Source of the DNA: Pseudofabraea citricarpa
Taxonomy: Eukaryota; Ascomycota; Leotiomycetes; Helotiales; Dermateaceae
DNA: 64,000 nt
Reading direction: 5' to 3'
NCBI GenBank assembly: GCA_029641185.1
Contig: JAPWGK010000001.1
Span: 2,492,501 to 2,556,500, forward strand
Position 1 is the stretch's first letter. Every line of letters begins with the position of its first letter. The notes under the pieces are model-generated. The model searched no databases and was not told the origin of the DNA. It saw only the letters and a program-made list of their open reading frames with translations. Position numbers and translations under genes: made by a program. Shown here one piece after another: positions 1 through 64,000 of this stretch.

Positions 1-226
1 TTTTGAGCTCTGCACAATCTTGCCTTCACTATCTCGAGATCGTCATTAGTCGCCCTTTACCCCAGACTATCTAGAATCCTATAATCCGAGAATCGGCCTT
101 TGGAACCGGCAGAGCAGACACAGATAAATACCTTGAGATCACCACGATCTGATAATAGCACCAGCAGCTCGCCTGGCCCTAAAAGCAAGGGTGCGTGTGA
201 AAATTAGACAATTACAACCTAGAATC

Positions 227-1480
227 ATGCCTTCCGCCCAGCTCGAAGATCCTAACTCCCATATCCGCGGAGGTGATCCAAAAGCCCGTACGAGATGCCT
301 TAGACCCATGGTCAACTCGGGCTCGCTGGAAAAGTTCGAGCATCATGACTTAACCCCTGTCATTGGAACCGAGTTTCGTGGTGTGCAAGCGACCGACCTT
401 CTGAAGGGAGACGAGCAATTAATCAAAGACTTGGCTGTCACCAGTACGTAAATTAGCACTTCCAAGTTATCTGTATACTTACCATACTTGGTAGTTTCCG
501 AGAGAGGTGTAGTCTTCCTGAGAAATCAAGAAATTACTCCCAAGCAGATGCAAGAACTATGTGAGCGGATTACCGAGGCTGCTGGAACAGTAAGTGCACT
601 TTACTTCCCTGGGCTTTTTATCTGACAGCTTGACCAGCCTGAATCCTCCGGTTTACATGTACACCCTTTAACGGAAGCTGGCAGTGAGCTTGGTGACCAA
701 ATCAGTGTTATTAGTAGCGAGAAGCAAAAGAAGGGGGGTGGACTTACACATCAACTAAGCGATGTAAGCCGGTATGCAAGTGCAGGCTGGCACGCCGATA
801 TTACATTTGAGCCGGTACCTTCAGATTACGCCATGCTTAAGATCCACACACTTCCAAAAACAGGTGGTGATACAGTTAGTACCTCGATGCGCTTTTGCTT
901 CTGCACTTCTAACTGGATTTTAGCTTTGGGCGTCAGGATATGAAATCTACGACCGTCTTTCACCAAATATGCAGCAATTCCTTGAAGGACTGACAGCAAC
1001 ACACGATGCCAAGTTTTTCCTCGAAGAAGCAGCGCGACTGGGAAACCCCCTTCGTGATGGTATTCGCGGCTCGCCGCTGAACCAAGGATCCGGGCTTGTT
1101 GCCGTGCACCCTGTAATCCGTACCAACCGTCGGTTCCCTTCTCGCTATGTGATTACTCGTACTGACTAAATATAGCCGTTACTGGATGGAAATCCGTCTT
1201 CGTCAACAAAGGCTTCACAAAGCGTATAAATGGCGTGACAAGAGATGAGAGCGATATGCTGTTAAGCTACCTCTTCAATCTCCTCACGCAAAACCATGAC
1301 GCACAGGTGCGCTTTAAATGGGAAAAGAATGACCTGGCTATTTGGGACAACAGAAGCAACTGGCATTGCGCTACTTATGATTATGAAGCTGCAAGGGCTG
1401 GTGATCGGGTTTGCTCTTTAGGCGAGGCTCCGTACTTGGACTTGAAAAGTACGGGTAGAAGAGAAGCTCTGGGGCTATGA
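227..1480 (+). CDS. TauD/TfdA-family Fe(II)/2-oxoglutarate dioxygenase
   Basis: Five exons: 227-443, 495-589, 638-874 (or from 629, also in frame), 924-1128 and 1176-1480, giving about 352 residues. The start is the ATG at 227, which opens the conserved N-terminus; an in-frame GTG lies just upstream. Exon 3 carries the HxD iron motif (WHADITFE). The last exon carries the distal histidine (NWHCATYDY) and a following Arg expected to bind 2-oxoglutarate. The family oxidises sulfonates, aryloxyalkanoates or related small acids using 2-oxoglutarate and O2. The substrate cannot be read from sequence. There is no signal peptide, so it is probably cytosolic. It is convergent with the maltase gene, with about 326 bp between their stop codons. 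Family assignment is firm; the choice of acceptor for exon 3 is not. Confidence 0.88.
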
Positions 1481-1806
1481 AGTAAAATATCATGTTCGGG
1501 CGTCCCATGTGCTGTATTTAGTTTTGCTGTAAATATTCGGAATCAATATGCTGTCACGACAACCAAGTACTAAATAAATCCGGGCATTTAATACCACGAC
1601 GGCTATAACTGAGGACGTTTCCTCTTGTCTCTTTTGGTTTTTAACTATAGGTGTTTCCCATATGCGAGACATATAAGTCGACTGATTATGTCAGGTAGTT
1701 AGGTAACCAATGAATCTTTCGAAATTATCCTTAATTCGTGCAAATATCCCTAACTTTGCATGGTCTAAACTCTGGTCTCATCTATTGAGACTCTTAGAAA
1801 TTCTAT

Positions 1807-5691
<3,885 letters not shown>

Positions 5692-7075
5692 ATGGCGTGG
5701 CCGGAACCTAGAAATACAGGAATGCAATACCGTCGAGTCGGTAATTCGGGTCTGCACGTATCTGTGCTTGGTCTTGGAGGTTGGTTAACGTAAGTATTTG
5801 AAATCGAAGGAACGGCTCGGAAGAAACAAAGACTGATTTGGAGTCTAGATTTGGAGGACACGTTGAGAATGGTGAGTGAGAGAAAAAGGAACAAGAAGAG
5901 AATATCACCAACACGTGACCCAGAACAGACTTTTGCGTGTATGAAGCAGGCATATGATTGCGGGATCAACTTCTTCGATACCGCCGAGAGGTTAGTTGGA
6001 GAGTTTCCAGGACAAAGTAAGAAAAACGGAGACGAGATGCTGAAGTTTTGATGCCACAGTTATGCTGGAGGTCAATCTGAGATCATGATGGGGAAGGCCA
6101 TCAAGAAATACGACTGGAACCGAAACGACATCGTGATCAGCACCAAGGTGATTAAAGACTCCTAACCGCTTGGTTCGAGCGTCTTTCTCTCTCGGAATAC
6201 TGATTTTGAGGCAGTTAAACTACGGCGGAGCCAATGGAGAAGTCCTGATAAACAACCACGGCCTGTCACGGAAACACATCATCGAAGGAACAAAAGCTTC
6301 TCTCAAGCGCCTCGATCTCGAATACGTCGATATAATCTACGCACACCGGCCCGATCGGCTGACACCGATGGAAGAGACGGTTCGAGCCTTCAACCACGTC
6401 ATCCACAAAGGGCTTGCCTTCTACTGGGGCACGTCTGAGTGGGGAGCCGACGAGATCGCTGAGGCGTGCGGTATCGCCAAGGAGTTGGGCCTTATCGCAC
6501 CGATTGTCGAGCAGCCGCTCTACAATATCCTAGACCGCAAGAAGGTCGAGGGCGAGTTCCAGCGTCTGTACCCCCGCTTCGGGCTCGGCTTGACCACCTT
6601 CTCCCCGATCAAGATGGGCTTGTTGAGTGGGAAGTATAACGATGCCGTCAATGGGCCTCCGGAGGGCTCGAGGTTCTCCGAGAGCAAGGATAAATTCGCC
6701 GAGTACATGCGCGATAACTATGGGAATGAGGAGTGGCGGTCGAATATTAGCAAGGTCTCGAAATTAAAGGTACGTTTGTATACCATCTCTTGTTTTTCTT
6801 TCTTTTGGAGCAGGAAAGAGAACTTGGAGGCTGACTGTTCTTTGAAATAGCCCATTGCTGATCGCTTGAATGTCACACAATCACAACTCGCGCTCGCTTG
6901 GTGCTTGAAGAACCCAAACGTCTCTTCGGTCATCACGGGTGCTTCGAGACCAGAGCAGATTGTAGAGAACGTTAAATGCCTGCGGATCCTGGAGCTTCTG
7001 ACGCCAGAAATCATGAACGAGATCGATGTTGCGGTTGAGAACAAGATCCAGAGAGATCCAGATAGACAAGATTAG
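5692..7075 (+). CDS. Aldo/keto reductase, voltage-gated K+ channel beta-subunit type
   Basis: Six exons: 5692-5789, 5849-5871 (a 23-nt exon), 5924-5990, 6060-6147, 6215-6769 and 6851-7075, giving 351 residues. The AKR catalytic tetrad is present: Asp and Tyr in FFDTAESYAGG (the Tyr codon follows the exon 3/4 junction), Lys in ISTK at the end of exon 4, and His in YAHRPD. The C-terminal NADPH-binding signature follows (SSVITGASRPEQ). Length and motifs match the fungal AKR6/7-like family, which reduces aldehydes and ketones with NADPH in the cytosol. Whether it associates with a channel is unknown. The tiny second exon is needed to restore the conserved FGGHVEN-EQTFAC stretch. Confidence 0.92.
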
Positions 7076-7483
7076 GAAAATAAATCAGAGCATTAGAAAG
7101 AGAATCTTTACAGGCTCTAAAAACACTGTTGTCTTTGGAGGCTTGATTAAGACTAACACAGCACTCCATATGACTGCACACTCCCTAATCCCTATAAGTT
7201 CCCGGCACGGCCGTTCTTAATCGCGAGTTCTACTTCTCCAACCTAGCCCAAATTCCCAAGGGAATAATTTGTCGTGGACGAAGATGATGCAGACTGTCGT
7301 GCAGCAGCTCCAAGCAAGGCGGGAACCGTGACAGCTACAAATGCCCTGCTGCGCTGCTTGTTGGGAGCCAGCGCTACGGCTCTCATCATACCAATGATCA
7401 ATTAAATAGGACTCAGCTTTATTATAATAACTATTTGGTTAAGGGTACTGTGAAAATTTAACCTTAGTAGAGTTTATCGTAAG

Positions 7484-7979
7484 ACACAGCTCCACGCGTC
7501 ACCCTTTGTTGAGTGATATATAAAGACCAAGAAATAAGTCTAGCGACAGGGGTCAGACGTGCAACAAAACAATGACACAGCTTCACGTATTAGTGTTTGT
7601 TGAGTGATATATGAAGAGCAAGAAATAAGTCTAGCGACGGGTCAGATATGCAACAAAACGTTAAGTAATAATACAGACTTCAGTCTTCTTACAACGACAT
7701 ATAAAGAATAAATAAGTTTAGCGACGGGTCAGACGTGCAACAAAACAATAATATAGCTTCACACCTCAGTCTGTGTTAAGTGAATATATAAGAGCAGGAA
7801 ATAAGTCTAGCGACGGGGTCAGACGTGCAACAAAACAATAGACACAGCTTCACACCTCAGTCTGTGTTAAGTGAATATATAAAAGGCAGGAAATAAGTCT
7901 AGCGACGGAGTCAGACGTGCAACAAAACAATAACACAGCTTCACACCTCAGTCTCTGGCGGGTGATATATAAAGAGCAT
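7484..7979. repeat. Tandem repeat array, ~90-bp unit, about 5.5 copies
   Basis: A unit with the core GTGCAACAAAAC recurs at about 7559, 7648 (as ATGC), 7735, 7825 and 7917, a spacing of 87-92 bp. Each unit contains, in order, an ACACAGCTTCAC-like segment, CTCAGTCTGTGTT, a TATATAA stretch, AAATAAGTCTAGCGACGG, and the core. The last two full copies are nearly identical; the first copies are more diverged. The array starts and ends with partial units. No long reading frame crosses it. Confidence 0.9.
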
Positions 7980-9148
7980 CCAAGGGCAAAACGGAGGAAA
8001 GATAGAGACGGGCCGCACGAGCACTCCTCCCAGCGCAAACCCAAAACGTAAGAAAGTCACAGAGGAAGATGGCAAGACGGCTGTCATGTCATCTATACGG
8101 AACGCGGAATTTTTGATACGCTTTGTTGTATACAAAGGGGATCTTTGATATTCTGTTGTGCTTGTGTTGTCAGCCATCGTCCTGTTGTCAAGCAAATCCA
8201 TACACCAGCACACATTCGAATATCCGCAAGAAGGAGAAGGAGAAGAGGAACGAGAGGTGAGTAAAGAGGGGGAGGGAGGTATAGCCAGCAAAGAGCGGGA
8301 CGGAAGGATATCCTGGTAGCCACCTGGGCGGACAGCTGACCAGTTGATTTGGCTCAGGTTACAGTTCCACATCTCAACTCCGCCATATATTTATATTATA
8401 CGCCTTACGTTCTTATTTCCGCCTTTCGAAAAAAGCTGCCTTAGCCACTTCTTCCACCTAACTCAAACAAGACTATACCTCCTATAAGAAGTCCCTCTCT
8501 TCCGAACCTCAAGAACCCCAAGAAACCCCTTATTCAAAAGCCCTGATATCAAACTTTCGTCAAACCCCGCTCGCTACATTGTCCCATTCGAGTTCCTGCC
8601 ATGCCATGGCCGCTCGTTTGATCGGACCATGGGGCCAGGGGAGAAGTAAAATCAAGCGAGCGAGCAAGGGAGCTAACGAGGTAACGGTGACATAGACCAG
8701 GGGTTCCGATTGCATGAAACTACGACTCGAGGCTGACACGAACGATCTGTTCGTCGTAGCACCGTACCGTAACTCAAATATGGGTTCGATGCTATACATA
8801 CAGATAACAGGTACGGTCCATCCCAGTACAGAAAAGGTTATGTGTGAAATACGAGGCTCACATTTCACGTGTGATTTAGGAGGCAGGCATTGTGGAAACA
8901 TTGATCCAAACAGAAAAATCAGATAGCAGAAGATGATTCTACCATTAAGAATAGACAGCATAAATACAAGCAAGACATGGGTATTTATTTTCCTTGCTCC
9001 CCAAAAGGCCCAAAAAAGAAAGCCGGATCTGTTGCGCCGCAACATGATATCCCTCTAACATGCCACCCTTTCCCCGTCCCGAAAAAGCAAAAGACCAGCG
9101 AAAAGCAAAGAACAAATGAGAGCGAAACAAAAACAAGACGATGTGGTA
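7980..9148. other. Intergenic after the repeat array
   Basis: No recognisable gene. Frames on the minus strand near 7941-8372 and 8560-9045 give proteins of low complexity without family motifs. The second lies just downstream of the membrane-protein gene and probably includes its 3' UTR. Confidence 0.4.
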
Positions 9149-10342
9149 TCACGGGTAGTTCCCAACAGAACAGTACCACTGCAGAATGCTCCCAATCAAG
9201 AAGGCCCAACTACCCCAGAAACTCGCCGCCGTCGCTTGCAGAGTCGCAGCCGTGGTGCCGATGTAGAGCAAACCACCAGCCAGCGTGAAGCCGATGGATC
9301 CGATCAGGTTCCAGAGCCCGATGTGCCAGTCGAGTTTGGTAACAGCGGGGCGGAACCAATTATCCTGAGCAGCACGGAGCTGGAACAGAGCGGCGGCGAC
9401 GAAGAAGACACCGCCGAGGGTCGCAGGGAAGAGGTTGGCGTAGAAGAACTGCGTCTGGTTGGTGAAGTCAATGACGCCGGGCACAGCAGTAATAGTTGCA
9501 ATGGCAAAGATGATGGTGCCGATCCACTGAATGAAGCCAGACCAGAAGGTCGGGTCGTGCTGGTATGTCTGGCGGAACTGCTTCATGGTCGGCCACCACA
9601 CGAATGCTTCACTGCCTATTAGTGCCGGTTGCCAAGTTGCTGTGGGTGAGGCCATGTTCTCATCTGCTATGGCTTTGGTTGTCGCCATGGGTACGTTCAT
9701 GTGTTGCGAGGCAAAGATTCCCTGTTCCGAGCTGGAGTCGCTTGTGGATCCGGTTTCTCGTATGTCTTCTTCGTCTTTCAGTTTCTTGCCGCTTGGTGAC
9801 ATTTCTTCAACTTCAATCATCACTCCATCAGTCAGGGACACGGCACCGCCTCTCTTCCAGTTCAGACATTCCAGCAAGCCAGCATAACCACCAAGGTTAA
9901 ATAGGAATGTTCCAATCACACTGGTCACTGGTACTGCGTAAGCAGCCTCGCCTTCGAATGTCAACTGAGGTGCAGTAAGTGGCAAGAGAAGGAAGAAACC
10001 ATTGACGACGAAGAAGGCGGAACCGACGGCGAATAGAGTGCCCACTAGATAGCTTGCGTCAGAGATGGGAAAGCGAGTGCACATTAGCTTGACGCGGTGC
10101 ATGGGGCCATTTTGTTGCTTTGCGGAGGTTCGCATTGGGAAGAATAGGTTGCTTGAGGCCATGGTCGCAGAAGAAATGCTTGGTGCACGTTGACGGTTTG
10201 TATATTCTCGCTCGACTGTGAAATTAGGCCATTGAGTAAACCTTTGTGTGTTGACTCCGTCCAGAGATTCAACGAAAGATGCTCTGGATGTTTGGTTTTG
10301 AAGGGATCGGTCCATTCTTGAAGGGCCGAGGTCGTTCTGCAT
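9149..10342 (-). CDS. Six-span integral membrane protein, conserved in fungi
   Basis: Single exon, 397 residues. About 85 polar N-terminal residues are followed by two hydrophobic spans near residues 96-122 and 138-160. A long acidic Ser-rich loop holds several SSS and GxxS stretches. Four more spans lie in the C-terminal half, the last being FWGSWAFLIGSILQWY. The C-terminal part resembles fungal integral membrane proteins with a YrhK-like tail, but I cannot confirm that domain. The function is unknown. Alternative in-frame starts are the Met at residue 10 (MDRSLQN) and the Met of MASSNLFF at residue 61. The topology suggests a plasma or organelle membrane protein. Confidence 0.75.
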   Translation of the reverse strand: MQNDLGPSRMDRSLQNQTSRASFVESLDGVNTQRFTQWPNFTVEREYTNRQRAPSISSATMASSNLFFPMRTSAKQQNGPMHRVKLMCTRFPISDASYLVGTLFAVGSAFFVVNGFFLLLPLTAPQLTFEGEAAYAVPVTSVIGTFLFNLGGYAGLLECLNWKRGGAVSLTDGVMIEVEEMSPSGKKLKDEEDIRETGSTSDSSSEQGIFASQHMNVPMATTKAIADENMASPTATWQPALIGSEAFVWWPTMKQFRQTYQHDPTFWSGFIQWIGTIIFAIATITAVPGVIDFTNQTQFFYANLFPATLGGVFFVAAALFQLRAAQDNWFRPAVTKLDWHIGLWNLIGSIGFTLAGGLLYIGTTAATLQATAASFWGSWAFLIGSILQWYCSVGNYP

Positions 10343-13300
10343 ATTCGTATAATTTGGTCTAGAGATTAGATTTGTGGGATTTGCGAAAGGATGCCATCTA
10401 ATCTTTAAAATTCAGGATGAGGAGTTCCTATCACTTTAACGGGAGGTTAGAATGAGCAGACCCCGCTAGACCGATCCTAGGGGGTCTTGTTATTCTTTTC
10501 GCCCAGGGCTCTGGGGACGTCAACAAGCGTTTGAACTGGGGCAGCCAAAGCACAAAGAAGGGCCCCGTCGACAACCCATCTGGAGGGGAGGCCTGCACCA
10601 TTTAGGAGTCGTGGGTGGCATCCCAGAATTCTGGGTTTATCTTGCCCAATAGCAGTGGAGGGAGGGACTTCTAGAATGAGATTTGAAGCTTCTTCTTCTG
10701 GGGTCGAGAGAGGAGCAGCAGGGTTTCCCGTGCTGAGGATCATCCGGGAAACCGGCGGTATATTCCTCGGGACGGATCGACAAGTTATCGTAGATGCAAT
10801 TCTCTTGAAGATTCCGAATGGGGTAAGAAGACTGAGACTGTAGCAGAGAGTAGTTTCAAAGGACACACGTCAGGACTGGTTGGCCATTCACGGCTCATTT
10901 GACGGGCAACGCAGGACACGGCAAATGTGGTGTTGGAATGGCATCCATGGTGAGAACAGCCTTAACAACGCAAAGTATTTCATGCAAGGCTAAAGAACGA
11001 GGCGGAGTCGAGAGGTGGAGACAAGGACAGCCTTGTGTCTTCCGAACGAAGCGAGCAGTTGAAACCAGACGGGCCGATGATGTTCCATTCCAGCTCAAGA
11101 CTCAGGAGCTGAATCGTGTGCTGGGGAACCGGCCGTTCCGACCCAATCCTGGTTTTGACCTTTCTGGATGTGAAAGGATGCGATAAGAACCAATATGGGA
11201 TTACAGCCTCAAAGCCATTTTCTCCAACATATCTCCCAAAGCATCGCCATGATGATAAGAGCTGATTCCTTCGTTGAAAAACATTCGCTGAAAAACAACA
11301 AGAACATTTACGTGACATGTGCTGTGCAATTCCAATACCAAATCCACTTTTACATAAACCTGGTGGATGCAGTGGATGTTTCCCACTCTGCCCGCTTGGA
11401 TGAAGCGGTTGGAAGACAAGTGTAGAATGAGAAAAACGTAATTCTGCGTCATTTTCACCATGACTTTAGAGATCTTTGTAGAAAAGCGCGTCATCGAGAG
11501 ACAGAAAGTCTCTTCTCCCACTGTAAACATAGCCTTTCGTCGGTCGGCAAACATGGATACTTGTCAGCGAGCCACTCACGGCGGCCTCCCAACGCTGGGG
11601 CTGTACTTGCAGTCCCAGTTCTTTGCCTCCATCGGTGGATGGAAGGCTTGATTGTCATAAATAAGGCACGAGGGAGCGCTACTTTGCGCTCCGAAAGTGT
11701 GATCCTCTTCTTCCTATCTCTTCCTATCGCATAGCGGTACGGAGTACGAGAGCCATCTCACGACGGTCGATCGCAAGAAATTTTCATCGCTCGTCGCGTA
11801 GAAAGACAAGGCGACTGAATTGTTGATCAGCTGCGTCGAAAACCCCTCGCTCTTTTTGTTGTTCTCAGTTGGTGACAATTTTCTTAGCGCTGTACTCCGA
11901 CTCCTCCCTGGTGGGCGGTACCAACTGCATGCTTGGCTAAATCCATAAGCGCCAGAAAGGCAGAAGAGGATCCAGTCTCATGGTAGCCTCGCAGTGTCAG
12001 CGCTGGACCAAGGTAGTCGAGTAGAAACCAAACAAGCGTTTTGGAAAGGGAGGGTTTTTTTGAAGATATTCGGGAAGCAAGAAAGGAAAAAGTGAACAGC
12101 AGTAATTGCATCAACGATGACATGATGCTTCTCGCCCCTCGCTTAAGCCACTCTTCGCTTAGCTCCAGAGAATTGTGGCTCAATTTCGCTACTCGAGTAT
12201 GAAAAGGAGATAGTCTCATGTAAAGGGCCAAGAAACCGCGCTGTGACAGGAGCTTGGTCAGAGCACAACAGAACCGTCAGAGCCGTCCAAAGCAAGAGAT
12301 GGATCATTGTCAGAGGAGAGCAAACTTCGGGAATCCATCAGAATAAGCTTATTCCACTATTGCTCCAGTGAGTATAGTATGGTATAGTCTGGCTGCTATG
12401 TGCATCTCGCAAGCAAAGAGGCGTCTTAACAGACGTTGTTTCCGCGAGGACTTCGGTGAAGATATACTTTGGATTCCACTCTACCAGAACCAAAGACTGC
12501 TTCACCTCAACAGCTTCCTCTTGGCAGCCAAACATCAAACCAAGCTTGGTCCGCCCGCGCCGAAATCAGACACCAAGGCATTGCAAAAGTTCCGACTGAA
12601 CGAGATGAGTTGCCACTGCATCTGAAGTCAAGAGCGCAAAGGACCTCGGTACTTTATGGGCAGGAAAGTCATCAGCCTCCCAGGCTAAGATTCGCGACGA
12701 AATCCAAATGCAGATTCCCCATTACAGTAGCACTGATGTTGGGCGTCAAGTACAAAACTCCTCTGCGTGAAACCCAACGCAGCTCTTAAATGTCGTTGCG
12801 ACGTTGGATCTACATGAGCACTCGTCGACGAGGCAGCTCTTGACGAGATGTGCAGCCGTCCTGTCGATCATCGGTCGTGTCGAGTCGCTCGAGTGAGGCA
12901 AATGGGGGACGAAGGATCCACGCCGTTCGTCTGAAGTTCTTTTGGGTGCGCTGAAGAGAGCAAGAGTCCCAGACGCGTGCTGCGCTGTTCAAGCGTGCTG
13001 GTGCTAGGTGGTGCAATACCAAGACATAACGGGCGCTCGGTATAGAAGTTGGTTTATCTGTAACGGTAGCGAGGTGTTTTGAGTATCGCCAGCCAGTAAC
13101 AATGTCATGATCACCACCCCACACGCTAGTCGAGGCCATGCTCACCCAACAGTATTCGGTTCCGTGACGCTCTAACCTATGCTTCAATGCTTGGCGATGA
13201 GCTGGACCGAGAGGCTCTTCGGCCGAGATATCCAATCAGTCGCTGTGTCGAGTCCGGAAAGTCATGTCTTCCCGGGCACACACTCGTATCTGGTCCTTGG

Positions 13301-13506
13301 GGTTTCGAAGGGATACAAAGATAGACCTCTCCGGAATCCTTGGTTCTCATCAATATGAAATGACAGCACTCAGCTGTCAGTATATAAGAATCGGCCTCTG
13401 CAGGACTTCAGACGACCATCCTCATTCTTTTCACTGACTATCGATCCGTTCTTTTCTTCTTACTCAAGACCCCACATTCTTTTCTCCCACGCAGTCTTCT
13501 AGTAAG
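10343..13506. other. Intergenic, about 3.2 kb
   Basis: No gene could be supported. The longest frames (10477-10866 and 12810-13235, both minus) show no domain, signal peptide or splice-joined continuation. The right end is the promoter of the AA9 gene. Confidence 0.4.
13381..13388 (+). promoter_or_regulatory. TATA box of the AA9 gene
   Basis: TATATAAG lies about 125 bp upstream of the ATG at 13507 and is followed by a pyrimidine-rich leader, the usual layout for a strongly regulated fungal secreted-enzyme gene. Confidence 0.5.
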
Positions 13507-14420
13507 ATGTACATTCAACTTCTTTCCACCATCACGGCTCTGGCAGCCACCGCTTCGGCTCACGGCTTTGTCGAGAAACTCACGGCTGGCAGCTTGACGG
13601 TCGATGGTTACAATGTAAATAGCGACTTTGGATTTCTGTACGACGACCGAGGACTGACTTTTGTGTGTAGCCAAATACCGATCCCTTCACTCAGCCTCCT
13701 CCAGCACGAGCCTTCCGCGCCGTTCAGGGCAATGGACCAATTGAGGACCCAACTCTGATCGACATCCAATGTGGAGGCTTCACTTCTGGTGGAAAGCCAG
13801 GATCAGCTCCAGCCAATGTCACTGCTGGTCCTATTGCGGCGGGAAGCCAAGTAGATTTGTTCTGGACTTTGTGGCCTGAGAGTCACGTCGGTCCATCCAT
13901 CACCTACATGGCTCAGTGTCCTGAGGCTGGATGCGATACTTTCGAGCCTGGAACCGAGTAAGTTACACCTACAGAAGCCTCTAGAACCAGTAGACTAACC
14001 TGATAAAAGTGCCGTCTTCTTCAAGGTTGGCGAGGATGGACGAGAGGGTACCTCCGACACCTGGGGCGCCGTAAGTCCACTTTCGTCTTTATATCAGAGA
14101 TCTGTACTAACCAAAACATATAGACACCAACCATGACCCAAGGTGGTTTCGTGTCCTATACCGTACCCACTTGCCTTGCACCAGGCAACTATCTTGTCCG
14201 CCACGAACTGATTGCTCTGCACTCCGCCGGCCAATTCCCCGGCGCTCAGTGGTACCCATCCTGCCATCAGATCGCAGTCACCGGAAGCGGAACTAGTACT
14301 GGCCCAGCTGAGAAGGTCGCCTTCCCAGGTGCCTATGCCGGCAGCGACCCCGGAATCACCTATAACGTCTACACTGCCCAGACCTACCCAATCCCCGGCC
14401 CAGCACTCTTCACTTGTTAG
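13507..14420 (+). CDS. AA9 lytic polysaccharide monooxygenase (former GH61)
   Basis: Four exons: 13507-13614, 13671-13957, 14010-14070 and 14124-14420, giving 250 residues. An 18-residue signal peptide ends in ATASA. Cleavage exposes the N-terminal His of HGFVEKL, the first copper ligand. The second copper His lies in ESHVGPSITY, and the axial Tyr lies in QWYPSCHQI. NGPIEDP and DIQCGG are typical AA9 core segments. There is no carbohydrate-binding module after the catalytic domain. The enzyme is secreted and cleaves cellulose or related beta-glucans oxidatively using copper with O2 or H2O2. The region between the N-terminus and NGPIEDP looks short. C1/C4 regioselectivity cannot be judged. Confidence 0.93.
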
Positions 14421-14859
14421 AGAAATATAAAAGAGCAGGGACAAGGAGTGCGAGCAAAGAGACTTCCCCGGAGGATACTCTCCCCGGTGGATTAAAAGCC
14501 TTCTTACCTTACTTGTATATATTTTCAAACTACCTTACCATTTTCAGATACTTCACAGTTGTTGTTTAGCCTTCAAACCGTGCCAAAAATGCCTTTCACT
14601 TGACTCATAGCTGCATCCCAGAGATTGGAAATGTCTGATCTCCCACTTAGCCGAAAAAAGAAAGCAGAAGAAGAGAAAAAGAGTAACGCATCAAACAACG
14701 ATCCAGAGGCATCGATACAATCATCCATTAAACCATTAGAATTTAAAGACTACCAATACATATCGCGGCGTAAAGACAAACCAGCGCTAAGCCCTTCGTA
14801 AACGGGTAACAAGGAAAATCGCCGTAAGAAAATCCATCCTGCACATGTACCATTCTGGT
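14421..14859. other. Convergent 3' region between AA9 and eisosome genes
   Basis: AT-rich 3' flanks of two convergent genes; no gene seen. Confidence 0.4.
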
Positions 14860-15903
14860 CTACGCAACCTGCGAACTCTCAGCCTCGCTCGGTTCGTATG
14901 TTCTCGCCTGGCCAGTAGTTACCGAGGTTCCGCTGGAGATCCTACTCGCTGGTGCTTCAGTTCCATTATGGCCCGCAAGATGTTCACCTTGAACAGTACT
15001 GGCATTGCCGATAGTGCTTACATTCTCAACATCATGACGATTTTCGATAGGTGAGCTTGGAACAGCATTGTTTCCCAGCCCAGTAGCACTAGATGGAACA
15101 TCTTCAAGCTCCGGTTGCCAGTCACGAAGATCGTCTTCAGCATCGTTCAAGATTTGACGGACTTGATTTCCATGTTCAAACGCTGGTCGTATGGCTCCCG
15201 GAACCACCGGCGTATCGTCAAGAAGGTTCAGAACACGGCGTGCATGACGGGCAAGAATTATCTGCTTCTCAGCACGCTCGATTGTTGCAGCAAACTCAGC
15301 AGCGTATGCCTCTTTCATCTTTTGACGGGTCTAGCTTGGTCAGTTATAATCTTCTGAACTGAAAAACGAACTCACAATATTCGTCAACTGTGCCTCGGCT
15401 ACCAAATTCTCAGCTTCGGCTCTAACTAACTCTTGCTCCAAAGTGACAAGTCTCGCACTCTCCGGTTCCTTGGCCTTCAATTTGGCAATCTCATCTGCAA
15501 TTTTTGTTTTGTGGTCCCGGCTAGGCTGGACACTCTTCTCAGTATTTCGAATCGCTTTTAAAATCGCCCGGCTATCATCCAGATTGTGTGCATAGAGGTC
15601 TTCCTGCTCGCCAAGTTCTGAGAGGAGAACACCAATCTTGTCGGAGATTTCGGAGATGGCTTCATCGTTTGTTGCTTCACCCCAATCGGATAACTGGGTT
15701 GCGATGGCTATGCGCTCCTTTCCAGCAGCTTCGTAATTGCTAATAAGGTGGTTCTCGGACTTGATGAGTTTGTAGAGCTTTTTGCTGAGTTCTGGTTGAA
15801 CCGTGCCGCGAAGAGAACTGAGGTTGAAGCGATGGCCACCACCAGAACTGGTGTTGGATTTTTCCTTGTTGGAGCGAATTGATAGTGCTCGATTCCTGCT
15901 CAT
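14860..15903 (-). CDS. Eisosome core component, Pil1/Lsp1 family
   Basis: Two exons on the minus strand, 15903-15376 and 15330-14860, with a 45-bp intron, giving 332 residues. The Pil1 BAR-like domain covers most of exon 1 and the start of exon 2. It begins at RFNLSSLRGTVQPELS and continues through SENHLISNYEAAGKER into a predicted helical stretch ending near RHARRVLNLLDD. The tail is Ser/Thr-rich and disordered. The protein would assemble under the plasma membrane to form eisosomes (furrow-like domains). A GTAAGT motif near 16127 on the minus strand suggests a 5' UTR intron. The N-terminus differs from the canonical Pil1 start, so this may be a second paralog. Confidence 0.9.
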
Positions 15904-17508
15904 TCAACCGGGTCAGCCCTTGCCATGCTTATAGAAATCGAAACCGCAGATGCGAGCAAGGAGTGGGGCTTGCGCCAGGCACAAAAGACTTCTTGCGACA
16001 TGGTACCGGGACCAGGGGATCTGCTAACAAATGCGCAAAAGGTGAATTCTTCTCCTTCCGTGAATTATTGCGCGAGGGCATTCTGAAAGACATCGTGCGA
16101 CCAAGTAAAAGAGCTGAACGTGGACTTACATGTTGAGGTTGGGTTGGGTTTAGTATCTGCTGGATGAACCATGTCAGCAGCGCCTTCCATTGTGGTTGAC
16201 ATCAAAAAGGAAGTGGCCGGTCGGCGCATTTTCTGAATAGAGGCATAACGACTGGATTTGGTATGCAAATGAGATCGAACACTGCAGCGACAGCGATCCG
16301 AAGCAAGATTCTTGCGCGGAGCAGCTATCGCGTCGCGAGCGCAACACAGACGTCATCCGGAAGTGTGAAGCTATGGGAGTACAGAACATACCTTGTAAAT
16401 ATGTCGAAAAGGATAGATTAAAAGGCTTGGGTTCGGATGGTATCGAGGCTTAGGATGCAGGGTTTTTGGTCTGATGTTTATGGGAGAGAGCAGGGACTTA
16501 TTCGAATGATCGCTGAAGGGATACAAAGGACGAATGTGCAATGATGTCATTGAGCTAGTTAAGCGACACAGCGAGAACTCAAGGTCCTCGTCCTCCCCCG
16601 GAATCTTGGGTTTGCTTTGCACCACGTGGGCATGCCACAATTGTCGATCCCATCCCAAATACTTGGGGTGGTTTCAATCCAATCAGATACAAGACATTAT
16701 GACGAGTTCAAATTATGTGTTAGGGGTGGGGGATAATTAAAGCTCGAGCTATTTTTGAGACAAAGTCTTTGTGGTTCTGTGTCCCATGGTTCAAAAACAA
16801 AGTTTGATGACTTCAGTAGAAACATGAAATAAACATGTATATCTAGATAAGTTTTAATTTTTGCCAATTTCTAGCTTGATACAATTGCTATGTTATTTAC
16901 AGTTCTCATCTATAACAATCTAAGTATTTGGTGTGCTACCACGATTAAACGAGGGCATCAAGGTAGTCGATTACGCACCCATATCCCACCATTTCAGTCA
17001 TCTAGCAATAGTGGACAAGATGGTTCGAACTTTATGATTCAATGATATAACTACCAGGAAACAGTACGAAGGTACAAGAGGTAAGTAATGTGCCCTGTCA
17101 CGCCTGTGCTATGAAAAAGCATAAAACTTCCATGCTACTCTCCTTTGAACCTAATAATTCTACAGCGTGTGATCAAGAAAGAACAGGCCACACCAAGTCC
17201 GTACTCACAGAAGCAGCACTACTTCTAGCGGCATAAAGTAGTGCATGGCTGATATAGAGAACATCACTTGCCTCTTCTACCTCTGTAGACACTCAAAAGT
17301 GAAGAAGATAAAACCTTTCATTTCAGAAGGAAACTATCTCAAGCCGATCATAAAGTCTTCAATCATAAATAATTCCACATCCATCTTTCCCAACCCTTCC
17401 AACCCAGCCCACCCTCTCCAACCCATTTCCTCAATCCCTATTCACCAGCAACATCCCATCCCATCCCATGCCAATAAATCCCCAACCAACCTCCCAAAAA
17501 GCCCCCAT
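15904..17508. other. Intergenic: eisosome gene 5' region and flank
   Basis: Contains the probable leader and promoter of the eisosome gene up to about 16650, then AT-rich sequence with no supported gene. The 17345-17500 stretch is C-rich with CCATCC-type repeats and is the 3' flank of the small secreted-protein gene. Confidence 0.4.
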
Positions 17509-17742
17509 TTAATTAAGGCCCAGCTCGGCCAACTGGGCATCATTCAGCGTATTCTGGCGAACACAAGTTGGCGGGGCACCACCAGTATCAGTGGGGCAGG
17601 AGATAGGGAGGATGGCATCATCAGCGAAGACACGGACGCCGGTCGAGAGGGTGCCGAGGGGTTTCGCGTTTGCGGAGGAAGATTTCGGGGCCGCGAGGGC
17701 GAAGGAAGCGAGCGTGAGGAGGGCAGCGAACGAGTACTTCAT
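17509..17742 (-). CDS. Small secreted protein (77 aa), candidate effector-like
   Basis: Single exon. The start at 17742 (MKYSFAALLT) is chosen because it opens a clear signal peptide ending near ALAAP; the open frame extends upstream without signal-peptide character. The mature part is about 59 residues with two cysteines (CPTDTGGAPPTC), which could form one disulfide. No family recognised. A CTATAAAG element lies about 175 bp upstream on the same strand. Small size and a signal peptide fit a fungal effector or cell-surface peptide, but nothing here shows function. Confidence 0.6.
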   Translation of the reverse strand: MKYSFAALLTLASFALAAPKSSSANAKPLGTLSTGVRVFADDAILPISCPTDTGGAPPTCVRQNTLNDAQLAELGLN

Positions 17743-19763
17743 ATTTGCGGTTGCGGTTGATTGAAAGAAAGAAGAATGACTTGGAAAAGAACAGTAAACG
17801 ATCAACGTCTAGCGGGTGGTATTAAGGAGATTTTGATTTTGGACTTTGGAATTGGAAGAGAGTGAGCGGATTGATGGAGATGAGAAGAGATGATCTTGGG
17901 TTGGAGGGAGCGTGTCCTTTATAGTGAGAATGACTGAGTAAGTAGATGCTAAGTGCATGATCGAAGTGCAAGGAGAGAGGAAAGAAAGGATCGTGTTTTG
18001 ATGCACTCAGCCCTGCGCGACAAGACAAGACAAGACAAGACAAGAGCAGACCCAACGTCTAGCGTATGTCAGGCCAGGCAAGCTGGCAAGGCTTTTCAAT
18101 CGGTCATCTGAAGAGAAACATGTTCCAAGAAGCCACAGTGCGGTGTAGTGCAATGCAGTATTAGCACTGAGGTGGGGAAGGGGAGAGGTAGAGTCCTCGC
18201 ATGGTTTGGTTTCGCGCGTAGATCATATATATCGTCGCTCACTTAGTACGGACCCTGCACAGCTACTATACCTCCCATTAAGCCTCAACCAACCTGCACA
18301 ACAACAGTAGAAGCTCACTCAACAAAAGCCGAATACCACCCTTCAATCACTAGACTAGCAATCTCTCAAGATCAACACCGAATCCTCTCTCAGCAGCACC
18401 CATAAATCCAATCCATCAAGTCTTGTCAATTCAATTCATCCACCTCACCTCACCGCACCTCGCCTCGCCTCGCTTAGCCTCACCATCTCCCTCCCAGTTC
18501 CCCTCCTTCCGAAACCGAAACCGCATGAGCAAGAACAAGCGAGCTGCCAAAGGATTTAGCAGTTGAAAGCTCAAACAGCAGCAGAAGCAGGACCATCTGA
18601 ACACCGAGCATAACCTAAAAGCTGCTCGCCAAGATCAAAAATCAAAATCAAAGGAGATCAGGCCATGAAATAAAGATCGGGTGATCCGATCTGATCTGAA
18701 GCCACCACATCACTCGAGACGAGACGGGACGTTCTGGAACACTACCTAACATGGAAGAAGATTCGAAACAAAAGAAGACAAAGAGGAAAAGAAGGAAGGC
18801 TCGATTCATAATCCTCCCCCCTATCTCTCTCCTCGTCTCCTCTCGAAAATTGTCAACTCGCTTCCCAATGCCGGTCCTACATCTACGGTCAAGATTCCCA
18901 TATCTATACACAAGAACAAGAACAAGAACAAGCAAATCCTGAACCTCGAATCCATAGATCTATGTCCATTTGCTAGGGGACTGATCTGATCATTCTCACC
19001 CACCCGCCGTACTGTATGTCCAAAAGAAGAAGAAAAAAAGAAGAGAAGACGAAGGGAATCGGACGGTTCGGGGCCCGGTGTCCAGAAGGTAAAGGCAGCC
19101 AAGTAAGTCTAGGCTTGTTACTCCGTACCTACTGTACCTATTGCTCAATCGTTGCTGGCGCATGCATATTGCATTAGCAGTCAGCAACCTAATGTCGAGG
19201 AGTTGTGTTCCCATGTCGCAATATACCTTATCTATGATCGTTTCCTCTCTTCGTGCTGCATTTTCTTTCCCATCTCCTACTTATCCATAATCAATTACCT
19301 CACCTCACTTCACTCTTGAGAACAAAAATGCGCACGCGACAGGACGAGCAACAGAAGAAATGAGAGAAGACAGCAGACCCAGAAAGTTTATGTGCGTGTG
19401 AGATTTGGTAGTTTGGTTGGATGGAATTGAAATGTCGTCTCGTAAGTAGGTAAGTAATACAGATCTTACAATACAGATTAATGTAAAAAAAAAAAAAAGA
19501 ACATAGTAGGAAGCAAGAGCGCGCGAGGAGATTCGTTTCCCATATAACCCAAAGTAGAATCGTCATCATAACCCGTCTCTCTCATCCCGATCCATGCTGA
19601 AGTTCATCATTCCACGAGCGAGTGCGCGTGGGCGTCACAAGACGTCCCCCCATCCCTCTCCCCTCCCAGCCCTCACATCAATTCGTCCGTCTCGTCGAAT
19701 TTTGCTTTATGTCTTTTTTGTGTATTTGCTCGTAGATCTAGATCTAGCCCGTGGAGGCCTCAT
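17743..19763. other. Intergenic with simple repeats
   Basis: Holds the promoter of the small secreted-protein gene, an ACAAG pentanucleotide run at about 18019-18045, CTCGC-type runs near 18460 and an AAGAAC run near 18910. A poly-A/T run lies near 19486. No supported gene. Confidence 0.4.
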
Positions 19764-20009
19764 CTATCTGTAGCGAGTGGTGCTTCGTCGGTAAGAGCTC
19801 TGGCTGACTCTTGGGCTGGCAGTCGCGACGTAGGTCCGACTGACTGGGCGTGAGACAGTCGTGGTCTCGACGTAGGACCGTCTTGGGTGCGAGTGCGAGT
19901 GGTGAGAGCGATGAGAGTGTCTGGAAACAGGTCGAGGCGCAACGACTACCTCCTCGACATAACGGTGGCCATGTCTATGGCGGGGCTTTGAAGAGGTGAA
20001 GAGACACAT
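19764..20009 (-). CDS. Small His/Arg/Ser-rich protein (81 aa)
   Basis: Single exon, starting MCLFTSSKPRHRHGHRY. The protein is strongly basic, with HSHRSHHSHSHPRRSY in the middle and repeated RPVSR and Tyr-Arg pairs towards the end. Short proteins of this composition starting with MC recur in filamentous ascomycetes, but I know of no assigned function. No signal peptide or membrane segment. It could be an intrinsically disordered or nucleic-acid-binding protein. A chance frame cannot be excluded given the biased composition. Confidence 0.5.
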   Translation of the reverse strand: MCLFTSSKPRHRHGHRYVEEVVVAPRPVSRHSHRSHHSHSHPRRSYVETTTVSRPVSRTYVATASPRVSQSSYRRSTTRYR

Positions 20010-22735
20010 GATGACTGGTTGATTTATTTAGAGATTAATGTTTTTGTGTGTAGCTGAAGTTGTGCTATGCGATGCTCGAGTCGTTGACTGGATTGGATAT
20101 AGTGGTCTGAATATGGAACGGAGAGAGGAGAGGGGGGTTGCTGTTGTTCATATACTTGAGCAGACAGCAAGGCAATGACGAATATTAACCCCCCTCATGC
20201 CAGCCAAGCCCCACGCATGCTGCACCGCTTCCACACAGGCAGGTCCCTGAAGGAATCGGGATCCTGGCAAATCTGGACGAATGCTTGTCGATATCGGCCC
20301 TCCATAAGGGGGCTGGTTGAGGTGCTTCCGTCCATGGGTTGGAGAATTAAGCGCGGCAAGAGCAAGTCATTCTGATTCTGGGGCGCGCGGCAGCAGAGCC
20401 TCACTCAAGACTCGTTGACTCACTCTCACCGAAGAGGCCCTTTTCTTCTTGTTTGATCCCGTGTTCCAACACGGGATTCTGTTGCCTGTGGGCGGCAATA
20501 ACGAATGTTGGAGGCTGCGCACAACTCGCTACAGTAGCAGATGGGCGGCTGACGGGCAAGACCCCTTCCAACCATCGTTTGCTCGTCTGGGAAAAGAAAA
20601 AGAAAGAAAGAAGAAAAGCTGAGACTTGTGATTGAGTTTCGGGGCTGTGTACCAATACCGGCGCAGAGACTCGAGATGCAGGACAGCAATGCAGTGGGAG
20701 AAAGGTTATTATTGGAGTCTGACCGAGTAGACGCTGTGGGTTCGCTGCAGTGAAAAGGATATGGAGGGATGAGGAGGGATGAAGAGGGATCAAGAGCAGG
20801 CTTTGGACGACAGGCGACAGCTCGGCGAAGATAATACGACGTCATCCCGCATGCCCCAAGCGACCCCTGCCCGTCCTGGTTCCCCAGCGATATTTCGTAC
20901 CATTAAGCACCATTTGGCTCTTCTGCCATGGCCTTCGAGATGGGAGGTGTCTTGTGCTTGACGAGTCTCAAGAGAAATAATATTGCGGGAATCTGTCGGC
21001 TTTTGAGTACTTGTTAAAGTCGACCAAGCAGATGGGCAACAATAACGTTAATGATGCAACTCAGAAGGTAGCTATCGACATGTTAACACCAAATAATAGC
21101 CAGCTGCTCTCTTACACAACTACCCTCATCTTAGCCTATTATTTCCCACAAGACAAGAACGCCTATGCACCTTGCAAACAAACAGATCAAACCCAACCCA
21201 ACTTACCGTCTGCATCACCCGGTACAAATACCTTCCTCGCCTCGCCTACAGCACCCTATCCCATCCCATCTCATCTCATCCCATCCCGTCCATCTCTTGG
21301 CCTCCTCATACACTACTGTACTCTACTATAGACACAAGTGTCAAGACGAGCACCCAAGGGCACACAAGAACCTAAAGTACATTACCATGCCATCATAGTT
21401 CATAATTCATAATCAAAGCCAGCCAACCAGCGACCAGTGACCGCAACCGCAACCGCAACCGCACCCAAGACGAGCTACGAAAAGATAAGCCAGAGTTCGC
21501 AGAACAAGTTTCCAGGGAAGTGGAAGGCCGATCGGTACTATATAGTAGTACGCTATATTTGGTCTCTGCAGCATCGTATCGTATCGTATCTATGGTCTTA
21601 GTGAGCGGCGGGGAAAGGAGGAGGAGGAGGAACCCACTCCACTCTTGCCTTGAGGGGGGCGGCTTCCCGCTTGGATTTCTTGTTTCCTCCTTTTTGTTTT
21701 TTGTTGCACGTCGTCAACCTCGTGTCCGTTTTCTTATGAGAGTTCGTATCGTACAGCAAAGCAAGCAGCCTAGGTACCTAGGTGCCTATCTATTTATTTC
21801 CCTCCCTACCTATCCCCTCAAAAAGCCCTCTTCTCTTATCTTTTGTTGCACGTCGTCAATCTCGTGTCCGGTTCCTTATGAGAGTCCACACAGCAGCCTG
21901 GATACTTAGGTATCTATCTATTTATTTCCCTTCCGGTCGTGTTGGCCATCCATCCATCTATCATCCATCGACGGAAGCAACCTGGAAGTCGAAAAGCAAA
22001 GGCCTTATTCGGGTACTTTTGTTGCACATCGCTCGTGAAAACCAAGGTTCTTCTCTGCGACACGACTTCGACCTGCTCTGCTCTGGAATCAGGTTTGGCC
22101 CAGGTCCAGGTCGATAGCAGAAATGGTAGGTTGGTGGTAGTGGTAGTGGCAGTGCCTGGCCCGAGAGTGGTGTAGTATGGACCAAGGCACGGTACTTGAC
22201 CCAGTTCGCGTGTCGTCCCATTCCGCCTTCCACAAAGACCGAGTCAGGATTTTACAGTCACTCACCATTCATTCATCACTCATTTATTCAAGATGCCAAT
22301 AAAACACTCCATATTTTATGTGTATATGTTTGACCTCGATAGATACCTAGCCACGAACTCCTAGTACAATATACATGGTCCAGTCCGGATTAGACTTTAC
22401 CTGACCAGAGTAACAAAACAAAAAAAGAAAACGCCGCCGTGTGAATGCTGCTTTAGACTATCCAGTAGATGCAAAATATGTCGGTCCCGATAACCCATGA
22501 GTGTCTGTACACCAAAGAGAAAGTAAAATGTTGGGATTGATTTTGAACACCCCGTCGAGATCTCACCTCGAGTAAACTCCTGAGAAAGGGCGTGGGCTTG
22601 TAAGAGAAGGGAAAGTTAGATGCCGAGATGCCAGCCCTGCTATACACCGAAGAAACAAAAATCTGGCAAACGTTGAATGGAAGTAGAACATCGAAGTTGT
22701 CATGAGATCATAATCCTTTTTACACTTTCTTTACA
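20010..22735. other. Intergenic, about 2.7 kb, repeat-rich
   Basis: No supported gene; open frames overlap on both strands and lack motifs. Contains a ~95-bp direct duplication at 21699-21806 and 21841-21932, a partial third copy near 22016, and CATCCCATCTCATC-type runs near 21250-21290. Confidence 0.4.
21699..21932. repeat. Direct duplication of a ~95-bp segment
   Basis: TTTTGTTGCACGTCGTCAA, then CTCGTGTCCG, then CTTATGAGAGT, then TATCTATTTATTTCCC occur in the same order at 21699-21806 and again at 21841-21932. The copies differ by substitutions and by about 15 bp of extra sequence in the first. A fragment (TTTTGTTGCACATCG) recurs near 22016. Confidence 0.75.
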
Positions 22736-24321
22736 TCAGTAATTTACTGGGTCCCATCGATCTGGTTGTCTCCCGATACCACCAGGCGTCGTCGGTTGTT
22801 GTGATCGTGAGTCTGATTGAGGTTGATATGCCTTGTATCCTGGATATGAAGCTTGCTCTTGTGGGGGAGGGCTTCTGCTGGCATAAGATGGAGGTGCTGT
22901 GCTTACACCATCAAAGTACCCACCTCCACCGCCACTTTGTTGTTGTTCCATTCGAGGAGTCGATCGACCATATGGCATTTGTTGTGGCTGTCGTGCATTA
23001 TACTGCTGTTGTCCACCGCCATTATATTGGTCTTGCCCACCATTATATTGATCTTGTCCACCACCGAAATCAAAACCTGAGTTGTTGTTTAGCGGAGGCG
23101 ATGCCATTCTTCCTGGTCCTCCGGGTCCACGCGAGGGACCGCGACTCTGAGGTGGAATAGGGTTGTTGTACTGGTCTCCTTGATAAGGGCGGGAACTTCC
23201 AGAATACTGTCGTTGTGGTCCTTGCGGGTAAGGACGGTTTGGCTCGTTAGAGTACTGGCTACCAGCATATGCTCCGGCTCCTTGCTGATATCCATTATCG
23301 GAATAAGCTTCTGGTGCTGGGCTACCGTTGAAGCCTCTGTTCATAGCTTGAGGGGCAGGTGAACCGTAACCACGTCCCATATTCTGTGGTGCGGGTGAGC
23401 CATAGCCTCGTCCCATATCCTGTGGAGCTGGCGAAGCATATCGGCTCTGGCCATTTTGTGATGCTGCATAGCCTCCTGCATTTTGATTGTATCCAGTCTG
23501 AGTTTGCCCATAAGCATCCACTGGGCTGACGCCCCCTGCACCCATATACCCATTCCCACCCATTCCTTGCCCAGGTTGAGCACCAAATGGACTTCCCGTC
23601 CCAGGGGTAATTCCTCCAGGAGATACAGCACCAGGAGCCATCAAAGGAACTTTCTGACCAGTCGATGGATCCAACTCCCCCAACTCCATACCGTCCTTCT
23701 CGTCGTCTGTCATAACCCTTCTCTTGCTCGCGGAATCCCAACTTGGCATTGGAGGTAAGGCATCCTCAGAGAGTGTTGATTTTGGTTCGACTGCCAGTCC
23801 ATTCTTGCCCACCTCGAATGTCGCAAATTGCGGAGGTTCCTTCGCGCCCAGCGCACCTCCCATCATCGGAGCTGGTGCTTGATAACCCTGTGCTGGGTTA
23901 TGGAATTGGGAGTCGTCAAGATGCTTGTGAGGCTTGTTCTTCTTTCCATCGCAAGACCCACCGCAGCAATCGCAGCACTTAAGAAATGAAAAGCAGGTAC
24001 AGCAACAAGACATGCCACAACATGCACACCTGATTATACATGAGACAATTGATAGTACTATGAGGGCCAAGACGATGATAAGGACAATTGCAGGCCATCT
24101 GAAGGGTGTTAGCACATATACAATGGCCTCTATGAAGCATGTACTTACTTGCAATACTTGTATGCCATACAATTGTCCCAGCTCTTCAGCGAATCCGCGA
24201 CGTTCGATATCTCATCAGTGACTGCCCGCTGCCCCAATAGACTCCGAACCACAATATTGCCGACCCGGTCGAACACACCACCCCTCACGCTCCTCTGCAT
24301 AGCCTCGGAAATATGAGGCAT
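22736..24321 (-). CDS. Fibroin-3-related membrane protein with Cys-rich juxtamembrane segment
   Basis: Two exons on the minus strand, 24321-24149 and 24098-22736, with a 50-bp intron, giving 511 residues. The N-terminal ~57 residues (starting MPHISEAMQRSV) lead into one transmembrane span (WPAIVLIIVLALIVLSIVSC). A short segment with many cysteines follows (CCGMSCCCTCFSFLKCC), a likely site for palmitoylation. The remaining ~400 residues are Gly/Pro/Gln/Tyr-rich and disordered, with repeats of GYGSPAPQ-type units around residues 240-290. This layout matches the fungal family annotated as fibroin-3-related. Plasma-membrane or septal roles are plausible, but function is not established. The spliced start is preferred because it supplies a conserved-looking N-terminus lost in the unspliced frame. 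Confidence 0.8.
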
Positions 24322-25828
24322 CTTGGTGAATTTGCAATTCCCCCTTCGAATGAGCGTGAAGAGAGAACCACAACAATGGAAGCGGGAACTGCTATCCTCA
24401 CGTCGAGGTCGAGGTACGTCGTGGTAGAAAAGAGTTCGTCAGAAGTTGCAGATCCTCCTTACTCCATAATACAATTTCCCGTTTTGAGGATCGGCCGCTT
24501 ATCACACTTCGGATTGGTATACCGATCAGCTCTTCGTCGACCAAAGATGGGAGGTTGACTCTCGGTGATGTCGGCTTCGCAGCAACGATCTCTGTCGCGT
24601 CAACGCTCCGGTGGATAGCATGAAAGAATTGGAGAGGCTGCTGCACGTTGTCGTAAATTAAATCGCGATGTACAGATGGGCGACTTCTTGGGGCCGCCAG
24701 GTGAAACGGAGGCGAGAAGTGAGTGAAATCGGGCTGTGCAGCTCGAGTTCTCGTGAGACCTATCTGAGCGCCTACTGTCTATTTTGAATGGCTGGGCTTC
24801 TGACTTCTGGGCGGAGGATGGCTGGTTACACGTTGGGATTGGGCAGGTAAGGAGCCGATAGTTTTCAAGGGCATAAAGAGAGGCAGTAGTTGGGACGACG
24901 TCAAGTCGACGAAGGGATGGTCAAGCAAAGCAGCGACGTTTCCACGGTTTCCCTCTGCGACCTCGGGTTGTCGCAATAACGTCCGTCACCTTGATAATTT
25001 CAGGGATCTGCCGGGACAGGAGGAGATTGAGTTTGCGATGTGTCAGGTGATCGAGATGAGCTGTGGCGTTGGAAGGTGGTGGCTCAGGCTGTACATCAGG
25101 CTGTGCTGGTGCATAGAACGAGGAATAATCACAGGGGACGCGCGTCGGGATGGCCTGTCTTCTGAACATTCGCTGGTGTTTGTAGGCTTGGTTAGAAACA
25201 AATACGAGAGTATGCTTGGAATAGTTTCAACCGGCGGAAACATATTGGCAATGAGTAGATAGGATTTAGTGGCTGAATGGTTGGAGTAGATAGGTAGGTA
25301 AGAATCATACTTTGACAGTACCTACAGGTAGCTAGCCATGCAGGGAGCACGACATGAAGGATTTCGATTCAAGGCCTTACCTTGGGCATTCCAGGACAAT
25401 ACTTCGTGGCTTTGAATAGCTTCATCTCAGCTTGTCTTCTTGAAGAGTACTGGATATCGTAGTATCGATTTACAAATGTTCGTTCATGCACTGCATATTG
25501 CTTGAAATCATCACATCTTAAGTTCGCCCATATAGCTGGAAGTGGATGTCGTCGAATGACGTTTTAATTAAAGTAATCTGCTAGAAACAATTCCTGAAGG
25601 AAAGGCTGGGTTTTGTTCGTTTTCGTTATCATCTCAGGTCACACCCAGCAACCTTTCCCATCATCAACCTCGAACGATCTGATGCTTCGTCTGGTGAGGC
25701 TAAGTTTGGTTCTCCATCTGACGCCCGTAAGAATAGTATCCGCTATACCCGACCCATTACACAGTAACTAACATTTTGTTCTCAATCCTTCCATTATCAT
25801 ATCCCCCTGGCGCAAGCTCTCATGTACC
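24322..25828. other. Intergenic between two minus-strand membrane-protein genes
   Basis: Contains the promoter of the fibroin-3-like gene and the 3' flank of the RCR-like gene. No supported gene. Confidence 0.4.
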
Positions 25829-26425
25829 CTATCTGATGATCCCATCTCCCTTCTTTGGTGGTGGTCCATCTGGGGCATCGTAAACTGGTTCGCCACCCCG
25901 CTGTGGATGGTATGCGTTCTGGGGAGGCTGCATCTCATACGCGCCGCCATGTTGTCCGTAGTATCCCTCGTTGCTGTTGAAAGTATTGCCGGTCTGCTGG
26001 TGTCCCATGGGAGCGGCACTGTAAGGAGGAGCTGGGGCACCATAATGCTGTTGGGGCTGGCCATAGTAGTTTTGGTTGTTGCCGTACTGACCGGCTTGAG
26101 GCTTTGCGCCCATCCAGCCAGTCCCATACATCGGGGGTGCTCCGCGACGGCGGCGACGACGGTTGTTAAGGCACGAGAAACCAAAAGCGACAATGAGCAC
26201 GACGATGACTATGACGGCCAGGGCAACCCATCTCCCCCAATCATCCCAGCGGGAGTACGAATAACAATATCCGCTGCTGTTGCAACTGTGATTCAAATGT
26301 TAGCCGTGAAGTTAGGTGGCGAACTGGTCTACCAGCAAAAAAGGGACTACGCACCGAATATCATCATCATCATCGTCAAAGTCCTGTCTTCGGACGAGGT
26401 TGAGGACATTCGCGAGGGGTGCCAT
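25829..26425 (-). CDS. RCR-family membrane protein (Congo red resistance/chitin deposition)
   Basis: Two exons on the minus strand, 26425-26355 and 26285-25829, giving 175 residues. The N-terminus MAPLANVLNLVRRQ is followed by an Asp run, then CNSSGYCYSYSRWDDWGRW. One transmembrane span follows (VALAVIVIVVLIVAFGFSC) and then an Arg run, NNRRRRRRG, fixing a cytosolic C-terminus. The tail is Gln/Tyr/Pro-rich and contains PPxY-like PPYSA and PVYDAPDGPPP. In yeast Rcr1/Rcr2 such tails bind the ubiquitin ligase Rsp5 and affect chitin deposition and transporter sorting. The same role here is inferred from family resemblance. Confidence 0.83.
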
Positions 26426-28083
26426 CGTGTCGACTTCGGATGAGTGTTATCGTGGGTGATGTCAGAAGCTCCGTGCCCAAGGCTGAAGCAGGATGCTTGC
26501 AGGAGTTGAGGAAAGTTGGGATGGAGTCCGGATGAGGTTTCGGACGGTCTCGTGTGACGAGGACCTCGGGACGTAACACAGTAGAGTACAGTGAGTGGTC
26601 TTTGCGATGAGGCAAAAAGAGTGCCCCCGGGGAAGTTGGGATTTTTATCTAGGAATGCGGAAGGAGGGGAAGGTTTAAAAGAGGTTGTTGCTGGGAGGAC
26701 GAGGGATAAGTGCGAAGTGGTGGCTGTGCAGCTTGTCTTTATCTGACTTTCCTGCCACGACGACCGACCGGAAGACCAAGACGGGTTTGCTGTGACGAAG
26801 CGCTGTGAGGGAGAGAACACGAGCGAGCTTCTTCTTATTGCTGTGCTGAGTTCTGAGTGACTATTGAAAGGTAGATTGGGATGGAATGGGATGGATCTGA
26901 ATCCCTTCCTCAGGTTTTCTCATCCTTCCCCTTGATAAGTACATACAGTAACTATAGTTGATTATAATTTCTTCTTAGTGCAGGTACCGCCGCAACTCTG
27001 TCCGCTCATCTCCTGCTCCTGCTCCTTACCTCCGGTACAGTACTTTCGTACTTTAGTACTACTGACAGTACTGTACTTTACTGTACACCTTAGGTACCTT
27101 ATCCTAGGTATCTATAGTACTACTCTATCATCCCCCCCGGACACACTTCAACTCCCTTGCCTCCTCTCCTCTCCTCTCCTTCCCTCCGGAACAACACAAT
27201 AATTCCAAAAAAACATCGCATGGCCTTACAATGACGCAGCCAGCGATTTGCTCGGCTCCACAGCCAATCAGGCTCTTATGCTTCATCCTCAGTTCTGCAG
27301 CAAGGGTCGTCCTGGAATCAATTGCCAACGCATCAATGATCGAGTGGTCTGTGTGTAACCTGAATCGCTGTGAAATGCCTTCCCTTTCCCAGAGACTTCT
27401 TCCTCAACCACTCTTCCCTACTCCTATCAGTGAATCATTCCTGGAAGCGCTATCAAACGCGATCATAACAACCCATTTATTGCTGCATGCGCCCAACTTC
27501 GAGCCTCAATCTACATGTCAGCCCTCTCTCTGCAGTCTGCAGTCTGCAGTCCGCAGTCAGTCACTCTACCTACTCACCACGAGACCGGCCAAGTGGTGCG
27601 CGTTCGAAAACCACCCTCACATTATGAGCACGCGAGAACAGGCAGAGCAGAGAGTCTTGGGCCATATTATTGTATATGTCCTTAAATACAGCCCCCAGGT
27701 ACCACCAACAACACCTAACGATGCCTCCAAATCCCCTTATTACGAATCGGGAAATGCCATACAAAGGAGAACACACAAAAAAGCTAGCAGCCGCACTCCC
27801 CGGCGCTACTAATGCAAAAACGCTGGTCATAAAGGTCGTCTCGTCGTTGCAGACATGGCGCGTGAAGGGCGTGAGGTAAGGCCGGATCCTCTACCGAATA
27901 CTGGTTGAACAAAGGGCAGTGAAGAAAAGAAACCATAAGAGGTATGCCGCGAGCTGTGGAGATATATGTTGCCTTTGCAGGCTAGGTAGGAGAAGGTTTT
28001 ATCTTTCCGTCACTTTCGTAATTGTTATAACAGGCCCTTTTTCGACCAAGATTGCGAATCTCTGTTAGAGCTCAGGTCGTCCC
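26426..28083. other. Intergenic, about 1.65 kb
   Basis: No supported gene. Around 27040-27125 there is a dense cluster of TACT/AGTA and CTGTAC palindromic steps. A CTGCAGTCTGCAGTC run lies near 27530. A frame of 193 codons at 27231-27812 lacks any motif. Confidence 0.4.
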
Positions 28084-28921
28084 TTAATGGCTTGCCCGGG
28101 CGACGAGCCACTGCAACACGGCATCCAAGTTCGTCTCCTCTTTGGCACTGATTCCGTAGCAGGAAACTTCACGATGGGAGATACTCTTCAGATCCAAAAC
28201 ATCGATCAGCTCATCCACAGATAGCTTTTCCTCGAGATCAGATTTGTTCCCGAGGACGAGGAGTGGGATGCCTTCCAGGACAGGCTTCTCGAGGAGCGCA
28301 TGGAGTTCTTCCTTTGCGACAGGCATAGCCTCGGTATCTGCAGAATCCACGATGAAGACTATGGCATTTACGCCGCGACAGTACCTCTCCCACATCGAAC
28401 GAAAGCGAGGCTGCCCACCCAAATCCCAGCACTTTAGTGTGACATGGCCCTTTTGTACGCGCTTCATATTGAAGCCTACGGTTGGGATCGAGCTACAGAG
28501 ACAGTCAGTCAAGAGCTTCATCAGAGCGGGGTCGCATCGTATGATGGTGGGGTATTTCAAGGCCCCGCCTCAGCGCAAAGTCGTCGCACGATAGGAAACA
28601 TACTCGAGGGTGAACTCTCCGCCCTGGTTCGGATATCAGTATGGAGTGTTGAGCTTCAACTCGGATCAAGATCTTACCGCCAGCACTCTCAAAAGCGACG
28701 TCTTCCCAGCGTTCTGTAACCCGATCATCGTGATATCCATCTCCGTTGCCCTGTTCACCACAGCCATCATCAGTAATATGGCCGAAGTGCGAGGGGATCT
28801 GCTGAAGGGTGTTTGCTTCTGCTTGCGCATCGCACAACTCCACTCCGAGAATGGCGGGAGCAAGCACTCACCAAAACAACCTCAACAACCAATCGTACAC
28901 CCGTTTGAATAAACCTGCCAT
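28084..28921 (-). CDS. arl8: Arf-like small GTPase Arl8
   Basis: Four exons on the minus strand: 28921-28872, 28750-28678, 28623-28604 (only 20 nt) and 28492-28084, giving 183 residues. The N-terminus [17 protein letters not shown] is an amphipathic membrane-binding helix. G-box motifs are intact: GLQNAGKTS (P-loop), IPTVGFN (switch I), [13 protein letters not shown] (switch II), NKSD and SAKE. The PTVGFNMK...[10 protein letters not shown] stretch is characteristic of Arl8. Arl8 recruits effectors to lysosome/vacuole membranes and moves them on microtubules. Two further in-frame ATG choices lie a few bases upstream (MIIMAG). The tiny exon is required to join GGEFTLD to SIPTVGF. Confidence 0.92.
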
Positions 28922-29933
28922 GATGATCATTCGATAGCAAAGTGTAGGTAATTCGGTTTCTTTAGAGAGTCTTCGGTGGTTGCCGGGGGCCTGGTTCAAA
29001 GTCGCGCAAGGCTGCGTGGGAGTCGCAAAGTAATGAGATGTAATCTCAGGGACGTGAGGCGGCAGGATCCAGATAGATGCACGCAATAACAGTACCTGTA
29101 CACCAACTATTGATGTCTTGACCAAACGTAGAACAAGTTTCTTTCCTGTGTGACGGTGTAGCGATCGGATGAAGCGCTTGTGACGAGATGCCAAAAAGAA
29201 GCACGAACACAATCCAGCCGCCCAAGCTCCTTTCGGCAATGCAGATCGATCGGAGAAATGTCGTGGGCTCTTGCAAAAGCAACGGACATGAAGGAGGGTG
29301 CCGGGTCAATTAATGGAGGAGGTTGGAGGCTTGGGACGAGCTCCAGAACAGGCCGGGCAGACAACGTTGAAGAAGTTGTGCCTGGATGTCTGGCAGATGC
29401 TTCCAGGTCGAGGTCAGGTTGGGGGGCTTGGAGGGGGCATGAACTTAGGTGCTTACCTTAGGACGTTAGGGTAGGCTGTAGGCTGTGGGTTGTAGGCTGT
29501 AGACTGTAGGCTGTGGGTTGTAGGCTGTAGACTGTAGGCTGTACTGTAGATTGGTAGGTCTCTGCAGTCTGCACCGCTGCTAGCACTTTTGCACGGGAGG
29601 CTCCAGGTCATGCTCATGCTCATGCTCATGCAAGTGCCAAATCGAAGTCGTCTGGGCCAACCAAAGATGCACTTTGCCTTCACAGGCCCTTGAAAGGCTT
29701 GGGGGCGGGTCACTGCGACCGATAAGCAGCTATCGTCACGTGGACACGTCTAGCGAGACAATTTCTGAGCGCAAGAACTTTTTTGTCGACTCTGTTAGCA
29801 ACCGAGCAATCCATGGGAGACTGCTTGGATTGAGCACTCTACGTCGTAAGTCGGGCCTGTGAGCACTGCCGAGTCGAGCGTGCGTCTGTTGTTTGTCAAG
29901 AGTGGAAACTAACGGCGTCTTTCTAGCTTCGCC
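28922..29933. other. Divergent promoter region of arl8 and RPA135 genes
   Basis: About 1 kb without a supported gene. Contains the 29471-29548 minisatellite and a CATGCT run near 29608. Confidence 0.45.
29471..29548. repeat. Minisatellite built on GTAGGCT / 28-bp units
   Basis: GGCTGTGGGTTGTAGGCTGT followed by AGACTGTA makes a 28-bp unit that occurs twice in tandem, flanked by shorter GTAGGCTGTAG pieces. All are built from a 7-bp TAGGCTG-like step. Confidence 0.85.
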
Positions 29934-32900
29934 ATGGCTCCCTCTGCAACCTCCCCGACCAGCACAACCTGGACCCATGAATTCGATACTGTTCGCAGAG
30001 AGAAGCTATTTCGAGAAACCCCCAAGGACCACTCTGCATATCCCGCCCTTCAAGCGGCAATTGCACCCCATATCGAATCTTTCAATGCCTTACTCGAGAA
30101 GGACGGGCTCATATCGCAGGGTCTCCGAGATATCGGGACCAAAACATTCCTCGATGGCGACGAAAGAGCACCGCCCACGGGCAAGAACAGTTTGGAGATC
30201 AAGATCAAAGATGTATTTGTGGAAAAGTCAATGCTGCCCGCTTCCAACAAGTTCTCAACCAGGAATCGAGAAATTCTACCAGCAGAATGCAGAGAGAGGC
30301 ACGTCACATATCGAGGCAAGATGAGTGCAAGGTTCGAATATAGGATCAATGGCGGAGATCCGAAAGAGTTTGTTAGAGAACTCGGCCAACTGCCTATAAT
30401 GTTAAAGGTGGGCACTCGTTCAAAAATTGGGATTTAAGCAAAGCTAATTGATTGATCAAGTCAAATCGATGTCATCTCGAGAACAATTCACCCGCGAAGC
30501 TCGTCCAGAACAAGGAAGAAGCAGAGGAGTTGGGTGGATACTTTGTGGTAAACGGTATTGAGAAAATCATCCGACTCTTAATTGTGAATCGAAGGAATTT
30601 CCCCATGGCTATCGAGCGGCCGTCCTTCACTGGCAGAGGACCTTCTTATACGAAATATGGTATGATGATCCGTTCTGTCCGACCAGATCAAACCTCGCAA
30701 TCCAATGTGCTTCACTATCTCGACGATGGAAGCGTTACCTTCCGATTTTCGTGGCGAAAGAACGAGTTCTTAGTACCCGTTATGATGATAATGAAAGCTC
30801 TCGTGGAGACAAACGACCGAGAGATTTTCGAGGGACTTGTTGGTTCCGCGACTTCAAAAGGAGCCGAAAATACTTTCTTGACGGATCGAGTTGAGCTGTT
30901 GTTACGAACATTCAAAAACTATGGCATGTACACCAAAAGTAAGGTGCGGTCATACTTAGGAGAGAGGTTCCGAGTCGTCCTGGGTGTCGCTGACACCATG
31001 TCTAACTACGATGTTGGTACCGAGTTCCTCCGCAAAATCATCCTGCCTCATCTTGGAAACATCAATGTCACAGAATCGCAGGATAACGACAAATTCAAGA
31101 TGTTACTTTTCATGACGAGAAAGCTATATGCTTTGGTTGCTGGAGACTGTGCCGTAGACAATCCTGATGCCGTACAAAACCAGGAGATCTTGCTCGGAGG
31201 GTTTCTATATGGCATGATCATAAAGGAACGCTTGGAAGGTCTCCTACATGAAGGTCTGCGAGCCAACTTGCGAGAGTGGATAAGAAAGAATCCTGAAAAT
31301 AGCTTTACATCTCCAAGTTTCACTAAAGACTTTCCCGCCAAGCTGATGGGTCGAGCCAATGAGAATATCGGTGGTGCCTTGGAATACTTTATGTCAACAG
31401 GAAATCTTGTCAGTCCTACAGGTCTAGATTTGCAGCAAATTTCTGGATTTACTGTGGTGGCTGAGAAGATCAACTTTTTGCGATTTATCAGTCATTTCCG
31501 CATGATTCATAGAGGTGCTTTCTTCGCCCAACTTAAAACAACCACCGTTCGTAAACTTCTACCTGAGAGTTGGGGATTTCTCTGCCCAGTTCACACACCC
31601 GATGGAAGTCCTTGTGGTCTTTTGAACCATCTTGCCCACAAGTGCAGGATTCTTACTCACGCAGTCGATGTCTCGGCCATACCCAAGTTAGTTGTTGATC
31701 TAGGCGTGGTCGGTTCAGGGTCATCATCTACCGACGAGAGTGTTGTTGTTCAGCTGGATGGAAAGATTCTAGGATGGTGCACACCGAAGCAGGCGCGTCG
31801 GATAGCTGATACTCTACGATACTGGAAAGTCGAAGGCACTCATAACGTTCCGGTGGAACTCGAAATCGGCTACGTCCCAGCATCCAAAGGTGGAGCATAC
31901 CCTGGTATTTATCTTGCTGCAGCACCATCCAGAATGGTCCGTCCCGTCAAATATCTTCCTCTCGACAAAGAAGATTTCGTTGGACCTATGGAACAAGTTT
32001 ACATGTCAATCGCTGTCACAGAGCCTGAAGTCGTCTCTGGCGAATCTACCCACGTCGAGTTTGATCCCACCAATATCCTTTCTATCTTGGCGAACATGAC
32101 ACCATTTTCTGATTTCAATCAGTCTCCGCGAAACATGTACCAATGCCAGATGGGTAAACAATCTATGGGAACACCTGGAACTGCCACCCGTTACAGAGCA
32201 GACAATAAGACCTACAGACTTCAGACAGGTCAAACACCTATCGTACGAGCTCCTCTACACAACGAGTACGGATTCGACAACTTCCCCAATGGTATGAATG
32301 CCGTAGTAGCTGTCATCTCATATACCGGGTATGACATGGACGACGCCATGATAATCAATAAATCAGCACACGAAAGAGGGTTTGGCCATGGTACTATTTA
32401 CAAAGTCAAGAAGTATGATTTGGAAGAAGGTGGGGCGAAATCGAGATCCTCGAAGAACATCAAGAAGCTTTATGGATTTGCACCTGGTGGACTTATCAAA
32501 GCCGAGTGGAAGGCTGCAATTGACGACGATGGCCTTCCCCGAATTGGGAGAAGACTCACAGAAGGCGATGTCATCTGTGCCTGGCATACAGTTACCTTGG
32601 ACTCCAGCGGCAAGCTTGTGAACCGTGACGGAGTCACTCATTTTGAGAAGTACAAAGACTCAGAAGAAGCATTCATCGACGAAGTCCGAGTAATCGGTAA
32701 TGAGAATGGTATTGAGCCAGCACAAGCGATCTCGGTCAAATTCCGTGTACCTCGATCCCCTGTCATTGGTGATAAGTTCTCCTCTCGGCACGGACAGAAA
32801 GGTGTCTGTTCTCAAAAATGGCCCAGCATCGATATGCCATTTTCGGAATCTGGAATTCAACCTGATGTCATCATTAATCCCCATGCTTTCCCGTCTCGCA

Positions 32901-33607
32901 TGACAATTGGTATGTTCGTTGAGTCGCTTGCCGGCAAAGCCGGTGCGTTGCACGGACTCGCACAGGATAGCACACCTTTCCGCTTCGACGAAGAGAACAC
33001 AGCCGGAGATTACTTTGGACACCAGCTCATGAAAGCCGGTTACAATTACCATGGAAATGAGCCTATGTACTCTGGAATCACTGGAGAAGAGTTACACGCA
33101 GATATCTATATCGGAGTCGTCTACTACCAACGCCTGAGACACATGGTTAACGACAAGTATCAAGTCCGAACCACAGGTCCGGTTACACAACTCACAGGTC
33201 AACCAATCAAAGGAAGAAAGAAGGGAGGTGGTATCCGTGTTGGAGAGATGGAGCGTGATTCCTTGCTTGCGCACGGTACGGCGTTTCTTCTTCAAGATCG
33301 TTTACTCAACTGCTCCGATTATACGAAGAGTTGGATATGCAAGGAATGCGGCACGTTCTTGTCTGTCCAACCTACTGTATCCGCCTTTGCCAATCGAAAG
33401 AAGGGTACAGGAGTTGTCCGATGCAGGAGATGTGCGTTTAAAGCAGAAAATACGCGGGCCAAGGGTGAGGTGTGGGAAGATGGTGAGGGGCAAAGATGGA
33501 TTGGAGGAGAGAACACGACCATTGTTGCGGTACCTGGTGTGTTGAAATATCTGGATGTGGAATTGGCTGCCATGGGAATTAAGCTGAAGTATAATGTCGG
33601 ACCTTGA
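29934..33607 (+). CDS. RPA135: RNA polymerase I second-largest subunit, RPA135 (Rpa2)
   Basis: Two exons, 29934-30407 and 30461-33607, giving 1206 residues; yeast Rpa135 is about the same size. Standard beta-subunit landmarks appear in order: the protrusion/lobe start, then VNGIEKIIRLLIVNRRN. FLCPVHTPDGSPCGLLNHL follows. The catalytic hybrid-binding segment GYDMDDAMIINKSAHERG is near residue 780, and GDKFSSRHGQKGVCS near 927. The C-terminal zinc ribbon has CKEC and CRRC near residues 1117-1148. The RPA135 subtype, rather than RPB2 or RPC2, is inferred from the N-terminus, the ending and the total length. It transcribes 35S rDNA in the nucleolus. Confidence 0.95.
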
Positions 33608-36600
33608 TTTGCATGACAGGAGAACATTGGAAGGAGTTACAGGCGCTCATTATACATAGCATTGTTGGGCAAGGTTGTTAGTTCTTGCACTCGGATGGTT
33701 TGAAGAAGAGAATGAGTTGGAAGATATGATATTTCCAAAATAGACGATTATTCTCCGAGCGATACGAGTCCTTTGTCTACAAGCTTTTGGCCCATCTTCT
33801 GGTAAGGTATCATGTATCTATCGCTTCCCTGTCGCCTGATTATATGATCATCTATGGAGACTCGTCCTCGCTAGAGCGACCAGATCCGCCCTCTACATGA
33901 CCATCATGCTATCTAAGGTAGCACCACAATACATATCATATCGCATGTCGGATATCGGATCATGACAGAAACAAATGATTTGATTTATCTGCTTTTTTCT
34001 CTCGCAGCACTGCTCTTGCTGCTGGCACAACAAGACTGCAGGTGGACGGATGGATGGACGGACGGTGGATCACAAGGTGTTTTCCATTATTATTATTGCC
34101 GGTAATATTCAGGCTACCCTACCTTACACTGACTTCTAGAGGAACACCCCTGTTTGTCATCTCGAGATCGTGATCCGCAGCGGTTGATTTCGTCATGTTT
34201 GCGTAGCATTCGCGAGACTCCCTACTTGTAAAGCTGTAGGTCATTTGGCTTGCCTTTGTCCTTTCACAACGTGACCGACCCGCTTGCTGTGACAGAGCGA
34301 GGACACCTGTGTTCGTGGACCTCTTATCTGGATACGCCATGGGCGACTACTCGGTTCATGTTTATACCCTCTCTGATCACGGATGAGAGAGTCCCTCTTG
34401 AACGCGGTCTTGGATTTGATTCGGGTAAACTAGATACCTATTATGCATCCGTAAGACTCTCGAGTCCAAGGGGTATTGCTCCGGCGAGGAGAAACCTTTC
34501 GGGGATATCAAGTTCTACGGAGAGCTGAATCGTCAAGGGTTTTCTTCAAACCCACTGGTCTGCTCAAGTGCTGGCTGAATCTACAGATTTGGATATTTAA
34601 ACTGCCTGCTCTCTTACAACGCGCTGGAGTCCTCTTGAACGCCATGCCATGGCAGAAGATCCCTTTTGAAATATTTTACACGGCTCCTTGATCTCCTTCC
34701 ATAGAGAAGCGGGGTGATTGGAAACCGAGCTTCTGGTAGAGCAGCTCGTTAAACTCGTCGCATCCGCTCGGAAAACCTGGTTTCCTTAAATGAGATGAGG
34801 CTTGTATTCCTGTCGTCGCTTGTGCGCCTCGAAATAGGATTTCACTTCGGACTTGCTCGCTGCTCTGGATGACGGTCTTGTCTCCACGGAGCCGCTCGCT
34901 TTCCTACAGTCACTGGTGCAGGTTCCGCGCAGCTGAGCGGACGCGAGAATAGATCAACTCCTCTTGCTTCTTGATGCGGATAAGTCCCACATAACTTTAG
35001 TTTTCTTTTGACAAGCAGATCTACTACATCCCGGATCATAATTGGCTCAGCGCTACCAGCAGCCAAGCACCTCGTTCATACAGTAGCTTCGTACTGGGGA
35101 GCACCCGCTGCGGACGCGGCAGCAAGACTTGATGTATAAACGTGGGCTGTAACAATCAAATCCCTCGTGCTCCGCTCGTCGACACCTGCACCGCGGTCGA
35201 TGGTCCCTGGGAGAGATGTGCATGTATGGGGAGGTAGGATAGGCAGATTGATTGGTTACATGAGTGGTTGTAAAAGAAACATCGCACAGAGAAGCGAACT
35301 GAACAAAGCACGGGTTTATGTCGTAGGTTGGGTGATTGAGTGGAGATTGAAGATAGATACCTAGATAGAGCTGACTTCCAATTTGACTCGGCTCAAAGCG
35401 GTTTGATAATAACGTACCTACCTCGGCCATCTTTTGTTCTTCAAAATCATTATATTGCTATGTAACGGGGTACGCTACGCCAAAGCATATAATCATTACA
35501 AGGCTGAGAAGTACGCAAATCTTAAAACAGTTACTCATTCCTTCAGCAGCACGCCAGGTAAATCGAAATCGGCGAATCTGGAAGCGCCCTCGCTCAGATG
35601 AGGAAAATTAGGAGATGCACGTACGATGTAAGTAGGTAAGAAAGCACGAGAAAGGTGGAAGCAAGCGCCGTCCTTCTCTCCCGCTTCTTTTTGTCTTTTT
35701 TTGCTTTTCCTTTTCGTTCTTTTTGGGGAGTCGGCTCTTCATACTATACTATGCGCCGTCATCTGCATGCATACATGTAGCCCATCGGGCTATTAATAAA
35801 CGACGAGCGGACGGGATGGGATGAGCGCCATCAGTAATTCATACAGATCAAACGCTGGTTTGGTTTATCGCTCCCTTGCATGAGTGAGGCTGAGAGTAAG
35901 AAGTGGACTGGATGATGTGTATAATCACAGTGCCAGTCCACTATTCCACTATTTTCTATGTCTAGCCCTCTCCTCGTTTGCCAAAACCGGGTCGAGTGTT
36001 GTAAAGCACAAACAGATGTAATCTGAATGTCATCTTCTTTCCTGATATGTGTTCGTGCATGCTCGATGCAGACTACTGCCAATCTTGCTCGTGTCTGCTC
36101 TCGCCCTACCTTACGTGACACATTAATCTATCTTGCTCTCGGTTGTCCTCCTCTGCTTCCCTCTCCTCGCTTGCACCTTGCACCTTGCACACCACTGGTA
36201 CAGCAGCACACGTACACGTACATGTATATGTACATGTGATCCAATAGTACAGATCCTGCATGGAGCCGGTGGCTGGGAAATGCGAGCCAATTTATATCGA
36301 CAGGAGGAGCGAGGACAAGCAAGACCAGGGCGGCAAGAAGATAGAAAGTACAGTATGGGCAATAGACACAGCTTATGTTGATGGTTTATTTTGGCTTTAG
36401 AGTTGGAGGCTCGGAAGTTGGAGGATCATCAGGGGGATCGATTCCGGCGTGCGAGGGATTGGGAGATCAGCGTCATTTTAAGATTAAGGGAGTGGCGGGG
36501 CAGATCCCTCAGTCCAGTGTCCCCAGATTCTCCAGCGAAGCGAGCCCGCTGGCATGGGGATGCTGGACCCTGAAGGTGCTGAAAGCGAGGCGCTGTGAGC

Positions 36601-37211
36601 GCTGTGAGTGCTGTCTGTCTTCCCTAAACCTAAGCTCTGTCTTCTCTCGGGGCCCGCACAGCGCTGTACTGTACAGTAATAATAATGATCAATGATCCCA
36701 TGTGCCGCTGATCTTCGCAGGGTGTCTTCGCAGGGTGACGGGCTTGTACAGCGCTGTGATCCATTTTTACCATCTTTCCAGCGCCCCGCGGCTGTCCGGT
36801 GGTTTGGTGGTTTGAGGTGATTCGTTCCTTCCTGCGAAGCTGCCAGGATTCCCTTTCCTGCCTCCGCTCGCTGGCACTACTTTGTACCGACTTCTCCTCC
36901 ATCGTCAGTCGACTTTTGCTCGCATCAACGTCAACCACAAACCTTGATCTTCTCTTTTTCCTTTCTCCTCACCACCTCAACCACCCTCGTTTTTTCCCTT
37001 TCCTATTGAGAGCCACGTCGACAGGCTCTCGTCCATTCTTTTTCATTGCTTCCCACCCCTCTCTCTCTGTCCCCTACATTCTCTCCTCACATTCATTGCT
37101 CTGAGATTGCGACTATCCGAACGGAAAACTGTTCAACCTAATTTTCAACTCTCTTCTTTTATATCCTCCGACACTGGCACCTTAGAAATCTGGTTCCAGG
37201 AGACAGACACG
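33608..37211. other. Intergenic, about 3.6 kb
   Basis: No supported gene. Frames above 90 codons here have no recognisable motif or spliced continuation. The last ~300 bp are pyrimidine-rich and form the leader of the tyrosinase gene. Short palindromic GTACATGTATATGTACATG runs lie near 36215. Confidence 0.4.
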
Positions 37212-39130
37212 ATGTTCGCCAGCCTCCACTTTCTACTGCTGCTCTTGTTGCAGTCAGTCGCTGCCAAATCCTATGATTATGGCGTCGACACACGTACCAT
37301 TCTTCCCCGCCAGGCCGTCTCGGCCATCGTGGTAACGGGAGCCTTGTCCAGCAGCAATGGATCGGTCCCAGTCCGCCGTGAGCTTCGAGATCTGGAGCAG
37401 GACAACACCACCTGGACACTCTATCTCCTTGCCTTGGACATGATGCAGTATACCAATCAGTCAGACATGCAGTCGTGGTACCAGCTCGCTGGAATCCATG
37501 GCCGTCCCTTCCTGTCTTGGGATGGCGCTCCAGCCGCCGCTGGGAACGAGAACAATGGATATTGTTCCCATGTCTCAATTCTGTTCCCGACCTGGCATCG
37601 CCCTTACTTGGCCCTCTACGAACAGGCTTTGAGCGGCATGGCACAGTACATTGCTTCGTTGTACCCCGAGGGGCCCGTGAGAGACCAGTATGTCGCTGCT
37701 GCCGCCAACCTCCGTATTCCTTATTGGGACTGGGCGGTTGCTCCTCAGGCTGGCAAGCATACTACGCCCGACAGTGTCATCGTATCAGATACTGTGCTTG
37801 TTGATGGTCCAATGGGTGCGCAAGAGATTCATAATCCCTTGTTCAGTTATGAGTTCAAGCCACTCGACCCCACACAGCTCCCAGATGCTCCTGTAAGTGT
37901 CCATCCCCTCCTTGTGGAAGGTAAAAACTAACAGCACCGCAGTTCAACATCTGGACAGAGACCAAGAGATGGCCTACAAACAACACGGCTAGCGCAGTAT
38001 CTCGAAACATTCAGATGGCGACGGCACTTGACCAAAGTGCCTCTTCTTTACGCAACAGATTGTTCAACCTGTTTACCAACTATAACAACTACACCGAGTT
38101 CAGTAACGAGGCATTCAGTCAGCAAGGCAGTAACTACGACTCCGTAGAATCTATCCATGATTACATCCACGGATATACTGGAAATGGAGGTCATATGACC
38201 TATATTGACTACTCAGCCTTCGACCCGATCTTCTTTTTACACCACACTATGGTTGATCGAATCTTTGCGTTGTGGCAGGTCTTGAACCCAGACAGTTGGG
38301 TTGAGCCAGAACCATCGAGATATGGAACATTTACATCGCCAGCTGGCACGGTTCAAGACGCAGCATCACCTTTGACCCCTTTCCGAATTGATGACAGCGG
38401 CAACTTCTGGACCTCTGATTCATCTCGTACCACCTCGGCCTTTGGTTATGAATATCCGGAGACTGTTGGTCCAGCTGGTGCAGACTTGAAGAGTCAAGTT
38501 TCTACAGCCATCAATAATCTGTACGGTACGACAGCCCCAGCAAATCTGGTGACGAGAGACCGCTATACTGTTCGGAGATCTCGGTCTGAAATCCAAAACC
38601 GTGCTCTTTCAATTGCGAGCTCAGAAGGCCTTCCTGCTGGCCTTTCGAAGAACAACCAGTACCGCGAGTGGATTGTCAATATCCGAGTTAAGAAGCAAGC
38701 ACTTGCTGCTCCTTTCATGATCAACGTGTTCCTCGGTCCTTACAACCCCGATCCGTCTACCTGGATAACCGAGCCAAACTTTGTCGGTAGCCATTATATT
38801 TTTACCAAGGCTTCAATGGCCATCAAGGAAATGATGGCCTGTTCCGAATGCAACAAGGAACAACTCATTTCAGGTACCGTTCCATTGACAAGTGCATTAT
38901 TAGCAGATATCAAGAGTGGTGACCTCGGCAGTCTTGATCCGGCTGTGGTGGTCCCTTATCTTCAGCGCAATTTGAGATATAAGGTCTCTACTCTAGATGG
39001 CGCGGATGCCGGCATCGTGGAAAGTATGTCGGTCAGCGTTGTGAGCGCTGAAGTACAGAAATCTTCGGCTGGAGAGCTGCCCAAATGGGGAACTCTTGAG
39101 ACAGAGGTGGATAATGTTCTCTGCGGTTGA
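37212..39130 (+). CDS. Secreted tyrosinase (type-3 copper phenol oxidase)
   Basis: Two exons, 37212-37892 and 37943-39130, giving 622 residues. The start is the Met of MFASLHFLLLLLLQ because it opens a signal peptide ending near SVAAK; the frame also runs upstream without signal character. CuA site: IHGRPFLSWDG near residue 95, then YCSHVSILFPTWHRPY near 118-132, where the Cys in CSH can form the thioether to a copper His. CuB site: IHDYIHGYTG near 298 and FFLHHTMVDRIFALW near 323. A C-terminal domain of about 250 residues, with CSECNKE, follows and may shield the active site until cleaved. The enzyme oxidises monophenols and diphenols to quinones for melanin or phenolic detoxification. There is no melanin cluster around it. 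Confidence 0.94.
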
Positions 39131-39709
39131 GATCGAGAGATCGGCCGGAGTGTCGTGTGCTTGGAGGAACGTTATACCCCTTTGCAGTCGTGTCGAAAAA
39201 ATTCCCTTGACTAGGCGTTTTTTGCTTTCTTCCTCACTTGCTTTTGTGAGCATGGATGGGTTGGGTGACCGGTATAGATAGATTCGGTGGGCGGATGGTA
39301 CAGGTGGCTCTCTTCGCGATGTCAGATCTTTGCATTCGCATGTTTAATGGGCTGCTGAATAAATGTAATAGAGGGGACGAGATGCAAAATCCTAAGTATG
39401 AAGAATTAAGAAATCAAGATGAAAGATAAAAAGAAGTTCAAAGGGTGAAATGAGTGTGATGAGACGCGGATAAGATCGGGTTTAGCGTACATTGCGAGCA
39501 ACTGAAGACCACCGGGTGGGCGAGCGCCGTTTTGATTTGTGAGCATGACACCTGACAGCACCACCAACAATTAACTAACAATTTGAATCCCTTCTGGTAT
39601 CAAGAATTTCAGTTTCCAAGATCTCGAGTCCGAAGTCAGCGAGGTGGGGGAGAGCCCATTCTGGATTACGAATCACTAACCACAAATCACCTGACTTTGA
39701 CACGACCTC
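39131..39709. other. Intergenic between tyrosinase and bZIP-like gene
   Basis: 3' flank of the tyrosinase gene and promoter of the bZIP-like gene; no other gene seen. Confidence 0.4.
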
Positions 39710-40460
39710 ATGGAAGAGAATCGGATTGTACGGCGGCAGACACGAGGAAGGGCAAAGGTGGAAGAAGAGTGCTGGTACGGGGTACAAGATCCGAAGAAGA
39801 GGAAGAAGATCCAGGATCGACTTGCACAGAGGGCGCGTCGTATGTCACCTACCTACCTATTCTCCTACATCATGTGATATGCATTTCCCAGAGGAGAACC
39901 AAGAGACTGACAAGATGTAAACTCCAGGTAAGAGGCTAGCAAGTTCCTCATCTTCATCATCATCATTATCATCCTCCTGCTCAGTCTCAGTCTCGGTCTC
40001 GGTCTCGGTCTCAGAACCTCCTCGGCCCACACCAGCAACAAGCCAACCACTGCCACCACCATTCTCACTCCCAATCGACCACAAGCACCTCGCCGCCTCA
40101 CAAGCCTCGCTCAGTCTCCTCTCAGCCCTGCACACCAACGGGCTGCTCCTGGGCATCCCGTGCGCCACGTCGTCCGTGGCTCTCTCGCACCCTCTGGCTC
40201 CGCACTCGACGCTCCCTCCGGCCCTCCACCCCACGGCCGTCCAGAAAACCGTCCCCCACTTCTCCTTCATCGACCGCTACCCGTTCGCCGGCCTCCGCGA
40301 CCGCATGATCCTCAGGTGCGACCGATGGAGCGCCGAGGCTTTCATGGCCGACATCTTTGGCCTCAGGACTTGGGTCGTCACGGGCAACGCTTGGGAGCCT
40401 GAGAGCTGGGCGGTGGATCTCGAGTGGAGGAAGAGGTGGGCGGTTTTGTTTGATGAGTGA
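39710..40460 (+). CDS. Short bZIP-basic-region protein with C-terminal DUF3425 domain
   Basis: Two exons, 39710-39839 and 39928-40460, giving 220 residues. The intron begins GTATGT and has a CTGAC branch site 12 nt before its CAG end. Exon 1 starts MEENRIVRRQTRGR and ends in a basic region, DPKKRKKIQDRLAQRAR, that continues RKRLA across the splice. This matches the DPxERxxxQNRLxQRAxRxR signature of fungal bZIP/DUF3425 proteins. A Ser-rich linker with SVSVSVS follows. The C-terminus (HFSFIDRYPFAGLRDRM to the end, with NAWEPESWAVDLEWRKRW) matches the DUF3425 core. No leucine heptads follow the basic region. It is probably a nuclear regulator. It is easily missed because neither exon is a long open frame with ATG. 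Confidence 0.75.
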
Positions 40461-40618
40461 GCTGTGTGGTGTGGTGTGGCATCTATTCAAGCGGTAGCAA
40501 GTTCTGGTTTTTACCTTCCTTCTTTTTCTTCTTCGTTTTTTCTGTTTCAGTAATGCTGGTTGTTTGCTGGTTCTTTCCTTCTTTTCTTTCAAGGCAGGGA
40601 GTTGGGAGGTTGGAGTCA

Positions 40619-40660
40619 TTTGATCTGATCTGATCTGATCTGATATGATATGATGGATGG
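40619..40660. repeat. TGATC pentanucleotide microsatellite
   Basis: Five to six TGATC units pass into TGATA and then GATG units. Confidence 0.85.
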
Positions 40661-40715
40661 ATGTTCAGAAAATCTTGGATATATACAACTATGTACCTAT
40701 CTATATACGTACATT

Positions 40716-40762
40716 ATCATTATTGTCAGATATCATTATTGTCAGATATCATTATTGTCAGA
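40716..40762. repeat. 16-bp tandem repeat, three copies
   Basis: ATCATTATTGTCAGAT is repeated three times in tandem at 40716, 40732 and 40748. The third copy overlaps the stop codon of the amidase gene (40758-40760, minus strand). Confidence 0.9.
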
Positions 40763-42614
40763 GGATATCTCCAAGTTGGGTGTTTGGCGTGAGGTATGGT
40801 TGGACTTTCTCCCTCGTATGCGTTCTCTGTTCATATGCGTATGCGAGCCCAATGAGTGTTTCTTCACTCCATTTCGGGCCCAGGAAACTCAATCCAAACC
40901 TAGATTTCACAGAAGTCAATCAGCATCTAGCTCTTTATCCTTCACATTTTCTTTCTCTCAAAGAACAACGGGAAGAGAAGGGCGGCAAAGACTCACGGGA
41001 TATTAGGACCAACTCCAACAAGACCCCACGGCTCACTCGTGAGAACCGTCGTGTTCGGAGGATAAAAGCCCAGCGGCACCGTGACGACGGGCAAGCCAGC
41101 CTTAGCAGGGAGCGAGGAAGCGTAATCCGTGGGCAGGATTAGAGCATCAAGGTTATATTTCTCCAAGGCGCCCAGTACTCCTCCCTCGCCTCCCCAATAA
41201 GTCGTCAGCTGATAAGCCTGCCAGAACCTCGAATCCGAATTATTATACCCAAGCGAGAGCGTATCGTCCCAGACCTGCGTGTCGCGCTCAGGATAGTCTT
41301 CCAGGGCAAAGCTCTTCGTAAAGCTGGACACGTCGGCGACCGAGTGCACGTCGTACGGGTTAGAAGTCAGGTCGCCCAAGTAGGCGGCGAGGTCCGAGAC
41401 GAAATCCGCATACAGCACAATACTCCCATTTCCCACATCAGAGCGCGCGTCGGCGAGGAACTCCGCATACGCTGAGAAGTTCGTGTTCTCGACGACCGTC
41501 GCCCCGGCCTCCTGCATCAGTCGAATGGCGTCTTCGAACGCTGCCAGCACCGGCTCGCCCCCGGCATACATGGTGATGGCATTCCGCGGGACGCCGATGC
41601 GGGCACCTCTCAGACTGGAGAAGTTCAAGGCCTGCGTGTAGTCGGGCGGCGTGTCGAAGGGCTGCGCCGACGTGTAGTTGTCATGCTCGTCCTTGCCTGC
41701 GATGACCGAGAGCACGTAGGCAGCGTCTCTCACGGTCCGCGCCATGGGGCCGATGGTATCCTGATGCGAGCTTATGGGGATGACAAGCGAGCGCGATGTC
41801 AGTCCTACCGTCGGCTTGATGCCGACCAGGTTATTCTGGCTGCTGGGCGAGATGATGCTCCCGTCCGTTTCGGTCCCGAGACTCGCGAAGGCCAGGCCGA
41901 TAGACGTGCCTACTCCACTCCCGCTGCTGCTGCCGCTGGGGTCCATGTTGGGATAGTAGGCGCCGTGGACTTGGCCGCCGTACGCAGACCAGCCGTTCGA
42001 GCTGTTGCTGCTCCGGAAGTTCGCCCACTGCGACAGGTTCGTCTTGCCGAGGATCACGACGCCCGCCTGGCGCAGTTTGGCTGCCATGGTCGAGTCCCGC
42101 GGCACCGTGGCGCCCAGCAGCGCGTATGACCCGGCCGTGTTGTTCATCTTGTCGTCCGTGGCGATGTTGTTCTTGATCAGCAGCGGGATGCCGTGGAGGG
42201 CGCTCCTCAGCGTCCCGTTCGCTCGCTCGGCATCGAGCGTTGCGGCGATGGACATCGCGTCTGGGTTGAGCTCCGTCACGGCGTGGAGCACATCTTGGAC
42301 CTCTTGGATTCGGAGCGTGTAGGCCTGTTGTATGAGGTTAATGAGTAGCGCAAAGAATTGGGTCGTTGGACGAACTTACGGTCACGAGATCTACACTCGT
42401 CCATAGACCATTCTCTAATCCGCGGATGAGCTCCTCGGCATTGGCCTCGAGAAGATCTGGATACACAGGTGCTGTGGTGGAAGCATCAGTATTTTATGTC
42501 TTTTTTTCTTCTTTTTCGGAATCCCCGGCATCACTCACTCGTTACGGGACTGGCACAGATCAAGACCAGCCCAACAAGGAAGAGTAACCAGACGGCAAGG
42601 AATCTCGAAGCCAT
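40758..42614 (-). CDS. Secreted amidase, amidase-signature family
   Basis: Four exons on the minus strand: 42614-42539, 42471-42380, 42324-40997 and 40899-40758, giving 545 residues. Exon 1 encodes a signal peptide (MASRFLAVWLLFLVGLVLIC). The amidase signature is complete: Lys in GIPLLIKNN, the Gly/Ser-rich GSSSGSGVGTSIG, and the nucleophile Ser region GTETDGSIISPSS, giving the Ser-cisSer-Lys triad. The last exon adds the expected ending, FGLSFLGPKWSEETLIG to REKVQPYL, without which the protein would stop about 47 residues early. Several NxS/T sites fit secretion. The family hydrolyses carboxamides; the substrate is unknown. Confidence 0.92.
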
Positions 42615-44328
42615 AGCGAGGAGAGCCTGCAGCCGGAATCGACGGGGCTGCTACGAGGAAAGCCCAAGAAGAATCAGACCAAGTCGAGCTACGGTAGACT
42701 TGCAACGCAAAACAATAACAACAACACGGTGCGAGTCTGAGGAGGAAAGCAAAAAAAAAAAAAATGTGTGCTGGATGGATGAATGGATAAGATATACTTA
42801 TATCTCGACGAGGGGTAAGGCAAGCCGAAGTCAGATCAGACTTTCCTATAGCGGAGAGAGATCTTCAGGACCCAAGAATGACTGGGTCAAGGATTGAGAT
42901 GCCAGCCCAGCAAGACCTGGACCCGGGACCTGCTCACCTCCATACCCTACAGCAGCACAGAAGCACGGGTCCCGTACCTACCGTGCGAATAAATTGGCCA
43001 TGGTAGAAGTGGTGGTGGTGATGCTTGTTGCGATAAGCACCTGCATGCATTGGGAAATCCGACAATCTAATCGAGGAGAGACTCTACAGTAGGGATAATC
43101 GGGCGGGCGGTGCAGATGGTGCGGAGGTATTATTCTTTGGAATCAATCCTCTCTCTCCTGGAGATGCCAAAAGTGGGCTGGCTGGCTGGCTGGTTGGCTG
43201 GTTAGTTGATGTTAACGAAATGAGACGAGGAGAGGGAGAGTAGAGAGGGACATGTACCGCTATCACGTACCTGGAATCAAGAAAATCGGTCAATATACAC
43301 AGGGAAGGGAAAGAAACAGACAAGGATAAGCCGGCATGCTCTATTTTTCTTCGTGATAAGATAACTCTGCCCCTTCTTACCTCATCCAAGGTATACATAC
43401 GACTGTTTGTTTGCCTACTGTAGGTGCTGTAGCCAATTTGATCGGAGGGGGTTCAATCAGAGAAGAATACTGATTGTGTACCGGTATGCGTTGTACGGTA
43501 CATCCATCCATCGGTTGGGATCGAGGTCGAGATGCGGGGAATATTCTGGCTCGCTTACTCGCTCGCTCGTTTGATTGCGGGCGCGGGTGCGGGTGAGTTC
43601 GGCAAAGCAGAGCAGAGCATGGATGGGAACGTCACAACGTCATTGATTTTCTTCTTCTTCGGAGACTTTGTTTTTTCTAGGGGGCTTTGGCTAATGCATT
43701 GTTGTTCGACCTTCCATATGGAGCACATATAGCTAGGTACCTAGGTAGTCGATAAGAAGATCGCTCTCCCGAGAGATAAGAGGGGAAATGAGGTGTGCTT
43801 GGTCATCTTTGCTTTTGTTTTCGCTAAGGGGGAGGAGGTTGGGGGTTTGTTGACGTTTGCTTGGTCTCGCCTTCCGAGCAAAATAATAATAATACTGTAA
43901 GCGTTTTATCATTTCAATCCCGTCGAGCCCTTGGCTTCTTTTTCTGTTTCTTTTTCTTTTTCTTTGTATTGTTGGTGGACTTCTCCTCACTCTCGATCTT
44001 CTATCTATATTGAGCGATCGCCTAACTCTAAGGAAGTTATCTGTGACGAGATAAGCTTGTGTGCGTTCACTGCGGATTTGAAATTCCCTTCGTTCAAGGC
44101 ATGGGCTTATTTCTTTTCTCTTTTTTCTTTTTATTCTGGACTCTTCAACCTCTTGAGCTTTGAAAATTCTTGGAGCCCAGAGGTCGCTGTGATATAATCC
44201 ATACAGGCCCTTTACATGCTGGCTACTTTGGGCGAGACAGAAACGTAAAAGGAAAGGAAGATGTCCATCTTCTTAGTTGTACGACAATTTCTGATTGTGG
44301 TAGAGGAAACGTTACTATTAAGAATGGG

Positions 44329-44330
<2 letters not shown>

Positions 44331-44375
<45 letters not shown>
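44331..44375. repeat. (TC)n(TG)n compound microsatellite
   Basis: About 15 TC dinucleotides pass directly into about seven TG dinucleotides. Confidence 0.95.
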
Positions 44376-45184
44376 ATCTTGTTGCGAATTAGTGTTCAAG
44401 CAAGTAAAATTGTTTGCAGATAGTCTATAATACTCGTCATAAATACTTGTTCAAAGGCGCTGTGCTCAACTTTCTTCGTCTTCTTCGTAATGCCGGCTGG
44501 TACCGGTGACTGCATACATAGCGATCGCATTATTCATGGCAACGAGTTTCGAATCCAAGAGATGATGTTTACAAGTATCGAGGACATGTGAATGAGATAG
44601 TGTTCTTTGACTGTAGAAGGACTTATCCAAATAGGAGCTATCATAGGCATATCCGCGATTCCTGGCAGCAGTATCTTGAGAGCTATTCCGGTGCTATTTT
44701 CAACATATCCAAATGCTCAAGACTTGTTTGATGTTCATCACAGTCGCCTGACATGAGCTGCAAATAGAAAGAATCTAAAGTGTCTATGAAAAGACTTCAT
44801 GTGGCGTGGCATTTTTGTATTCATGTCTTCACCATTACCAGCTTCTGCATAAGTCAGAGTGGGAGCTGCTCAGCGGAGCAAAATACATGGAGTAGGCTCT
44901 CATAGCGTATATCGTAAGAGCCTCCTCAGCCAAACTTCATCAAACTCAAACCCCAACTTCTAAAAGTATTCTCCCAGGGCAAGCCTTTGAAACTTTGCAG
45001 TCTATTTGGCATGTATACTGGTACCGTTCCCTCTGAAACAAAGGCATATTTTGTGGAACTAATGGGGGAATCACCCAACGTGCTTTAAGCGCCAAGGTCG
45101 GTTGAAGGATTGAATGCTAGTTTCAGACAAACACCAAGTGAGAAGCGAGCATTTGCTAAGCGAAGGATCTCCAGCAGCACCGAG

Positions 45185-45190
45185 TATAAA
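45185..45190 (+). promoter_or_regulatory. TATA box of the small Cys-rich protein gene
   Basis: TATAAA (in GAGTATAAAGAG) lies about 180 bp upstream of the ATG at 45371, with a CT-rich leader after it. Confidence 0.45.
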
Positions 45191-45370
45191 GAGACAAAGT
45201 TGCTGTGGTAGAAAACGACATCAGCCAGCTCTCACAATTATCAATCTCCCCTAGACTTTTACGATCAGGTAGAAATAGCATCTTCGGGCATTCATCTATC
45301 CGCTAACCTTACCCAGAACGATTTCCCCCAAAACCATCATCCAATCCAAACATCTCTCTCCAAAACGAAG

Positions 45371-45613
45371 ATGAAGACCAACTTCCTCAGCCTACTCATC
45401 GCAACTATCTCGGTCTCTGCCGGCTTTGCAAGCGCTGCATCATGCAACATGGCTTTCACAGATGGGTCGACGGCTGGCGTGGCGGCTGGGTTTAGTGGGG
45501 GTGGAAACACGGGGTCATGTTCTTTTTCTTACGAGTGTCCCGCGGCTGGCCCTTGTAGCACGAGCAACCAATCCCCCGATGGGTGCTTGACAAGTTGTGT
45601 TTTCGAAGCTTAG
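45371..45613 (+). CDS. Small cysteine-rich secreted protein (80 aa)
   Basis: Single exon. A signal peptide (MKTNFLSLLIATISVSAG, ending near SAA) leaves a mature protein of about 57 residues with six cysteines: ASC, GSC, YEC, GPC, DGC and TSC. Six cysteines allow three disulfides, a common frame for apoplastic effectors and antimicrobial peptides. The centre is Gly/Ala-rich (AGVAAGFSGGGNTG). No known family recognised. A TATA box and CT-rich leader precede it, consistent with a strongly expressed gene. It could equally be a cell-wall or hydrophobin-unrelated surface protein. Confidence 0.68.
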   Translation: MKTNFLSLLIATISVSAGFASAASCNMAFTDGSTAGVAAGFSGGGNTGSCSFSYECPAAGPCSTSNQSPDGCLTSCVFEA

Positions 45614-45812
45614 ACGACGAATGTTATGGCTGTAGGAAATATGCGAATCCGCCTGTATCTGAGCACTGAGAAATTTACACTTCAGTCATGTTTGGTGTGA
45701 TTCTGAAAATATGATAAAATCGCGTCGTTGTTCCTAACTTCCTAGAATGTATTCATCGTTTGACAAAACAAAATCCCTTCTCCTTCCAAAACATTAAAAT
45801 TCATTTTACTCA

Positions 45813-48800
45813 TCATACCATATCAGAGCCGGCATCTCCGTTCAGCTCTATATCGTCATGGCCAGTATTTCCCGATTCTCTTGCACCCGACGGCTCTTGA
45901 CTAGCCTGCCCAGAATTTCTTCGGCTAGAAGTTGTGAGTCCAAAAAACCTGTTGATTGTTAGCATGCATTTCAACTCCCTGTATATTGTGATAGACCTAC
46001 GAAAGAATCTGTGACCAGAAGGAACTATTTCGTTCTCGATACAGCCGGATGAAAACAGGACGCAAGATATGCCACAAAGGACCCCTGAGATAGTTCGCGA
46101 AAGCGATGCCGTTGTTACTAAATACATAATTCAAAACCAAGAACGAAACGGGCGAAATACACATAAACCAACACTTGTTAGCCAACGGGCTTATGATAAG
46201 GAACCCAAAAGCTATCATTGAAAGTAAAGCCACCAGAACGACGGGAAGGTAAAAGAGGAACCCTATGAATACGAAGGCCAAGAATAGTATAAAGCCCGAG
46301 GTATTTCCATCTTGGATGATGCGCGTTGTCGATCGAGCATAGGAAGCAAACCACGAATTCCCAAGAGAACCTATTCGGATGACACTCCAGATGCCAAGTG
46401 CGAGCAATGCGAATGCAAGGATATTGCAGAATACGTGAACCTCTGCTAAACACAGAATCCCCCCACGGTGGGCGCCATGGTTGTTGAGTATTCGCTTGCA
46501 AGACTTTGCCTGGGCTGTTTTGGAGCTTACTGCCACATCAAGTGGAGTAATAAAGATCGAGATCAGCCACTTTCCATTAGCGCTCAAACCCATCTGAAGC
46601 AAATGTTCAATCGCAATATCAGACTGATATCTTGCTGCTAGAAGAACAAACCCGAGAAAAGAGTCCTTTAGTTTCCGATTTGCCTTTACGTGCTGCTCTA
46701 CACAGGAAGCCCACAACTCAGAAGCATCAGCTAAGTGGCTCGACGCTTGTCCTTCAAGAGTTGTAAGTATTGATAATTCTTTCCGACCAAAGAGTAGCTT
46801 CGGTGCTGTATGTGCTAGTCCCGTGGCTTCTATCAAGCTTCGCGCAGCTTTCAGCTCCTTCATTCTCAGAAGTTGTACATATGTGGATTCTCTTGAGCGC
46901 TTTCTCCAGACGAGCGAATCACTCCAATAGTATTTCGCTCTTGGATTGGCACGACGAAGAAGTAAAAGTCGAGTAAGCTCGTTCCATTGAATCAATGTTG
47001 ACCTAATTAGTGGAGGAGTGAAGAGCTCAGGATAACATGTTTGCTCTAGTTGATTTGGGATCCAGTCTTGATGTTCTGATATTCCATGCTTGTCAAGCTC
47101 TTCAAGCAGGATTGAGCTAAAAGATATCAGAGAGCATACGAGATGTTTTAACAAAATTTAACTCACCCAAACAAGATGTCTCGATGGTCAGCCATTGCCA
47201 CAAAATTCATATACAATAATCCATAGTTAATACGGCCGTCAAACCATCTAGAGGCAGAGTGAAAGTTTACCGGGAAACGATATGCAAAGTCAGATGGATA
47301 AATTCTTCGATAACAAATAGTGTGTACACTCTTAGTCAGAGGGTAAAAACAACCAACATCATTGGCTTTCCGAGCAGCTGAAATAGAAGGGCATCCTTGG
47401 CCGGCAATTTCGTCATTTTGGTCGTTGTTAGTCGCATTCTCTCCATTGTCATCGTCGCCCGTGTGGGGTTCAAGAGCGTGCTGGCGGTCGTGTGTGGTTG
47501 GCGGCTTGCTCGTTTGGCTTGTATTCACTTCTGTCTTCCCTCGTCTGAGAAAGACTTGGAAGCGAGGGCCACGATTTAGAGCTTCGCCATTGTGTAACTG
47601 GAGCAAGATACGAAAAATATCCCGGTATCCTTGAACGATCGCAAGTTTGATAGCTTTCACGAGACCGGTTTTCAAACGATGAGGTGCATTTGCCACTTGT
47701 TCATTATATCGGCCTTCGTCTCCTTTCCAACCAAATGCTCTAAAAGGTGTTCCGATCTCAGGTTGTTCAAGAAGAAACTGCAAGGCGTCGAATTTTCCCT
47801 CTCGGATAGCCAGGAAGAGTGCGTTCCTTTCGCCGCCACATTTATTTTGAACAAAATCAAAACCCAGCTTAGAAAGAAATGCCAAGGTCCGACGCAAATT
47901 CTGTTGATAATCGCGACCGTAACTCAATGCTCTCCAAAACCTTTCTGGCATGTTGAAACCAGAAGCTGGTTTGTCAGAGACACATCCGATAATCACAAGA
48001 GCCGCTAAGGAATATCGACGCCCTTCGCTCCAGAATCCCATGTTATTGATGGATTCATGGCTGAAAATCTTCGGTTCGTGGTTGTATATTACCTCTAATG
48101 TGTCGATGTCGCTTAGTCTACAGGCCCAAGCAATTAGTTTTCGTAGGTTTGCTCGCCGTACTGCAGCCTGGCCTCTGGTGAGTTGGCCTTGGTGTTCTTT
48201 TTCTAATTTGAGTAGAATTTTGAGAATGAATGGCTTGTTTGACGTAGTCGCTCTAACCAACGGGCATCCAGGAACGATGGGCCTGATGTCGAGTGGTCGA
48301 TTCATTGTTAAGCTTGTTGCTTCTTGAGTGACGTCTGCACCTGCATCGAATAAAGCACCTGCAATTTGCCCAGCTTCTTTTTCCTCGAAACATGACAGAA
48401 AGTGTAAGCAGTTCTCATGGTTGTTATTAGAGATTTTCACGTTAGCGCCGAGCTTCAGAAGGATCTGAACAACTTGGTGTCTCCCTGACTTGCACGCATA
48501 GATCAAGGGAGTGTCGCCCTCAGAGTTTCGAAAGTTGAGTATATCCATATCAGCAAGGAGACTTTCTGGGATTTTTGTAAAAACATCGTCTCTGCCAGTC
48601 ATGGCTGCCCAATGTAGGATAGTATCCTTTTGGGGACTGTAGAAATTGGTGTAGAACGAAATGTCAGTGAAATCCCTGGTAAATAACCTGTTTTCATCTA
48701 GTTCCCACAAGAATGCATTTGAGAACTCGCTCCTAAAGGTCTTCCGAACCCTGTTGTAACTTGCTGGACTTAGCTTCAGCAAGCTTTCTAGAGCAGTCCG

Positions 48801-49100
48801 AGAACCTCGACTAGCGGCATCGCTGAGCCATTCATCGACTGGCGTTGTATTTGGCAGACTTTGATCCATTGCTTCAACCAACCGATGGATTGTCGCTCGT
48901 GCCCAAAATTCGCCTTTTTCACATCCTTTGATGAGCCACTTAGTTGCCGTTGAAAAATTCATATCTGTACCAAATCCAGAGAAGAAACACAGCGCGAGGT
49001 CATAACAAGCAGCTGAGGCTCTTTCGTCAACATCCTTTTCTGCCACACACTCAAGAGATCGTACTACTTGAGCCTTGAGTAAAAAACTCATGGAGTTCAT
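45813..49100 (-). CDS. Ankyrin-repeat protein with C-terminal multi-span membrane domain
   Basis: Three exons on the minus strand: 49100-47167, 47116-46001 and 45948-45813, giving 1061 residues from the ATG at 49100. Near the N-terminus there is a Sel1-like stretch (ACYDLALCFFSGFGT to AIHRLVEAM). Ankyrin repeats follow near residues 165-270 (DTILHWAAMTGRDDV, GDTPLIYACKSGRHQVV) and weaker ones later (ERNALFLAIREGKFDAL, PLDVAVSSKTAQAK). The end carries about three to four hydrophobic spans (VFCNILAFALLALGIW, FILFLAFVFIGFLFYLPVVL, IAFGFLIISPLA) and a polar tail. It lies immediately downstream of the kinase gene on the same strand. Homologous fungal proteins often carry the kinase at the N-terminus, so this may be the second half of one gene. 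Confidence 0.7.
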
Positions 49101-49291
49101 AGAATGATAAGGTATTGAGAGCTACTTTCGATTAAACGAGAACTCGATATGGACTGATCTTGGAATATTGGTGAGACCTACGATATTTGAGTTCAGTCTC
49201 TCCATGACTTTGGTAGGTAGCTCTTCGTAAACATTTTCCTTATAACTGCTCTGCTGTTAGCTCATTGAACATTCTTAGCCGAGCACAAAAC

Positions 49292-50595
49292 TTAATTTGA
49301 AATTTTTAGCATCATTTTATTCAGGTCTCTCTTGGAGGGATCAAGCTGAAGGGTCAGATTGGCGAGGTCCTCAAGGAGGGGAGGGTCGTCTGCGCGGGAC
49401 GCAAGTTCGGTGTCGTGAACACCTTGCATCAACCCGATAACGTAGTTTCTCAGTTCGTCCGTCTCTTTCAGAATAGTTAAGTTCTGAAAACGCTCTTCAG
49501 TAGTACGTCCATTCTCGAGCTGCTCAATAAATCTACCAGCAATGTCGAAACCTATCATAACACTTGCAACTACGAAGCCAAACGAGTAGACGTCGGTCTT
49601 AGTTAAGTTGAGTGGAGACAGTTTCTGTTTCCATTCTGGCGCTGCATATACTGCAGTGCCACCAACAAGGTATTGGTCGTCCTCCGTGTTTAACAAAGAG
49701 TGGCTAAAGTCAGCCACTTTGGCAATCCATCGCTCCTTTTCAAACATTAAAACATTTTCCAATTTGACATCGCCATGAACAATGCCACATTTATGTAAAG
49801 CTTGAAGGCCTTTAGCTATGTCAAGACATATATCTGACCTTGTATGGAATGGAAGGCTAGGGTTTCTTTAGAAGGGATGTCGTTAGTCGTATGATAAAGG
49901 AGAGAAAAAGGGTAACTACTAACGATTCTTGAAATTCATCCAAAGTCCCATACGCTTGCTCCAGAACCAAACTAGGCTCAGGGCATGTTCCCAACTACTG
50001 TATTAGTCTCGGATTATAAATTAGGTAAGAAGTTACAAACCAAGCCATTGTATTCCCAACCAATACCAAGAAGATCAACTATGTTGCCATGTGACCGGAC
50101 ATATGGTTGGCTCAGTATTCGAAGCTCCATAATGAATCTAGCTGCAGCCTGCTGCGAGGCTTTGGAATCTAAAGTTTCGCCATTGCCCTTAAACATTTGA
50201 ACGGGCGACCTTTTCAAGATAATAGGCTTTTTCTGCTTGACGATATTGTCAGCTGCAACATCGCTCAGCTTTGTGCTCTCCATTTCAATGTATGACACTT
50301 GAAACACTGCTCCAGCGCCAACGTTTCTTTTAGTTGCATTGTTGATTTGTTGCATCTTCAGAACATTAGGCTGGCTGTATAGGTCCTCGACAGCGGTAAG
50401 CAAGTTAAGAAAGTCATTGCGAAGATCACTGCGTGCGGCAGAGCCAGAGGTAACCAACGGAATAGCCCTTGTTGTCGTTCTTCGAAAGAAGGAGTTGACC
50501 CGGGAAGAAAGTAACCCATCGTTTTTGCAAAGCGCACGATTTGTTTCTTCCTTTGACTCGTCGATTATGTAAAGAGTTGCACGGACTGAAGCCAT
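49292..50595 (-). CDS. Protein kinase, probable N-terminal half of a kinase-ankyrin protein
   Basis: Three exons on the minus strand: 50595-50041, 49994-49924 and 49865-49292, giving 399 residues from the Met of MASVRATLYII. A mostly complete kinase fold is visible. It has the Gly-rich NVGAGAVFQVSY, a Lys in PIILKRSP, and a Glu in MELRILSQ. The catalytic loop is HGDVKLENVL, with the Asp present. The DFG position reads DFS, and YAAPEW and DVYSFGFVV follow. Catalysis therefore looks possible. The frame ends in TAA soon after the C-lobe (LDPSKRDLNKMMLKI). A further open segment without a start follows at 49253-49125, then the ankyrin gene. It is divergent from the HeLo-pseudokinase gene with about 530 bp between starts. 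The exon 1/2 donor (GTTTGT) is weak. Confidence 0.72.
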
Positions 50596-51125
50596 GCTAC
50601 ATAGATGTCCTGGGAGGTTTCCTGATAAGTATGAACGACGAAGAAAACCGAAATTTGCAATCTTGGAGAGAAATAAGAGTTTGCAAGATAGAAGGGATAC
50701 AGACAAGGCTGGGAGCCTTAAACGGACCCCACATATCTAGTTGCATGATGAGGCGGCAAGTTATTCCAGGTATATCATGGATAACCAATGAAATTCGAGA
50801 TCAACAACGAAAAGTGAGCCTTATGATCTGTCTGGGCCGTGTAAATACGACTCTGACAGCCACCTTGGTAATAGAAGCAGGGCTATGCCTATTCATACTT
50901 TTCCCATTTTAGATAACACTACCGCAAACATTGCCTCGTTGACAACGCATAAAGTATTTCAACACAGCTACGGCAGGGCGTCGTACATTAATACGCAATT
51001 CGGGATTGTCCGAAGCCTTGCGACAACTTTTTGCTTTAGCTCATGCCGAGAAATATTTCATATTTTGACAAAATCTTTCCAATCTATTGCCATAATCTCG
51101 ACGGCTCTTGCATTTGCTCGGGATA
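50596..51125. promoter_or_regulatory. Bidirectional promoter between kinase and HeLo-pseudokinase genes
   Basis: The 530-bp gap between the two divergent start codons holds no other supported gene, so both genes probably share this control region. No specific binding site can be named. Confidence 0.45.
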
Positions 51126-53006
51126 ATGACCGACCCCCTGAGTATTGCGGCCAGCGTGGCTGGATTTTTGAATCTGGCAAAGACTTGCATCGATCTCTAC
51201 GAGATTATCTCCGACGCTAGGCACGCTGCCGAGGATCTTGACCAGCTTGTTGCTTTCACTAGAATTGAGAGATTGCGCTTTCTAATGTGGTGCGAGTATG
51301 TGGGCATTGTCGAAGCTCTAGCAGCCCAAGGCCCGCAGGGTGATAAAAGCAAGCAGAATATCTTTTTGATACCAGAGCTTCAGAAGCCATTCATCCTAAA
51401 TGAGCTAGAAGTTATTCTGAGAAGATGCGGGAACTCCTTCCAAGATGCCCGTGCCTTTCTTGAACGCTATGTGGTAAAAGAAAAGCGCTCGTTTGTTTCT
51501 GACCTTCAGTTGAAGGATGCTTCAGAGTCAACTTCAACCATTCTTGTCAACACTTTATGGTCCAACGTAGTCCACTCATCCTCATCCCGTAGAAGATCAA
51601 TGTCAGTGGCTGAGCAGATCGCATGGACTGTTAAAGACAAGCGCAAATTTAAAAGCCTGGTGGAGAGCCTTCGTCTATACAACGACAGCATGCGTGATAT
51701 TCTGAATCTGGCTGAAAGAACACAACTCGAAAGAAGAATTGAGCTGGTGGCCACGACAACCCCGATTGCAAAGTCTGTTCGAGTATCCGGAGGTCCAGCA
51801 AACCAAGATGGAAACAGGGACATGCATCGCCTAGTTGAGCTTCTCCAGCGAAATTTCGCTGTTGATGCAGATATAGCGAAGAAAAACGACAGAATCGCTA
51901 TTGTAGGAGACATAAAGGGGAACTCTGAAGACATAGAAAGTCGAGCACTTCTAATGTCTCACATGGTCTATCCAAAAGTACAGCACCCTCATCAGACGCG
52001 CTTATATACTGTTTACGAAAATACGTCGGTTCTCGTAGAATGGAAATACTATTCCCTCCGAATCCCGCCCAAGGTTCTGACAGCTCTTAAACGCCGGGTC
52101 GATATGTTGACAATGCAGCTTCAGTTATCCTCTGAAACTAGTGGGTTTGGGGTTTTAAATTGCCTTGGCTACTTAGATGACCCGGATACCCATCGTGTGG
52201 GAATAGTGTTCCAGTATCCAGTGGCGTTGGGAACAGAGATACCGTTGAAGCCTGTATCTTTGCGAGAGCGACTGATATTAGATAGAAGGGATAAGATAGT
52301 TCGTGACCTGGGAGAAAGATTCAAAGTTGCACGGTATCTTGTAATGTCTATATTCCGCCTCCATTCGGTCGGTTGGCTTCACAAGAGTATTCGAAGTGAG
52401 AATATTTTGTTCTTTGAAAGGGCAACAGAAGATCAATACCGCCTTGAAAACCCATATCTCTGTGGTTTCGACTTTTCGCGACAAGATTCTCCAGGGGAAA
52501 TGACCGAGAACGTTCCAACGCTTCTATTAGAACACTACGTGGATTTCGAAAGAAGCCAGTATCGCCATCCTGATCTGGACCACAAGTCTGCAAATATCTA
52601 TAACAATCAGGAGGACAACCAGGCATTCGAAGCCGCAACTGAAGATGCAAAACAACTTGCGAAAGATTTCAGATACCAAAAGACGTATGATATCTACAGC
52701 CTTGGAATAGTGCTAGTAGAAATCGGGCTTTGGTGTCCCATCAAAGACTTGACGGCGGCCAACTCACCAATATCAGCATTTCGAGATAAACTTTTGTCGA
52801 AATATCTCCCAGAGTTGAGATATCGCATGGGTGAAAGATACTATAACGTAGTGGTGAGATGTTTGAGTGGAAGCTTCGGTACATCAGAAGAAGTATATGA
52901 TGCAACAGAGAGCAGGCTAGAGCTCAAGGAACTGAAGAACACCCGCATATGGTTGGAAAGCTTCGAACGTGATGCTGTTAGTGAACTGGAGCAAGTTGTA
53001 TTATGA
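51126..53006 (+). CDS. HeLo-domain protein fused to a pseudokinase
   Basis: Single exon, 626 residues, from the ATG of MTDPLSIAASVAGFLNLAK. Residues 1 to about 210 match the HeLo (prion-inhibition and propagation) pattern: a hydrophobic N-terminal helix, then ARHAAEDLDQL, then ERLRFLMWCEYVGI, and further long helices. Residues from about 290 form a kinase-like fold. The usual HRD is HKS (HKSIRSENILFF), so the catalytic Asp is missing. The DFG position is DFS, there is no clear Gly-rich loop, and DIYSLGIVLVEIG marks helix F. The HeLo domain of HET-S inserts into membranes and kills cells. Pseudokinase control of such a domain is inferred. No prion-like motif is obvious. Confidence 0.8.
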   Translation: MTDPLSIAASVAGFLNLAKTCIDLYEIISDARHAAEDLDQLVAFTRIERLRFLMWCEYVGIVEALAAQGPQGDKSKQNIFLIPELQKPFILNELEVILRRCGNSFQDARAFLERYVVKEKRSFVSDLQLKDASESTSTILVNTLWSNVVHSSSSRRRSMSVAEQIAWTVKDKRKFKSLVESLRLYNDSMRDILNLAERTQLERRIELVATTTPIAKSVRVSGGPANQDGNRDMHRLVELLQRNFAVDADIAKKNDRIAIVGDIKGNSEDIESRALLMSHMVYPKVQHPHQTRLYTVYENTSVLVEWKYYSLRIPPKVLTALKRRVDMLTMQLQLSSETSGFGVLNCLGYLDDPDTHRVGIVFQYPVALGTEIPLKPVSLRERLILDRRDKIVRDLGERFKVARYLVMSIFRLHSVGWLHKSIRSENILFFERATEDQYRLENPYLCGFDFSRQDSPGEMTENVPTLLLEHYVDFERSQYRHPDLDHKSANIYNNQEDNQAFEAATEDAKQLAKDFRYQKTYDIYSLGIVLVEIGLWCPIKDLTAANSPISAFRDKLLSKYLPELRYRMGERYYNVVVRCLSGSFGTSEEVYDATESRLELKELKNTRIWLESFERDAVSELEQVVL

Positions 53007-53557
53007 AAACCCACCAAGAAAAGGAATTGCTCTCCTGCTAAATCTGCTTGTCTTGTCCTGCCTTTGTTTTGCATTTTGCCTTCGGCTTTAACGTCTCTCA
53101 AAGATGGTAGACGGTGTCAGGTTGGAGAGTGATTTGATTGAAAGATCTTTAGCGTTAATGATAGGCATTCCCTAAACGATGCTCAAATGCTGTAACGAAA
53201 ATCGAGTCAACCAGTTGGAGGCGGGCACGTGATAAAGTACACGACAAATTGTCTTTAAAACATCAGCTCGAAATTACAATGGACTCTACAGTTATGATTT
53301 TTAGATAGATTAATTTTTGGCCATTTAATACTGAGTTGTTTGGTTCTTAAGTTACCAATAAGGGGTTTAGATAGATAAGTCACCTGTTGGCTGATCATGT
53401 GAACGTGTCTCAAGATTGCCCGCTATCTAGGTACATATATTATCCACTTCAAACGTAGCGTTCTGTTAATAATTCAAGACCACTATCATTGACAACTTAT
53501 ATGATACGTTCTTCTTCTTACTTAGGTAGCTGTAACTAGCTTCCTCGACTTATCAAC
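53007..53557. other. Intergenic
   Basis: AT-rich; 3' flank of the HeLo gene and promoter of the Egt2-like gene. Nothing else seen. Confidence 0.4.
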
Positions 53558-54908
53558 ATGACACGTCGGACTCCCTTTGGTCACCGCATGCGAGAGGCAC
53601 ACTTTCAATTCTCCCCTTCTTATACACCACTGAACCATGGCTCTTTTGGTGCGTATCCGCGCTCAGTTCAGGAGCGCCAGGATGAGCTCGTGAAGCTTGC
53701 CGCTGAGCGTCCTGATACATTCATTGTCTTCGACCTGCCTGAATACATCGACACATCACGTGAAGCAGTGGCACCTCTTCTCGGGGCTCCTGTGGATGAA
53801 GTGGTTTTCGTCCCAAACGCCACAACTGGAATCAATACTGTAATGCGCAATTTGAAATTTGCGGAGAACGATGTCATCATTCATTTCTCCACGATTTATG
53901 ATGCTTGCGAGAAGACCATCTTTTCAGTCGGAGAGCACTCACCTCTGACAGCTGTCTGTGTTGGGCTTGAGTATCCAATTGAAGACGAAGAAATACTGAG
54001 AAGGTTCCGAGACATGGCTAAGAAAGTGAAAGACCTAGGGAAGAATGTCAAAATCGCCATGTTCGATACTGTTTTGACTTTCCCAGGTGTGCGAATGCCA
54101 TGGGAGCAGCTGGTTGGTGCATGTAAAGAGATGGAAATACTAAGCCTCATAGACGGTGCACACGGAATTGGCCATATTGACTTGAGGCACTTGGGGAAAG
54201 TGAGCCCTGATTTCTTTGTGAGCAACTGCCATAAGTAAGTCGCCTGTTCGCTTATATTCACACTTGCTGAAGCGTTTTAGGTGGCTCTATACTCCTCGTG
54301 GATGTGCCGTTTTTTATGTGCCTTTGCGAAACCAACATCTTATACACACATCATTGCCAACCTCACACGGGTATGGATATTCGAGTGACAAAATGCCGAC
54401 CCCAGATGGCAAGACCCCATTTGTCCACTTATTTGAGTTTGTTGCCACAATCGACTATACTCCGTATGTCTCTGTCCCAGCAGCTCTCAAGTTCCGCAAG
54501 GAGATATGTGGTGGAGAGGCCGAAATCATGAAGTACTCTTGGGAAATTGCTCGTGTTGGCGGAGATCGTGTCGCAGAGATTCTGGAAACTGATGTTATGG
54601 ACAACAAGAGCCGAACTCTGCGGAATTGCTGTTTTGCTAATATCAGGTTGCCCCTAAAATTTAAAGCCCATAGCGAAGAGCGGCAGAAGGGCGAGTTTTC
54701 TGTCGAAGAGGCAGCTCTGATACAGAAATGGCTCAACGCTACTGCAGTAAAAGAATTCGATACATATCTCCAGATCGCCTTTCTCTATGATATTATGTGG
54801 GTAAGACTTAGCGGACAGGTATATTTAGCGATTGAAGACTTTGAATGGGTTGGTCATAGGCTAAAGGAGTTATGTGATACGTTGAAAGAAGGAAGATCGA
54901 AGATATGA
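53558..54908 (+). CDS. PLP-dependent aminotransferase-V-fold lyase, Egt2-like
   Basis: Two exons, 53558-54234 and 54281-54908, giving 434 residues. The fold-type I layout is clear: LNHGSFGAYPRSVQ near the start, PNATTGINTVMRNL binding PLP phosphate, FDTVLTFPGVRMPWEQL, and DGAHGIGHIDL. The Schiff-base Lys is in SNCHKWLYTPRGCAVFY near residue 226, created across the intron. TSHGYGYS follows. The pattern matches the isopenicillin-N-epimerase-like group that includes fungal Egt2, the hercynylcysteine sulfoxide C-S lyase of ergothioneine synthesis. The Egt1 partner is not in this window, so it could be a paralog with another thiol or amino-acid substrate. Confidence 0.85.
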
Positions 54909-55205
54909 TTGGTTTTGGAGGGTCTTTTGATTTTTTTCTTCCTATGAAGATGGGGCATTACAATGAAATTGATTTCGATGTTCTTCAACGCTATTCCTAC
55001 TTCGTTTAACAGTTTTCCAGCAAGCAAGATGATCAATAAATTGGCACTTGCATGTCATGTCATGTGACAGCATTACTCGGGAGAATATGCATCCTTTTCC
55101 CGACGCGTCTTCTGGATCCCTGCTAAAATTATCATGACATCTACGACCTTAAGCAGATACCTGTAGGACATTGGATCCCCAGATCTACACCTTTCGACCT
55201 ACAGT

Positions 55206-56308
55206 ATGGCCTCCAAAGCTTGCGCACTATGTATGCGTACTATACGGAGGAATCCAGGATCAATTCCTCGAGTAGGTGCTCACATCTCAAAACAAACTCT
55301 TTCTTAACAGTTTGCGCAGACTCAAAATCGATTCAGTTATGTCGCAACTCGGTCGTTCACGAGGCAAGATATCTTCCAAGGAGAGCTTCAAGAGCCCAAG
55401 TCGAATCAAAAACCCTCAACGTCTCCGGGAACACCCCAGCCAACTGAAGGCGAGGCGAAGCCGAAGCTGAAGCCAGTTTCTTCCAAGATGCCTATACACC
55501 TTATGACTGCCAAAGGGATCCAGAAGACCGCAGGCGAGTCAACAGAGACATATACAGCATACGGAAGAGCGGAGGCCCTATACAAGGAATGTGCACTGCA
55601 GGCAAATTACTCAATTCCGCAGGCAAAGGACGAGGATGCGGAAATGCCCAAGACTGAGGATGGTGAGGATCTTGGAATTGGAGAGGGATGGTGGAATACT
55701 GGTATGAGTTCACGTTGCAAATTCATGATATAAGAGTACACAAAGAGCTGACAGGGCTTTCAGAAGCTGGCTTGCAACCCACATTCAGTACCTGGTCCCA
55801 AGTCACCATGCTGCACATGTACCTTCTCGTTGCACGATTCAGATGTTTCGACACCTTCGATGCCCAGAATTGGCAGCAGCATCTCGTCGAACATTTCTTC
55901 TACGATGCTGAAAACCGAATGATTGTCGATCATAACATGCACGCACGTGGAACCCGCAATAAGTACCTGAAAGATTTGTTCATTCAGTGGAGAGGACTAC
56001 TAGCCGCTTATGATGAAGGAATACAGCGTGGTGATGCTGTCTTGGCAGCCGCTATCTGGAGGAATGTTTTCAAAGCGAACGAAGAGGTTGATCTAAGATC
56101 ACTAGCAAAGATTGTCAGCTACATGCGAGGCACTCTCAAGGTTTTGGATGAAATAGAGAGCTTGAAAATCATGACCCATGATATTAAGTTTTCTGGTCCT
56201 GAGCCGCAATCGCAGGTTGCTGATAAACTCAGTCCAACACTGGATGTTCCTTTTGAGGCTATACTTGATAGAAAACTCCCAGCGAGTTTTCAAAATATGA
56301 AGAAATGA
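55206..56308 (+). CDS. CBP3: Ubiquinol-cytochrome c reductase assembly chaperone Cbp3
   Basis: Three exons, 55206-55271, 55311-55701 and 55764-56308, giving 333 residues. The first ~90 residues are basic and polar (MASKACALCMRTIRRN...), fitting a mitochondrial presequence. The CBP3 domain follows: TYTAYGRAEALYKECA, then LQPTFSTWSQVTMLHMYLL, FRCFDTF, QHLVEHFFYDAENRM and LKDLFIQWRGLLAAYDEG. Cbp3 binds newly made cytochrome b at the mitochondrial ribosome exit and starts complex III assembly. The last intron is set where WWNT continues to EAGLQPTF, with a GCTGACAG branch/acceptor region. A conserved housekeeping gene in an otherwise variable stretch. Confidence 0.9.
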
Positions 56309-56824
56309 GCTGCAATGTACTTTTAATTGTATTATAATTTCGACGACCGTGTACAACGAACATTTTTATCGTATCCACTCTGATATACACCGTTATACAA
56401 CTTCTATCAAAGTCAATTTCTGTGTGTCTTTATCAAGCTCTTGTTATTCATACTCTCTTCCCTTCGTACGGTGGTCTGAAACATCCGCAAATCAAGTTAA
56501 AATGTCTTCAAACTCGCTGCCGAACACAAGGTTCGTACCTACTTTGCTCAATTCAGCTTATTCTTAACTTGTTGCTAGGTTGAATTAAGAACATAGGAGC
56601 TATATTTTCCCGCTCAAACGAGAATACTAAGAACACGGCCATCACAAGTGTGCGAAGCACGTATATAAAAGCAAAATGCATGTATATGCCAGAGCTCTGC
56701 CAGAGTCCCCATATTGCGACATATTCTGGTTGACTCTGTTTATCATAAGGGTGAATTCTGCCTCTATTCTAATATCTTTATTTCTATACCTACTCCTCCC
56801 AAACAAGTTCTTTGAATCCAGTCT
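56309..56824. other. Convergent 3' region between CBP3 and crotonase genes
   Basis: AT-rich, no supported gene. A segment containing CTCTATTCTAATATCTTTATTTCTATACCTAC near 56762 is echoed near 56822 by CTCTACTCTAGCATCTTTG, a diverged direct repeat of about 60 bp period. Confidence 0.45.
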
Positions 56825-57775
56825 CTACTCTAGCATCTTTGTTTCTATACCTACCTCCTCCCAGCAAATTTCTTTGAATCCCTTTTTGAATTGTGCAACT
56901 CCGTGTGAAGACTCTGAGCCTTCAGCTAACATGGTCTGAAATACCTCGCTAGTTATCACATCCATATCGCTACCTTGTGTAGCTTCTCTAGCCAACATTT
57001 TACACAGTGCAGAGGCTTGAGGCGCAGCTAATCTCATGTCGGACAAGAACTCTTCTGTGACCTTCTCGAGTGATTCGAGATCTTCTGCAAGACCGTGAAG
57101 GACTCCTGCGTTGTACAGAACTTGAGATTGCACCCTCCGCCCTGTCACCATAGCCATTCTCGCAAGACTAACACCCCACTCGCGTACTATAAACTTAGAA
57201 ATAATCGCAGGACAAAGGCCTAATTTGACTTCGCTCAAGCAAAAGTAACTATTTGACAACGCCAAGCGAATATCGCATACACTGGCTAGTCCAACTCCTC
57301 CACCGAAGGCGGGCCCATTGACGACTGCAACTGTTGTTTTCGGACACATGTCGATAGCATGGAAGAGGCCTTGGAGTGCAGCGCTCCGCTGAGCAACGGA
57401 TACAAAAAGATCCTCTTTGAGGTGCATTCCAGTACAGAAATAACGGCCCCGACCAGTAATGACAATCCGGTGAATAGACTGATCTATCGAAAGAGTTTCG
57501 AATAGCAGGGTGATACTCTGTATCATGGAGAATGTCAGCGAATTTCCTTGCCCTGGTCGATCTAGACACAGCCTAATGGTGCCACCCCGACGGGAGACCT
57601 CAAAAGCATCATCGATTTGTATTTTCGTCCACGGCCTTGTGGCCAGCTCAACTTGTGGAGGCTTTAGAAGTCGAATTCGTGACGATAACAAAGCTCGCTT
57701 GACTGTGTCGAAGTTCAAGTAAGACAAACTAAATTGTGTGAAGGTCTCTAGTAGTCTGATAAAGAAGCTGGTCAT
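56825..57775 (-). CDS. Enoyl-CoA hydratase/isomerase family protein (crotonase)
   Basis: Single exon, 316 residues. A roughly 55-residue N-terminal extension precedes the crotonase fold. Fold landmarks are IRLCLDRPGQGNSLT, VITGRGRYFCTGMHL (first oxyanion-hole segment) and VAVVNGPAFGGGVGLASVCD (second). LSEVKLGLCPAIIS follows, with the Glu that often acts in catalysis. The C-terminus (EVGIETKMLE) is not a peroxisomal PTS1. The family acts on acyl-CoA thioesters by hydration, isomerisation or dehydration. It is divergent to the P450 gene with about 940 bp between, and near an acyl-CoA dehydrogenase gene, which suggests a shared acyl-CoA pathway. Confidence 0.85.
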   Translation of the reverse strand: MTSFFIRLLETFTQFSLSYLNFDTVKRALLSSRIRLLKPPQVELATRPWTKIQIDDAFEVSRRGGTIRLCLDRPGQGNSLTFSMIQSITLLFETLSIDQSIHRIVITGRGRYFCTGMHLKEDLFVSVAQRSAALQGLFHAIDMCPKTTVAVVNGPAFGGGVGLASVCDIRLALSNSYFCLSEVKLGLCPAIISKFIVREWGVSLARMAMVTGRRVQSQVLYNAGVLHGLAEDLESLEKVTEEFLSDMRLAAPQASALCKMLAREATQGSDMDVITSEVFQTMLAEGSESSHGVAQFKKGFKEICWEEVGIETKMLE

Positions 57776-58716
57776 GTCGTACTTTTGGGAGATACCGGAA
57801 GGCAGGCTAGCTAGATACTAGCTTTAATATCAAGAATAGAGGTCAGAAAATTAGTTTGAAGACAAAACAAGCAGATGCGAGAATCACAGAACCATAAACT
57901 CAAGAGAAAATGGCAACGAGCTTGTACAGCTGATCGTCAACGTTAAAGGCCGGAACACTTCAGAGGATTGTCAACCCTGCAAGTAAAGCTTTGGCCTGCG
58001 GCCGACAGACTTCTGTCTGGTGACAAACACTTTTAATCTATAATGTTTGCTACCGAAGACCTAGTCGGGTAATGTTTTAGGTCCGGTGGAGGCTGACACT
58101 GTCGTGACTCGGTTTCGGTTCAACTAATGATAAGGTTTAAGATCTGCTTCCGAAACATAACCTAATTCTTGTTATAGTCATGGGGCAAGCTTGTAAGCTA
58201 TGCTACCATTGGTTGTAGAAGCATCTGCCGGCATATGTATTAAACAGCTGTACCTGGTTGTAGATGCACCTTCGAAAGCTTTTTTCAGCACCTGTTAGCT
58301 GGTAGCCAATGAAAGGCTTCCCAGAATAATACCGGAGAAGATATTTTGCTCTACGAGATAATTCAGATCAATTGAAAGGCCGCCAGCCGTTCCCTGCGTG
58401 AATAAAGCTAAAAGTTTAACGCTGTCGAGTTCCATGTCAAAGTAATTGAGCGTATCCCAAACACGGACATACATCCGTACTTGAATTTCTTCCCTGGTTT
58501 CAAAAGGTTTGAAATTTCCAGCATCTCTTATCTACGCCTTCACCGCTCATGATTAAGGTTTCCTCGAGAACTTTACCGACTTTGCTCTATTTCCTACATT
58601 CCCTCTATCCTCTATACAGTTGGACTTTGAAACACTTTCTCTCAACTCTTCCAGCAGAAGGGCAGCCATTATTCAGCAAAAACATCAATCTTCGATTTTG
58701 ACCTTGAATTCTACAG
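57776..58716. promoter_or_regulatory. Divergent intergenic region of crotonase and P450 genes
   Basis: No gene. Contains GGTTGTAGAAGCATCTGC near 58211 and a similar GGTTGTAGATGCACC near 58256. Either could be a regulator half-site, but this is weak. Confidence 0.4.
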
Positions 58717-60631
58717 ATGTGGTTCCTCCAAGCAAAGTTTTTACTTTGCTTTCTCGCTTTTCTCTATATAGCATATGTAAGTTTGACAATTCGTGTTTTT
58801 TTTTTTTTTTCATAGTAAAAATGCATCCTAGAATGCAAACTTTCAAACAACTACACACAATATTCAATTCTTAACCAAGTCTAGATCTTAGGGTTTTGCA
58901 TATATCAATTATGGTTCCATCCATTGTCGAAGTACCCGGGGCCGGTCTTGGCCAGAGTCAGTAATCTTTATAGTGCATACTATGCCTGGACAGGTGATCT
59001 TCATATCGACATGTGGAGATGTCATGAAAAATATGGTCCGTTGATATGGCATAAATTCTCAGGCGGGCGGGGGCTAATACATTGCTTTGGTAGGAGATTA
59101 TGTGAGATACGCGCCGAATCGTCTGTTGATAAACACAAGTACTGGAATGAAATGTGAGCTACTTATCTTGTTTGAAGTTCTGAGAAATAGTCCGGCTGAT
59201 AACATGGATTCTTTAGTGATATACGGCAATAGCAAAGACTTCCAGAAATCATCTGCATACCATGTAATGGTCCATCGAGCTCCGAGCACATTCACAGCCA
59301 CGGATAAGAAATTGCATTCTCAGAAACGAAGATTGCTCAGCCACGGCTTTTCTACGTCCGCTCTGCAAGAACATAGCGAGGCTATCATGACACATGTAAG
59401 AAAACTCGCCAACCAACTAGCACCTGATAAATCGAATTCATCTGAGTGGTCTACTGTTCATAACATATCAAAATGGGGTACATATTACCCTTCTTCCAGA
59501 GTTGATCTCAGCTAATACCGAATCCGCGATATAGCCAGCTATCTTGCGGCTGATGTTGTATTCGATGTTATATTTGGGGAGAAGTATAACTTGATTGATA
59601 GTCATGATAGTCGATACATTATCAAATGCATTGAAGACTGCAATATACGTACAGGTGTCCTATTTCAGGCTCGTGAGATGGGAAGAGGACGTCTTGACCG
59701 ATACTTATTTTCCCACTCGATCGTCTCTCGGAATAGATTCATCCCATTCGTCACTTCTCTCTTGAAGAAACGAATGGAAGCATCCCCACTTAAGCGAAAT
59801 GATGTATTTTCACTGCTACTTGATGCTAAAGACTCCGAATCAGGCAAGGGCCCAAGTATGGCTGAACTTGGCGGTGAAAGTACCACTTTGCTTATGGCTG
59901 GTAAGTCCTATATCGCGGTTGGAATAAATGGATTGCTCTATGACATTTACTAATGCCATCTTTATTTGCATATAGGAACTGAAACAACTTCGACAGCCAT
60001 CGCTAGTACCTTTTTCTATCTCATGAAGAATCCTGAGGTTTATTGCAAAGTGTCCCAAGAGATAAGACAACAATTCCCTGGGGACGAGGATGTCTGTCTG
60101 GGACCTAAGCTCAATTCCTGTACATATCTACGGGCATGTATTGACGAGAGCCTGCGCATGTCTCCTCCAGCAGCGAGTGCGCAGTGGCGAGAAGTTGTTT
60201 TCGATGGAGTTTTAGTCGATGGAAAGCCAGTCCCGGCCGGTTGTGATGTCGGTACATCACTCTACGCCATTCATCATCATCCGGCTTATTTCTCGGACCC
60301 TTTCGTATTTCGGCCTGAGCGCTGGCTCCTTAGCAACAACACCGAGAATGAGCAGACAATTCAGCTGGCACAGGCTGCTTTCGCACCATTCTCTGTCGGT
60401 CCACGGAGCTGCGTCGCTAAAGGACTTGCGATTTCGGAAGCAATGCTGACTGTGGGTGCTTTGTTAAGTAGATTTGATATAAGAGTTGCCGAAGGACCAG
60501 AGGGAACAATTGGTGGTGGCACAGTTGGCACTGTATATGGTAGGCATCGAACGGATGAGTATCAACTCTGGGATCATGTCGCTGCGACAAGGGATGGGCC
60601 ATTAGTACAGTTCCGAGAGCGAAAAAGTTAA
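58717..60631 (+). CDS. Cytochrome P450 monooxygenase
   Basis: Six exons: 58717-58776, 58885-59035, 59094-59153, 59217-59477, 59535-59900 and 59976-60631, giving 497 residues. Exon 1 and the start of exon 2 give the N-terminal membrane anchor, then FHPLSKYPGPVLARV (proline hinge). GDYVRYAPNRLLIN, the I-helix GTETTSTAIAS, the K-helix ExxR motif ESLR, and PERW follow. The heme loop is FSVGPRSCVAKG with the Cys ligand. It should be ER-bound and use a P450 reductase for electrons. The substrate is unknown. It is flanked by the crotonase and acyl-CoA dehydrogenase genes, so a fatty-acyl or polyketide-like substrate is plausible. Confidence 0.93.
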
Positions 60632-61470
60632 CCGACGTGATTGATGCCCGAGGCATAAAGTTAATCAACCACCTGCATATTGTAAATATCCTCATTAGAA
60701 CTGGAAGTACTTGTGTCCTTGAATAAAGTTTTAAGAGTATTCTATTCTAGTCTTGACTGAACTATTGTCTTGGACAGTATTCAGGAAATACATCATCTTC
60801 GCACCACCTGCAAAAACGAATTATCCAATTTTCCAGCAACCACACTAACACAGATGGTGCCATGAGGACCTGCTACAACAGGTACCTAGTATTCATCGGT
60901 AATTGACTGCTACCACCCCATTTTTGCAAAATGTCTTTTTTTGTTAGCCAGGTTACCGCAAGGGTGCAAACTCTAAACTTTGTAACCAGGTACCTCCCTA
61001 ACCCCAACCCCCCCTAGAAGCAGTGAATTTAACACATCGGAGTGGCGAGTCAAGAAGTCCATGATATCCCTCGCTGTATAGAATATCAAAGTCCGTGTCT
61101 ATCGACCCGCTGAATAACATTTATTTATGGAGAACGCGTGGGGTGGAAGGTCATGGGAGGGGCGGTGAGGGAAGTATCAAATGTTCACAAAGTCAAAACA
61201 GGTTCGGGCTAAGCTTTAGACGTATAGTAACGATTCATGAGAATCTCTGCATTCTGACCGCCGGCAGTGTGTTCATCCTCAGGGAGCTTGAATGCTTTCT
61301 TATCCACTAATGTAGTTCGTTGTCTCTTAAGCTTGCCCAGAGACAAAGTTGACCAAGCATACTGGGAAAGTAAGCACGAAAGATTGCAACGAATTCTGAC
61401 GACAACAATCAACCAACTTTCCGGAATCCATCGGCCTATCTGGAGAAGTTTCTCTCCCATTTTTCCTTCG
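60632..61470. other. Intergenic between P450 and acyl-CoA dehydrogenase genes
   Basis: No supported gene. The reading frame of the next gene stays open upstream of its chosen ATG (back to about 61267), so an earlier start cannot be excluded. Confidence 0.45.
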
Positions 61471-63102
61471 ATGGCTGAATTCTTTGGCTCAAAAACTCCA
61501 TTTGCAGAACCGCTCTGGTATTCCCGTCCAGGAAACCCAAACTATACTGATTCTCACCGGCGACTGCGGAGAGAGATCCGCCAGTATGTTGACACTGAAA
61601 TAGAGCCATTTTGTTCGGAGTGGGAGGTCAATGGATCCGTTCCCTCAAAGGTAAGAAGACCATTCTTCTTCATTCAACGAGCTTTTATTAGACTATAATT
61701 CATAATGGAATAATTGAATTATTCATTTTTAACAAAAGAGAACAGGTTTTAAAGCGCCATTCAGACCTAGGCTATACAGCCATTCTTCTAGATCCTTTAA
61801 CTGTAACTAAATACCTTGGTGACATTAAATTACCGGGTGATGTCTCTCCACAGGAGTGGGACAGCTTTCACGACCTTATCGCCATTGATGAGATGGCGCG
61901 ATGTGGATCTCTGGGAGTTCTGTGGGCTCTTGGGTGCGGTAATGCGATCGGCTGCCCCCCTGTGATCAACTTTGGTACAGAGGAACAAAAGTTAAGATGG
62001 CTGCCATCTGTCATCCGAGGAGAAGCTCGTTTTTGTTTAGGTGTTACTGAGCCGCAAGGTAAGATAGTTATTCTTCACCATGACAACTCTCCTACAGGCT
62101 ACAGGCTTAGAATCAATAGGCTAACAATATGACCTCAAAAATTAAGCTGGATCGGATGTTGCTGGTATCCTAACGAAGGCCGAAAAAAAGGGTGACATAT
62201 TCGTGGTGAATGGAACAAAGCAATGGGTAACCAATGGCATGTCTGCCGACTTTTGTACTGCGGTGATCCGCACTGGGACTGAGGGGAAAGCCGGAATTTC
62301 GGTTTTGGTCATTCCTCTGGGGTCAAAGGGAGTTTCTCGAACTGAGATTCATAGCTCTGGTGTTGCTTCAAGTGGTATGTTCATCCAACGAGCGATAACT
62401 GATCATAATTATACTTTGTCTTTGACTAATTTATGGCTATCAAGGATGCGCCCAACTCGACTTCAAAGATGTGGAGGTGCCTATCACGAATCTTATCGGA
62501 AACGTGGATGAAGGGTTTAAGCTTGTCATGTCCAGTAAGTTCTATTGGCTTATCTTTACTCCATTTTAAACGGAGAGATTTAACAAGACATTTATACAGG
62601 TTTTAACCACGAGCGGCTTTGGATCGCGGGAAATTGTCTACGTTTAGCTCGTGTATGTCTCGAAGACGCATATCAATATGCCGTAGTGCGCCAGACTTTT
62701 GGAAAACCTCTCATTGCGCGGCAGACAATCCGGCTCAAGTTCGCTAACATGGGGATGCAAATAATGAGCACGTACGCTTTGCTCGAATCCCTTATACAGG
62801 TTAGAGACAGCGCGACCAAGGGATCGGCAGCTGATAGTAACGAGGCAAGCGACAGCATTGGTGGCTTGTGTGCATTAACCAAAGTCAGTGCTGCAAAGGC
62901 AGCTGAATTAGCTGTGAGAGAATGTCAGCAAATAATGGGTGCTCTGGGATACACACGTACTGGCGCTGGAGCCCGAATTGAACGAATCAGCCGAGATTTA
63001 CGAGTGCTTGTCATCGGCGGAGGCAGCGAAGAGATATTGAGTGAAATGTCTTTGATTCAAGAAACAAAAGATTTAGAAAGGTTAAAACCATCAGCATCTT
63101 GA
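61471..63102 (+). CDS. Acyl-CoA dehydrogenase family protein
   Basis: Five exons: 61471-61650, 61746-62058, 62147-62374, 62445-62534 and 62600-63102, giving 437 residues from MAEFFGSKTPFAEPL. The ACAD signature FCLGVTEPQ-AGSDVAG is completed only across the second intron. KQWVTNGMSADF (FAD/substrate site), NLIGNVDEGFKLVM, FNHERLWIAG and the C-terminal GGGSEEILSEMSLI also fit the family. The last exon ends in polar residues without PTS1. ACADs remove hydrogen from acyl-CoA alpha-beta carbons using FAD. An upstream ATG in the same frame is possible but would add a non-conserved ~68 residues. Confidence 0.9.
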
Positions 63103-63750
63103 CAATACGAGTAACCCACACTTTCTAAAATATCATAACATAACCCAGCATCCTGTTGTTTCTGATATTTGAGTCATATGGGCGAGAAATATGATACCCT
63201 GGTACGATCTTCTCTCAAGGAAGTAAAAATTCCTTTGAAAGAAGACTTTTACACGACCTAAGGTTGACTTCCCGTTTCAATTCAAAGACATGAATTCTCA
63301 CCCTAGCTCACTAACAGGATTGTAGAGGGTACAAATTGCCACCTATATACTATTATTAAGCTGTCTAGACTTCTAGACTTTTCAAACGGGACAATGATCT
63401 CACTACCGATCAGGGTTTGATTCAAACTGCTACGACTAGGATTAATACAAGAGCAATAATAAATTTCACACTTATGTTTTGGTCAGAAATGAGCAATTAC
63501 CTTTGCTTTTTATCAACATCTGTTTCCGTTAAAGTGAGAAAGTTTTCTAAAAGAGGACAAATATAAAGTCATAATCCCTAAATGTATCTTTATATTTCTG
63601 CAAAATACTGCCTAGATAGGTAACGAAATTGATTCTCAACAAGTTCTCTAATTCTGCTAGTCTATTATTTCATTACTGCAGAATAAATTTACATGTATGG
63701 CTTGTTAAAAACCAGGTTTGAATCACTTCCATACCGTAGGTAGGTTTTGA
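63103..63750. other. Intergenic, AT-rich
   Basis: No gene supported. Convergent 3' flanks of the acyl-CoA dehydrogenase gene and the right-edge gene. Confidence 0.4.
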
Positions 63751-64000
63751 TCAATCAGAAGTACTCGAGCTGGAAGAAGAAGAAGAAGAAGAAGAAGAAC
63801 ATCCAAAATCGACTTGAGCGACGAGCTCTGTGACTGCCTCCATATCACCTTTCTCAAACAAGGTTCTGAATTCTGTATCCCTCGCCATCAAAAACAATAC
63901 CAACAGGTCTTTTATCATGACCATCTCTTTAAGCTCTGCCACAGCTTTTGATTTCTCTTTCTTGAGTTCCTCACGCTCTTCCGAGTTGCTGAGATATATC
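63751..64000 (-). CDS. Partial: C-terminal end of a coiled-coil protein with poly-Ser tail
   Basis: The frame is open to the right edge, so the gene runs off the window and its start is not seen. Visible residues are charged and helical (SEEREELKKEKSKAVAELKE), then MIKDLLVLFLMARDTEFRTL and FEKGDMEAVTELVAQ, suggesting a coiled coil. It ends in a run of 12 Ser encoded by a GAA/TTC repeat. The family is not recognised. Confidence 0.55.
   Translation of the reverse strand, partial: IYLSNSEEREELKKEKSKAVAELKEMVMIKDLLVLFLMARDTEFRTLFEKGDMEAVTELVAQVDFGCSSSSSSSSSSSSTSD

Follow-up and report, generated by a model that had tools for sequence, protein, structure and literature searches.

According to the accessible portions of two papers, the HeLo domain of HET-S attacks membranes and kills cells (PMC10197012, PMC3321046). 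In reviews, as far as their text was available, fungal HeLo executioners either are switched on when a linked receptor templates amyloid or are built into the receptor itself, and gasdermins are activated by proteolysis; one such text, from 2017, places the amyloid motifs at non-equivalent positions in the pathways of mammals and fungi (PMC5485727). The fungal effector/STAND clusters differ in the order and orientation of their genes, as far as the excerpted source goes (PMC3321046), and excerpts of another report state that more than 80% of fungal gasdermin genes cluster with protease genes, that many of the clustered proteases (a large fraction) bear WD40, ANK or TPR motifs, and that HELL domains occur in proteins with kinase or pseudokinase domains (PMC12881547). 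Linked sensor and executioner genes are known in fungi in general; the pairing of a kinase with a HeLo-pseudokinase is undescribed in the literature searched, which left most subscription journals outside its scope and in which no account of a kinase-ankyrin/HeLo-pseudokinase pair was found.

Such a pair lies in the window, a stretch of 64,000 nucleotides from Pseudofabraea citricarpa (assembly GCA_029641185.1, contig JAPWGK010000001.1, positions 2,492,501 to 2,556,500). Its features are collected in Table 1. The two genes stand head-to-head, as the initial annotation had stated, with their start codons 530 bp apart.

Table 1. Features of the gene pair, in window coordinates
Feature	Position	Strand	Remark
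HeLo-pseudokinase gene	51126..53006	+	intact single-exon ORF, 626 aa
HeLo domain, residues 7-205	51144..51740	+	Pfam PF14479
Pseudokinase domain, residues 267-626	51924..53003	+	
HKS replacing HRD, residues 419-421	52380..52388	+	catalytic Asp absent
Thr460, activation segment, proposed phosphosite	52503..52505	+	conserved T/S column; role inferred
Intergenic region between divergent start codons, 530 bp	50596..51125		
Kinase part, exons 50595-50041, 49994-49924, 49865-49292	49292..50595	-	gene model
In-frame TAA between kinase and Sel1/ankyrin parts	49292..49294	-	
Piece resembling the kinase-Sel1 linker of homologues	about 49182..49241	-	different frame; comparison with P0056 by eye
Sel1-ankyrin-hydrophobic part, exons 49100-47167, 47116-46001, 45948-45813	45813..49100	-	gene model

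The plus-strand gene had been read as a HeLo domain joined to a degenerate kinase with HKS in place of HRD, and both ends of this reading hold. At the N-terminus, the Pfam scan returned HeLo with E 7.7e-24 and 85.1 bits against a cut-off of 23.2, and the profile of the HeLo-pseudokinase family matched the HET-s crystal structures in the PDB with E 2.2e-19. The domain is thus assigned as HeLo from Pfam, from the PDB profile and, less firmly, from the predicted fold (AlphaFold2 model of the protein, pLDDT 80.9, pTM 0.86); no gasdermin match was returned by Pfam at the locus, where HeLo is found instead. The C-terminal remainder matched DUF7580 at the cut-off (27 bits) and Pkinase weakly (15.9 bits, under the cut-off of 31.7), and HKS is read at the expected place. 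The comparison with MLKL drawn in the initial annotation gains support at the pseudokinase end as well, since the family profile hit MLKL among its best PDB entries (E 9.9e-6), with LIMK1 level with it and IRAK4 near.

Among the matches listed, 17 homologues span 99-100% of the protein at 38-42% identity. In an alignment of 36 rows, including the window sequence, the column of residue 421 holds S in 20, G in 7, N in 6, and A, T and D in one each. The catalytic Asp is therefore gone in 35 of the 36, which are in this respect pseudokinases of the MLKL type, and D is found in none of the 18 closest rows, which were tallied separately. Position 460 is T in 32 rows and S in the other four, and T throughout the closest 18; all 18 likewise keep the beta-3 Lys and DFG-position Asp, which are found overall in 30 and 28 of the 36, respectively. 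Both traits, the missing catalytic Asp and Thr460, extend through the whole group to relatives not known as paired, so neither is specific to the pair.

On the minus strand, the initial annotation had placed a kinase gene with HGD and YAAPEW motifs, followed by a separate ankyrin/multi-span protein. The kinase motifs are confirmed (HGDVKLEN, ADFS, YAAPEW), with Pkinase at 67.9 bits on the last kinase exon, and the order and strand stand; the 45813-49100 part scores 81.8 bits with Ank_2 and 19.6 bits with Sel1, the latter below its cut-off of 30.7. What is doubtful is the two-gene status, since kinase, ankyrin and C-terminal part form a single protein of 1365-1733 aa in the four closest homologues (P0056-P0059), which are unbroken where the window gene has its TAA. 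From the retained linker-like piece and the fused homologues, the kinase and ankyrin parts most likely represent one gene; the window copy of it may have been split or disrupted, or else it may be spliced in an unusual way or contain a sequencing error. The TAA (49294-49292) lies directly before a GT and an intron-like stretch between the two parts; inspection by eye found no upstream GT donor that would spare the kinase tail, and a GC donor round the TAA is conceivable but poor. Separate kinase and ankyrin genes are rejected as the ancestral state because the homologues are fused, though given its TAA the window copy may be in two genes.

With P0056 as the query against the P. citricarpa genome, only three loci reached the threshold of E <= 1e-15, namely the window locus (C1) and two others (C2 and C28), and a HeLo-pseudokinase gene adjoins the kinase-ankyrin gene at every one of them. 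When adjacency was counted from the positions of matches, over 110 kinase loci and seven detected HeLo-pseudokinase genes, the same three kinase loci (3/110) had a HeLo-pseudokinase gene no more than 5 kb away, where 0.175 was expected; a radius of 20 kb added none, and with the window pair removed, the chance of the remaining two adjacencies under uniform placement is about 2.5e-6. This recurrence at two additional loci puts the pairing beyond chance. The C1 and C28 pairs are head-to-head and the C2 pair is tail-to-tail, so that sharing a promoter cannot by itself account for the association. Identity between the loci is 31-39% over the matched parts; the C2 HeLo copy scores 101.3 bits in Pfam, and that of C28 only 16.1 bits (cut-off 23.2), with an end-to-end hhalign match to the window family at E 1.2e-45. 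No kinase locus lies closer than 20 kb to the other four of the seven HeLo-pseudokinases (C13, C29, C12 and C34), which indicates that these proteins can manage without this partner. As a control, among the 150 ankyrin matches listed out of 165, only those at C28 lie within 6 kb of a kinase match; the repeats of the window and of C2 fell outside these 150 and were added separately with two other positions, so that the control leaves room for further kinase-ankyrin genes in the genome, the P0056 search being the better support.

In trees, the paired HeLo-pseudokinases are not mutual closest relatives, and the fuller tree has long branches, C28 being one of them; whether the paired clades arose once is neither demonstrated nor rejected (p-AU 0.083). 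That an old pair was duplicated and simply kept together, with no functional coupling, is compatible with this last value and is in our view very improbable, as adjacency was kept despite differing orientations and 31-39% identity, and the four unlinked HeLo-pseudokinases have no detected kinase beside them.

Pfam assigns the three partner proteins to kinase, Sel1 and ankyrin families, and neither NACHT nor NB-ARC was matched in scans of the window partner, the C2 partner and most of the C28 partner; the 60 matches listed for the kinase-ankyrin family profile are ankyrin proteins. All six aligned kinase-ankyrin homologues share the residues K, E, HGD, N, DF and APE without variation, and the three P. 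citricarpa copies all keep HGD, N, DF and APE. The membrane part ascribed to this protein was seen as C-terminal hydrophobic stretches in the window protein and in P0056-P0059; no such stretches were seen in the C28 copy, towards the C-terminus of the C2 copy or in five other homologues, and the membrane part is thus not a general feature.

A scan of ten ORFs from eight other HeLo loci of the genome or their flanks, which covers part of the ORFs there, found HeLo-ubiquitin-conjugating (two), HeLo-Ras-association (one) and plain HeLo (two) proteins, along with two HET-domain genes, one methyltransferase-type gene and two ORFs with no match.

Outside this genome, Ophiobolus disseminans is the sole named species, among the matches listed, with hits to both proteins; these come from contigs of 1,010,802 bases each, and each falls in the clade of the respective window protein. 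The recurrence of the pair, which the initial annotation had proposed to look for, is therefore found at C2 and C28 in the same genome and is indicated by the equal-sized contigs in Ophiobolus disseminans. A HeLo-pseudokinase occurs in three Xylographa species, for which residues 600-1000 of P0056, compared with 6437 candidates, returned no kinase-ankyrin partner; the search found only P0056 itself and P0057, overlooking the known P0058 and P0059, and is thus insensitive, which makes this negative a weak one. For Cladonia, Xylaria sp. FL1777, Chaetomium sp. and others with a kinase-ankyrin protein, no HeLo-pseudokinase is among the matches listed.

We see about an even chance that the two genes form a regulated-cell-death (immune) module of sensor and executioner, in which the kinase-ankyrin protein frees the HeLo domain by acting on the pseudokinase. 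The kinase-Sel1-ankyrin protein would serve as both sensor and enzyme, and the HeLo-pseudokinase as an executioner restrained by its own pseudokinase domain. A trigger met by the ankyrin/Sel1 part would lead the active kinase to bind and phosphorylate the pseudokinase, with Thr460 in the activation segment as the likeliest site, and the HeLo bundle, once freed, would attack the membrane with its N-terminal helix. Established here are the domains, the catalytic Asp lost in one partner and kept in the other, and a recurrence of the pair that is not random; the putative killing role of HeLo in this pair is drawn from its homology, and we infer that the kinase acts on its pseudokinase partner, and likewise the direction, site and trigger of this action. 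Speaking against the module are the four HeLo-pseudokinases with no kinase nearby, the species in whose listed matches one of the two proteins appears and the other does not, the TAA in the window copy, and the trees, in which the paired HeLo-pseudokinases are not each other's nearest kin. The initial annotation, in which the kinase triggers the HeLo-pseudokinase, is upheld in part: the HeLo N-terminus, the recurrence and the MLKL-like pseudokinase speak for it, and the membrane part is not general.

The pairing and its recurrence suggest that fungi have an equivalent of the switch behind animal necroptosis. More tentatively, and with the chances somewhat against it, a fungal necroptosis axis may exist in which a linked, repeat-bearing sensor kinase phosphorylates and thereby switches on a HeLo (four-helix-bundle) pseudokinase executioner; with the same reserve, this axis might carry the logic of RIPK3-MLKL within a single two-gene cassette, of pre-animal age or separately evolved.

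It is unlikely, in our estimate, that the kinase-ankyrin protein is instead an antidote or guarded partner that restrains the HeLo-pseudokinase, with killing set off by loss, mismatch or disturbance of the partner, as in toxin-antidote or allorecognition systems. Three loci at which the genes are tightly linked, with two orientations among them, would suit such logic, and a stop in the partner beside an intact executioner would mean that the locus tolerates damage to the partner or that the copy is polymorphic; however, the catalytic residues are kept in all six kinase-ankyrin homologues and pure binding needs none of them, and if the window copy is truly broken, the HeLo gene should do harm unless another copy covers for it. 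A similarly low probability is given to the pseudokinase being an allosteric partner of the kinase, in the manner of STRAD-LKB1 or KSR-RAF, with HeLo only recruiting the complex to the membrane, for signalling and not for death. The pseudokinase model superposes on ordinary kinases, RAF included, KSR and IRAK4 are further matches of the sequence profile, the mostly retained beta-3 Lys and DFG-position Asp make nucleotide binding plausible, and the fusion of HeLo to ubiquitin-conjugating and Ras-association domains in the genome may point to a general module. Against this, HeLo is the killing domain of HET-S (PMC10197012, PMC3321046, in the parts accessible), and linked sensor and executioner genes are a recognized pattern of fungal death systems in the excerpts of PMC12881547.

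If the sensor/executioner reading is true, the pair supplies the missing fungal equivalent of the MLKL switch, and a pre-animal origin of phosphorylation-driven necroptosis becomes testable. A further prediction that follows is which partner and which phosphosite belong to a group of HeLo-pseudokinases that is annotated as HeLo and DUF7580, and for which no assigned mechanism was found in the literature searched.

Compared with RIPK3-MLKL, the P. citricarpa genes differ in being adjacent and in the Sel1 and ankyrin repeats carried by the kinase. MLKL has lost the DFG-position Asp, which the P. citricarpa pseudokinase keeps, and LIMK1 scores equal to MLKL. In RIPK4/ANKK1 and DAPK-type proteins a kinase is followed by ankyrin repeats, as in the P. 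citricarpa gene, which differs by its intervening Sel1 region; we know of no HeLo-pseudokinase partner for them. Among plant MLKL-like proteins, wheat Pm13 likewise joins a kinase-like domain to an N-terminal domain of executioner type, and the available portion of its report describes no linked kinase-ankyrin gene for this plant protein (PMC10951266). HET-S/NWD2 and the fungal effector/STAND pairs have in common with the P. citricarpa pair a HeLo executioner beside a sensor gene, as the excerpted source presents them (PMC3321046); unlike there, the partner is a Sel1/ankyrin protein kinase with no NACHT or NB-ARC match, and the executioner ends in a pseudokinase where HET-S ends in a prion-forming tail. 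The fungal gasdermin/protease clusters, in the passages available, share an enzyme gene beside its presumed executioner target, often with adjoining ANK, TPR or WD40 motifs (PMC12881547), and P. citricarpa has HeLo in place of the gasdermin and a kinase in place of the protease. No descent from RIPK/MLKL is claimed; by analogy, the pair appears to resemble both RIPK3-MLKL and the fungal protease/gasdermin clusters in its logic.

The pair of kinase gene and HeLo-pseudokinase gene described in the initial annotation recurs within the source genome itself (44 Mb in 43 contigs, fungal judging from the genes it holds). A genome search with P0056, one of the closest homologues of the window kinase-ankyrin stretch, returned three loci at E ≤ 1e-15, namely the window on contig C1 and loci on C2 and C28, and at both of the latter a kinase-ankyrin gene again adjoins a HeLo-pseudokinase gene. 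The start codons of the window genes diverge across a 530-bp gap; the C2 genes are tail-to-tail, and their frames overlap at the 3' ends on opposite strands (L013 6026-6089); the C28 kinase-ankyrin gene is head-to-head with a HeLo-pseudokinase-type gene on the minus strand. This last gene was originally spotted as the kinase-ankyrin neighbor, before its match to the window HeLo-pseudokinase query in a genome search (E 1.5e-9). In an hhalign comparison, it matches the family of the window HeLo-pseudokinase over its full length (probability 100%, E 1.2e-45), and its spliced form scores 43.1 bits for DUF7580 and 16.1 bits, below the Pfam cut-off, for the HeLo part.

Features of the window and of the locus extracts (L numbers, own coordinates)
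Feature	Locus	Coordinates	Strand	Remarks
HeLo-pseudokinase gene	window	51126-53006	+	single exon, 626 aa
Kinase frame	window	50595-49292	-	three exons
Sel1/ankyrin/hydrophobic exons	window	49100-45813	-	3' of kinase frame
Small ORF	window	45372-45614	+	cysteine-rich, secreted-looking; directly beyond 3' end of kinase-ankyrin gene
ORF	window	37107-39130		resembles tyrosinase (by eye)
ORF	window	53558-54908		resembles class V aminotransferase (by eye)
ORF	window	56825-57775		resembles enoyl-CoA hydratase (by eye)
ORF	window	59966-60631		resembles cytochrome P450 (by eye)
Kinase-ankyrin gene	L013 (C2)	10000-8444 (cut by locus end), 8338-6026	-	frames
HeLo-pseudokinase	L013 (C2)	4257-6089	+	HeLo 101.3 bits
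Kinase-ankyrin gene	L018 (C28)	6262 onward	+	1544-aa frame
DUF7580 gene and kinase-ended stretch	L029 (C1:2346500-2352500)	571-6000		head-to-head
HeLo-pseudokinase	L028 (C34:2368500-2374500)	925-4452		1176 aa
HET-domain genes (two)	L027 (C12)	3-1709, 3517-5790		downstream of unpaired HeLo-pseudokinase

A Pkinase search of the genome gave at least 138 matches, merged into at least 110 kinase loci, three of which lie within 5 kb of one of the seven HeLo-pseudokinase genes counted (C1, C2, C12, C13, C28, C29 and C34), against an expectation of 0.175. These are exactly the three kinase-ankyrin genes, and widening the distance to 20 kb adds none. Excluding the window pair, on which the arrangement was first seen, random gene placement would bring both remaining kinase-ankyrin genes to within 5 kb of any of the seven with a probability of about 2.5e-6. 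Among 150 listed ankyrin matches out of 165, a set that lacks the window and C2 repeats, only those at C28 have a kinase match less than 6 kb away.

Among the same kinase loci, none was detected within 20 kb of the C34 HeLo-pseudokinase, whose long C-terminal extension carries a GDSGAWV motif of trypsin-like appearance. The L029 kinase locus is the only one within 5 kb of any of eight DUF7580 loci without a HeLo match; its domain looks active (Pkinase, 172 bits), and its make differs from that of the kinase-ankyrin/HeLo pairs. Three further genes (L012 3252-5321, L014 4573-6903, L015 4487-5698) join HeLo to other domains, two of them to a ubiquitin-conjugating domain and one to a Ras-association domain.

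The N-terminal HeLo domain claimed for the window protein was recovered by the Pfam scan at residues 7-205 (85.1 bits); the remainder matches DUF7580 at the cut-off and Pkinase weakly. All six aligned sequences of the kinase-ankyrin family share the catalytic Lys, Glu, HGD, Asn, DF and APE without exception. Of the 36 rows in the HeLo-pseudokinase alignment, the window protein among them, a single one has the catalytic Asp, and this row is not one of the 18 closest. The beta-3 Lys is kept in 18/18 of the closest and 30/36 overall, and the DFG-position Asp in 18/18 and 28/36. The activation-segment residue (Thr460 in the window protein) is Thr in 32 rows and Ser in four, and the catalytic-loop motif reads HKN in the C2 protein and HES in the C28 copy. 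Judged by this alignment, the missing catalytic Asp and the kept Lys, Asp and Thr are marks of the whole group, the paired genes being no exception.

The annotation of kinase and ankyrin parts as separate genes stood only in part. Against it, both domains lie on one chain in all four closest homologues as aligned: P0056 (Cladonia borealis, 1365 aa), P0057 (Ophiobolus disseminans, 1656 aa), P0058 (Xylaria sp., 1514 aa) and P0059 (Chaetomium sp., 1733 aa). By eye, their linker is matched by the window piece between the kinase and Sel1 parts in a different frame, as expected where an intron splits one gene. In its favor, a TAA closes the window kinase frame with GT immediately after, and no canonical splice bypassing this TAA was found in the window sequence. 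The window copy may be truncated, alternatively spliced or mis-sequenced; the C2 and C28 copies have long open frames. Among 12 kinase-ankyrin proteins examined, only the window protein and P0056-P0059 have a hydrophobic C-terminus, which by this comparison is variation and no defining part.

Beyond this genome, the homologue lists hold the candidates sharing most words with each query. The window HeLo-pseudokinase has at least 17 homologues with 99-100% coverage and 38-42% identity, and these include proteins of three Xylographa species and O. disseminans. The latter is the only named species, among the candidates scored, matched for both proteins, each on a contig of 1,010,802 bases; its HeLo-pseudokinase falls into the clade of the window HeLo-pseudokinase (SH-aLRT 100), and its kinase-ankyrin protein into that of the window kinase-ankyrin protein (95/96). 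Cylindrodendrum hubeiense, on both match lists, was rejected as a second paired species, its other protein being a NACHT-ankyrin without a kinase domain. No Xylographa kinase-ankyrin partner was found in a search that also failed to return P0058 and P0059, nor was a HeLo-pseudokinase of the other kinase-ankyrin species among the matches listed.

The three paired HeLo-pseudokinases sit in three distinct tree groups, and a single origin of these groups is not rejected (p-AU 0.083). The pairing would thus be either ancestral with partner loss or put together more than once.

As to what the pair does, an antidote and an allosteric complex are alternative readings, each rather unlikely, and shared history without coupling is more doubtful still. 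A sensor/executioner death module is the reading that we prefer and hold to be evenly poised; the kinase-ankyrin protein would be the sensor and enzyme and the HeLo-pseudokinase the executioner, every functional step of which we infer. A linked kinase-ankyrin partner for a HeLo-pseudokinase was not found described in the open-licence literature searched.

In the excerpts cited, HeLo is an execution domain (PMC3321046), and that of HET-S kills by an N-terminal helix inserted into the membrane (PMC10197012). A further excerpt (PMC12881547) describes that in animals the MLKL pseudokinase is phosphorylated by RIPK3, freeing the bundle; here, the putative executioner has a pseudokinase as its C-terminal half and the linked gene encodes a kinase. 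It also reports that in fungi, upwards of 80% of gasdermin genes share a cluster with protease genes, and that WD40, ANK or TPR motifs are carried by a large fraction of the latter; here, the gene of a repeat-bearing enzyme, a kinase, lies beside a putative executioner gene. A repeat-bearing kinase next to an executioner with a pseudokinase C-terminal half would match the RIPK3-MLKL and gasdermin-protease design.
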